The translations under genes were made by a program, and so were the position numbers. The notes under the pieces were generated by a model. It was not told where the DNA came from. It did no database searches and saw only the letters and a program-made list of their open reading frames with translations. 40,334 nucleotides of DNA from NCBI GenBank assembly GCA_016873275.1, contig VGXO01000025.1, positions 1 through 40,334 on the forward strand, read 5' to 3'. Below are positions 1 to 40,334 of this stretch, piece after piece. Each line of letters begins with the position of its first letter. Within the stretch, counting starts at the first letter, position 1. The stretch is from Phycisphaerae bacterium. GTDB lineage: Bacteria; Planctomycetota; Phycisphaerae; Phycisphaerales; SM1A02.

Positions 1-42
1 TGCGCACCAACGTCCACCGTCCACACGCCGTCCACCTCCACT

Positions 43-71
43 GGGTCCACAGGGTCCACTGGGTCCACAGG
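43..71. repeat. 9-bp tandem repeat, three units (second copy at 253-281)
   Basis: Three consecutive units gggtccaca / gggtccact / gggtccaca lie inside the 210-bp duplication, and the identical triplet lies 210 bp downstream. Each unit contains a GTCCAC core also seen singly nearby. No function is inferred. Confidence 0.8.
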
Positions 72-167
72 CCACGCCCGTGTGCGCACCTCGACGGTCG
101 GCCAGGCGGCCGCCCGCGCCGTGTCCAGAGCCTCGCGAGACTCCCGAAGCACCAGCACCCGAACCCC

Positions 168-187
168 GCGCCTGCGGCCGCAGGCGC
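168..187. repeat. Perfect 20-bp palindrome (second copy at 513-532)
   Basis: GCGCCTGCGG is followed directly by its own reverse complement, and the same 20-bp palindrome ends the last 68-bp unit at 513-532. Intervening units have only the left half because the right half is replaced by the next unit. It could form a cruciform or an RNA hairpin. The copy at 513-532 lies about 23 bp beyond the stop of the minus-strand phosphoesterase gene, so it may act in its termination, but no T-tract follows. Confidence 0.75.
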
Positions 188-555
188 CGTGTCCGGACTC
201 TCGCGAGACGTGCGCACCAACGTCCACCGTCCACACGCCGTCCACCTCCACTGGGTCCACAGGGTCCACTGGGTCCACAGGCCACGCCCGTGTGCGCACC
301 TCGACGGTCGGCCAGGCGGCCGCCCGCGCCGTGTCCAAAGCCTCTCGAGACTCTCGAAGCACCAGCCCCCGAACCCCGCGCCTGCGGCCGCCCGCGCCGT
401 GTCCGAAGCCTCGCGAGACTCCCGAAGCACCAGCACCCGAACCCCGCGCCTGCGGCCATCCGCGCCGTGTCCAAAGCCTCTCGAGACTCCCGAAGCACCA
501 GCCCCCGAACACGCGCCTGCGGCCGCAGGCGCCCCTGCCGGCAAGGGGCACCTCC

Positions 556-1104
556 TCACGCCCCGATCGGTCGCGCCCGCAGCTCGGCAACGATCGTCGA
601 GAGCTCGAGCGGTCGAAAACCCCGCGCATCGACGCCGACGTCGGTGCTGCGACCCTCGTCCGGCATCGCGCCATGGGCGTGCCCGAAGAGGTGCACCGCG
701 CCCTGCAGGCGTCCCTGCCAGGTGCGGAGCGGGTAGTGGCAGAGGACGACCCGGAGCCCGTCCTCCTGCTTCCACGATCGGATCTCGTGGACCGCATCGA
801 AGATCCGGCGGAACTCCTTGCGGTCGATCGGATCGTGGTTCCCCGCGACGAGCTCGATCCGACCGCAGCGGAGTCGACCACGGACCTCCTCGGCTCGCGA
901 GACGAGGTCGCGCTTGGGTCGGCTCGGTCCGGTGAAGTCGCCGAGGTGGAGGAGGAGGTCGCGCTCGGTGACCACCTCGTTGATCGCCGCGATCATCGCC
1001 TCGTCCATCGCCGCGGCATCCGCGAAGGGTCGGCGGAAGAGCGAGATCGCCTCGGCATGCCCGAAGTGCGTGTCGGCGACGACGAAGGTGCGTGGGGGCG
1101 CCAT
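556..1104 (-). CDS. Metallophosphoesterase, small calcineurin-like type
   Basis: The 182-residue product shows the ordered metal-binding motifs of calcineurin-like phosphoesterases: DTHFGH near the N-terminus, HLGDF, GNHDP, CHYPLRTW and FGHAHG. These ligate two metal ions in this superfamily, and the DTHFGH form is typical of short proteins in it that lack a defined substrate. No signal peptide or membrane segment is seen, so it is probably cytoplasmic. The ATG at 1104 was chosen because the phosphoesterase fold begins immediately after it (MAPPRTFVVADTHFGH); the frame stays open upstream but with non-protein-like composition. It lies 37 bp downstream of the small membrane protein gene on the same strand and is probably the last gene of a three-gene operon. 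The substrate is unknown. Confidence 0.85.
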   Translation of the reverse strand: MAPPRTFVVADTHFGHAEAISLFRRPFADAAAMDEAMIAAINEVVTERDLLLHLGDFTGPSRPKRDLVSRAEEVRGRLRCGRIELVAGNHDPIDRKEFRRIFDAVHEIRSWKQEDGLRVVLCHYPLRTWQGRLQGAVHLFGHAHGAMPDEGRSTDVGVDARGFRPLELSTIVAELRARPIGA

Positions 1105-1141
1105 GGGTCGCTCGCGCGGCGTCGTGCGGGACGCCGGGGGA

Positions 1142-1423
1142 TCAGATCGGGGTGCGGACGCCCATCGCCCGCACCGCGCACCAGCCGACGAGCCCCTCGA
1201 AGAGCATGAACGCGCCGCCGCAGCACGCCGCGATGCCGCCGACGAGGAGCGCCGCGCCTCGGTCGGCGTCCTCCGGCGGAGCGCCGGCGTCCGGCTCCCC
1301 GCCGCCGAGGACGATCGGCGCGACGAGGAGCGCGACGCCCACGAGGAGCGTGATCGCGCCCGCGACCGTCCGGATCGCCCGTCCGCGGCGGTCGATGTTG
1401 CAGGCAAGCGCCACCGGCGTCAC
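1142..1423 (-). CDS. Small two-helix membrane protein, DUF2892-like
   Basis: The 93-residue product begins with a CNIDRRGRAIRT segment, then a hydrophobic helix (AGAITLLVGVALLVAPIVLG), a short acidic proline-rich loop, and a second hydrophobic stretch (AALLVGGIAACCGGAFMLF) ending in GWCAVRAMGVRTPI. A cysteine-asparagine start followed by two helices resembles the YgaP/DUF2892 membrane domain; this is a family-level guess from memory. The start is taken as GTG at 1423 because it overlaps the stop of the upstream SYLF gene in a GTGA arrangement typical of translational coupling. A GTG three codons further in (1414) is an alternative. Function unknown; probably an inner-membrane protein. Confidence 0.7.
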   Translation of the reverse strand: MTPVALACNIDRRGRAIRTVAGAITLLVGVALLVAPIVLGGGEPDAGAPPEDADRGAALLVGGIAACCGGAFMLFEGLVGWCAVRAMGVRTPI

Positions 1424-2118
1424 TCCGCGGCGGTCGAGGAGCCCTCGGATCCGTAGGCGTAGGCGCTGCCGCCCATCACCTCGTCGAGCGCCCGGGTGAA
1501 GGCGAGCGCGCCCGGCGGCGGCTTGACCGTGCCGGAGAGGATCGCCCGCGCATCGACGTCGCCGTAGACCTTCTGGTTGAGATTCCGGTCGATCGTCAGC
1601 CCCATGCCGCCGAGGCTCGCGCCGAGGTAGAGCCCGCCCGACTTCGCGTAGGTGTAGACGCTCGGCGCCGGAAGGTTCTGGTGGTTCGCCTCGGCGACCG
1701 CGGGACCCGCGACGACTCCCGCGCCCGCGAGCGGGTAGGCATCGCCCGAGAGCACGCGGTCGATCACCTGCTCGTCGTTGAGGACGAGGACCATCGAGCG
1801 CCCCTCGCCGCCGAGCTGCGGACCGATCGTGCCGGCGATGACCGACATCGCCAGCGGCGCCGACCATCGCCCGCCACCGAGGTTCCGCACCATCGTGCCG
1901 CCGCCGCCGGTGAAGCCGATGCCGACGCTCACGTTCACCACGTCGAGGACGAGGACCGCCTTCGACTCGCGGAGCACCGACGCGGGGATCGGCTTCTCGG
2001 CGACGGCGAGGTCGCGGACGATCGCGCGGTCGGTGGCGAGTCGGTCGTTGAGGTTGTCGGCGCAGCCGACGAGAAGACCGATCGAGGCGGTCACGATCAG
2101 GACGCTGGCGGTTCGCAT
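1420..2118 (-). CDS. SYLF (Ysc84/DUF500) domain lipoprotein
   Basis: The 232-residue protein opens with a lipoprotein signal peptide (IGLLVGC lipobox, about residue 20) and continues with features of the SYLF/Ysc84 lipid-binding family: a hydrophobic VLVLDVVNVSVGIGFTGGGG strand, GRWSAPLAMSVIAGTIGPQLGGE, VLVLNDEQV, then AGPAVAE, YTYAKSGGLYLGASLGG and a YGD near the C-terminus. In bacteria these are exported or membrane-associated lipid-binding proteins of uncertain role. The ATG at 2118 is preferred over the one at 2124 because GGAGG lies 8 nt upstream of it but abuts the other. A -35/-10 pair (see promoter entry) precedes it. The gene heads an operon with the small membrane protein and the phosphoesterase. 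Confidence 0.85.
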   Translation of the reverse strand: MRTASVLIVTASIGLLVGCADNLNDRLATDRAIVRDLAVAEKPIPASVLRESKAVLVLDVVNVSVGIGFTGGGGTMVRNLGGGRWSAPLAMSVIAGTIGPQLGGEGRSMVLVLNDEQVIDRVLSGDAYPLAGAGVVAGPAVAEANHQNLPAPSVYTYAKSGGLYLGASLGGMGLTIDRNLNQKVYGDVDARAILSGTVKPPPGALAFTRALDEVMGGSAYAYGSEGSSTAAE

Positions 2119-2142
2119 GCGCATCTCCTCCGTGAGAAGCGG

Positions 2143-2171
2143 ACGCTACCGGCGCGGCGCGATCGCGGCAA
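2143..2171 (-). promoter_or_regulatory. Sigma-70-type promoter for the SYLF operon
   Basis: On the minus strand TTGCCG (2171-2166) and TAGCGT (2148-2143) are separated by exactly 17 bp. Expected initiation near 2136 gives a leader of about 18 nt containing the GGAGG ribosome-binding site. Confidence 0.6.
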
Positions 2172-2217
2172 CCGGCGCGGCGGACCCAGCGCCGCGGACC
2201 GCCCACGGGAACGGCTC

Positions 2218-3531
2218 CTAGAGGAACCGCCAGAAGAGCGCCTCGAGCACCTCCTGCCGACCCGAGGCGGCGGTCGGCTCGGGGCTCGCGCGAGCGTGCT
2301 CCCGGAGCCGCGCGAGGCTCGTCGCGCCCTCCTCGATCGACCGGCCGAGCGGTCCGTCCCACGCCGCGTAGCGATCCCGCACGAAGGCGGCGAGGCGACC
2401 GTCGCGGCGGATCGCCTCCGCGGCGAGGAGCCCCCGCGCGAAGGCGTCCATCCCGGCGACGTGGGCGTGCACGAGGTCGAGCGGGTCGAGCGATCCGCGG
2501 CGGCGCTTCGCGTCGAAGTTGAGCCCGCCGTCGCGGAAGCCGCCCGCGGCGAGCACCTCCAGCATCACCCGTGCCGCGAGGGCAGGGTCGGTCGGGAAGC
2601 GGTCGGTGTCCCAGCCGGCGTGCTCGTCGCCCATGTTGGCGTCGATCGAGCCGAGCGCGCCCGCCGCCGCGGCGACGCGGAGCTCGTGCTCCATCGAATG
2701 CCCGGCGAGCGTCGCGTGGTTGGTCTCGATGTTGAGGAGGAAGCGCCCGGCGAGCCCATGCTCGCGGAGGAAGGCGAGGCAGGTCGCCGCGTCGAAGTCG
2801 TACTGGTGGATCGAGGGCTCCTTCGGCTTCGGCTCGAGGTAGAGCGAGCCGCGGAAGCCGATCGAGTCGGCGTGCTCGGCGGCGAGGCGGAGGAACCGCG
2901 CGAGGTGCCGCTGCTCGCGGGCAAGGTCGGTGTTGAGGAGCGTCGAGTAGCCCTCGCGGCCGCCCCAGAAGACGTAGCCCGCCCCGCCGAGCCGGTGCGT
3001 CGCCTCCAGCGCGGTCGCGACCTGCGCGGCGGCGCGGGCGAAGACCTCCGGCGAGTCGCTCGTGGCGGCGCCGTGCACGTAGCGAGGGTGCGAGAAGAGG
3101 TTCGCGGTGCCCCAGAGCGGTCGGATGCCGGTCGACTTCTGGAGCCCCTCGGCGTGGGCGACCGCGGCGTCGAGGTGCCGCTCGCTCTCCGCGACGGTCG
3201 CGCCCTCGGGGGCGACGTCGCGGTCGTGGAAGCACCAGTGCCGGATCCCGAGGACGCCGATCAGCGAGAAGAAGGCGTCGAGCCGCGCCCGCGCGAGGTC
3301 GAGCGGATCGGCGAGCCCCGCCTCCCACGGCATCGCCGCGACCGGCTCGCCGAAGGGATCGCCGAGCCCGTTCCGCATCGTGTGCCAGAAGCACGCGGCG
3401 AAGCGGAGGTGGTCGCGCATCGGGCGACCCTCGACGAGGCGGTCTGCGTCGTAGAAGCGGAAGCAGAGCGGGTGGTCGCTCGAGGGACCCTCGAAGCGGA
3501 CGCGGGCGAGTCGGGCGAAGGGATCGCGCAT
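2218..3531 (-). CDS. xylA: Xylose isomerase
   Basis: The 437-residue product matches the long (E. coli-type) xylose isomerase along its whole length. Recognisable blocks are VRFEGPSSDHPLCFRFYD at the start, HLRFAACFWHT, the catalytic-histidine segment CFHDRDVAPEGA, LWGTANLFSHPRY, WGGREGYSTLLNTD, the metal-binding EPKPKEP, NIETNHATLAGH, DANMGDEHAGWDTDRFPTD and GGLNFDAKRRR. The enzyme interconverts D-xylose and D-xylulose (often also glucose and fructose) in the cytoplasm using divalent metal. No ribosome-binding site precedes the ATG; instead a TAGTCT box ends 7 nt upstream, suggesting a leaderless mRNA. No xylulokinase or sugar transporter is nearby, so it stands alone, divergent from mnmE. 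Confidence 0.95.
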   Translation of the reverse strand: MRDPFARLARVRFEGPSSDHPLCFRFYDADRLVEGRPMRDHLRFAACFWHTMRNGLGDPFGEPVAAMPWEAGLADPLDLARARLDAFFSLIGVLGIRHWCFHDRDVAPEGATVAESERHLDAAVAHAEGLQKSTGIRPLWGTANLFSHPRYVHGAATSDSPEVFARAAAQVATALEATHRLGGAGYVFWGGREGYSTLLNTDLAREQRHLARFLRLAAEHADSIGFRGSLYLEPKPKEPSIHQYDFDAATCLAFLREHGLAGRFLLNIETNHATLAGHSMEHELRVAAAAGALGSIDANMGDEHAGWDTDRFPTDPALAARVMLEVLAAGGFRDGGLNFDAKRRRGSLDPLDLVHAHVAGMDAFARGLLAAEAIRRDGRLAAFVRDRYAAWDGPLGRSIEEGATSLARLREHARASPEPTAASGRQEVLEALFWRFL

Positions 3532-3537
3532 GGGAGG

Positions 3538-3549
3538 CAGACTAGTCTG
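3538..3549. promoter_or_regulatory. Palindromic shared -10 box between xylA and mnmE
   Basis: CAGACTAGTCTG is a perfect 12-bp palindrome, so the same -10-like hexamer TAGTCT is read on both strands: 3543-3548 toward mnmE (28 nt before its ATG) and 3544-3539 toward xylA (7 nt before its ATG). No convincing -35 box was found on either side. Confidence 0.5.
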
Positions 3550-3576
3550 GGCGGGCGGGTCCGTGCCCGCCCCGTC

Positions 3577-4971
3577 ATGCACGAACGACTCGACGAAGCC
3601 GACATCGCCGCCGTCGCCTCGCCGCCCGACCGCGCGCCGCGCGGGCTGGTCCGGCTCTCGGGCGAGGGAGTCCTCGTGCTCCTCGACGCGGCGCTCGAGT
3701 CGCCCTGCCCGCGCCGCCGCGGCGTCTCGACGGCGAGGCTGCGCCCGATGGCGGCGCTCGGGGCGCCGCTGCCGGCGGTCCTCCTCGTGATGCCGTCGCC
3801 CGCGAGCTTCACCGGCGAGGACGCCGCGGAGCTGGCGATCCCGGGAAGCCCGTGGCTCCTCGGGGCGGTGGTCGATGGCTTGATCGAGCGGTCGCGGTCG
3901 ATCGGCGGCGACCTGCGGCGGGCGCATCCGGGTGAGTTCGCCGCGCGGGCATTCCTCCGCGGTCGGATCGACCTCTCCCGCGCCGAGGGCCTCGCCGCGT
4001 CGATCGCCGCGCGCACCGACGCGGAGCTCGCGGCGGCGCGGTCGCTGCGGGAGGGGGCTCTCGCGCGGGAGGGCGAGGCGGCGGCGGACGCGGTCGCGGC
4101 GCTCCTTGGGCTCCTCGAGGCGGGGATCGACTTCGCCGACGAGGAGGACGTGGTCGCGATCTCCGCGCGGGCGCTCGCCGAGGGGCTCGCCGCGACTCGG
4201 TCGCGCCTGCGGCACCTGATCGATCGATCGATCGGGCTTGAGTCAATCGGCGGAGCGCCGAGGGTCGTCCTCGCGGGTCCGCCGAACGCGGGGAAGAGCA
4301 GCCTCTTCAATGCGCTCCTCGGCACGCGGAGGACGGTGACCTCGCCCGTCGCGGGCACGACCCGCGACGCGGTCGTGGCGCGACTCCTCCTCGAGGGCGC
4401 TCCTGGCGCGATGGAGGCGGTGCTCGTCGAGCTCGTCGACCTCGCGGGCGAGGAGGAGCCACGTCCCGCCTCGACGATCGACGACGCGATGCAGCGCCGC
4501 GCCGCGGCGGAGCGGGCTCGCGCGACGGTGGTCCTTCGGTGTCATCCGCCGGAGGCGGGCGCGGCACGATCGGCGGAGGCGGGGGAGATCCTCGTCCTCA
4601 CGAAGAGCGACCTTGCCCGGGCGCCCGACGCGCCGGCGGGCGCGATCCGTGCAAGCGCCGCGACGGGGGAGGGTCTCGGGGAACTCCGGCGGGCGATCGC
4701 GGAGGCGGTGATCCACGGCGGGCTCGGCTCGTCTGGCGGCGCGGAGCTTGCGCTCTCCGAGCGGCACCGCGCGGCGATCTCCCGCGCCACGTCGCTCCTC
4801 GCCGAGGCGGAGGCGTTCGCGCGGGCGTCGGAGGGCGAGGCGCCGCGCGATGAGGAGCTCGTCGCGTCGCTGCTCCGCGAGGCGCTCGACGCGCTGGGCA
4901 CGATCGGCGGGCGCCTCGAGCCGGACGAGGTGCTCGGTCGCATCTTCGCCCGCTTCTGCATCGGGAAGTGA
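3577..4971 (+). CDS. mnmE: tRNA modification GTPase MnmE (TrmE), divergent
   Basis: The 464-residue protein has the three-part MnmE layout: an N-terminal tetrahydrofolate-binding-like domain (PSPASFTGEDAAEL, HPGEFAARAFLRGRIDLSRAEG), a helical region, an inserted GTPase domain with P-loop GPPNAGKSS, GTTRD and TKSD, and the diagnostic C-terminus RIFARFCIGK with its cysteine. With MnmG it installs the 5-carboxymethylaminomethyl-type modification on wobble U34 of certain tRNAs. The G3 motif reads DLAG rather than DTAG and the G4 lysine-aspartate motif is TKSD rather than NKxD, so the GTPase domain is divergent. The open frame extends far upstream but only as antisense shadow of xylA; the ATG at 3577 begins the homologous region. 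A GC-rich 7-bp hairpin (3553-3572) sits just before the start. Confidence 0.9.
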   Translation: MHERLDEADIAAVASPPDRAPRGLVRLSGEGVLVLLDAALESPCPRRRGVSTARLRPMAALGAPLPAVLLVMPSPASFTGEDAAELAIPGSPWLLGAVVDGLIERSRSIGGDLRRAHPGEFAARAFLRGRIDLSRAEGLAASIAARTDAELAAARSLREGALAREGEAAADAVAALLGLLEAGIDFADEEDVVAISARALAEGLAATRSRLRHLIDRSIGLESIGGAPRVVLAGPPNAGKSSLFNALLGTRRTVTSPVAGTTRDAVVARLLLEGAPGAMEAVLVELVDLAGEEEPRPASTIDDAMQRRAAAERARATVVLRCHPPEAGAARSAEAGEILVLTKSDLARAPDAPAGAIRASAATGEGLGELRRAIAEAVIHGGLGSSGGAELALSERHRAAISRATSLLAEAEAFARASEGEAPRDEELVASLLREALDALGTIGGRLEPDEVLGRIFARFCIGK

Positions 4972-5025
4972 GGGACTCCTCCTCGGCGTCTCCTCGGACC
5001 TTCGAGGTCTTGTCCGGCATCGAGT

Positions 5026-5062
5026 CCGGCGGCGTGATCCGCCGGGGATACAGTGTCGGCGG
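5026..5062 (+). promoter_or_regulatory. Promoter with overlapping inverted repeats (putative autoregulatory operator)
   Basis: The -10-like TACAGT (5049-5054) lies 11 nt before the nucleotidyltransferase ATG. It is embedded in three related half-sites: CCGGCGG (5026-5032) pairs with CCGCCGG (5039-5045) across 6 nt, and CCGCCG (5039-5044) also pairs with CGGCGG (5057-5062), exactly flanking the -10 box. Half-sites overlapping the core promoter are the usual layout of toxin-antitoxin operators, which supports autorepression as an inference. Confidence 0.5.
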
Positions 5063-5065
5063 ACC

Positions 5066-5617
5066 ATGAGGCTCGCGAGCATCGAGACCATCGCCCGGGC
5101 GCTGCATGCATCGGGAGTTCCCTTCATCGTCGTCGGAGGGCTGGCGGTCGTCGCCCACGGCTATGGACGCCAGACGCAGGATCTGGACCTGGTCGTGCCG
5201 CTCGACGCGGCGTCGGCGCCGCGGCTCTTCGAGGCGCTGGGCTCGATCGGATACGCGCCACGCATCCCGGTGACCGCCGCGCAGCTGGCGGATGAGGCGA
5301 CCCGCTCGCGCTGGATCGCCGAGCGCGGCATGACCGTGCTTGCGTTCCACAGCGAGGCGCATCGGGAGACGCCGATCGACGTCCTGGTGCGCGAGTCGTT
5401 CGACTTCACCTCCGAGCACGCGCAGGCGCGGGTCGCGGAGCTCTCGCCGGGCGTGACGGTCCGCATCCTCCGGCTGCCGACCCTCCTCCGCATGAAGGCG
5501 GACGCCGGTCGCCCGCAGGATCTGGCGGACGTCGCCGAGCTTCGCCGCATCCACGGACTCACGATGGATGGTCTCAAGAGGGAGGGACTCGAGGTGGAGG
5601 GACTCGAGGATGCCTGA
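5066..5617 (+). CDS. Nucleotidyltransferase-fold protein (MNT/AbiEii-like), putative toxin-antitoxin component
   Basis: The 183-residue protein carries the signature of small nucleotidyltransferases: VVGGLAVVAHGYGRQTQDLDLVV, with a GG turn followed by Asp-x-Asp (about residues 39 and 41), and a third acidic residue in the strand PIDVLVRESF (about residue 105). The C-terminal MKADAGRPQDLADVAEL segment is typical of the AbiEii/DUF6036-like group found as standalone genes or in toxin-antitoxin pairs. Members transfer a nucleotide to a partner protein or tRNA; the target here is unknown. The ATG at 5066 follows a TACAGT box inside a palindromic operator. The gene overlaps the next one by 8 bp, indicating coupled translation. 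A 15-bp-spaced duplication of ggagggactcgagg near its 3' end supplies the ribosome-binding site of the partner. Confidence 0.8.
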   Translation: MRLASIETIARALHASGVPFIVVGGLAVVAHGYGRQTQDLDLVVPLDAASAPRLFEALGSIGYAPRIPVTAAQLADEATRSRWIAERGMTVLAFHSEAHRETPIDVLVRESFDFTSEHAQARVAELSPGVTVRILRLPTLLRMKADAGRPQDLADVAELRRIHGLTMDGLKREGLEVEGLEDA

Positions 5618-5828
5618 GCGCGACGAGCCGACCCCGCGCGGCGCCGGGTCGCGCCCGCGGTCCCCCGAGCATCCCGTTCCGGAGGGCGAGATCGACTGGT
5701 CGCTCGCGACGTTCGATGGAGTGCGCCGCGCGCAGGAGCGGGAGTTCCTGCAGCTCTCCTTCCGCGAGAAGCTCATCCGCCTCGAGCAGATGGCGGAGGT
5801 GGCGGAGAGGCTTCGCCGGGGCGCGTGA
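5610..5828 (+). CDS. Small charged protein coupled to the nucleotidyltransferase
   Basis: The 72-residue product has a basic, proline-rich N-terminus (MPERDEPTPRGAGSRPRSPE), then an IDWSLATFDGVRRAQEREF segment and a predicted amphipathic helix (LSFREKLIRLEQMAEVAERL). From memory, short proteins with a W-x-L-x-T-x-x-G-x-R-R-x-Q motif often accompany small nucleotidyltransferases, but no name is assigned. The ATG at 5610 overlaps the upstream stop by 8 bp and GGAGG lies 9 nt before it. The pair is likely a two-gene module; this protein would be the antitoxin or the modified partner. It could alternatively be an unrelated regulatory peptide. Confidence 0.65.
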   Translation: MPERDEPTPRGAGSRPRSPEHPVPEGEIDWSLATFDGVRRAQEREFLQLSFREKLIRLEQMAEVAERLRRGA

Positions 5829-5866
5829 GGCGATCGGGGCGTCGCGGGGCGTCCGCGCGGCGGGCT

Positions 5867-5890
5867 TCATCGCCGGCGTCTCGGCGATGA
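5867..5890. terminator. Bidirectional terminator-like hairpin
   Basis: TCATCGCCG and CGGCGATGA form a perfect 9-bp stem with a 6-nt loop between the convergent small-protein gene and yidC. There is no long T-tract on either side, so intrinsic termination is only suggested. Confidence 0.4.
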
Positions 5891-5916
5891 GCGCGCCCGC
5901 GGCGCCGGGGAGGCGC

Positions 5917-8136
5917 CTACCTCCGGTCCTTGAACTTCCGCTGCTGCGCGGCGCGGTCCTTCTCGGACTGCCGCTGCCTTGCCCGCTCGAGCGCGTCGGC
6001 GTACATGCGGCCGATCCGGTCGCGGGCGCCGCCGCGGCGGGGCTCCTCGGCGGGCTTCGGCATCGCGTCGAGGACCTCGATGCGGCGGCGGATGATCCGC
6101 CCCTCCACGATCCCGATGCAGCTCGAGGTGAGGATGTAGAGGGTCAGCCCGCTCGGCGCCGCGTAGAGCATGAGCGGGAACATGATCACCATCATCAGCT
6201 TCATGATCTGCTGCTGCTGCCGCTGCTCGTCGGTGAGCGTCGCCGCGGTCGGCGGCGTCATGTACTTCTGCTGGAACCAGAAGACGAGCCCCATGAGGAG
6301 CGGCAGCAAGTTGATCCCCTGCATCGTGAAGAGCCACAGGTCGAGCGGCTTCGGGAAGGGGATGAAGCGGTCCGGCGCGCTCAGGTCGCCGAGGAAGGTC
6401 CAGCCGCCCATCTGCTGGAACACCCCGAAGAACGCCGGCGCCTGCCGCAGCTCGAAGGCGAAGAAGAGCATCGCGTAGAGCGCGATCCAGATCGGCATCT
6501 GGAGGAACGTGGGGAGCAGCCCGCCGAGGCAGCCCGCGGGGTTGATGCCCTTCTCGCGGTAGAGCCGCAGCTGCTCCTGCTGCATCTTGCGGGGATCGTC
6601 GCGGTAGCGCTTCTGGAGGGCGTCGAGCTCCGGCTTGAGCGCCGACATCCCCTTGCCGAAGCGGGTCATCTGCACCTGCGCCCGGCGGGTCAGCGGGTGC
6701 AGGATCGCCCGGACGACGAGCACGAGCAGGATGATCGAGAGCGCCCAGTCGAAGACGACGTGGTCGTGGATGAACGTCAGGAAGACGACCAGCAGGTTCG
6801 CGAGCCACGCGAAGGTGCAGAGCGTGCAGCAGGAGTTCATCACGTAGGTGATGAGCCCGCCGAGGTTGAGCGCGGAGAAGGGCTGCTCGCCGAGGAGGAT
6901 CCCCCGCTCGAGCGGTCCCGCGTAGACGCCGAGGTCCCACGACGCCTCGCCGCCGGGCGGGAGGACCTTCTCGGGACCCTCGAGCACCGTGAAGATCACC
7001 TCGCCGCCGCCCTCGGCGCTTCCGAGCTGGGCGAGGATCCGCTCGACGCTGCCGGCGAGGAGCTTCGACGGCTGGGCGGGCGGCGCGTAGGGAGCGAAGA
7101 CGGCGAGGCCGAAGTAGCGGTTCGTCGAGCCGTACCACGACGCCGAGAGCGAGTCGTCGCGGCTCGCGCGGTTCGGCCAGACCTCGAAGTCGCCCTCCTT
7201 GATCTGGTCGACGAACGCGCTCCGCTCGTACATCTGCCCCTCGGCGAGCACGATCGACTGGCTCGGGTCGCGCGCGGCGGGAAGCAGGTAGCCGAAGTGG
7301 AACCGCCGCACCTCGAGGTAGCTGTCCTTGTCCTGGTCGAGGTCGCCGGGTCCGTACTGCTGCCACGCGACGCGGAGCGGTCGGTCGGTCAGGTTCCTCG
7401 CCCGCTGGAGGAGGCTCAGCCGGTAGCCGGCGACGGGACCATCCTCGATCGAGTACGCCCGCTCGACCTCGAGGACCGGGCTGCCGGCGCCGTCCTTGAC
7501 GAGGCTTCGGAAGACGCCGGGGGAGACCTCGGACCAGGTCGCGCCGAAGAGCCAGACCTCCTCGCCGTCGATGCGGAGCGTCCGCATCGAGAGGAGCGGC
7601 ACGTCGTGGTAGACGTCGCGCTTGCTCTCGTAGAGCCGACCGAGCGTGCGGAGCTGGTAGCGGTCGTCCTCCGCCGGGGCGGGCGCGGAGGCATCACGCC
7701 GGTGCGCCTGGGCGCGGCGGGCATCCGCCGCGGTGCGCCAGTAGTCGGAGAAGACGATCCGATCGATGCCGGCGCCGGTCGGCGCGAAGTCGATCCGGTA
7801 GGGATGCGCCGCGGGATCGAGCGAGCCGAGCGGGGTCGGGGCGGCGACCGGCTCCGCGGTCGGCGATGCGACGAGGTCAAGCGTGGTCGGCGGCGTCGTC
7901 GGCGCGGCGGAGGCGGCGCTCGCGGGCGGCGCAAGCGCCGCGGTCGCGCCGTCGGTCGTCGTCGAGGCGGGCGGCGCGGTCGCCGCGGCATCGGCTGGCG
8001 GGGAGGCGACCTGCTCGGAAGGGGCATCCGCCGCCTTCTTCGGGGAGCCTCCGCCGGTGACCACCAGCGCAAGGATCGCCAGCGCCGCGGCGCCGACCAC
8101 GATCGGGAGCAGGATCCGCTTCAGTCTTGGGTCCAT
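5917..8136 (-). CDS. yidC: Membrane protein insertase YidC
   Basis: The 739-residue product starts with a transmembrane anchor (ILLPIVVGAAALAILALVV). A low-complexity Ala/Pro/Thr linker (about residues 35-100) and a large extracytoplasmic beta-rich domain follow. The conserved insertase core has five membrane segments and includes VFDWALSIILLVLVVRAILHP, MSALKPELDALQKRYRDDP, the NPAGCLGGLLPTFLQMPIWIAL block and a terminal hydrophobic pair. A basic tail (RKFKDRR) suits ribosome binding. YidC inserts and folds inner-membrane proteins alone or with SecYEG. The ATG at 8136 was chosen because the anchor follows directly; upstream residues are not membrane-like. It lies 19 bp after the phosphoesterase gene, so the two are probably co-transcribed. 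No rnpA or rpmH neighbours are present, unlike the classical arrangement. Confidence 0.95.
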   Translation of the reverse strand: MDPRLKRILLPIVVGAAALAILALVVTGGGSPKKAADAPSEQVASPPADAAATAPPASTTTDGATAALAPPASAASAAPTTPPTTLDLVASPTAEPVAAPTPLGSLDPAAHPYRIDFAPTGAGIDRIVFSDYWRTAADARRAQAHRRDASAPAPAEDDRYQLRTLGRLYESKRDVYHDVPLLSMRTLRIDGEEVWLFGATWSEVSPGVFRSLVKDGAGSPVLEVERAYSIEDGPVAGYRLSLLQRARNLTDRPLRVAWQQYGPGDLDQDKDSYLEVRRFHFGYLLPAARDPSQSIVLAEGQMYERSAFVDQIKEGDFEVWPNRASRDDSLSASWYGSTNRYFGLAVFAPYAPPAQPSKLLAGSVERILAQLGSAEGGGEVIFTVLEGPEKVLPPGGEASWDLGVYAGPLERGILLGEQPFSALNLGGLITYVMNSCCTLCTFAWLANLLVVFLTFIHDHVVFDWALSIILLVLVVRAILHPLTRRAQVQMTRFGKGMSALKPELDALQKRYRDDPRKMQQEQLRLYREKGINPAGCLGGLLPTFLQMPIWIALYAMLFFAFELRQAPAFFGVFQQMGGWTFLGDLSAPDRFIPFPKPLDLWLFTMQGINLLPLLMGLVFWFQQKYMTPPTAATLTDEQRQQQQIMKLMMVIMFPLMLYAAPSGLTLYILTSSCIGIVEGRIIRRRIEVLDAMPKPAEEPRRGGARDRIGRMYADALERARQRQSEKDRAAQQRKFKDRR

Positions 8137-8155
8137 CGTCCTCGCCGTCCGCGGG

Positions 8156-8932
8156 TCAGCGACCCTCGTAGAGGCGATCGCCGAGCCAGTCATGGAGCTC
8201 GGGGATCGCGTGGATCTTCTCGACGGTCGTCCTCACGTCGTACTCGCAGCGGACGAACTCGACCGCCGCGCCGGCGTCGCCCGACTCGAGGATCGCGTAG
8301 CTCGCGCGGGGATCGAGGTCGCGGGGCTGGCCGACCGAGCCGGGGTTCACGATCACCTTGTGCCCCTCCTCGAGGCGGTAGGTGCCGTCGAACTCCGCCG
8401 GCCGAAGGAAGTCGGGATCGTCGATGAACACGCCCGGCACATGGGTGTGACCGACCAGGCACGCGACGTCGAAGCGGTCGAAGATCTGCTCCATCTTCGA
8501 GGGACTGTTCGTGGCGTCGTCCGGGAAGAGGTACTCGTTGATCGGGCGCCGGGGGGTCCCGTGCACGCAGAGGAACCGCTCGTCGAGGAGCACCCGGACC
8601 CGGAGGCGGTTGAGGTAGTCGAGGCGCCGGCGACCCTTCTCCGGATCGAGGCGGGCGCCCTCCTCGAGGCGGGCGCGGCTCCAGTACGCCGCCTGCTCGG
8701 CGGCGCTGTTGAAGTTGGTCGGCTCGTAGAGGACCCCGAAGTCGTGGTTGCCCATCAGCGACCACTCGCACCGCGCCGCGACGAGGTCCACGCACTCGAT
8801 CGGGTCGGGACCGTAGCCGACGATGTCGCCGAGGCAGACGATGCGGTCGACGCCGCGGCGGTCGATGTCCGCGAGGACCTTCTCGAGCGCCGGCAGGTTC
8901 GAGTGGATGTCGCTGATCAGCGCCGTCCGCAC
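8156..8932 (-). CDS. Metallophosphoesterase, YfcE/MJ0936-like
   Basis: The 258-residue protein contains the complete set of calcineurin-like motifs: SDIHSN at the N-terminus, CLGDIVGYGPDP, MGNHDFGV, CVHGTP and GHTHVP, followed by a VNPGSVGQPRD loop characteristic of the YfcE-like cytoplasmic phosphodiesterases. Substrate unknown. The start is GTG at 8932, with GGAG 6 nt upstream and a TAGCAT -10-like box at 8962-8957. No in-frame ATG exists before the first motif. It precedes yidC by 19 bp in the same direction, making a likely two-gene operon; no functional link to membrane insertion is evident. Confidence 0.88.
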   Translation of the reverse strand: MRTALISDIHSNLPALEKVLADIDRRGVDRIVCLGDIVGYGPDPIECVDLVAARCEWSLMGNHDFGVLYEPTNFNSAAEQAAYWSRARLEEGARLDPEKGRRRLDYLNRLRVRVLLDERFLCVHGTPRRPINEYLFPDDATNSPSKMEQIFDRFDVACLVGHTHVPGVFIDDPDFLRPAEFDGTYRLEEGHKVIVNPGSVGQPRDLDPRASYAILESGDAGAAVEFVRCEYDVRTTVEKIHAIPELHDWLGDRLYEGR

Positions 8933-8956
8933 GCGTGGCTCCAGGGGAAGGGGCGG

Positions 8957-8962
8957 ATGCTA
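8957..8962 (-). promoter_or_regulatory. -10-like box for the phosphoesterase-yidC operon
   Basis: TAGCAT on the minus strand ends 24 nt before the GTG start, leaving room for the GGAG ribosome-binding site. No clear -35 was found. Confidence 0.4.
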
Positions 8963-9016
8963 GCGGAGCCCTCCGCCGCCTCCAAGGAGTCTGCCGATCC
9001 GCCGCGGCGCGACCGA

Positions 9017-9022
9017 TATGAT
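9017..9022 (+). promoter_or_regulatory. -10-like box for lpdA
   Basis: TATGAT matches the sigma-70 -10 consensus at five of six positions. It lies 54 nt before the GTG start chosen for lpdA. A -35 element is not obvious. Confidence 0.45.
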
Positions 9023-9076
9023 GCCGCCCCCCGCGGGACCCCCTTGATGGGCACCGCCGGCCGGAGCGATCGTTCC

Positions 9077-10558
9077 GTGAGCGACACCAAGCACTTCGAC
9101 CTCATCGTCATCGGCGGAGGTCCCGGCGGCTACGTCGGGGCGATCCGGGCGGCGCAGATGGGCCTCAAGGTCGCCTGCATCGAGCGCGACAAGCTCGGCG
9201 GCGTCTGCCTCAACTGGGGCTGCATCCCGACCAAGGCGCTCCTCCACAACGCGGAGCTCTACCGCGAGGCGATCACCCACGGCGGCGAGTGGGGGCTCGA
9301 GGTCGATCCCAAGGCGGTGAAGGTCGACTGGGAGAAGGTGATCGGGCGGAGCCGCAAGATCACCGGCGTCCTCAACGGCGGGATCGGGTTCCTCTTCAAG
9401 AAGAACAAGATCGAGCACTTCGTCGGGCACGCGAAGATCCTCTCCGGCGCGACCGGCGGCAAGCCCTGCCGCGTCGAGGTGCGCGAGGCGACCGGCGACT
9501 ACTACCGGGGCTCCGGCGGCAAGGTCGCGGGCTCGCTCACCGCCGACCGCGTGCTGATCGCCACCGGCGCGGCGCCGCGCTCGCTGCCGGGCGTGACGCC
9601 CGATGGCGCCACGATCATCTCGAGCTACGAGGCGATGACCCTGCCGAGGCGCCCCGCGTCGATGGTCATCGTCGGCTCGGGCGCGATCGGGATGGAGTTC
9701 GCGTACTTCTACAACGCGTTCGGGACGAAGGTCACCGTCATCGAGATGCAGGACCGCATCCTGCCGGTCGAGGACGACGAGATCTCGGCGGCGGCGGAGA
9801 AGGCGTTCGCGCGGCAGGGGATCGAGTTCCTGACCGGGCACGTCGTCGCCAAGGTCGAGAAGAAGGGGACCGGCGCCGTCGTCGCCGCGTCCTCGACGAA
9901 GGACCCGACCGCGGTGAAGTCGATCGAGTGCGAGGCGGTGCTCGTCGCGATCGGCGTGGTCGGTCGCTTCGACGGGCTCTTCGACGAGTCGCTCGGGATC
10001 CGCGTCGAGAAGGGTCACCTCTGGACCGACTATCGCGAGAGCAAGGCGCCGACCTACCAGACGAGCGTGCCCGGGATCTACGCGATCGGCGACGTGATCG
10101 GTCCGCCGTGGCTCGCCCACGTCGCGAGCGAGGAGGCGGTGGCGTGCGTCGAGCGGATGCTCGGGCACCACACCCTCGGCGTCGACTACGCGTCGATCCC
10201 CGGCTGCACCTACTGCAACCCGCAGATCGCCTCGATCGGCATGACCGAGCGCGACGCGAAGGCGAAGGGACTGCAGTACCAGGTGGGCGTCTACCAGCTC
10301 AAGGGTCACGGCAAGGCGATCGCCGTCGGGGCGACGACCGGGCTCGTGAAGCTCATCACCTCGAAGCCCCACGGCGAGATCCTCGGCTGCCACATCCTCG
10401 GCGAGGACGCGAGCGAGCTGATCGCGGAGATCGGCCTCGCGATCCGGCTCGAGGCGACCGCGGAGGACATCATCTCGACGGTCCACGCGCACCCGACGAT
10501 GGCGGAGTCGATCCACGAGGCGGCGCTCGCCACGGAGAAGCGGGCGATCCACGCCTGA
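9077..10558 (+). CDS. lpdA: Dihydrolipoyl dehydrogenase
   Basis: The 493-residue flavoprotein has the full E3 signature: the FAD-binding GGGPGGYVGAIRAAQ, the redox disulfide segment GGVCLNWGCIPTK, the NAD-binding GSGAIGMEFAYFY, the second FAD motif YAIGDVIGPPWLAHVA, and the C-terminal HAHPTMAE with the catalytic His-Glu pair. It reoxidises dihydrolipoamide of 2-oxoacid dehydrogenase or glycine cleavage complexes using NAD+. GTG at 9077 is preferred over ATG at 9047 because VSDTKHFDLIVIGGG matches the usual N-terminus and GGAG lies 10 nt upstream. It is monocistronic here: no E1 or E2 gene is adjacent, and it converges on the FkbM-type gene 38 bp downstream. Confidence 0.95.
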   Translation: MSDTKHFDLIVIGGGPGGYVGAIRAAQMGLKVACIERDKLGGVCLNWGCIPTKALLHNAELYREAITHGGEWGLEVDPKAVKVDWEKVIGRSRKITGVLNGGIGFLFKKNKIEHFVGHAKILSGATGGKPCRVEVREATGDYYRGSGGKVAGSLTADRVLIATGAAPRSLPGVTPDGATIISSYEAMTLPRRPASMVIVGSGAIGMEFAYFYNAFGTKVTVIEMQDRILPVEDDEISAAAEKAFARQGIEFLTGHVVAKVEKKGTGAVVAASSTKDPTAVKSIECEAVLVAIGVVGRFDGLFDESLGIRVEKGHLWTDYRESKAPTYQTSVPGIYAIGDVIGPPWLAHVASEEAVACVERMLGHHTLGVDYASIPGCTYCNPQIASIGMTERDAKAKGLQYQVGVYQLKGHGKAIAVGATTGLVKLITSKPHGEILGCHILGEDASELIAEIGLAIRLEATAEDIISTVHAHPTMAESIHEAALATEKRAIHA

Positions 10559-10596
10559 GCAGACCCGGGCTCCGGGGATTGGCGCGAGCTGCCCGT

Positions 10597-11958
10597 CTAG
10601 CGTGCCTGCACCCGCGAGACCAGCTCGAGCCGCCGGTCAATCTCCGGCGTCGATCGACCGAGCGCCCGCGAGATCCGCAGGGGCTGGATCGCCGCGATCC
10701 CGCTGAAGTAGGTCGACCACGAGCGGCGGCACTCCCACGCGGAGATCACCGCGGTGCGGAAGCCGAGCAGGTCAGCGGGAGAGCCATCGGGGCGTACTCC
10801 CCGAAGAAGCGAGGGCACGACGTGAGGTCGATCCGGGGACGTCGCGAGCAGCTGCGCCGCCCGTCCCGCGAAGCGTACGCCGAGCTCCCTTGCCCCCGCG
10901 TGCCAGGCGATGACGGCGCAGGAGGCGAGCGCGGCCGGAGCCAGCGGCGCCTCGGAGGCTTGCTCGGCAAGGCGGAGCGCCTCGCTCGACCGCGCGACGC
11001 GCTCCTCAGGACCAGCATCGCGGTGGAGGGACGCGACGTGCTCGGCCATCGCCTGCAGCAACTGCTCCGGGATCTCGCGCCAGTCGGCGGGGTCCGGAAG
11101 CTCGCCGTGCAAGGCGACCCATGAACGGACCAGCTCGGTCGGCGCGGACGGCAGGATCTTCGCGGGCTGGTCGACCAGGAATCCCGCCGAGCGGAGCTCC
11201 GCCGATCGATCGGGGCGGCAGGCGAGGAGGTTGAGCTGGAACGGCTCGATCTCGCCGTCGAGCTCGAACGGCACGAGGACCATCGGACCGGGCATCAGTC
11301 GATGGATCGCGAAGCCGCGCGAGCGCAGCGCGTCGGCGAGCGCCACGTTCACCGCGTCGCCATGCCGCAGCTCCGCCATCACCAGCGGCGACGCCTCCTC
11401 GAGCACTCGCCGGGCGCCGGCGAGCACCGCGAGCTCGTGACCCTCGGCGTCGATCTTCAGGAAATCGATCCGCGTCGATCCGGAGCCGCGATGCCAGTCG
11501 TCGATCGGGATCGTCTCTACGAACTCGCCAGGACCCCCGCCCGCCGCGGAGAGCTCGTTCAGTTCGCTGTTGGCGGAGTGCCGCAGCCACGCCCGTCCAG
11601 CGGACTCCGAGACCGCCTTGGGCACGAGCTCGAGGTGCTCGAAGCGGTTTCGCTTGATGCTTTGGGCGAGGCACCCCGCGACGCTGGAGGTCGGCTCGAA
11701 CGCGACGATCCTCGATGAGGGACCTCCGCGGGCGGCGAGCGAAAGCGAGTAGCTCCCATAGTTCGCGCCGACGTCGACCGCCGCTCCGCCGATCGGGAAC
11801 CATCGGCGAACGAAGCGGATCTCGTCCTCGAACCAGTCGCCCTGCTCCTCGAGCACCCACCGGCTGAGGAGACGCAGGTCGTCGGGCACGGCGATCTGCG
11901 CCCCGTCGGGGAGGGTCGTCCACCACAGTCGTGGTCCGGTCGCGGGAGGGGGGTTCAT
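10597..11958 (-). CDS. FkbM-type methyltransferase with C-terminal extension
   Basis: The 453-residue protein has an FkbM (Methyltransf_21) domain at about residues 30-250: VDVGANYGSYSLSLA (SAM-binding motif I), IVAFEPTSSVAG, an ELNELSA loop, and the diagnostic DFLKIDAEGHELAVLAGA. Such enzymes O-methylate sugars or polyketides. The C-terminal 200 residues are helical, rich in Ala/Arg/Glu and unassigned; they could be a helical-repeat substrate-recognition region. No glycosyltransferase or polysaccharide cluster is nearby, so the substrate is unknown. The ATG at 11958 precedes the domain; the frame remains open to 12192 but upstream residues are not protein-like. A GATAAC hexamer at 12054-12049 could be its -10, giving an 84-nt leader. 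Confidence 0.85.
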   Translation of the reverse strand: MNPPPATGPRLWWTTLPDGAQIAVPDDLRLLSRWVLEEQGDWFEDEIRFVRRWFPIGGAAVDVGANYGSYSLSLAARGGPSSRIVAFEPTSSVAGCLAQSIKRNRFEHLELVPKAVSESAGRAWLRHSANSELNELSAAGGGPGEFVETIPIDDWHRGSGSTRIDFLKIDAEGHELAVLAGARRVLEEASPLVMAELRHGDAVNVALADALRSRGFAIHRLMPGPMVLVPFELDGEIEPFQLNLLACRPDRSAELRSAGFLVDQPAKILPSAPTELVRSWVALHGELPDPADWREIPEQLLQAMAEHVASLHRDAGPEERVARSSEALRLAEQASEAPLAPAALASCAVIAWHAGARELGVRFAGRAAQLLATSPDRPHVVPSLLRGVRPDGSPADLLGFRTAVISAWECRRSWSTYFSGIAAIQPLRISRALGRSTPEIDRRLELVSRVQAR

Positions 11959-12124
11959 CGACTTCGGCACCTTCGCGGGGACCCGTCCAAGCGCTGCCTC
12001 CGACGCCCGCCATCGGTCAGGGCGGGCACGACGCCCGCACGGAAGGGAGTTATCGGCGAATCCCTCGTCAGCAGTGATCAATCTCGCGGAGAGCATCCGA
12101 GCGCAAGCGCCCGCGGTCGCGGGA

Positions 12125-12161
12125 AGAGTCATTGACTCTGGTCGCGTCGGATCGCTAGGGT
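12125..12161 (+). promoter_or_regulatory. Sigma-70 promoter with palindromic operator over the -35
   Basis: TTGACT (12132-12137) and TAGGGT (12156-12161) are 18 bp apart, the best -35/-10 pair in the window. The -35 lies inside a perfect inverted repeat, AGAGTCA-T-TGACTCT (12125-12139). Overlap of a palindrome with the -35 suggests a repressor site. Confidence 0.6.
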
Positions 12162-12190
12162 GACGCCGACTCCCAGAGCGCGCCCTTGCC

Positions 12191-12820
12191 ATGACGACCT
12201 CAATTCCAGGTCCTGCCCTCGCCCCGGACTTCGAGCGCCTCTACGTCGAGGCGGGCGGCGATGCGGCGCGGGTCCCGTGGGCGCGGTCGATTCCGGATCC
12301 GGCGCTCCTCGAGTGGCTCGATCGGGACGCGCACGCCGTCCTTCGCGCGGGGTGCCGCGCCTGCGTCGTCGGCTGCGGGCTCGGCGACGACGCGCGGGAG
12401 TTGTCGCGGCGCGGCTTCGACGTCACCGCGTTCGACCTCAGCCCGACCGCCGTCGCGTGGGCGCGGCGCCTCGATCCGGAGCACGAGGCGAGCTACGTCG
12501 AGGGCGACCTCTTCTCGCCCCCGTCGCGCTGGCTCCGCCGCTTCGACCTCGTGGTGGACGCGTTCTGCCTGCAGTCGATGCCGCCCTCGCGCCATCGCGC
12601 GGCGCTCGCGGCGCTCGCGAACCTCCTGAGCCCGCGCGGGGCGCTCGTCATCGTCGGTCACGACGGCGATGGTCCGCGGGGCGACGCGGAGGGTCCGCCC
12701 TGGCCGGTGCGGACCTCCGACCTCGACCTGCTCGCCGCGGCGAGCGGCCTGCAGCCGGCGGCGCCGACCCGAGGATCCCTCGTCGGCGGACGCCTCCGCG
12801 GCGTGTTCGTCCGCGACTAG
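12191..12820 (+). CDS. SAM-dependent methyltransferase, class I
   Basis: The 209-residue protein has a Rossmann methyltransferase core: CVVGCGLGDDARELSRRGFDVTAFDLSPTAV (motif I and the acidic end of strand 2), YVEGDLF, FDLVVDAFCLQSM and a strand with LSPRGALVIVG. The order and the CGLGDDA form resemble the thiopurine-methyltransferase-like/Methyltransf_25 group that acts on small molecules. There is no signal peptide. The ATG at 12191 lies about 23 nt downstream of the expected transcription start of the strong promoter. The gene converges on gpmI with 23 bp between stops. The substrate cannot be inferred; regulation by a palindrome-binding repressor is suggested by the operator. Confidence 0.85.
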   Translation: MTTSIPGPALAPDFERLYVEAGGDAARVPWARSIPDPALLEWLDRDAHAVLRAGCRACVVGCGLGDDARELSRRGFDVTAFDLSPTAVAWARRLDPEHEASYVEGDLFSPPSRWLRRFDLVVDAFCLQSMPPSRHRAALAALANLLSPRGALVIVGHDGDGPRGDAEGPPWPVRTSDLDLLAAASGLQPAAPTRGSLVGGRLRGVFVRD

Positions 12821-12843
12821 CGCCCGCGCCAGTCGTCGAGCGG

Positions 12844-14487
12844 TCAGATCAGCAGGCTTCGCCCGGTCATCTCCGCGGGTCGCGGGAGCCCCATCATCTC
12901 GAGCAGGGTCGGGGCGACGTCGGCGAGGCGACCATCCTCCCGGAGGTCCGCCTGCTCGAACCGCTTGCCCACCACGATGAGCGGGACGTTGAAGTTCGTG
13001 TGCGCGGTCTGCGGCCGACCCGTCTCGGGATCCTTCATCTGCTCGGCGTTCCCGTGGTCGGCGGTGACGATCAGCGAGCCGCCGCGGGCGAGCGTCGCGT
13101 CGACGATCCGACCGACGCACTCGTCGACCTTCTCCACCGCGCGGATCGTCGCCTCGAGGCTCCCGGTGTGCCCGACCATGTCGGGGTTCGCGAAGTTGAC
13201 GACGAGGAGGTCCTCGCAGTCGGGCGCCGCGAGCCGCCGCAGCACCGCCGCGCAGACGCCCTCGGCGCTCATCTCCGGCTTCAGGTCGTAGGTCGCGACG
13301 TCGCGCGGGCTCGGGATGATCTCCCGCCGCTCGCCGGGGAACGGGTCCTCGCGGTAGTCGTTGAAGAAGAAGGTCACGTGCGGGAACTTCTCCGTCTCCG
13401 CGCAGCGGAACTGTCTTCGCCCCGCCCGCGACACCGCCTCGCCGAGCGTGCCGGTCATCTTCGGAGGCTTCGCGAAGGCGACCTCGACGGGAAGTCCCGC
13501 CTCGTACTCCGTGAAGGTCGCGAAGAGGAGGTCCTTCGGTCGCCGACCGCGCCGGAACCCGCCGCCGGTCACCGTGCTCCACGCCGCGTCGTCGAGGACG
13601 AACGCCTTCACGAGCTCGCGAGGCCGGTCGCCGCGGAAGTTGAAGAAGACGACCGCGTCGCCGTCCCGGATCCGACCCTCCTCGCGGAGCGACGGTCGCT
13701 CCGGCGGCACGACCGCGGTCGGCGGCACGAACTCGTCGCCCTTCCGCGACTCGTCGGCGGGGTGGGCGTACTGCCACTCGAGCACCGCCTCGGCGCTCGC
13801 CGCGGTCGCCTCGACCGGCCCGACGAGGCAGCGCCACGCCTTCTCGACGCGGTCCCAGCGGTGGTCGCGGTCCATCGCGAAGTAGCGCCCCATGACCGAG
13901 GCGACCTCCCCGATCCCGCGCTCCGCGAGGTGCCGCTCGATCCGCCGGAGGTACTCGATTCCCCGCGTCGGCGAGGTGTCGCGACCGTCGGTGATGGCAT
14001 GGACGAGGAGGCGGTCGCCCGGCACGCCCTCGCGGGCGGCGAGGTCGACGAGGGCGAGGAGGTGCGGGAGGTCGCTGTGGACCTGCCCGTCGCTCGCGAG
14101 CCCGAGCAGGTGCACCCGCCCGCCGCGTCGGGCGCGGTCGAGCGCGGCGAGGAGCACGGGGTTTCGGTCGAAGGAGCCGTCGCGGATCGCGTTGGTGATC
14201 CGCATGAGCTCCTGATCGACGATCCGACCCGCCCCGAGGTTCTGGTGACCGACCTCGGAGTTCCCCATCACCGGACCGTCGGGGCCGCTCGGCAGCCCCA
14301 CGTCCTCGCCGCTCGTGGCGACGAGCGTGGTCGGATGGTCGCGCATGAGCCGATCGGCGACCGGCGTGCGGGCGAGGCGCACGGCGTTGAAGGCATCCTG
14401 CTCGGGATGGGGATTCTCCCCCCAGCCGTCGCGGATGATCAGCACGACCGGAGCGCGAGGCGGGACGCGATCGTTCGGCGGGCCCAT
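12844..14487 (-). CDS. gpmI: 2,3-bisphosphoglycerate-independent phosphoglycerate mutase
   Basis: The 547-residue protein matches cofactor-independent phosphoglycerate mutase in full: LIIRDGWGENPH with the first metal ligand, the active-site serine in MGNSEVGHQNLG, AITDGRDTSPTRG, VMGRYFAMDRDHRWDR, FFNFRGDRPRE, NFANPDMVGHTG and the metal site VTADHGNAEQM. It interconverts 3- and 2-phosphoglycerate in glycolysis and gluconeogenesis using Mn2+. ATG at 14487 starts immediately before the conserved region (MGPPNDRVPPRAPVVLIIRDG); a TACGCT box ends 8 nt upstream, implying a leaderless transcript, and no ribosome-binding site is seen. It is divergent from the YggS-type gene, with only 77 bp between starts. 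Confidence 0.95.
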   Translation of the reverse strand: MGPPNDRVPPRAPVVLIIRDGWGENPHPEQDAFNAVRLARTPVADRLMRDHPTTLVATSGEDVGLPSGPDGPVMGNSEVGHQNLGAGRIVDQELMRITNAIRDGSFDRNPVLLAALDRARRGGRVHLLGLASDGQVHSDLPHLLALVDLAAREGVPGDRLLVHAITDGRDTSPTRGIEYLRRIERHLAERGIGEVASVMGRYFAMDRDHRWDRVEKAWRCLVGPVEATAASAEAVLEWQYAHPADESRKGDEFVPPTAVVPPERPSLREEGRIRDGDAVVFFNFRGDRPRELVKAFVLDDAAWSTVTGGGFRRGRRPKDLLFATFTEYEAGLPVEVAFAKPPKMTGTLGEAVSRAGRRQFRCAETEKFPHVTFFFNDYREDPFPGERREIIPSPRDVATYDLKPEMSAEGVCAAVLRRLAAPDCEDLLVVNFANPDMVGHTGSLEATIRAVEKVDECVGRIVDATLARGGSLIVTADHGNAEQMKDPETGRPQTAHTNFNVPLIVVGKRFEQADLREDGRLADVAPTLLEMMGLPRPAEMTGRSLLI

Positions 14488-14495
14488 CGCGCGGC

Positions 14496-14501
14496 AGCGT
14501 A
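14496..14501 (-). promoter_or_regulatory. -10-like box for gpmI
   Basis: TACGCT on the minus strand ends 8 nt before the gpmI ATG. No -35 consensus was found at the right spacing. Confidence 0.4.
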
Positions 14502-14528
14502 CACGCCACCGCCGCGGCGCGAGGTCGG

Positions 14529-14557
14529 TTGTGCGCGGCGCGCCCTCCATCTATGCT
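14529..14557 (+). promoter_or_regulatory. Sigma-70-type promoter of a leaderless gene
   Basis: TTGTGC (14529-14534) and TATGCT (14552-14557) are 17 bp apart. The ATG at 14565 follows the -10 by 7 nt, so the expected start site falls on or just before the initiation codon. Confidence 0.65.
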
Positions 14558-14564
14558 CGCCGCC

Positions 14565-15413
14565 ATGGAGTCCACGGTGAAGGAGGCCGCGAGCGAGTCC
14601 TCGGATCAATCGCTCTCGTCGCGCCTCGCCGAGGTGCGCGGGCGCGTCGCCGCCGCCGCCGCCGAGGCGGGTCGCGATCCCCGCGAGATCTGCCTCGTCG
14701 CGGTGACCAAGCACGCCTCGATGGACCAGATCCGCGAGCTCATCGGGCTCGGTCACGTCGACCTCGGCGAGAACCGCGTGCAGCAGCTCATCCAGCGCGC
14801 CGCGCAGGTCGAGGAGTACCTCGGTCGCCGCCGGCAGCTGCCGGAGTCCTCCGGCGCCGCCGCGCATCCCCGCGCGGTGCGCTGGCACATGATCGGCAGG
14901 CTCCAGCGGAACAAGGTCCGCAAGGCGGTGGAGCTCTCGCGGCTCATCCACGGCGTCGACAGCCTCCGCCTCGCCGAGGAGATCCAGGCGGTCGCGGCGC
15001 GTCGCGAGCAGCCGATCGAGATCCTCGTCCAGGTCAACGTCGCGGGCGAGTCGCAGAAGGGGGGCGTCGCCCCCGCCGCGGCGAGGCACCTCGTCGACCA
15101 GATCGACACGATGGTGAACGTCCGACCCCGCGGGCTGATGTGCATGGCGCCCCTCGCCGAGGACGGCTCGACCGACCTCGACGTGGCGCGGCGCACCTTC
15201 ACCCGCTGCCGCGAGCTCTTCGAGGACATCCGTGCGGGCGGCTCCGGCGGCGACCGCTTCGACATCCTCTCGATGGGGATGAGCGGCGACTTCGAGGTCG
15301 CCATCGCCTGCGGGGCGAACCTCGTCCGGGTCGGGTCGTCGATCTTCGGCGACTCGCCGGTCGGCGGCGAGGACGAGGATCCCGCCGACGAGGATGCCGC
15401 CGAGGCATCCTGA
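14565..15413 (+). CDS. yggS: YggS/PLPBP-family pyridoxal-phosphate-binding protein
   Basis: The 282-residue protein has the type III fold landmarks of YggS: the PLP lysine in CLVAVTKHAS, DLGENRVQQL, WHMIGRLQRNKVRKAVEL, VQVNVAGESQKGG, PRGLMCMAPLAEDG and the closing SMGMSGDFEVAIACGANLVRVGSSIFG. These proteins help maintain vitamin B6 and amino-acid homeostasis and have no clear catalytic activity. The acidic C-terminal tail (about 20 residues) is a local extension. The ATG at 14565 is chosen because of the promoter position; the frame is open upstream to 14529 but would start inside the -35. No cell-division or proC neighbours accompany it as in many bacteria. Confidence 0.92.
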   Translation: MESTVKEAASESSDQSLSSRLAEVRGRVAAAAAEAGRDPREICLVAVTKHASMDQIRELIGLGHVDLGENRVQQLIQRAAQVEEYLGRRRQLPESSGAAAHPRAVRWHMIGRLQRNKVRKAVELSRLIHGVDSLRLAEEIQAVAARREQPIEILVQVNVAGESQKGGVAPAAARHLVDQIDTMVNVRPRGLMCMAPLAEDGSTDLDVARRTFTRCRELFEDIRAGGSGGDRFDILSMGMSGDFEVAIACGANLVRVGSSIFGDSPVGGEDEDPADEDAAEAS

Positions 15414-15435
15414 CGCCGTCTCCGACGAGCCGCCG

Positions 15436-15918
15436 CTAGACCGGACGAGGCTGGTTCTCCTCGCGCTCCGACTCGATCCGATCGAAGGCGCGGTGCTGCC
15501 GCGCGATCGGGATCCCGAGGAAGCGGCTCCGGCATCGGTAGCAGGCGAGGTGCGTGCGGGAGAAGGCGAGGACGCCGACGTCGACGACGAGCACCGCCAC
15601 GAGACCGACGAGAACCCGCGGATCGTCGGCGAAGCCGAGGATCGCGAGCACCATGCCGGCGAAGGCGAGGACGATGACGAAGGGCGTGACCGCCGGGACG
15701 GCGCGGTGGCGGAAGAGGTTCGCGCAGCCGCAGACCGGGCAGCGGCGGAGCCGCCCCGCGTCGTCGAGGGCACCATCCCACTCGAGGAAGAGGTCCCGAC
15801 CCTCGCCCGCCTCCTCGACGCGGACCCGCGCGGGACGCTCCGAGGGATCAAGCCTCGCCCGCCCGACGCGGCGCCGGTCGGCAGGATCGCGGGCGTCGAG
15901 ATCCATCAGGCGGCTCAT
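15436..15918 (-). CDS. Zinc-ribbon membrane protein of unknown function
   Basis: The 160-residue product has a charged N-terminal 65 residues. It then has a CPVCGC half zinc ribbon, two adjacent hydrophobic helices (FVIVLAFAGMVLAILGF and VLVGLVAVLVVDVGVLAF), and a second half ribbon, CYRCRSRFLG, followed by a charged tail. The two CxxC pairs probably form one metal site held at the membrane surface. The family is not recognised. The ATG at 15918 overlaps the tmk stop in an ATGA arrangement, so translation is coupled to tmk, but no functional link is obvious. Confidence 0.75.
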   Translation of the reverse strand: MSRLMDLDARDPADRRRVGRARLDPSERPARVRVEEAGEGRDLFLEWDGALDDAGRLRRCPVCGCANLFRHRAVPAVTPFVIVLAFAGMVLAILGFADDPRVLVGLVAVLVVDVGVLAFSRTHLACYRCRSRFLGIPIARQHRAFDRIESEREENQPRPV

Positions 15919-16598
15919 CCGGACCGCCGGGCGGCGACCGGGGCTCGGGGGACCCAACGGGCGCCCGCCGCCGCGAGGGCGGACACCAGCTGCTCGAAGA
16001 CCACCTCGGGAGGCTGGGTCGCGTCGAGCAGGGCGTAGCGGTCCGGCCATCGACGGACTTGGTCGAGGTAGCCCTCGCGGACCCGACGATGGAAGTCGAG
16101 TCCCCGCTGCTCGATCCGGTCGAGGAGGGGCGAGAGGCGGGTCGCGGCGATCCGCTCGTCGACGTCGAGGATCACCGTGAGGTCGGGTCGGATCCCCTCG
16201 GTCGCGACCTCGCCGACCGCGACGATCGACTCCGCGGAGAGCCCGCCCGCCGTTCCTTGATAGGCGAGGGTGGAACTCAGGAACCGGTCGGAGAGGACCG
16301 TGCGACCGGCGGCGAGCGCCGGGCGGATCTTCTCGAGGCAGAGCTGTGCCCGGCTCGCCATGTAGAGGAGCATCTCGCAGCGGAGGTCCATCTCCTCGCA
16401 GGCGGGATCGAGCAGGATCGCCCGGATCCGCTCCCCGATCGCGGTGCCCCCCGGCTCGCGGACCTCGACCGGATCGAGGTGGTGGTCCCGAAGCCACTGC
16501 ACGAGCCGCGCGACCTGGGTCGACTTGCCGCAGCCGTCCGGTCCGTCGAGGACGAGCATGCGACCACGCAGGTTCTCGGTCCAAGGGGTCGTCGGCAC
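15915..16598 (-). CDS. tmk: Thymidylate kinase
   Basis: The 227-residue enzyme has the P-loop LDGPDGCGKSTQ, the EVREPGGTAIGERIR dTMP-binding segment, VLSDRFLSSTLAYQG with the DR motif, LTVILDVDE and a C-terminal helical lid. It phosphorylates dTMP to dTDP. GTG at 16598 (VPTTPWTENLRGRMLVLDGP) is favoured over the internal ATG that would remove the first 14 residues, because a GATAAC box lies 7 nt upstream, matching the leaderless pattern of neighbouring genes; the internal ATG cannot be excluded. It overlaps the zinc-ribbon gene by 4 bp. Confidence 0.92.
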   Translation of the reverse strand: MPTTPWTENLRGRMLVLDGPDGCGKSTQVARLVQWLRDHHLDPVEVREPGGTAIGERIRAILLDPACEEMDLRCEMLLYMASRAQLCLEKIRPALAAGRTVLSDRFLSSTLAYQGTAGGLSAESIVAVGEVATEGIRPDLTVILDVDERIAATRLSPLLDRIEQRGLDFHRRVREGYLDQVRRWPDRYALLDATQPPEVVFEQLVSALAAAGARWVPRAPVAARRSG

Positions 16599-16855
16599 GG
16601 GCGGGGTTATCGCCGCCTGCCCTCGCCTCCGCAACCGACCGAGGCGTGATTCCCGGACCGAGGTCGAGTCGGGGCGGTCCGGCGTCGGAAGTTCTCCGCC
16701 CCTGCCCGCAAATGCCGCAGAGATCCCCCCCGGCGCGCCGATGACGCTCGATAACGCGGTTGGACCGACCGGCGGGAGGCTCGTGCGCCCGCCCGATCCG
16801 ACGCGTTCGTCGTGCCGCGGGGTCCTGCCCGCGGTCGAAGACAGGAGAGTCCCGC
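16599..16855. promoter_or_regulatory. Divergent regulatory region between tmk and the porin gene
   Basis: A GATAAC hexamer on the minus strand (16611-16606) lies 7 nt before the tmk GTG. A second GATAAC on the plus strand (16750-16755) is the best -10 candidate for the porin and would give a leader of about 95 nt carrying the GGAG site at 16844. Neither has a good -35. Confidence 0.35.
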
Positions 16856-18538
16856 ATGACCGCGTCTCGTCCCTCCTCGTTCCGCTCCCTCGGGGTGCTC
16901 GTCGCCGCCGCGATCGCGGCGCCGGCGGCGTCGAACGACGACTCGATGACCCTCGCCGAGATGGCGAAGCGGCTCCGCGAGCTCGAGAACGCCAACCAGT
17001 CGCTCACCCAGGAGGTCCGCGACCTGAAGGCCGCCGACGGCGACGAGTGGCTCACCGAGGAGCGCGCCTCGCAGATCCGCGGCATCGTCACCGACGTCCT
17101 CGCCGACGCGGAGACGCGGACGAGCTTCCAGTCGACCGGCGTCACCGCGGGCTACAACAACGGCTTCTTCATCGCGAGCCCCGACGGCGGCTTCAGCCTC
17201 AAGGTGCAGGGGCTCATGCAGACCCGCTTCACCTGGAGCCACTTCGGGTCGAACCCCACGAGCCTTCGGTTCCCGAACTCGCCCGACCTCGAGCAGGACC
17301 GCTGGGGCTGGGAGATCCCCAACGCCGAGCTCACCTTCAGCGGCAAGATGTTCGACTCGAGCCTGGAGTTCATGCTCCGCGGGAACTTCTCGAACGACAA
17401 CAGCAACTACGTGATCGGGCAGGGCATGGGCGGTCGGGGCGGGGCGGCGCTCGCGAACCCCGGCACCATGGCGGTCCAGAACACCGCGATCGGCGAGTCC
17501 GGCAGCGGCACCTTCCGCATGATGGACGCCTGGATGCGGGCGAACCTGAGCCAGGACTGGGCGATCCGGTTCGGTCAGTTCCGCCTGCCCTTCGACCGAG
17601 AGTTCCTCGTCTACGAGGCGTACCTCCTCGCGTGCTCCCGCTCGGTCATCTCGAGCCACCTCGGTCTCGGCTACTCGCAGGGACTCGAGCTCGAGTACTA
17701 CGGCGACAGTCTTCGGTGGAAGCTCGCCTACTCCGACGGCGGCGAGGACAACCTCGCCGGCGACTATCTGGAGCTCGTCGGCACGGATCCCTCGGGATCG
17801 CCCTGGTACTACACGCAGGCGAGCTGGGCGATCACCAGCCGGCTCGAGGTCAAGATCGACGGGCTCTGGGAGGAGTTCCGCGAGATGACCAGCCCCCGCG
17901 GCGACGAGTTCGGCGTGCTGCTCGGCGCGGCGGTCCACTACCAGCAGGGTCAGCCCTACTACTCGCAGGGACTCGAGGGCGCCGTCAACGGCACCACCCT
18001 CGTCAACTCGAGCGGCGTCGGCGGCTACAACGACTGGTTCAACCTGACCGCGGACGCGACCTTCAACTTCGGAGGCGCCAGCATCTTCGGATCGTTCTAC
18101 TGGTCGAACGTCTCCTCGGGCGCCGCCACGCCCAACACGATGACCCCGCAGGGCTTCAACTCGCTCTCGAGCTACTACGCCAGCTCGATCAACATCTACG
18201 GCTTCCTCGTCCAGGGCTCGATCTACGTCTCCGACGAGTGGGAGCTCTTCGCCCAGTACGAGTACGGCTCGAGCAGCGGACCCTTCAACCTCCCGAACCA
18301 GGCCGCGACCGGAGCCGGCAGCTTCGCCCCCGCCAACTACAACCTGCCCGGCGACCTGAGCCTGGTGACCTTCGGCGCGAACTACTACCTCAAGGGTCAG
18401 AACGCCAAGTGGACCACCGACTTCGGGTGGGCGCTGAACCCGGTCTCCTACTTCTGGGCGGATCCGGCGTACGGATTGCGGGCGACCACCAGCTCGAACC
18501 AGTTCGTGCTGCGGACGCAGTTCCAGTTGTTCTTCTGA
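16856..18538 (+). CDS. Outer-membrane porin with N-terminal coiled coil
   Basis: The 560-residue protein has a signal peptide (LGVLVAAAIAAPAASN) followed by a coiled-coil segment (MAKRLRELENANQSLTQEV, about residues 39-57). A long barrel domain then shows alternating aromatic/polar strands such as GFSLKVQGLMQTRFTW, WAIRFGQFRLPFDREF and NQFVLRTQFQLFF. The terminal phenylalanine is the signal for outer-membrane assembly. The layout (signal, short coiled coil, then a barrel starting GYNNGFFIASPDGGFSLKVQG) resembles the phosphate-selective OprO/OprP-like porins of planctomycetes; selectivity is not inferred. GGAG lies 8 nt before the ATG. The gene is followed by an intrinsic-type terminator and appears monocistronic. 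Confidence 0.88.
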   Translation: MTASRPSSFRSLGVLVAAAIAAPAASNDDSMTLAEMAKRLRELENANQSLTQEVRDLKAADGDEWLTEERASQIRGIVTDVLADAETRTSFQSTGVTAGYNNGFFIASPDGGFSLKVQGLMQTRFTWSHFGSNPTSLRFPNSPDLEQDRWGWEIPNAELTFSGKMFDSSLEFMLRGNFSNDNSNYVIGQGMGGRGGAALANPGTMAVQNTAIGESGSGTFRMMDAWMRANLSQDWAIRFGQFRLPFDREFLVYEAYLLACSRSVISSHLGLGYSQGLELEYYGDSLRWKLAYSDGGEDNLAGDYLELVGTDPSGSPWYYTQASWAITSRLEVKIDGLWEEFREMTSPRGDEFGVLLGAAVHYQQGQPYYSQGLEGAVNGTTLVNSSGVGGYNDWFNLTADATFNFGGASIFGSFYWSNVSSGAATPNTMTPQGFNSLSSYYASSINIYGFLVQGSIYVSDEWELFAQYEYGSSSGPFNLPNQAATGAGSFAPANYNLPGDLSLVTFGANYYLKGQNAKWTTDFGWALNPVSYFWADPAYGLRATTSSNQFVLRTQFQLFF

Positions 18539-18577
18539 TTCCCCGACCTGCCCGCCCGACCACGGGCTTCGTTCGAC

Positions 18578-18614
18578 GTCGCCGATCCCTCGCCGGGTCG
18601 GCGACGCCGCTTTT
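18578..18614 (+). terminator. Intrinsic-type terminator after the porin gene
   Basis: An 11-bp stem with one T-G wobble (18578-18588 with 18595-18605) and a 6-nt loop is followed by GCCGC and a run of four T (18611-18614). The run is short and offset, so efficiency may be moderate. Confidence 0.6.
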
Positions 18615-18643
18615 GCCGCCGCGATCGGAGGGTGACCGGCCCG

Positions 18644-18649
18644 TAGAAT
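18644..18649 (+). promoter_or_regulatory. -10-like box for the purL operon
   Basis: TAGAAT matches TATAAT at five of six positions and ends 9 nt before the purL ATG, consistent with a leaderless mRNA. No good -35 was found. Confidence 0.5.
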
Positions 18650-18658
18650 CCCGCCCCC

Positions 18659-21600
18659 ATGACCCCGGCAGGCGCGACCGCGAGGAGGACCGGCGAGGAG
18701 GCGACGTCGTCGCGCCGACGCGTCCTCCGCATCGAGGTCCGCCCGCGGCTCGGCGCCGGGGAGCATGACCCCCGCGCTGCGCGGGTGCTTCGAGAGATCC
18801 GCGACCTCGCCCTCGCCCGCTCCCTGCGGGCGGTCAGGCGGACCGCGGTCTACCTGATCGAGGCGGACCGCGACGAGGTCCCTGACGCCGCCGCGGCGAG
18901 GATCGCCACGAGTCTCCTCGCCGATCCGGTCTCGGAGTCGGCGTCGTTCGCGACCGCGGGCGCCTCCGCCGACGAGGCGGGCGTCGTCGAGGTGCATCCC
19001 CTCCCGGGCGTCACCGATCCCGCCGCGGAGAGCGTGCGGACGGCGATCGCCGCGATGCTCGGGCTTCCCGAGGATCACCGCGTCGAGGTCTCGACCGGAA
19101 CCCGCTGGGAGCTCGAGGGCGCCTCGCCCGAGGAGGCGAGGCGGATCGCCGAGCGCCTGCTCGCGAACACCGTCGTCCACGCGGTTCATGGCGGGGCGTT
19201 CCATCCGGAGCGATTCCCCGCCGGACGCTCGCGCGAGGCGACCTCGCGGGAGGTGCCGCTCCGCGGGCTCGACGACGCGGCGCTCGCGAGGCTCTCGCGG
19301 GAGGGACATCTCTTCCTCTCGCTCGAGGAGATGCGGGCGGTGCAGGCGCACTACCGCGCGCTCGACCGCGAGCCGAAGGCGATCGAGCTCGAGACGCTCG
19401 CCCAGACCTGGAGCGAGCACTGCGTCCACAAGACGCTGAAGTCCACCGTGCGGCTCCGCGAGTCTCCCGGCGGCTTCCCCTCGATCCGTGCCCTCGCGTC
19501 GCGGGGGCGGCCCGGGCACCGCGTCGAGCCTGACGGCACGGTCGTCATCGAGAACCTCCTGAAGAGCACCGTTGCCGCCGCGACCCGCGAGCTCATCGCG
19601 GGCGGGATCGATTGGTGCCTCTCGGTCTTCGTCGACAACTCGGGCGTCGTCGCCTTCGACGAGGAGCACGCGGTGTGCTTCAAGGTCGAGACGCACAACC
19701 ATCCCTCCGCGATCGAGCCCTACGGCGGAAGCGCGACCGGGATCGGCGGCTGCATCCGCGACGTGATCGGCACCGGGCTCGCCGCGAGGCCGATCGCCGC
19801 GACCGACGTCTTCTGCGTCGCGCCGCCCGACCTCGAGGAGGTTCCCGCGGGGTGCCTGCCGCCGCGGCGGGTCCTCTCCGAGGTCGTCGCGGGCGTGCGC
19901 GACTACGGGAACCGCATGGGGATCCCGACGCTGAGCGGCGCGGTGTGGTTCGACCCGCGGCACGTGGGGAACCCGCTCGTCTTCTGCGGCGTGGTCGGAC
20001 TGCTCCCGCGCCACCTCGTGCGCGGCGCCGCGGCGGCGGGCGACCGCATCATCGCCCTCGGCGGCCGCACGGGTCGCGACGGCATCCACGGCGCGACCTT
20101 CTCGAGCGCCGAGCTCACCGACTCGCACGCCGACGAGTTCGCCCACGCGGTGCAGATCGGGCATGCGGTCGTCGAGAAGAAGATGCTCGACGCGGTGCTC
20201 GCCGCCCGCGACGCGGAGGGCGGACCGCTCTTCCGGGCGATCACCGACTGCGGCGCCGGAGGCTTCTCGAGCGCCGTCGGCGAGATGGGATCATCCCTCG
20301 GCGCCGAGGTCGACCTCGACCGCGCGCCCCTCAAGTACGCCGGGCTCGACCCGACCGAGGTGTGGATCTCCGAGGCGCAGGAGCGAATGGTGCTCGCGGT
20401 GCCGCCCGCGAACCTCGACCGGCTCGCCGCGGTCTGCGCGGATCACGAGGTCGAGTGGGCGGACCTCGGTCGATTCGGCACGCCGTCGCGCGACCTCGTG
20501 CTGCGCTGGCGCGGCGAGGAGGTCGGTCGGCTCTCGATGGACTTCCTGCACGGCGGCGTGCCGATGCCGGTGCGCGAGGCGACCTGGTCGCCCGCGCCCG
20601 CGGCGCCCGCCTCGCGGGCGCCCGCCGCGGGCGAGGACCCCGCCTCGATCCTCGAGGTGCTCGGGCGTCTCCTGGCGCACCCGAACCTCGCGAGCAAGTC
20701 CTGGATCATCCGGCAGTACGACCATGAGGTGCAGGGTCGCACCGTCGTGAAGCCCCTCGTCGGCGTCGGCGCGGGCGGACCCTCCGACGCGTCGGTGATC
20801 GAGCCGGTGCCCGGTCGTGGTCGCGGGCTCGCGATCGCCTGCGGGCTCGCGACCGGATGGGAGCGCGATCCCTACCTCATGGGCCTCGCCGCGATCGACG
20901 AGTGCGTGCGGAACCTCGTCTGCGTCGGCGCGGATCCGGACCGCATCGCGATCCTCGACAACTTCTGCTGGCCCGGCTGCGGCGACGCGCCGAGCATGGG
21001 CGCCCTCGTCCGCGCCGCGGAGGCGTGCTACGACGGCGCGATCGCCTACCGCGCGCCCTTCATCTCCGGCAAGGACTCGCTCAACAACCAGTTCTCGACC
21101 GAGGACGGCCGCACCATCCGCATCCCGCCGACGCTGCTCATCTCCGGCTTCGCCCCGGTCCCCGAGATCGCCCTCGCGGTCACGATGGACGCGAAGTCGG
21201 CGGGGAGCGCGATCCTCCTCGTCGGCGCGACCGGCGCCGCGACCGGCGGCAGCCATCTTCGCCTCGTCGCCGGAGGCGCCGCGGTCGAGGCGACCGATCC
21301 ATCGCTGCCGGCGGTCGACCTCGCGATGGGACCTCGCGTCGCGCAGGCGGTGCATCGGCTGATCGCGGCGGGGCTCGTCCGCTCGGCGCACGACGCGAGC
21401 GAGGGCGGGCTCCTCGCCGCCGCGGCGGAGATGGCGTTCTCGGGCGGGCTCGGCGCGACGATCGAGCTCGACCGCGTCGGCAGGGACCTTCCGCCGCTTG
21501 CCGCCGCGTTCGCCGAGACGCCGAGCCGCTACCTGCTCGAGGTCGATCCCTCGCGGCTCGACGAGGCGGGCAAGCTCCTCGGCGACCTGCCGCACGCGGT

Positions 21601-21715
21601 GATCGGGTCCTTCGACGCGGGGACCGACCTCGTCCTCCGCTCGCGTGGCGGCGAGGCGCGGGTCGCGACTTCCCGACTCCGCGAGGCGTGGGACCGCGGG
21701 GCACGGATCGACTGA
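18659..21715 (+). CDS. purL: Phosphoribosylformylglycinamidine synthase PurL fused to two PurS-like modules
   Basis: The 1018-residue protein has a PurL synthetase body from about residue 215: LETLAQTWSEHCVHKT, KVETHNHPSAIEPYGGSATG, DCGAGGFSSAVGEMG, and a second half with GLATGWERDPYLMG, ISGKDSLNNQFS and SAHDASEGGLLAAAAEMA. It makes FGAM from FGAR, ATP and glutamine-derived ammonia in purine synthesis. Before it lie two PurS-like units (about residues 20-100 and 108-185), the second with VHPLPGVTDPAAESVRTAIA and a LLANTVVHAVHGG end. Stand-alone PurL is about 740 residues, so PurS appears fused and duplicated, while the glutaminase PurQ is separate. ATG at 18659 follows a TAGAAT box by 9 nt. 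The stop overlaps purQ (TGATG). Confidence 0.95.
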   Translation: MTPAGATARRTGEEATSSRRRVLRIEVRPRLGAGEHDPRAARVLREIRDLALARSLRAVRRTAVYLIEADRDEVPDAAAARIATSLLADPVSESASFATAGASADEAGVVEVHPLPGVTDPAAESVRTAIAAMLGLPEDHRVEVSTGTRWELEGASPEEARRIAERLLANTVVHAVHGGAFHPERFPAGRSREATSREVPLRGLDDAALARLSREGHLFLSLEEMRAVQAHYRALDREPKAIELETLAQTWSEHCVHKTLKSTVRLRESPGGFPSIRALASRGRPGHRVEPDGTVVIENLLKSTVAAATRELIAGGIDWCLSVFVDNSGVVAFDEEHAVCFKVETHNHPSAIEPYGGSATGIGGCIRDVIGTGLAARPIAATDVFCVAPPDLEEVPAGCLPPRRVLSEVVAGVRDYGNRMGIPTLSGAVWFDPRHVGNPLVFCGVVGLLPRHLVRGAAAAGDRIIALGGRTGRDGIHGATFSSAELTDSHADEFAHAVQIGHAVVEKKMLDAVLAARDAEGGPLFRAITDCGAGGFSSAVGEMGSSLGAEVDLDRAPLKYAGLDPTEVWISEAQERMVLAVPPANLDRLAAVCADHEVEWADLGRFGTPSRDLVLRWRGEEVGRLSMDFLHGGVPMPVREATWSPAPAAPASRAPAAGEDPASILEVLGRLLAHPNLASKSWIIRQYDHEVQGRTVVKPLVGVGAGGPSDASVIEPVPGRGRGLAIACGLATGWERDPYLMGLAAIDECVRNLVCVGADPDRIAILDNFCWPGCGDAPSMGALVRAAEACYDGAIAYRAPFISGKDSLNNQFSTEDGRTIRIPPTLLISGFAPVPEIALAVTMDAKSAGSAILLVGATGAATGGSHLRLVAGGAAVEATDPSLPAVDLAMGPRVAQAVHRLIAAGLVRSAHDASEGGLLAAAAEMAFSGGLGATIELDRVGRDLPPLAAAFAETPSRYLLEVDPSRLDEAGKLLGDLPHAVIGSFDAGTDLVLRSRGGEARVATSRLREAWDRGARID

Positions 21716-22515
21716 TGCTCCGCGCCCTCGTCATCACCGCGCCCGGCACGAACTGCGACGGCGAGCTTGCCGAGGGCTTCGCGCTCGCGGGGGCATCGCC
21801 TGAGCTCGTGACGCTCCGCCGCCTGCGGGCGAGCCCGGCGATCATCGACCGCTTCGACCTGATCGGTCTTCCGGGCGGCTTCTCCTACGGCGACGACATC
21901 GCGGCAGGTCGCGTGATGGCGGCGCTGATGCGGAAGGACCTCTACCGCCCGCTCGTCGAGGCGGTGCGCCGCGGCGTGCCGATCCTCGCGCCCTGCAACG
22001 GCTTCCAGATCGCCGTGCAGGCGGGGCTGCTTCCCGGTCCGCCGCCGGGCGAGGAGTGGCCGGACGAGCCGGCGCCGCCCTCGATCGCGCTCTCGCCGAA
22101 CGAGTCGGCGCGGTTCGAGGATCGCTGGACGGGCGTCGAGTACCCCGCGTCGCGCTGCGTCTGGACGAGCCGGCTCGACCGGGCGTCGTCGAGGGAGGTC
22201 GCGCTCCTTCCCTCCGCGCACGGCGAGGGACGACTGCGGGCGGATCCGGCGCTGGTCGCCGCGCTCGAGGCGAACGGGCAGGTCGTGGTGCGCTACGCCG
22301 AGGGGGAGAACTTCAACGGCTCGCTCCGCCGCATCGCGGGGATCTGCGACGCGAGCGGGCTCGTGTTCGGGCTGATGCCGCATCCGGAGCGCTACCTCCG
22401 CTGGTCGCGGCATCCCCGCTGGACCCGGCTGCCGGAGTCGGCTCGCCGCGGCGATCCGCCGGGACTCGCGATCTTCCGCGGCGCCGTCTCGCACCGGCTC
22501 GAGCCGGCGCGCTAG
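21715..22515 (+). CDS. purQ: Phosphoribosylformylglycinamidine synthase glutaminase subunit PurQ
   Basis: The 266-residue class I glutamine amidotransferase begins ALVITAPGTNCDGE and shows GLPGGFSYGDDI, the nucleophile in LAPCNGFQIAVQAG, and the His-Glu pair in GLMPHPERYL. It supplies ammonia to PurL. Its ATG overlaps the purL stop by one base, so the subunits are translationally coupled. An insertion around residues 105-125 (GPPPGEEWPDEPAPPS) is proline-rich. No separate purS is present, which fits the PurS-like modules fused to PurL. Confidence 0.95.
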   Translation: MLRALVITAPGTNCDGELAEGFALAGASPELVTLRRLRASPAIIDRFDLIGLPGGFSYGDDIAAGRVMAALMRKDLYRPLVEAVRRGVPILAPCNGFQIAVQAGLLPGPPPGEEWPDEPAPPSIALSPNESARFEDRWTGVEYPASRCVWTSRLDRASSREVALLPSAHGEGRLRADPALVAALEANGQVVVRYAEGENFNGSLRRIAGICDASGLVFGLMPHPERYLRWSRHPRWTRLPESARRGDPPGLAIFRGAVSHRLEPAR

Positions 22516-22548
22516 CGCCATCCCGTCGCCCCAGGAGCTCCACCCGGC

Positions 22549-23580
22549 ATGTCGTCGAAGTCCCTCCGCTGCGCGGTCCTCGGCGTGGGTCGCATGGGTC
22601 GCCACCACGCGCGGGTCATGAGCCGGCAGGAGGACGTCGAGTTCCTCGGCGTCCTCGACCGCGACCAGGCGCGGGTCACGCAGGCGGTCGAGCAGCACGG
22701 CGGTCGGGCGTTCTCCTCGCTGGAGGACCTCCTCGCCGCGGCGCCGGACTGCGCGGTCGTCGCGACGCCGACGGTGACGCATCCCGAGCTCGTCGTCGCG
22801 CTCCTCGAGCGCGGCGTCTCCTGCCTCGTCGAGAAGCCGCTCGCCGCGGACATCGCCCAGTCACGCCGCATCGCCGATGCCGCGAGGCGGAGCGGCGCGG
22901 CGCTGCAGGTCGGGCACGTCGTCCGCTACGACCCCGTGATGCGGGCGATCCGCGGGATCGAGGGGCTGCGACCGCTCTTCATCCAGGTCGAGCGGGTCAG
23001 CCCGATGACCTTCCGCTCCGTCGACGTCGGCGTCGTCCTCGACATGATGATCCACGACCTCGACCTGCTCATGATGCTCGTGGGTCACGAGCCGGAGGAG
23101 ATCGCCGCGAACGCGGTGTGCGTGGTCGGCGAGGCGGAGGACGTGTGCAACGCCCGCCTGACCTTCCCGCCCGGACCCGGCGGCGTCCGCTGCGTGGCGA
23201 ACGTCACCGCGAGCCGCCTCGCGATGAAGACCGAGCGGAAGATGCGGATCATCAGCGAGGAGCACTACGTCTCCGCCGACTTCGGTGCCCGCACCGGCAC
23301 GGTCGTCCGCAAGACCGCCAACCGCGCGCAGCTCGAGGAGGTGCGGGCGCGGCTCCGCGGCGGCGAGGACCTCTCCAGCCTCAACTACCTCGAGCTCGTG
23401 AAGGTCGATCCGCTGCAGGTCGGCTCCGACGATCCCCTCACGCTGCAGGCGCGGGACTTCCTCGACGCGGTCCGGACCGGACGCCGCCCGGAGGTCGACG
23501 CCGAGGCGGGGCTCGCCGCGGTCCGCACCGCGGAGCGGATCGTCGAGGTCGCCCGCCGGGCGGGCGCCCGGATGGTCTGA
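22549..23580 (+). CDS. Gfo/Idh/MocA-family oxidoreductase
   Basis: The 343-residue protein has an N-terminal NAD(P)-binding fold with VLGVGRMGRHHARVM, ATPTVTHPELV and the family EKP motif in CLVEKPLAADIAQSRR. The alpha/beta substrate domain that follows contains SPMTFRSVDVGVVLDMMIHDLDLLMML. This last block (a DVGVVxDxMIHDxD pattern) recalls relatives acting on UDP-GlcNAc-type sugars next to lipid A genes; that is inference from memory, and no lpx gene is adjacent here. GGAG lies 11 nt upstream of the ATG. It follows purQ by 33 bp and is likely in the same transcript. The true substrate is unknown. Confidence 0.88.
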   Translation: MSSKSLRCAVLGVGRMGRHHARVMSRQEDVEFLGVLDRDQARVTQAVEQHGGRAFSSLEDLLAAAPDCAVVATPTVTHPELVVALLERGVSCLVEKPLAADIAQSRRIADAARRSGAALQVGHVVRYDPVMRAIRGIEGLRPLFIQVERVSPMTFRSVDVGVVLDMMIHDLDLLMMLVGHEPEEIAANAVCVVGEAEDVCNARLTFPPGPGGVRCVANVTASRLAMKTERKMRIISEEHYVSADFGARTGTVVRKTANRAQLEEVRARLRGGEDLSSLNYLELVKVDPLQVGSDDPLTLQARDFLDAVRTGRRPEVDAEAGLAAVRTAERIVEVARRAGARMV

Positions 23581-23636
23581 TCGAATCCCGGCAGGGCGGC
23601 GGACGAAACTGCCGCCTCGCGACTGGAGGACCCCCG

Positions 23637-24212
23637 ATGAAGCTCTACACCCGCACCGGCGACGACGGCACCACCGGGCTCTTCGGCGGAGGCAGGGTGA
23701 GCAAGGACCACCCCCGGATCGAGGCATACGGGACGGTCGATGAACTGAACGCGGGTCTCGGTCTCGCCGCCGCCGCCTGCGGCGAGGATCCCACGGGGCA
23801 GCGGTTCAGGGAGATCCTTGCCTCGCTGCAGTCGCGGCTCTTCGACATCGGGGCGGACCTCGCCACGCCGGAAGGTTCCCCCCTTCGGAGCCGCCTTCCC
23901 GGGGTCGGGGAGCGTCATGTCGCCGAACTCGAGCGGTGGATCGACGAGGTCGATGGGGCGGTCCCGCCGATCCGAACCTTCGTCCTACCCGGCGGGACCG
24001 AGCTCGCCGCCCGCCTTCACCTTGCCCGGACGGTCTGCCGCCGGGCGGAACGACTGATCGTCGCCTTGGGGCACTCCGAGCCGGTGGGCGACGAGGTCGT
24101 CCGGTTCGTGAACCGGGTCAGCGACCTCCTCTTCGCCATGGCGCGGGGCGCCAACCACGCGGCAGGGGTGCCCGACGTGCCGTGGACGCCGGGTGATCCG
24201 ACCGCCGCGTGA
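23637..24212 (+). CDS. pduO: Cob(I)alamin adenosyltransferase, PduO type
   Basis: The 191-residue protein shows the PduO-type ATP-binding start KLYTRTGDDGTTGLFGGGRVSK, the EAYGTVDELNAGLGLA block, a LPGGTELAARLHLARTVCRRAER helix with the active-site arginine cluster, and the end helix FVNRVSDLLFAMAR. It transfers the adenosyl group of ATP to cob(I)alamin, giving coenzyme B12. GGAGG lies 7 nt before the ATG. It is 56 bp after the oxidoreductase gene and probably the last gene of the purL transcript. No B12 biosynthesis or B12-dependent enzyme gene is in the window. Confidence 0.95.
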   Translation: MKLYTRTGDDGTTGLFGGGRVSKDHPRIEAYGTVDELNAGLGLAAAACGEDPTGQRFREILASLQSRLFDIGADLATPEGSPLRSRLPGVGERHVAELERWIDEVDGAVPPIRTFVLPGGTELAARLHLARTVCRRAERLIVALGHSEPVGDEVVRFVNRVSDLLFAMARGANHAAGVPDVPWTPGDPTAA

Positions 24213-24520
24213 GTCAAGGTTCTCGGAACCGGGCGGTGGGTGTGACCATGGGCGGGATCCGCCGCCAAAAGGAGATTTGATGAGTCTCCTCCGCGGCGAC
24301 CCGTCGTATATTCACCCCGGCGGCAGTCGCCGCAGCGGACCCCCTCCGTCACATCTCTTGGGTCCGCGCCGGTCGTGATCATGCCGGCACCCCATGGACG
24401 CCCGGTTCGGAGCCGGGCATTCCGACGCCCCGCTTCCTCCGTGAGGCGGGACCAGCATGCTGATGCGTGGCATGCTCATGGTCGCCAGCCTGCGGGACCG
24501 CAGGCGAAGGAAGGACAGTC
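24213..24520 (+). promoter_or_regulatory. Long structured leader of the prepilin-like gene
   Basis: This 308-bp gap holds a -10-like TATATT (24307-24312), giving an expected leader of about 200 nt. The leader contains a CCCG/CGGG stem with an inner CCTC/GAGG (24428-24450) and a hairpin of AGCATGC with GCATGCT (24454-24460 and 24470-24476), extended by GACC/GGTC. It ends with a hairpin of GCCTGCG with CGCAGGC around a GGAC loop (24488-24505), followed by an AAGGAAGG ribosome-binding region. A 32-codon open frame from 24280 with GGAG 5 nt upstream also lies here but is not called as a gene. Confidence 0.55.
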
Positions 24521-25669
24521 ATGACGATTCGAAACGGACGTGGCTTCACCATCGTCGAGTTGCTGGTGGTCGTCTCGATCATCGGCCTGCTCATCGCGAT
24601 CCTGCTTCCAGCAATCGCGCGGGCCCGCGACGCTGCCCTGATCAATCAGAGCAAGTCGAACCTCCGAAACCTCGCGGCGGCGAACGTCTCCTACTGGGGC
24701 GAATTCCAGGACCGCCAGCCGACCTTCAACCCCGACGAGTGGGGCTCCGTGCCGCCCTGCGGCGACTCGGGCGGCTGCTCGCCGCAGAACGCCTGCAACA
24801 ACTGGCAGCAGAACTACGGCTGCACGAGCCAGATGATCCTCGGCTTCGCCGCGACGGGCGGCATCTGGGGCTACTGGGTCAATGGACCCAACTGCGGCTT
24901 CAGCGTGTCGACCACCTGCTTGCAGAACGCCTGCGTGTACGTGCCGATGTGCTTCGACGGCGGCGACGCCGGCTTCGGCTCCTTCCGCCTCCCCAACATC
25001 AAGGCGTTCGCGAGCTACCTCAACGGTCGCTACTACGACCCGGTCTTCTTCGCGCCGAAGGACCGCATCAACATCGGCATCGCCGAGAAGTACTTCGGTC
25101 TTCCCGACGAGTTCACCTATGACGGCTCCAACATCGCCTTCTCGAGCTACTGCTGGAGTTCCTCGGCGATGTGGAATCCCGAGGTCATGGGCGGCGTGAA
25201 GCCGTGTGCCCAGGGCTTCAAGAGCCCCAACGGCGGTTCCGGCGCGAATCAGCGCAACCCGAACTCCTACAAGTCGCCCTCCTCGAGCCAGGCGAAGCAC
25301 CCCTCGCTCAAGACGATGATGATCGAGCACAACTGGCTGCAGAACCCGCCGCCGCAGCTCGCGAACCCGAACTTCGCGGGCGGCAACGAGTCGTGGTACT
25401 TCAACCAGGGCTACAACAGCCAGCCGGTCTGCGCTTTCTTCGACTCGAGCATCGCGATGAAGGGCTGCTGGTCGGCGATGGACATGGACAAGCGGGCGAC
25501 CCGTCCCTCCGAGCAGGGCTGCGGTCTCTGGCTCCGGGACACGCCGCTCGGCACCGCCGGCTACTACGGCGGTCAGTCCTACGACTTCCTCGTGGACACC
25601 TCCTTCCACATCCTGACCCGTGGCGGCATCACCGGTCGCGACTTCCTCAGCGAGGCGCAGGGCGGCTGA
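24521..25669 (+). CDS. Type II secretion/type IV prepilin-like protein
   Basis: The 382-residue protein starts MTIRNGRGFTIVELLVVVS, a classical class III signal peptide: basic leader, cleavage after Gly8, Phe as mature +1, Glu at +5 and a long hydrophobic helix (IIGLLIAILLPAIARARDA). The globular part is rich in Cys, Asn, Tyr and Trp (for example PCGDSGGCSPQNACNNWQQ) and probably disulfide-bonded outside the membrane. Planctomycete genomes carry many such large pseudopilin-like proteins whose roles are mostly unknown. AAGGAAGG lies just upstream of the ATG. It is flanked by a structured leader and a strong terminator, suggesting an abundant single-gene mRNA. No pilus assembly genes are adjacent. 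Confidence 0.9.
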   Translation: MTIRNGRGFTIVELLVVVSIIGLLIAILLPAIARARDAALINQSKSNLRNLAAANVSYWGEFQDRQPTFNPDEWGSVPPCGDSGGCSPQNACNNWQQNYGCTSQMILGFAATGGIWGYWVNGPNCGFSVSTTCLQNACVYVPMCFDGGDAGFGSFRLPNIKAFASYLNGRYYDPVFFAPKDRINIGIAEKYFGLPDEFTYDGSNIAFSSYCWSSSAMWNPEVMGGVKPCAQGFKSPNGGSGANQRNPNSYKSPSSSQAKHPSLKTMMIEHNWLQNPPPQLANPNFAGGNESWYFNQGYNSQPVCAFFDSSIAMKGCWSAMDMDKRATRPSEQGCGLWLRDTPLGTAGYYGGQSYDFLVDTSFHILTRGGITGRDFLSEAQGG

Positions 25670-25697
25670 TCGTCCGAGCGACATCCACGCGTTCTTC

Positions 25698-25730
25698 CGC
25701 CGAGGTCCGCAAGGGCCTCGGCGTGTTTTT
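25698..25730 (+). terminator. Rho-independent terminator after the prepilin-like gene
   Basis: CGCCGAGG (25698-25705) pairs with CCTCGGCG (25716-25723) over a 10-nt loop, followed after TG by TTTTT (25726-25730). It lies 29 bp past the stop codon. Confidence 0.85.
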
Positions 25731-25823
25731 GCCCGCGCAATCCACGCGCGGTCCGTGCGCTTCCTGAATCGCCGGCGGCGGGCGGGTGGTCGATCCTCCT
25801 TGCTCGAGCACGGAGGCGACCCG

Positions 25824-26699
25824 GTGCGAGCCCGCTTCAGGACCGTCTGGATCAGCGACTGCCACCTTGGGACCGCGGGCTGCCGCGCCGAGGACCTCTC
25901 GCGGTGGCTGAAGCAGGTCGACTGCGACCGCCTCTACCTCGTCGGCGACGTCATCGACATGTGGCGGCTCCGGCAGCGCTGGTACTGGCCGCCGGAGCAC
26001 AACCGCGTGATCCGGCGCCTCCTCAAGCTTGCCCATCGGGGCACCGAGATCACCTACCTGCCGGGCAACCACGACGACGCGGCCCGCCAGTTCGACGGCA
26101 TGGAGTTCGGGGGGATCCGCATCCGGCTGAACGCCCTGCACGAGACCGCGGGCGGGCTCCAGTTGCTCGTGACCCACGGCGACCAGTTCGACCTCGTGGT
26201 ACGCCACGCTCCGGGCGTCGCGAAGCTCGGCGCGATCGGCTACGGGGCGCTCCTGCGGGCGAACCGGTGGTGGAACCTCGCCCGATCCGCGTTCGGGCTG
26301 CCCTATCACTCGCTCGCGCGGACGATCAAGCTGAAGGTGAAGAGCGCCTGCACCTTCGTGAGCCGCTTCGAGGAGGCGCTCGCGACCGAGGCCCGGCGGG
26401 GCGGCTTCGATGGGGTCATCTGCGGGCACATCCACAAGGCGGACCTGCGGACCCCGGCGGAGGGCTCCGACGGGATCCTCTACGCCAACTGCGGCGACTG
26501 GGTCGAGACATGCTCGGCGCTGGTCGAGCACGACGATGGTCGCCTTGAGCTCATCGATGCCCTCGCGTGGCTCGACGAGCGGGCGGCGATCGCCGCGTCG
26601 CTCGACCTCGACGACGTCGAGGCGTGGCCGTCGATCCCGATGCCGCTGCCGCTGCCCGTCCCGATCCGTGCCGGTCGTCGAGGAGACGGTCGTGCCTGA
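25824..26699 (+). CDS. LpxH-like UDP-2,3-diacylglucosamine diphosphatase family protein (COG2908)
   Basis: The 291-residue calcineurin-like hydrolase has TVWISDCHLGT, YLVGDVIDMWRLRQRWYWP, the ligand motif LPGNHDD, VTHGDQFDLVVRH, CGHIHKADL and NCGDWVETCSALVEH. This arrangement marks the COG2908 group usually annotated as UDP-2,3-diacylglucosamine diphosphatase, which removes UMP in lipid A synthesis. The true substrate of this subfamily is less certain than for E. coli LpxH. GTG at 25824 is chosen because GGAGG lies 7 nt upstream and the conserved region begins at once. It overlaps the glycosyltransferase gene by 8 bp. The proline-rich C-terminus (PIPMPLPLPVPI) is unusual. An envelope-lipid role is inferred. 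Confidence 0.85.
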   Translation: MRARFRTVWISDCHLGTAGCRAEDLSRWLKQVDCDRLYLVGDVIDMWRLRQRWYWPPEHNRVIRRLLKLAHRGTEITYLPGNHDDAARQFDGMEFGGIRIRLNALHETAGGLQLLVTHGDQFDLVVRHAPGVAKLGAIGYGALLRANRWWNLARSAFGLPYHSLARTIKLKVKSACTFVSRFEEALATEARRGGFDGVICGHIHKADLRTPAEGSDGILYANCGDWVETCSALVEHDDGRLELIDALAWLDERAAIAASLDLDDVEAWPSIPMPLPLPVPIRAGRRGDGRA

Positions 26700-27831
26700 G
26701 CCCGGCGGCGGCTCGACCTCCGATGGTTCCTCCGCGACGCCTCGGCGGATCCTGCTTGCGACCGATGCATGGCGTCCGCAGGTGAACGGGGTCGTCCGGT
26801 GCTGGGAGTCGACGGTCGCCGAGCTCGAGCGGCGAGGAGTCGGAGTGGAGGTGCTGCACCCGGGACTGTTCCGGACGGTCGCGGCGCCGCGTTATCCGGA
26901 GATCCGGCTCGCGCTCGCGCCGGGTCGGAAGGCGGCCCGTCGTGCCGAGGCGTTCGCGCCGGAGGCGGTGCACGTGGCGACCGAGGGTCCGGTGGGACTT
27001 GCGGTCCGGTCGTGGTGCCGGCGCACGTCGCGTCCCTTCACCACGAGCTACCACACGCAGTTCCCGCTCTACCTTCGCCGCTACTTCGGCATCCCGACCT
27101 CGATCACCTGGTCGTTCCTCCGCTGGTTTCATGGTCCGGCACGCGCGGTCCTCGTGCCGACGGAGGGCGTGCGGCGCGAGCTCCGCGAGCAGGGGATCCC
27201 GCAGGCACGCACCTGGACCCGCGGCGTGGACCAGGCGATCTTCCACCCCGGACCATGGCGCGATCCGGCACTCGCCGCCGATCCATTCGGCGGTCTGTCG
27301 CGACCGATCCTGCTCTACGCCGGTCGCGTCGCGGTCGAGAAGAACATCGAGGCGTTCCTCGCCCTGCGATCGCCCGGCACCAAGGTCGTGGTCGGCGATG
27401 GACCGGCGAAGGCGTCGCTCGAGCGCCGGCATCCGGAGGTGCGGTTCCTGGGCTACCGCTTCGGGGAGTCGCTGGGGCGGCACTACGCCGCGGCGGACGT
27501 GCTGGTGTTCCCAAGCCGCACCGACACCTTCGGCGTGGTGATGATCGAGGCGAACGCCTGCGGCACGCCGGTTGCGGCACTGCCAGTCACCGGTCCCATC
27601 GACGTGATCGAACCTGGCTTGAACGGCTGGCTCGACGAGGACCTCGACCGGGCGGTCGAGCGGGCGCTGGTGGTCCCGCGTGATCGATGCCTCGCGCTTG
27701 CCCGACGCCGGACATGGGGTCGCGTCGCCGACATGCTGCTCGAGGCGATGTCGACGAGCGGCGCCGGAGCCGAAGACGCTGAACCGGCAGGGACTGCGAC
27801 GGCGGGTCCGGGAGTCATCGCCGGGCGTTGA
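26692..27831 (+). CDS. Glycosyltransferase, GT4 family
   Basis: The 379-residue protein has a GT-B fold: RILLATDAWRPQVNGVVRCW at the N-terminus, ATEGPVGLAVRSWCRR, FTTSYHTQFPLYLRRYF, LVPTEGVRRELREQG, WTRGVDQAIFHP, ILLYAGRVAVEKNIEAFL, and the nucleotide-sugar-binding end FPSRTDTFGVVMIEANACGTPVAA. This is typical of GT4 enzymes that add mannose- or glucosyl-type residues to lipids. The GTG at 26692 has GGAG 6 nt upstream and overlaps the preceding stop by 8 bp; GTG at 26668 is an alternative. Coupling with the LpxH-like hydrolase suggests both act on one glycolipid. The low-complexity tail (last 35 residues) is not conserved-looking. Confidence 0.9.
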   Translation: MPEPGGGSTSDGSSATPRRILLATDAWRPQVNGVVRCWESTVAELERRGVGVEVLHPGLFRTVAAPRYPEIRLALAPGRKAARRAEAFAPEAVHVATEGPVGLAVRSWCRRTSRPFTTSYHTQFPLYLRRYFGIPTSITWSFLRWFHGPARAVLVPTEGVRRELREQGIPQARTWTRGVDQAIFHPGPWRDPALAADPFGGLSRPILLYAGRVAVEKNIEAFLALRSPGTKVVVGDGPAKASLERRHPEVRFLGYRFGESLGRHYAAADVLVFPSRTDTFGVVMIEANACGTPVAALPVTGPIDVIEPGLNGWLDEDLDRAVERALVVPRDRCLALARRRTWGRVADMLLEAMSTSGAGAEDAEPAGTATAGPGVIAGR

Positions 27832-28450
27832 ACGACGGCGGAGTGGACTCCCTGGACTCCACCGGTCCAGTGGTAGAGCTGCGACCAGTCGACCCTCGTC
27901 CAGTCGCCAGAAGTTGATCTGAGCGTCGCAGGCGTCCCCGAGCCGCCCGCCGCAGGTCCCCCGGAACGCCCTGCGGCGGGCGACTCCCCCGGGAGCCATG
28001 GCGCGGGAATCGGTGCCTAGACCGACCCCGAACCTCCCCCGGAAACCCCGGAACTCCCCCGGAAGACCCCGGAAATCCCCCAGAGACCCAGAAACCCCCA
28101 GAAAGTCCGAGAGAAGCTGGGAGACACCCGCGGCGGTCGAGGCATCGATCACCTGACGTCCGGGGAGAGAGACGCGAGGCGAAGACCTCATGCGCGATAA
28201 TCCGGCGACTGGGGCGAATTCCCCATCGCGATCGGGTCATGTGAGCAGTGGTTGAGCAGTGGTTGGCGGGTGGCACGGGGATGGTCGGCGCGGGGATGCA
28301 TCGACCGGTGGCGTCCGAGACCCCCCCGGGGGGGTGGACCCTGGAAGCCAGAGCATGCCGCGGGACTGGCTTTCGGGACTTGCCTTCAGGACTGGCTCGG
28401 GAGTCCGTTCGGCGACCCGCCGAACTCACCCCCGGCGCCCTCCCGCGGCG
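27832..28450. other. Non-coding region of 619 bp with phased C/G tracts and hairpins
   Basis: No convincing gene is seen on either strand; open frames across it are compositional. It holds a 12-bp perfect hairpin (27945-27981), eight C-runs phased at about 10 bp (28026-28099), a GATAAT hexamer (28196-28201) next to nested inverted repeats (28193-28230), an 11-bp tandem duplication gagcagtggtt (28243-28264) and a palindromic C7G7 run (28321-28334). Confidence 0.6.
27945..27981. terminator. Strong GC hairpin after the glycosyltransferase gene
   Basis: GCCCGCCGCAGG (27945-27956) pairs perfectly with CCTGCGGCGGGC (27970-27981) over a 13-nt loop. It lies 114 bp past the stop codon and has no T-tract, so a terminator or mRNA-end-protecting role is only likely. 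Confidence 0.4.
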
Positions 28451-29668
28451 CTACCTCGACCGCCGTCGGGTGGTCGTCCGGGATCGCCGCGCCGTCGCCC
28501 GGGTCCTCGGTGCAGCCGCTCGATCCTCGACGAGCACGCGGAGCCGAGGTCGAACCCCGCGATCGGCGATCTGGCGCAGCACGCTCTCGACGACGCCCTC
28601 CATCGAGGCGAGTCGTTCCGGCTCATGGACCCCCGGCGCCGAGAGGAGTCCGGTCCCGATCATGCGGGCGACCGCCGCTGCGGGGAACGCGGTGGTCCGC
28701 GACATGCTCGAGAAGCCACTGTCGCGGTCGTGCCGGTCGAGCAGGGTCCACTCGAGGCGGGTCGCTCGCCCGGCGAGCGTGCCCTCCACCACCACCCGCA
28801 TCGCGGTGAGGTCCTCCTCGCCCTCCTCGAAGGTCCACTTGGGGAAGAGGAGCCGGGCGAGCAGGTCCCGGGGGCGGATGCGGTGCTTGCCGACCTCGAC
28901 CGGATCCAAGCCGAAGAGCCCGGTCTCGCGGAGGACCCGCATGAGCTCGATGTGCCCCGGGTAGCGCAGCGTCCGCTCCCGCATGTGCGGCACGTCGATG
29001 GTGCGGAGCAGGCTGCGGAGCCCGTCGGTGTTGAACGCCTCGAGGGTGCCGACCCCCGGGAACTCGAGCAGCTCCGGCTCGCTCAGCGCCTCGCGCACCA
29101 CGACGCGCCCGTGCTCGACGAGCCGCGCGGGACGGACGTACTCCTCGATGACGTCGAAGGGCGAGAAGCCCGCCTTGTACTCGAACGGCCAGGTCCGCCG
29201 GCGCGGCAGTCCGCCCACGACGATGTCGATCCGCTCGGCGCGGTCGAGCCGCCGCACGCCGAGCGCCGACAGCATGTGGGTGAGTCCCGGCGCGACGCCG
29301 CAGTCGACGACGACCGGCACGCCCTTGCGGCGGGCAAGCGCGTCGAGGTCGGCGGGATCCTCGGGCATGAACGAGATGTCGCAGCAGGGGCGACCCGCCT
29401 CGATCGTCGCCTTGACCGCCGCATGACCAAGGTGGCTCGGGAGCGCCCCGACCACCAGGTCGGCGTCCGTGGCGAGGCGTCGCACCACTCTGGGATCCCC
29501 GCAGTCGGCGACGAGCGTGGCGATGCGGCGACCGGCTCGGCGGCGGGCGACCTCGAGCGCCGCCTCGTCGCGGTCCGCCACCGCCACGCGGAAGCCGCGC
29601 GTCGCGGCGAGGTCGGCGGCGAGCACCGATCCGACCAGACCCGATCCCAGGACGACGACCTTCGTCAT
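28451..29668 (-). CDS. Saccharopine dehydrogenase-family protein
   Basis: The 405-residue protein opens with the dinucleotide-binding VVVLGSGLVGSVLAADLA, followed by VADRDEAALEVA, LVVGALPSHLGHAAVKA, GRPCCDISFMPED and VVDCGVAPGLTHMLSALG. The second domain contains GGLPRRRTWPFEYKAGFSP, GTLEAFNTDGLRSLL and TLRYPGHIELMRVL, which are typical of the Lys9/Lys1-like saccharopine dehydrogenase group. Many members act on lysine or related metabolites; the exact reaction is uncertain. ATG at 29668 is followed directly by the nucleotide-binding motif. It is 16 bp downstream of nuoC and probably co-transcribed. The last 20 residues are Arg/Thr-rich and probably disordered. Confidence 0.88.
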   Translation of the reverse strand: MTKVVVLGSGLVGSVLAADLAATRGFRVAVADRDEAALEVARRRAGRRIATLVADCGDPRVVRRLATDADLVVGALPSHLGHAAVKATIEAGRPCCDISFMPEDPADLDALARRKGVPVVVDCGVAPGLTHMLSALGVRRLDRAERIDIVVGGLPRRRTWPFEYKAGFSPFDVIEEYVRPARLVEHGRVVVREALSEPELLEFPGVGTLEAFNTDGLRSLLRTIDVPHMRERTLRYPGHIELMRVLRETGLFGLDPVEVGKHRIRPRDLLARLLFPKWTFEEGEEDLTAMRVVVEGTLAGRATRLEWTLLDRHDRDSGFSSMSRTTAFPAAAVARMIGTGLLSAPGVHEPERLASMEGVVESVLRQIADRGVRPRLRVLVEDRAAAPRTRATARRSRTTTRRRSR

Positions 29669-29684
29669 CGGACGCGGTGCTCGG

Positions 29685-30272
29685 TCAGGCGTCAGGCGTG
29701 CCCTCGGGCGATCGCCCATGGCTCGCGAGGTGCCGCAGGTCCGCGAGGTCCTCGCGCTCGCCGCGACCTCGCAGGGGGTAGTCCTTGCGGAGCGGGAACG
29801 CGGGATAATCCTTCCACATCAGGATCCGCCGCATGTCGGGGTGGTTGTGGAAGCGGATCCCGAACATGTCATAGACCTCGCGCTCGAGCCACTCGGCGCC
29901 CGGCCAGAGGTCGGTGACCGAGTCGAGCATGAGCGCCGGATCCTCGGCGTTGCCCGAGGTGTCGATCGACGGATCGAGGTAGGTCTTGATGGTGAGGCGG
30001 CGGTCGGTCTTCGGATCGACGAGGAGGTAGACCACCCCGAACCGCCCCGGCATCTTGGCGGGGTAGTCGAGGTAGTCGACCGCGGTGACGTCGGAGAGGA
30101 ACGCGTAGCCGCAGGCGGGATCCTCGCGGAGGTGACGCAGCACGTCGTGCAGGCGCTCCTTGGGGACCACCACCGTGGTCTGACCCCGGAACTCGGTCGC
30201 GAGGAGGCGGACGCCGGGGAACGCCGCCTTGATGAGCGGCAGCGTCGGGTGATCGAGCTTCGGGGCGGGCAT
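29685..30272 (-). CDS. nuoC: NADH-quinone oxidoreductase subunit C
   Basis: The 195-residue protein has the 30-kDa subunit pattern: VVPKERLHDVLRHLRED, FLSDVTAVDYLDYP, VVYLLVDPKTDRRLTIKTYL, the signature WLEREVYDMFGIRFHNHPDMRRILM and PLRKDYPLRGRGER near the end. It belongs to the peripheral arm of complex I. GGAG lies 6 nt before the ATG and a TACACT -10-like box at 30312-30307. It is separate from other nuo genes: none is in the window, and a saccharopine-dehydrogenase-like gene follows within 16 bp. Confidence 0.94.
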   Translation of the reverse strand: MPAPKLDHPTLPLIKAAFPGVRLLATEFRGQTTVVVPKERLHDVLRHLREDPACGYAFLSDVTAVDYLDYPAKMPGRFGVVYLLVDPKTDRRLTIKTYLDPSIDTSGNAEDPALMLDSVTDLWPGAEWLEREVYDMFGIRFHNHPDMRRILMWKDYPAFPLRKDYPLRGRGEREDLADLRHLASHGRSPEGTPDA

Positions 30273-30306
30273 CGGGGACTCCGGACGCGACGGTGACGAG
30301 GGACCG

Positions 30307-30312
30307 AGTGTA
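30307..30312 (-). promoter_or_regulatory. -10-like box for nuoC
   Basis: TACACT on the minus strand lies 34 nt before the nuoC ATG, leaving space for the GGAG site. The same hexamer precedes the lipoprotein gene at 33813. No -35 was recognised. Confidence 0.4.
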
Positions 30313-30333
30313 GCCGCCGAGGCGTTCCGGACT

Positions 30334-30390
30334 GCGGATCCGGAGGGCAGATCCGAAGAGCAGATCCGTGCAGCAGATCCGTGCAGCAGA
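30334..30390. repeat. 13-bp tandem repeat in the nuoC/ThuA intergenic region
   Basis: Four full units and a partial one: gcggatccggagg, gcagatccgaaga, gcagatccgtgca, gcagatccgtgca, then gcaga. The core is GATCCG with a GC(A/G) lead. It sits upstream of the nuoC -10 box and 79 bp before the ThuA-gene -10. Confidence 0.75.
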
Positions 30391-30468
30391 CGAGAGGCAT
30401 GCTCGGTCCGCGCGGGGCGCCTCGCGGCGAGCGCCCGGCGACCGCCCCGGCTCGCGGCGGAAAGTCCC

Positions 30469-30474
30469 TAGATT
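30469..30474 (+). promoter_or_regulatory. -10-like box for the ThuA-domain gene
   Basis: TAGATT ends 8 nt before the ATG at 30483, implying a leaderless transcript. No -35 consensus was found. Confidence 0.4.
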
Positions 30475-30482
30475 CCCCGGTC

Positions 30483-31289
30483 ATGCAGCTCGCCCAACTC
30501 CTCCTGCTCGCGTCGCTCGCGGTCGGTCTGTGGATCGCGCCTCCCGCCGCCACGCCGCCGCCGGAGTCGCCCAGCGCCGCGCCTCGCATCCTCGTCTTCA
30601 CCCGCACGCTCGGCTTCCGACACGACTCGATCCCCGACGGGATCGCCGCCGTGCGGCGGATCGGCGCGGGTCGCTTCGAGGTCGAGGCGACGGAGGATCC
30701 CGGCGCCTTCACCGACGAGAACCTTCGGCGCTTCGCGGCGGTGGCGTTCCTCTCGACGACCGGCGAGGTGCTCGAGAAGCCGCAGCAGGAGGCGTTCGAG
30801 CGCTACGTCCGCTCGGGCGGCGGCTTCGTGGGGATCCACGCCGCCGCCGACACCGCCTACGAGTGGCCGTTCTACGGCGGGCTCGTCGGGGCGTACTTCA
30901 AGGGTCATCCGGCGATCCAGCCGGCGGACCTCGTCGTCGAGGATCCCGGGCATCCCTCGACCCGCATGCTGCCCGCCCGCTGGCGCCGAACGGACGAGTG
31001 GTACACCTTCCGGGACAACCCCCGCGGTCGCGTGCACGTCCTGATGACGATCGACGAGTCGACCTACGAGGGCGGCGGCATGGGGTCGGATCATCCGATC
31101 GCGTGGACGACGACCGCCGCCACGACGCCGGCGGTCGGCAAGGGACGCGGTTGGTACACCGGCGGCGGTCACACCAAGGAGAGCTTCGTGGAGCCGCTCT
31201 TCGAGGCGCATCTCCTCGGGGGGATCCTCTGGGCGATGGGCGTCGACGACGCCGCGGCGACGACCGCGACGGCGCCGAACGCTCCATGA
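30483..31289 (+). CDS. Secreted ThuA-domain protein
   Basis: The 268-residue protein has a signal peptide (LAQLLLLASLAVGLWIAPP) and a ThuA (class I glutamine-amidotransferase-like) domain: ILVFTRTLGFRHDSIPDG, FLSTTGEVL, YVRSGGGFVGIHAAADTAYEWPFYG, HPSTRMLPARW, TDEWYTFRDNPR and GHTKESFVEP. ThuA proteins are associated with trehalose or other sugar utilisation and are abundant in planctomycetes, but the activity is not established. The ATG at 30483 follows a TAGATT box by 8 nt and has no ribosome-binding site. It is probably monocistronic; the next gene is convergent. Confidence 0.85.
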   Translation: MQLAQLLLLASLAVGLWIAPPAATPPPESPSAAPRILVFTRTLGFRHDSIPDGIAAVRRIGAGRFEVEATEDPGAFTDENLRRFAAVAFLSTTGEVLEKPQQEAFERYVRSGGGFVGIHAAADTAYEWPFYGGLVGAYFKGHPAIQPADLVVEDPGHPSTRMLPARWRRTDEWYTFRDNPRGRVHVLMTIDESTYEGGGMGSDHPIAWTTTAATTPAVGKGRGWYTGGGHTKESFVEPLFEAHLLGGILWAMGVDDAAATTATAPNAP

Positions 31290-31367
31290 GCCCGAACCCG
31301 GACGAAGCGGGCGGAGGCACGGTCGCCCCGACCGCACCTCCGCCACGCCGACGACCACGCCACGCGC

Positions 31368-31885
31368 TCATCACGACCGACGCGGCCTCGCGGTTGAGGC
31401 GATCCGCGAGGCGGGAGAGCGCGAGGTCGGCCTGCTTCTCCTCCTCGAGCGAGCGAGCAAGCTCGCGGGCGGTCCGATCGTCGCCGAGGATCGACGCCCA
31501 GGCGCGACCGCATCCGTAGCCCGCGATCTCGTGATGAAGAAGATGCTGCACGACCGCGATGATCGCGGCGGCGCGGACGTGTCGCTCGCTCGCGAGGTCG
31601 GAGGCGACGCTCATGCAGTCCTCGATGAGTCCCCGGGACGCGCGGCTCTCCGGCTTCGAGCGCGGCGGGCGGGCGGTGATGCCGGGCGAGAGCCGCTCGA
31701 GGATCACCCCCCAGCCGCACGGCGTGCTCGCGGGCGGAGTCGGCGCGGTCATGGAGGGACTGCACCAGCCCGGCGTCGCCGGCGGCGCCGGCGAGGCGAG
31801 GCAGCGAGTCGTGCGCATGGCGCTCGGAGGCGAGGAGCTCCTCGAGCTGGAGGAGGAGGAGCTGGCGGAGGTTCTGCATCGACAT
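31368..31885 (-). pseudogene. Frameshifted DUF892 (YciE/YciF-like ferritin-fold) gene
   Basis: The N-terminal half is in one frame from ATG 31885 (MSMQNLRQLLLLQLEELLA to REHAVRLG, with GGAG 7 nt upstream). The C-terminal half is in another frame (VILERLSPGI, RGLIEDCMSVASDL, HHEIAGYGCGRAWASILG, LEEEKQADLALSRLADRL). The switch falls at a run of six C on the plus strand (31707-31712); removing one base joins the halves into a normal DUF892 protein of about 165 residues. These four-helix proteins are stress-related. The second frame has no stop near the domain end, whereas TGATGA occurs in the third frame at 31373-31368, so a second indel is possible. It may be a true pseudogene, slippage or a sequencing error. 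Confidence 0.75.
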
Positions 31886-32061
31886 GGCGTGGCTCCGGGT
31901 GGATCGAGGGATGCGGGAGGTGGATCGGAGGACGAGATCCGACGTCGCGCGTACCAGATTCACCTCCGCCGCGGCCGCGACGGCAATCCGGTGCTCGACT
32001 GGCTCGAGGCGGAGGCGGAGCTCCGCGCCGAGCGGCGGAGCGTGCGGCGACCGCGCCACGC

Positions 32062-32067
32062 TACCTT
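32062..32067 (+). promoter_or_regulatory. -10-like box for zwf
   Basis: TACCTT ends 6 nt before the zwf ATG, suggesting initiation at or near the start codon. No -35 was found. Confidence 0.35.
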
Positions 32068-32073
32068 CCCCGG

Positions 32074-33606
32074 ATGCCCGTTCCCGATCCCTGCGTCGTC
32101 GTGATCCTCGGCGCCTCGGGCGACCTCACGAGCCGCAAGCTGCTGCCGGCGCTCTACGAGCAGCACGCGGCGGGCACGCTGCCGGCCGCGACTCGGGTGC
32201 TCGGCGTGAGCCGCCGACCCAAGCCCGACGAGGCGTGGCGCGACGAGCTCCGCGAGGCGGTGCGCGGGCACGTGAGGGACTTCGACGATGCCCGATGGGC
32301 GACGCTCGCGCCGCGCATCTCCTACCTCGCGGGCGACGCGGCACGACCCGAGGAGTGGACGAGGATCGCGGCGCGCATCGAGGAGCTCGCCCCCGGAGCC
32401 GCCTGCGGCAACGTCCTCTTCTTCCTCGCGGTCGCGCCGGAGCTCTACGAGCCGATCATCGCCGGCATCGGGGCGACCTCGCTCGTTCCGCGCGATCGTC
32501 GCGTGACCTGCGGGGACGACCGCCGCGCGTGGCGGCGGATCGTGGTCGAGAAGCCCTTCGGCGTGGATGCGCCGAGCGCGCGGCGTCTCAACCAGCGCCT
32601 CGCGTCGGTCTTCGACGAGGCGGACATCTACCGCATCGACCACTACCTCGGGAAGGAGTCGGTGCAGGGGCTGCTCGCGCTCCGCTTCGCGAACGGGATC
32701 TTCGAGCCGCTGTGGAGCGAGCGCTTCGTCGACCACGTGCAGATCACCGCCGCGGAGTCGCTCGGGGTCGAGGACCGCGTCGCGTTCTACGACCAGACCG
32801 GCGCGGTGCGGGACATGATCCAGTCGCACCTGCTGCAGGTGCTCGCCTTCGTCGCGATGGAGCCGCCATCGGTGTTCGCGGCGGACCGCATCCGCGCCGA
32901 GCGCCGCAACATCCTCGAGTCGATCGAGCCGCCGGATGCCGCCGACCTGCCGCGCGCCGCGGCGCTTGGGCAGTACGGACCGGGAGGCGATCGTCCGGGA
33001 TACGCCGAGACGCCGGGCGTCGCGCCGGGCTCGACCACGGAGACCTTCGCGGCGATGCGGATCCGCTTCGACAACTGGCGCTGGGCGGGCACGCCCTTCT
33101 ACCTGCGCACCGGCAAGCGCCTCGCGGCGAAGCGGACGGAGGTGCTCGTCCAGTTCAAGCCGCCGCCGACGAACCTCTTCCGCCGCCTCGGTCGCGAGGT
33201 CGCCGGCCGCATGGTGGGCGCGGATCGCCTGCTCATCGAGATCGCGCCCGCGAGCGAGGTCAGGCTCCGCTTCCTCGGGCGGGCGCCCGGCTCGACCTTC
33301 TCGCTCCGCGAGCTCGAGATGGACGCCGACTTCGGCGGGCGGGGCGGCGGCGCCGAGCCGGAGGCGTACGGACCGCTCCTCCTCGACGCGATGCGGGGCG
33401 ACCAGAGCCTCTTCAAGGACCGCGAGGAGGTGGAGGCCGCCTGGAGCGCCGTCGAGCCGCTGATCGGACCGGCGTCCGAGGTCCTGCGGCGGGGGATCCG
33501 CGACAACTACCCGCCCGGTGGCTGGGGTCCCGCGGCGTCCGAGGCGATCCTCGCCCGGGATGGTCGCCGCTGGTCGAGCGGACCGTCGTCCTCGCCGTCG
33601 GTCTAG
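32074..33606 (+). CDS. zwf: Glucose-6-phosphate 1-dehydrogenase
   Basis: The 510-residue enzyme shows the NADP-binding VVILGASGDLTSRKLLPALYE, the VVEKPFGVDAPSA block, the active-site RIDHYLGKESVQGLLALRF, QSHLLQVLAFVAMEPP and the substrate-binding FYLRTGKRLAAKRTEV. It oxidises glucose-6-phosphate to 6-phosphogluconolactone, the entry to the oxidative pentose phosphate or Entner-Doudoroff pathway. The ATG at 32074 begins immediately before the fold; upstream residues of the open frame are antisense shadow of the DUF892 gene. No pgl, gnd or opcA lies adjacent. The last 15 residues are Ser/Gly-rich and probably disordered. Confidence 0.95.
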   Translation: MPVPDPCVVVILGASGDLTSRKLLPALYEQHAAGTLPAATRVLGVSRRPKPDEAWRDELREAVRGHVRDFDDARWATLAPRISYLAGDAARPEEWTRIAARIEELAPGAACGNVLFFLAVAPELYEPIIAGIGATSLVPRDRRVTCGDDRRAWRRIVVEKPFGVDAPSARRLNQRLASVFDEADIYRIDHYLGKESVQGLLALRFANGIFEPLWSERFVDHVQITAAESLGVEDRVAFYDQTGAVRDMIQSHLLQVLAFVAMEPPSVFAADRIRAERRNILESIEPPDAADLPRAAALGQYGPGGDRPGYAETPGVAPGSTTETFAAMRIRFDNWRWAGTPFYLRTGKRLAAKRTEVLVQFKPPPTNLFRRLGREVAGRMVGADRLLIEIAPASEVRLRFLGRAPGSTFSLRELEMDADFGGRGGGAEPEAYGPLLLDAMRGDQSLFKDREEVEAAWSAVEPLIGPASEVLRRGIRDNYPPGGWGPAASEAILARDGRRWSSGPSSSPSV

Positions 33607-33728
33607 GTTCAACCTGGCGGAACCCGGGTCCTCGATCCGCGCGGCATCGCGTCCGGCGGCGTCGGCATCGGCTCGCTCGATCGCCGCGGATGCAGCGTCG
33701 TCTCGCCTCCCTTGCCACACGGGTGCCG

Positions 33729-33759
33729 CGACGGATCGGTGGTCCTCGGTGATCCGTCG
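33729..33759. repeat. 9-bp inverted repeat upstream of the lipoprotein gene
   Basis: CGACGGATC (33729-33737) and GATCCGTCG (33751-33759) are perfect inverted copies with a 13-nt spacer. They lie 26 bp upstream of the TACACT box, so this may be an operator or the end of the zwf transcript. Confidence 0.5.
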
Positions 33760-33785
33760 GACGGAACCTCGCGCTCCTCGGTCCC

Positions 33786-33791
33786 TACACT
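33786..33791 (+). promoter_or_regulatory. -10-like box for the 33813 lipoprotein gene
   Basis: TACACT ends 21 nt before the ATG, with GGAG 10 nt upstream of the ATG in the short leader. Confidence 0.4.
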
Positions 33792-33812
33792 CGCCGCCGG
33801 AGAACGAACCCC

Positions 33813-35204
33813 ATGCGACCGCGGTCCATCACCCTCGTCGTCGCCTTCGTCGCCCTCGCGTCGATGGTCGCGGCGCTCCCGGGCTGCGGCCCCCGCACGG
33901 TGAGGGTGGACGTCGTGGCGGGCGAGGAGGGCGTCACCCGCACCTTCGCGACCAACCGTCTCGACGCGGAGGAGCTCGCGCGGGTGCAGGCGCTCTATGG
34001 CGCGGCGCCGGTCGAGCGCGACGGCGAGATCGAGTTCACCGCCGCGTTCGCGGAGGACCTCCCCAGCGAGGTCGGCAACCGCAACGGCCTGAGCGAGGTC
34101 CGCACGTCCCTCGGATCGAGCCACTTCTACTGGGAGTCCTTCGACTCGGGCGGCGACCACTGGCGCGACCTCGAGCACCGCATCGACTGCGGCGACCTCT
34201 GGATTCGTCTCTTCGGTCGATGGGCGGAGACGCAGATCGACGACGAGTCCCGCCGAGAGGAGTTCAAGGCGGCGCTCGACGGCGAGTACCTCCCGCTCGC
34301 CCGCGACGTGATGCTCATGTGGAGCTCGATGCAGGCCGCCTCGCAGGCGCAGCGCGTCGCGGCGCGGGTGCGGACGGCGGACGACCGCTCGCCGATGACC
34401 CGCGACGAGTCCTATCGCCGCACGCTGTTCCTTCCGCTGCTGCTCCTGCTCTCGGAGCGCGGGATCTTCACCGCGGAGGAGACCCAGCGGCTCCTTCTCC
34501 TCTCGACCCGGGGCAACCCCGACGAGATGGAGCGGCGCTGGAGCTTCGACGAGCTGATCATGCCGGCGATCCTGCGGCAGGTGCGGCGCTTCAAGCCGGA
34601 GGCGACGCCGCCCACCTTCCCGCAGCTCCTCGCCTCGGGCGTCTCCTTCTACCTCTTCGCGACGAGCTCCGCGAAGGTCGACGACCTCCTCCTCGCGTCG
34701 CCGGTGGTGAGCGACGCGGACAAGGAGCGGATCCGCCGCGGCGAGCGCGGGACCTCGCTTCCTCCGGCGTTCGGGTTCCGCATCGGGAGCCGACCGAAGG
34801 TCACCGAGACCGAGGTCTCGCTCGCGACCGGCGTCGAGCCCTACCTGACCAACGGCACCTACGAGGAGGAGCGCCGGGCGGTGGTCTTCCGCTCGCGGGT
34901 CGTCGCGGGCACCGAGCGGGCGTCGCTCTATCCCCCGACCTTCCAGGCGGCGTGGGCGGTGCCCGACGAGGCGCGGCAGCGGCAGTGCTTCGGCGAGGTG
35001 CTGCTCGCCGGCGAGGACCTCGCGGCGTACTGCGGCTGGTGGCAGGTGCTCACGCCGAAGCTGCAGGAGCGCTGGGAGAAGGCGCTCGAGTCACTCGCCT
35101 CGGGCGGCGGACCGGGGGCGCTCCGCGAGGTCGCCGCGCAGCTCCGCCTGCGCCACCCCGTGCCGCGGAGGCTCGCCGAGTGGCTCGCGCAGCGCCGCAC
35201 CTGA
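33813..35204 (+). CDS. Lipoprotein of unknown function
   Basis: The 463-residue protein has a lipoprotein signal peptide (LVVAFVALASMVAALPGC, cysteine at about residue 25). The mature part is acidic and mixed alpha/beta, with no motif I recognise; distinctive stretches include NRNGLSEVRTSLGSSHFYWE, HRIDCGDLWIRLFGRWAETQ and a hydrophobic LFLPLLLLLSERGIFTAEE near the middle. It contains a few cysteines (RIDCGD, RQCFGE, AYCGWW) that could pair outside the cytoplasm. The ATG has GGAG 10 nt upstream and a TACACT box before that. It is convergent with a second large unknown lipoprotein gene, 27 bp between stops. No function is proposed. Confidence 0.85.
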   Translation: MRPRSITLVVAFVALASMVAALPGCGPRTVRVDVVAGEEGVTRTFATNRLDAEELARVQALYGAAPVERDGEIEFTAAFAEDLPSEVGNRNGLSEVRTSLGSSHFYWESFDSGGDHWRDLEHRIDCGDLWIRLFGRWAETQIDDESRREEFKAALDGEYLPLARDVMLMWSSMQAASQAQRVAARVRTADDRSPMTRDESYRRTLFLPLLLLLSERGIFTAEETQRLLLLSTRGNPDEMERRWSFDELIMPAILRQVRRFKPEATPPTFPQLLASGVSFYLFATSSAKVDDLLLASPVVSDADKERIRRGERGTSLPPAFGFRIGSRPKVTETEVSLATGVEPYLTNGTYEEERRAVVFRSRVVAGTERASLYPPTFQAAWAVPDEARQRQCFGEVLLAGEDLAAYCGWWQVLTPKLQERWEKALESLASGGGPGALREVAAQLRLRHPVPRRLAEWLAQRRT

Positions 35205-35231
35205 GCGCGACGCGGGCGAGCGATCCGCCCA

Positions 35232-37907
35232 TCACTCCCACCACCGTCCTCCGCCCCACGCGGCGCCGGGAAGCCGCAGGATCGTCGCGCGGAGCGCCTC
35301 CGCCCGCTCGGGATCGACCTCGTCGAGACCCTCCGCGGCGCGGCGGAGGGCGCGGACGACGCCGAGGTAGTACTCGACCGCCGCCGAGAAGAGCCGCGGA
35401 TCGCTGCGGAGGCGCTGCTCGACCATCGAGCCGGAGGAGACGGCGCCCGCGAAGGGCGGCGGCTCCTCCAGCGTGCCGGCGAGGCAGGGCGAGGCGGCGT
35501 CCGCGAGGTCCTCGCGCCAGCGACGCCACGCGTCCCGAGCGGGCTCGTCGATCTCGGCGGTCGCCTGCAGCAGCGTCCGCATCTCGAGCGCCCAGGTCCA
35601 GACGCCCGACCAGCGCATGGCGAGCTCCGCCTCGCGGAGCGAGGGTCGGCTGCCGGGGACGAGGTCCTCGACCGAGCGCAGGAACGCGCCCTGCGTCCGC
35701 AGGACCTCCGCCCGCGCGGTGGCGACCATCCGCGTCTCGCGCCTCGGATATCCCGCCTCGTCGGGCTCGCTCGCGCCGAGACCGATCCGCAGTCCCGCGA
35801 CCGCGACGGCAAAGGACGCCCGCTCCTGGGCGAGGAGCGCGTCGCGGAGCGGCGGTCGGACCTCCTCGGCGAGGATGCCGACCGCCGCGAGCTGGTCGGC
35901 GTCGAGCGGGAGCGCGAGCGCGAGCCGCGCCACCGAGATCGGCGCGCCGCCGAGCACCTCGTCGCGTCCCACGACCTCCGAGGACATGCCTTGCCCGATC
36001 GACTCGACGACCGCGAGGCGAAGGAGCGAGGAGAGACCGCTCGACCACGCGTCGCCGAGCGCGTCGGCGAGGTCGTCGATCAGCCGCAGATCATCCGCCT
36101 CGACCTCCGCCACCATCGCGAGGAAGCCCTTGAGGACGATCGGCTGATGCAGGTCGAGGACCGCGGCGACCGCGGCGGGATCGGGTCGGGCGTCGTCGGT
36201 CGCCTCGCCCTCCTCCCCGCTCCGTCCGGGATCGAGCGCCTCGAGGTCGAGCCGCGCCGCCTCGCCGAGCGCCTCGAAGCGTTCGCGGCACCGCCGGACG
36301 AGCGCCTCGCGCGGCTCGCGTCCGTCCTCCACCACCTGATCGAGGAGCGCGACCTCGGCGGCGTCGAGCGAGGCGAGCTCGATCACGCGGCTGCGGAGCC
36401 ACGAGCGACCATCGCCGTCCTCGAGGATCGACGGACCACGCGGAAGGTCTGCGACCTCGAGCGGTCGATCGATCGGGGGGAGCCGCGGAAGGGGAGCGCG
36501 GGGCGCGGGCGACCGCGACGAGTCCGCGGCCCCGAGGAGGTCCGCGCGGGAGATCGCCTCGATCCCGTCCACGAGGCGGACGTCGCCCGCCGCGGCGACG
36601 AGCTCGGCGAGCCGCTCCTTCGGGAAGCGCTCCTCGACGAGGATCGCCGCGGCAAGGTCGATCCCGCGGATCGCCTCGATCGCCCGCGCGGCGGCGTCGC
36701 GGCGGACCTGATCGGAGCGGGAGCCTCCCGCGAGCCGACCGGGCGAGGACGCCGCGAACTGGAGCTCGAACGCCTGGCGGAGGCGGGCGCGGCGCTGCTC
36801 GAGCAGGGAGATCCCGAGATCGAGCAGGAGGTCCTGCTCCTGTGCCGCGAGCGCCGGATGATCGCGCGACGCCATCGCCACGAGGAGCCCGAGCATGACC
36901 GTCGCCTGCGTGGGGTTCTCGCGACCGCTGAATCGAGCGAGGAGTGCCGACTCGATGGTGGCGGCGACATCGACGCCGCCGAGGGCGCCCGAGGCGCCGA
37001 CCGCGTCGCCGAGGAACGAGAGCTCGAGGAGCACCGCGTCGGTGCGGGGTCGGATCGCGGCGACCGCCGCGACCGCCTGGTCCTGCAGCCGCAGCAGCTC
37101 CTGCATCGCCGCGGCGATCGAGGCACGGGCGCGGGCGACGCGATCCATCTCGATCGCCTCGACCGCCGCGTCATCGAGCCGCCCGGCGGGCTCTGGCTCC
37201 TCCGCCTCGATGAGCCGCTCGCGACGAAGCAGCGACCACTCCGCGTTCGCGAGCCGCTCGAGGACGGGCACCATCCGTCGCTCGAAGTCGGAGACGATCC
37301 GCTCCTCCGCGGGCGGCAGGAAGACGCCGGGCGCATCCGGCTCGAGGCGACGACGCAGGTCAGGCGGACGACCGCCGCCCGACTCGACGACCGCGAGCCA
37401 TCGCTCCATCGCCCGGCGGGTGCGGAGCCACGACATGGGATCGACGCCGCGGACCTCCGGATCGACCGACGCCCAGGCGCTTCCCGCCACGATCGCCTCG
37501 AGCGTCGCCCAGAACTCCTCGTCGATCACCACGAGCTCGGCGAGCGCCTGCCGGGCGCGACCCTCCATCTGGAGGAGCGTCCGCGGGTCCTGCGAGGCGA
37601 TCGTCCAGGGTCGCCCGCGGAGGAGCCGCGCGATCGACGCGGTCGCGTCGGTCCGCCAGCGCCGGTAGGCATCGAGGTAGTCCGACTCCGCGGCGTCGAT
37701 CGCCGCCCACAGGTCCGCCTCGAGCGGACCGAAGCGGAGCTCCGCCTCGAGGATGTCCCGTCCGGCGATCGGTCCGGGCAGGCGGGTGAAGGCGATCTCG
37801 ATCGGTCGGTAGGCGCTGCATCCGGCGATCACGAGGAGGATGAGGATCGTGCCCGCGAGGAGCCGGCACGCGCGGAGCGCCATCCGGACGTTCATGGGGG
37901 GAATCAT
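35232..37907 (-). CDS. Large lipoprotein of unknown function
   Basis: The 891-residue protein starts with a lipoprotein signal (LLAGTILILLVIAGC, cysteine at about residue 29). The remainder is strongly alpha-helical, rich in Ala, Leu, Arg and Glu, with many heptad-like stretches (for example RLANAEWSLLRRERLIEAEE) and a Pro/Ser-rich linker near residues 555-585. No known domain is recognised. GAGG lies 5 nt before the ATG at 37907; ATGs at 37895 and 37883 are alternatives. The frame is open upstream to 38231 but that part is low-complexity and precedes the signal peptide. It could be a periplasmic scaffold; this is a guess from composition only. Confidence 0.82.
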   Translation of the reverse strand: MIPPMNVRMALRACRLLAGTILILLVIAGCSAYRPIEIAFTRLPGPIAGRDILEAELRFGPLEADLWAAIDAAESDYLDAYRRWRTDATASIARLLRGRPWTIASQDPRTLLQMEGRARQALAELVVIDEEFWATLEAIVAGSAWASVDPEVRGVDPMSWLRTRRAMERWLAVVESGGGRPPDLRRRLEPDAPGVFLPPAEERIVSDFERRMVPVLERLANAEWSLLRRERLIEAEEPEPAGRLDDAAVEAIEMDRVARARASIAAAMQELLRLQDQAVAAVAAIRPRTDAVLLELSFLGDAVGASGALGGVDVAATIESALLARFSGRENPTQATVMLGLLVAMASRDHPALAAQEQDLLLDLGISLLEQRRARLRQAFELQFAASSPGRLAGGSRSDQVRRDAAARAIEAIRGIDLAAAILVEERFPKERLAELVAAAGDVRLVDGIEAISRADLLGAADSSRSPAPRAPLPRLPPIDRPLEVADLPRGPSILEDGDGRSWLRSRVIELASLDAAEVALLDQVVEDGREPREALVRRCRERFEALGEAARLDLEALDPGRSGEEGEATDDARPDPAAVAAVLDLHQPIVLKGFLAMVAEVEADDLRLIDDLADALGDAWSSGLSSLLRLAVVESIGQGMSSEVVGRDEVLGGAPISVARLALALPLDADQLAAVGILAEEVRPPLRDALLAQERASFAVAVAGLRIGLGASEPDEAGYPRRETRMVATARAEVLRTQGAFLRSVEDLVPGSRPSLREAELAMRWSGVWTWALEMRTLLQATAEIDEPARDAWRRWREDLADAASPCLAGTLEEPPPFAGAVSSGSMVEQRLRSDPRLFSAAVEYYLGVVRALRRAAEGLDEVDPERAEALRATILRLPGAAWGGGRWWE

Positions 37908-38261
37908 CGCATCCTCAGGGGGCGGGCGTCGAGGAGAGCGGGGTCCGCGTCTTGCTCCTGCTCCTTCTCTTCCTCGCTCCTTCGCTCCTCGCTTGATCGC
38001 CCCGGGCGCCGGTCGTTGCCCGTCGCGGACGGCCGGAGCTCGCCGCAGATCTTGCCGCGGATGGGGAGCCGGACCTGATCGGGGGGGCGTCGCCGTCGAG
38101 GACCCTCCCGACCTCGGGCGGGGTGCACGATCGCGGCGACCATGCGACGAGCATGCGGCGACGATGCGATGACGATGGCACGCGCCGCATGCCTCGTCCG
38201 CATCGTCCTGTGCCCGCCGCGTCCACGCCATCCACCCACCCGAGCGAGTCGTCGCGCCCGC
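37908..38261. other. Non-coding interval with pyrimidine tract and long imperfect hairpin
   Basis: No gene is supported. The interval contains a pyrimidine-rich stretch (about 37951-37996, ctcct-type repeats) and an extended inverted repeat. In that repeat GACGA+GCATGCGGCG (38146-38160) pairs with CGCCGCATGC+TCGTC (38183-38198), interrupted by a one-base bulge, around a 22-nt loop made of gacgatg-like repeats. Confidence 0.6.
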
Positions 38262-38295
38262 AAACGAAAGCCCCCCGGTCCGATGGACCGGGGGG
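38262..38295 (-). terminator. Rho-independent terminator of the dockerin-type gene
   Basis: CCCCCCGGTCC (38271-38281) and GGACCGGGGGG (38285-38295) form an 11-bp stem with a 3-nt loop. On the minus strand the stem is followed by CTTTCGTTTG, a T-rich tail. It lies 29 bp past the stop codon at 38325. Confidence 0.85.
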
Positions 38296-38324
38296 CGAGG
38301 GTGTCGCTTCGCGTCGGAACCGGA

Positions 38325-40304
38325 TCAGCTGGTCCAGTTCGCGAGCAGGATCGAGAGGTCGGCACCATTCACGACGCCGTCGTCGTTGAGGTCAGCCACC
38401 GGATCGGCGGTGCCCCACGCGGCAAGCAGGATCGAGAGGTCGGCGCCGTTCACGATGCCGTCGAGGTTGAGGTCGCCTGGGATCTCGTCCTGGCAGCCGA
38501 TGTTGCCCGAGAGCTGGACATACCAGTGAATGTTCGGGAAGCCGATCGACGCGAGGGTCGTGAAGTCGGCAAGCCCGCAGGCGGTCGAGAGGATGTAGGT
38601 CTCGCTCGCCGAGCTGGTGCCGCCCGCGAAGGTGGCGAACCCGTCGCTCGACGCCGGGATCTCGAGGACGACGACGAGGGTCTGCGGCGCGACGAGCTCG
38701 ACGCAGACGCTGTCGCCGGTGACGGTGACGAGCTGGTCTTCGCCGTTGTAGAGACCGACCGGGTACTCCTCGATGACCTGCAGGGTCCCGACGTTCGGCG
38801 CGCCGCCGTCGGGGTCAAGGCAGACCTTGACGACGCCCTCGAGGTAGCCGCCCGAGTTGTCGAAGCCCAAGTTCACGCACTTGAACGAGTACGCCGCTCC
38901 GAGCTGGCTCGGGGTGAAGACGCGGGCGTAGGTGTTCGGGGTGGTGATGCCGCCGGCCTGACACGCGACGCCGCCGGTCGTGAGGCTGTCGTTGTTGTTG
39001 CTCGCGAGCGGGTTCGCGCCGGGAGCCGCGCAGGTCTGGGGCGGGATCGGGGTGCCGCAGAGCGGAGCGCAGTTCTCGAAGGCGAGGCTCGCGCAGGCGC
39101 CGTCCCAGGTGTTGTCGCAGCAGAACGGATCGAGGGCGCAGACCTCCTCGCAGCACGCCGCGTCGCTGCAGTAGGGCAGCTGCTGCGGATCGCAGCAGGA
39201 GCCCGCCGCAGGGTCGCCGCAACCGGCGGCCTCGGGGGTGAACTCGAAGGACACCGTGCCGTTGCCGAACTCGCCCAGGTAGCCGCCGAGGGCGACGAGA
39301 TAGACCACGCCCGCCTCGACCGGAGTGTTCAGGATCGAGGTGAAGCCGGTGCAACCCGCGCCGTCGTCGTTGCAGGAGACGAGGAGGTCAGGCAGGGTGT
39401 TCGGGTCGAAGGTGCCGTCGCCGATGTTGTAGCCGCGCATCTTCGAGTCGAAGTTCGCGGTATTGCAGGTGCTCGCGGTCAGGATGCCGTTCGCCGGCGC
39501 CGTGAACCGGTACCAGACGTCGTTCGAGAGGATCGGGTCGTAGCCCTCGCATCCCGCCGGCGCCGTGGTGTTCGCGGTCGCGGTGTTGAACGGAAGCGAA
39601 GTGCCGTCGGTCACGACCGTCGCGGCGGTCGGGCAGTCGTTCGCCGGACCACCCGAGGGGCAGCTGTAGACGTAGAGGCCGCAGAGCTTCACCGCGGCAT
39701 CGACGCAGAACTGGTCCCACTCGACCGCGCAGCAGAAGGGCTCGAAGTCGCAGACCTGCACGCAGCAGCCGGCGAGGTTGCAGCCGGGAGTCGGGTGCGG
39801 GGTGGTGCAGCTCTCGGTCGAGTCGGCGCACGCGCCGGCGTCGCCGGTGATCACGTTGACGACCACGTTGTTGTACTGGGCGCCGGTCGAGGCCGCCCAG
39901 CCGTTGCCGATCGAGAATCGCCAGGTGCCGTTGCCGCTGTGGATCAGCGAGACCTCGGCGGTGTAGGTGCCTGCCGCCGCGGAGCCGGCGCCATCGAACG
40001 GCCAGGGCGGCCCCTCGACGTCGGCGAACAGGACGTTGAAGCCTCCGACCTGGACGCTGGGATTGCCCTGCGGGTCGTTCACCCAGAACGCCATGTCCGA
40101 CGCCCACTCGGCGCCGGCGCCGGGGACGAAGTCGAAGGTGATCTCGAAGCCGACCATGAAGGCGTCCTGCGTCACCTCGACGAACCGGGTCTGGTTGCCG
40201 GCGAGGTTGCCGGATCCGAGGTTGACGGTGAAGTCCGCCGATGCGTTGCCCGCGAGCGCCGTGGCGGCGCAGGTCGCGAGTGCCATCACACTCTTCCGAA
40301 GCAT
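38325..40304 (-). CDS. Secreted cysteine-rich protein with C-terminal dockerin-like repeats
   Basis: The 659-residue protein has a Sec signal peptide (MLRKSVMALATCAATALAGNASA). It contains two copies of a cysteine motif, CCVQVCDFEPFCCAVEWDQFC (about 184-204) and CCEEVCALDPFCCDNTWDGAC (about 386-406), separated by a beta-rich module with NDVWYRFTAPANGILTAST. A further beta-rich region follows. The protein ends with two dockerin-type F-hand calcium loops: DLNLDGIVNGADLSILLAAW and DLNDDGVVNGADLSILLANW. Such dockerin-like tails are common on planctomycete surface proteins without a clear cohesin partner. GGAG lies 7 nt before the ATG at 40304. It ends at a strong terminator. Confidence 0.9.
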   Translation of the reverse strand: MLRKSVMALATCAATALAGNASADFTVNLGSGNLAGNQTRFVEVTQDAFMVGFEITFDFVPGAGAEWASDMAFWVNDPQGNPSVQVGGFNVLFADVEGPPWPFDGAGSAAAGTYTAEVSLIHSGNGTWRFSIGNGWAASTGAQYNNVVVNVITGDAGACADSTESCTTPHPTPGCNLAGCCVQVCDFEPFCCAVEWDQFCVDAAVKLCGLYVYSCPSGGPANDCPTAATVVTDGTSLPFNTATANTTAPAGCEGYDPILSNDVWYRFTAPANGILTASTCNTANFDSKMRGYNIGDGTFDPNTLPDLLVSCNDDGAGCTGFTSILNTPVEAGVVYLVALGGYLGEFGNGTVSFEFTPEAAGCGDPAAGSCCDPQQLPYCSDAACCEEVCALDPFCCDNTWDGACASLAFENCAPLCGTPIPPQTCAAPGANPLASNNNDSLTTGGVACQAGGITTPNTYARVFTPSQLGAAYSFKCVNLGFDNSGGYLEGVVKVCLDPDGGAPNVGTLQVIEEYPVGLYNGEDQLVTVTGDSVCVELVAPQTLVVVLEIPASSDGFATFAGGTSSASETYILSTACGLADFTTLASIGFPNIHWYVQLSGNIGCQDEIPGDLNLDGIVNGADLSILLAAWGTADPVADLNDDGVVNGADLSILLANWTS

Positions 40305-40334
40305 GTCTCTTCTCCTTGGCGACGATCTCCCCAT

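What the first reader, a model, noticed from the sequence alone, without database searches (positions are those of the whole stretch)
5026..5828. Nucleotidyltransferase plus 72-residue partner under a triple half-site operator
A small nucleotidyltransferase with an intact D-x-D...D triad overlaps a short charged protein gene by 8 bp. Their promoter's -10 box is framed by inverted CCGCCG/CGGCGG half-sites, with a third half-site upstream. The layout is that of a toxin-antitoxin module, but the partner is neither a HEPN nor an AbiEi protein that I recognise, so it could be an undescribed class.
Basis: partly seen in the sequence, partly recalled or inferred. Interest (0 to 1): 0.65.

Follow-up and report, generated by a model that had tools for sequence, protein, structure and literature searches.

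The report
Nucleotidyltransferase toxin with undescribed mini-antitoxin
A bacterium, probably a planctomycete, carries a small inserted two-gene cassette that looks like a toxin (an enzyme related to a tuberculosis toxin that disables tRNAs) followed by a tiny unnamed helical protein that probably keeps it in check.

Summary
A 183-aa nucleotidyltransferase (NT, 5066-5617) overlaps a 72-aa gene (5610-5828) by 8 bp, and a -10-like TACAGT sits between CCGCCG/CGGCGG half-sites. The pair is co-conserved. With sequences 40% or more identical to the target left out of the profile, the small ORF beside the NT ranked first in 34 of 34 loci tested. Of 35 NT matches at E<=1e-14 in 392 genomes of the phylum, 32 have the small gene downstream, 2 upstream, and 1, a C-terminally truncated NT, has none. 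A same-genus genome has the empty mnmE/yidC site. The NT is a MenT/AbiEii-type enzyme: MenT1 of M. tuberculosis is its best structural match (profile E 1e-10; Z 13.7), with catalytic residues conserved. The partner has no match in the four family libraries searched and models as a disordered tail plus helical hairpin. In 9 of 40 partner places the NT is broken or missing. Best reading: a MenAT1-like module in reverse gene order, with an antitoxin not detectably related to MenA1. The operator idea is weak: half-sites are not conserved, and MenAT1 was reported not to autoregulate. New variant of a known kind. Toxicity, tRNA modification and neutralisation are inferred.

The parts
5066..5617 (+). 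Predicted toxin: 183-aa MenT/AbiEii-type nucleotidyltransferase (motif I G24-G25...R35-x-T37-x-D39-x-D41; D105; K144; R149-P-Q-D152-x-x-D155)
5610..5828 (+). Predicted antitoxin: 72 aa, low-confidence (probably disordered) N-terminal ~29 residues, then helical hairpin (helices 35-47 and 51-71) with core LSFREKLIRLEQMAEV
5610..5617 (+). 8-bp overlap ATGCCTGA (start of partner, stop of NT), consistent with translational coupling
5049..5054 (+). -10-like hexamer TACAGT, 11 nt before the NT start (near-leaderless); also seen 12 nt before the start in L008 and L009
   Evidence: not found by the sigma-70 scan
5026..5045 (.). Perfect inverted repeat CCGGCGG-N6-CCGCCGG; role uncertain
5057..5062 (.). 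Third half-site CGGCGG downstream of the -10-like box; role uncertain
4972..5916 (.). Stretch of 945 nt between the convergent ends of mnmE (+, ends 4971) and yidC (-, ends 5917); in same-genus genome G364 the two genes are 43 nt apart

Best explanation
The locus is a compact toxin-antitoxin module that works like MenAT1. The NT is the toxin: a MenT-type enzyme that most likely adds nucleotides to the 3' end of tRNAs and so stops translation. The overlapping 72-aa protein is the antitoxin. Its flexible N-terminus leaves the helical hairpin free to bind the NT, blocking the active site or moving the T37 loop so that the enzyme phosphorylates itself, as MenA1 does with MenT1 at T39. Overlapping genes would couple translation so that antitoxin is made with each round of toxin synthesis. 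Shown here: co-conservation, coding selection on both genes in relatives, NT fold (predicted) and catalytic residues, a site that is empty in a same-genus genome, decay of NT beside open partner frames. Inferred: toxicity, tRNA target, neutralisation and its mechanism.
For: NT: Pfam AbiEii above its cutoff (24.0 vs 22.5 bits). The profile of 33 sequences has MenT1 (8an4) as best solved relative, E 1e-10, and the alignment places T37, D39, D41, K144, D155 on MenT1 T39, D41, D43, K137, D152 (numbering matched by hand to PMC10435456, section 7 read). Predicted model: top five Foldseek rows are MenT1; Z 13.7 for MenT1 against 12.2 TM1012, 11.3 ANT(2'')-Ia, 8.9 MenT3/TglT. Pair: 32 of 35 NT matches at E<=1e-14 among 392 genomes have the small ORF downstream, 2 upstream; rank 1 in 34 of 34 loci tested with similar sequences excluded, E<0.01 in 33. 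Distances of the two proteins correlate (Pearson 0.88, 0 of 2000 permutations reach it; Spearman 0.47; 34 pairs). dN/dS 0.09-0.20 (partner) and 0.07-0.20 (NT) in the seven compared pairs with usable dS above 0.25. Antitoxin side: of 40 partner places at E<=4.3e-7, 31 lie beside an NT frame covering at least 150 of 168 profile positions and 9 beside fragments or nothing. Site empty in same-genus G364. Complex: a single chain of NT plus partner models at pLDDT 90.2, pTM 0.82.
Against: No experiment. Fold neighbours include small-molecule nucleotidyltransferases (ANT(2'')-Ia, LnuA). MenT1 residues F28 and F38, which matter for MenA1 binding, align with L26 and Q36, so the interface must differ. 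Gene order is opposite to menAT1. The partner is predicted as well-folded alone, so its high pLDDT in the fused chain says little about docking; no coordinates or PAE were available. Partner decay is expected to be rarer simply because the gene is about a third as long. The distance correlation partly reflects shared ancestry. The seven dN/dS pairs are from distant relatives and not independent; in the window's closest relatives (L005-L009, small dS) the partner ratio was 0.44-0.59 or undefined. Two homologues have a substituted catalytic Asp (L009 D39N; L017 D41H, with a stop before its N-terminus) yet keep the partner.
Confidence: 0.68

Rival explanations
1. Roles reversed, as in HEPN-MNT: the small protein is the toxin and the NT is the antitoxin that modifies it with nucleotides.
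For: Some two-gene NT modules work this way (HepT/MntA, start of abstract seen). Antitoxins can be enzymes.
Against: Partners have no conserved R-x4-6-H (scattered matches in 9 of 34) and the window partner has no Pfam, NCBIfam, PADLOC or PHROGs match at the limits used apart from a chance AsiA row, E 0.24. The NT is nearest to MenT toxins. NT genes decay beside open partner frames, not expected if the NT is the protective part.
Confidence: 0.1
2. Small-molecule nucleotidyltransferase (antibiotic inactivation) with an accessory subunit, not a toxin-antitoxin pair.
For: Fold similarity to ANT(2'')-Ia (Z 11.3) and LnuA (Z 10.9); 7 of 33 homologues match Aminoglyc_resit at E<=0.001; weak NCBIfam rows to Lnu models (2 of 33 for LnuE, 1 of 33 for LnuP).
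Against: MenT1 ranks first by profile, Foldseek and Z. These resistance enzymes act without such a partner (recalled). R149, D152 and D155 of the RPQDxxD motif shared with MenT1 are invariant in A2.
Confidence: 0.12
3. Pair in which the partner also represses the promoter through the CCGCCG half-sites (classic type II autoregulation) in addition to binding the NT.
For: Half-sites frame the -10-like box.
Against: Half-sites absent upstream in the six nearest intact homologues, present in 3 of 34 other loci; such clusters and inverted repeats recur in this GC-rich window; no DNA-binding domain found in the partner; MenAT1 reported not to autoregulate (PMC11375011 section 6).
Confidence: 0.12

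Closest known systems
MenAT1 (Rv0078B-Rv0078A) of Mycobacterium tuberculosis
   Same: NT fold and catalytic residues; toxin of similar length (183 here, PDB chain of 196); antitoxin of about 70 aa, helical, no DNA-binding domain detected; Thr two residues before the first catalytic Asp.
   Different: Gene order reversed (menA1 lies upstream of menT1); partner not detectably homologous to MenA1 (profiles A1, A3 and A6 against PDB sequences gave no MenA1 row); MenA1 has a long first helix and a short second (section 10 read), here the second helix is the longer; MenT1 F28/F38 are L26/Q36.
AbiE (AbiEi-AbiEii) and MenAT3/MenAT4, COG5340-DUF1814
   Same: Toxin superfamily (AbiEii Pfam match; MenT3 Z 8.9, MenT4 Z 7.9).
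   Different: Their antitoxins belong to COG5340 (passages; two-domain form in the abstract of PMC7319586); here the partner is a 72-aa protein with no such match.
HEPN-MNT (HepT-MntA)
   Same: Two small neighbouring genes, one a nucleotidyltransferase.
   Different: Partner shows no HEPN match or conserved R-x4-6-H; NT carries the VGGxAV...RxTxDxD and RPQDxxD motifs aligned with MenT1.
NT pairs with the small gene upstream (L100, L101, L104, L107, L110-L112 by profile; L057, L060, L115, L116, L120 by eye)
   Same: NT of the same superfamily; small partner with a loosely similar core, about [ST]xxx[KR][LIM]xx[LM].
   Different: Partner gene comes first; partner similarity is weak (E about 1e-6 to 1e-4 in small searches) or seen by eye only. 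No paper with DUF6036 or PF19502 in the library.

Membership tests
MenT/AbiEii (DUF1814-superfamily) nucleotidyltransferase toxins | Match to the AbiEii family model | tested here: met
   PF08843 24.0 bits, cutoff 22.5; modest margin. PADLOC AbiEii only 13.9 bits, E 0.0061.
MenT/AbiEii (DUF1814-superfamily) nucleotidyltransferase toxins | Catalytic residues equivalent to MenT1 T39, D41, K137, D152 | tested here: met
   T37, D39, K144, D155.
MenT/AbiEii (DUF1814-superfamily) nucleotidyltransferase toxins | Fold of MenT | tested here: met
   Z 13.7, rmsd 3.1 over 160 residues to 8an5_B, on a predicted model.
MenT/AbiEii (DUF1814-superfamily) nucleotidyltransferase toxins | Toxicity and nucleotide transfer to tRNA | not testable with these tools
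   Needs expression and tRNA assays.
MenAT1 | Antitoxin homologous to MenA1 | tested here: inconclusive
   No MenA1 row at E<=10 with three partner profiles; partner model alone gave no Foldseek match. Short helices are hard to test.
MenAT1 | Antitoxin gene upstream of the toxin gene | tested here: not met
   Partner lies downstream here and in 32 of the 35 NT matches at E<=1e-14, window included.
MenAT1 | Short antitoxin without DNA-binding domain | tested here: met
   72 aa, no DNA-binding family in Pfam, NCBIfam, PADLOC, PHROGs.
AbiE type IV / COG5340 pairs | COG5340/AbiEi antitoxin gene beside the toxin | tested here: not met
   Partner is 72 aa with no AbiEi match; the other neighbours are mnmE and yidC (named from their sequence and conservation).
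HEPN-MNT type VII | HEPN partner with conserved R-x4-6-H | tested here: not met
   Motif not conserved (9 of 34, scattered); no HEPN match.
Lincosamide/aminoglycoside nucleotidyltransferases | Match above the cutoff of a resistance family model | tested here: not met
   None for the window protein; PF10706 at 15.2 bits, cutoff 21.

The most novel reading that the evidence does not exclude
The partner founds an undescribed family of mini-antitoxins (helical hairpin with a core such as [ST]xxEKLxWLEE) that control MenT-like nucleotidyltransferase toxins, widespread in one phylum and probably beyond, in both gene orders. They may switch the toxin off by inducing its self-phosphorylation at the conserved Thr, without any kinase or DNA-binding part.
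Probability: 0.4. Interest if true: 0.65.

Novelty: new variant of a known kind. Interest (0 to 1): 0.5.

Why it matters
The MenT antitoxins studied so far belong to unrelated families. A large, recognisable family of very small partners, beside toxins with an invariant Thr at the known phospho-acceptor place, would let the proposed rule that antitoxins of this superfamily trigger toxin self-phosphorylation be tested outside M. tuberculosis. It would also put a function on a set of short genes that the family libraries searched here do not name.

Tried and rejected
Family look-ups of the window partner: nothing in NCBIfam, PADLOC or PHROGs and only a chance AsiA row in Pfam, E 0.24. The 18 other partners of alignment A6 gave scattered weak Pfam rows (best DUF7008, E 0.0024, one member; TFIIE_beta in two members; cutoffs not shown), dismissed. 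PDB sequence searches with partner profiles gave only weak rows to helical proteins and other unrelated chains, and the partner model alone gave no Foldseek match.

Spread: no NT in phage records; two scans of viral contigs confirmed none, though those scans rest on short patterns. One plasmid record for the window NT, none for L019, three for L037. Other phyla were not surveyed: the one genome-contig scan gave seven loci, all from planctomycete MAGs, and the genome handles came only from this phylum.

Weaker NT relatives: of the 17 further NT loci scanned (L112-L127 and L057), only L112 shows a partner-profile hit among the best rows printed. In L057, L115, L116 and L120 I see a short upstream ORF by eye; in others, such as L114, L124 and L125, I see no clear partner. 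The tight pairing holds for the close family, not for every NT of the superfamily.

Operator test: half-sites not conserved in relatives and recurrent in the window.

Alignment of the fused chain: a first alignment (A4) put partner rows on the NT and was discarded. I then tested sets of rows in scripts and used one that aligned correctly (A5, 12 NT rows and 15 partner rows). That choice was made by alignment, not by model quality.

dN/dS pairs left out of the main range: L032/L033 (saturated) and L005/6/7, L008/9 (dS below 0.25), where partner ratios were 0.44-0.59 or undefined. Loci left out of the test: L011 (NT deletion, contig end), L017 and L031, so 34 of the 37 loci L005-L041.

Full report
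Observation. They lie between mnmE (+, ending 4971) and yidC (-, ending 5917), named from their sequence and from conservation in relatives.

Empty site. In the same-genus genome G364, mnmE and yidC converge with 43 nt between them and neither gene of the pair is there; here 945 nt lie between. This means insertion here or loss there. Of the eleven relative loci with yidC (L043-L053) none held the pair, but L043 ends at the contig edge and in the nine others besides G364 mnmE follows yidC on the same strand, so G364 is the one clean comparison.

Toxin candidate. The NT passes the AbiEii cutoff by a small margin and has sub-threshold matches to NTP_transf_5 and DUF6036. Of the 33 members of A2, 21 match DUF6036 and 10 AbiEii at E<=0.001. 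G24, G25, R35, T37, D41, D105, K144, R149, D152, D155 are among the invariant columns. Against solved structures the profile finds MenT1 first (E 1e-10; next a lincosamide resistance protein at 0.0019). The alignment sets T37, D39, D41, K144 and D155 on MenT1 T39, D41, D43, K137 and D152; I matched the numbering by hand, with an offset of one between chain index and published number. In PMC10435456 (abstract, passages, sections 7, 10 and 11 read) D41A, K137A and D152A abolish MenT1 toxicity and T39A does not. In PMC11375011 (passages and section 6 read) MenA1 induces self-phosphorylation of MenT1 at T39.

Structure. The fused chain modelled with mean pLDDT 90.2 and pTM 0.82. Foldseek rows 1-5 are MenT1. 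Z values: MenT1 13.7, TM1012 12.2, ANT(2'')-Ia 11.3, LnuA 10.9, MenT3/TglT 8.9, MenT4 7.9. The order favours MenT1, but the first rows are close and the antibiotic-resistance enzymes share the fold. The partner region is confident in the fused model (block means 86-95 over its helices) and equally confident alone (89-98 from residue 31 to 70), so only the overall pTM hints at a fixed docking; that is weak evidence.

Partner family. The window partner and the six close ones share 15 invariant columns. A profile of those seven, run on every ORF of the loci then held (L001-L041), gave as its next 13 hits the ORFs directly downstream of NT genes; the first hit elsewhere had E 0.72. The stricter test removed from the profile all sequences at least 40% identical to the target: the ORF beside the NT ranked first of all six-frame ORFs in 34 of 34 loci, with E<0.01 in 33 and 0.021 in L041. 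L011, L017 and L031 were not in that test.

Counts. In 392 genomes of the phylum the NT query matched 114 at E<=1e-5, but the weaker matches include other NT subfamilies. For the 35 matches at E<=1e-14: 30 of 30 loci L012-L041, window included, have the downstream ORF (and for L031), as do G258 and a second G263 locus. Two have it upstream (L110, L112). One, L113, has none and its NT frame lacks the C-terminal motif (141 of 168 profile positions). From the other side, the partner profile matched 56 of 392 genomes at E<=0.01; several of the weakest fall in long frames and may be chance. Of the 40 places at E<=4.3e-7, 31 lie beside an NT frame covering at least 150 of 168 profile positions. One of these, L017 (G001), has a stop before its N-terminus and His for the second catalytic Asp, so its NT may be dead. 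In nine places the NT is fragmentary or missing (L065, L069, L074, L090, L092-L096). L011 and L094 look like internal deletions of the NT. Among the 35 NT matches no complete NT lacked a partner. This asymmetry fits a toxin that can be lost and an antitoxin that is harmless, though the partner gene is only about a third as long and so breaks less often, and the two searches sample differently.

Selection. In seven close pairs with dS above 0.25, dN/dS is 0.09-0.20 for the partner and 0.07-0.20 for NT, so both encode proteins under purifying selection there. These pairs come from distant relatives and are not independent. In the window's nearest relatives dS is too small for a good estimate, and the partner ratios are higher (0.44-0.59, one undefined). 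Distances of NT and partner correlate (Pearson 0.88, 0 of 2000 permutations; Spearman only 0.47; 34 pairs); shared ancestry contributes to this.

Two gene orders. In L100, L101, L104, L107, L110, L111 and L112 the partner profile hits an ORF upstream of an NT, weakly. In the second NT of this genome (L057), in a Geminocystis plasmid (L060) and in L115, L116 and L120 I see a short overlapping upstream ORF by eye. Other weak NT relatives show no clear partner. The downstream form of this window may be one arrangement of a larger set. MenA1 is also upstream of its toxin, but the profiles did not find it.

Promoter. TACAGT stands 11 nt before the ATG; the same hexamer stands 12 nt before the start in L008 and L009. 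This suggests a near-leaderless transcript. The half-sites are real but unconserved and recur in this window. Autoregulation is not needed: MenAT1 was reported not to autoregulate.

Novelty. Pfam, NCBIfam, PADLOC and PHROGs do not name the partner. Paper searches on MenT1/MenA1, DUF6036 with nucleotidyltransferase and antitoxin, AbiEii with small protein, DUF6036/PF19502, NT with planctomycetes, and NT toxin with small antitoxin listed no paper whose title or abstract start describes this pair. Those lists were capped and read as listings. Three papers were opened; the third, PMC2701414 (passages), pairs minimal nucleotidyltransferases with HEPN in the passages shown. Subscription journals are largely missing from the library. 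I therefore call it a new variant of a known kind, not a new class.

Noticed in passing
L057 (G000:C34:26500-31500), ORFs 2155-2358 and 2315-2752: Second, divergent NT in the same genome, with a 67-aa ORF upstream that overlaps the NT start.
   Followed up: partly
L060 (Geminocystis plasmid NZ_AP014817.1), 2335-2908: A 60-aa ORF labelled 'toxin secretion, membrane fusion protein' overlaps an NT, inside a type I restriction-modification gene cluster and near a VapC gene.
   Followed up: partly
L061 (Acidisarcina plasmid NZ_CP030844.1), 1441-2582: NT followed by a recombinase-family gene instead of a small partner, between IS6 transposase copies.
   Followed up: no
L065, L069, L074, L090, L092, L093, L094, L095, L096: Open partner reading frames beside decayed or missing NT genes; L069 has a transposase-like ORF upstream instead (by eye).
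   Followed up: partly
L011 3001-3165 and L094: NT genes with a similar apparent internal deletion that removes the catalytic middle and joins motif I to the C-terminal part.
   Followed up: no
L009 3001-3504 and L017 1522-2007: NT homologues with a substituted catalytic Asp (Asn in L009, His in L017, the latter also with a stop before its N-terminus), yet with a partner frame.
   Followed up: partly
window 5585-5617: Repeated GAGGGACTCGAG units at the 3' end of the NT gene give it a C-terminal tail of about 15 residues that its closest homologues lack.
   Followed up: no
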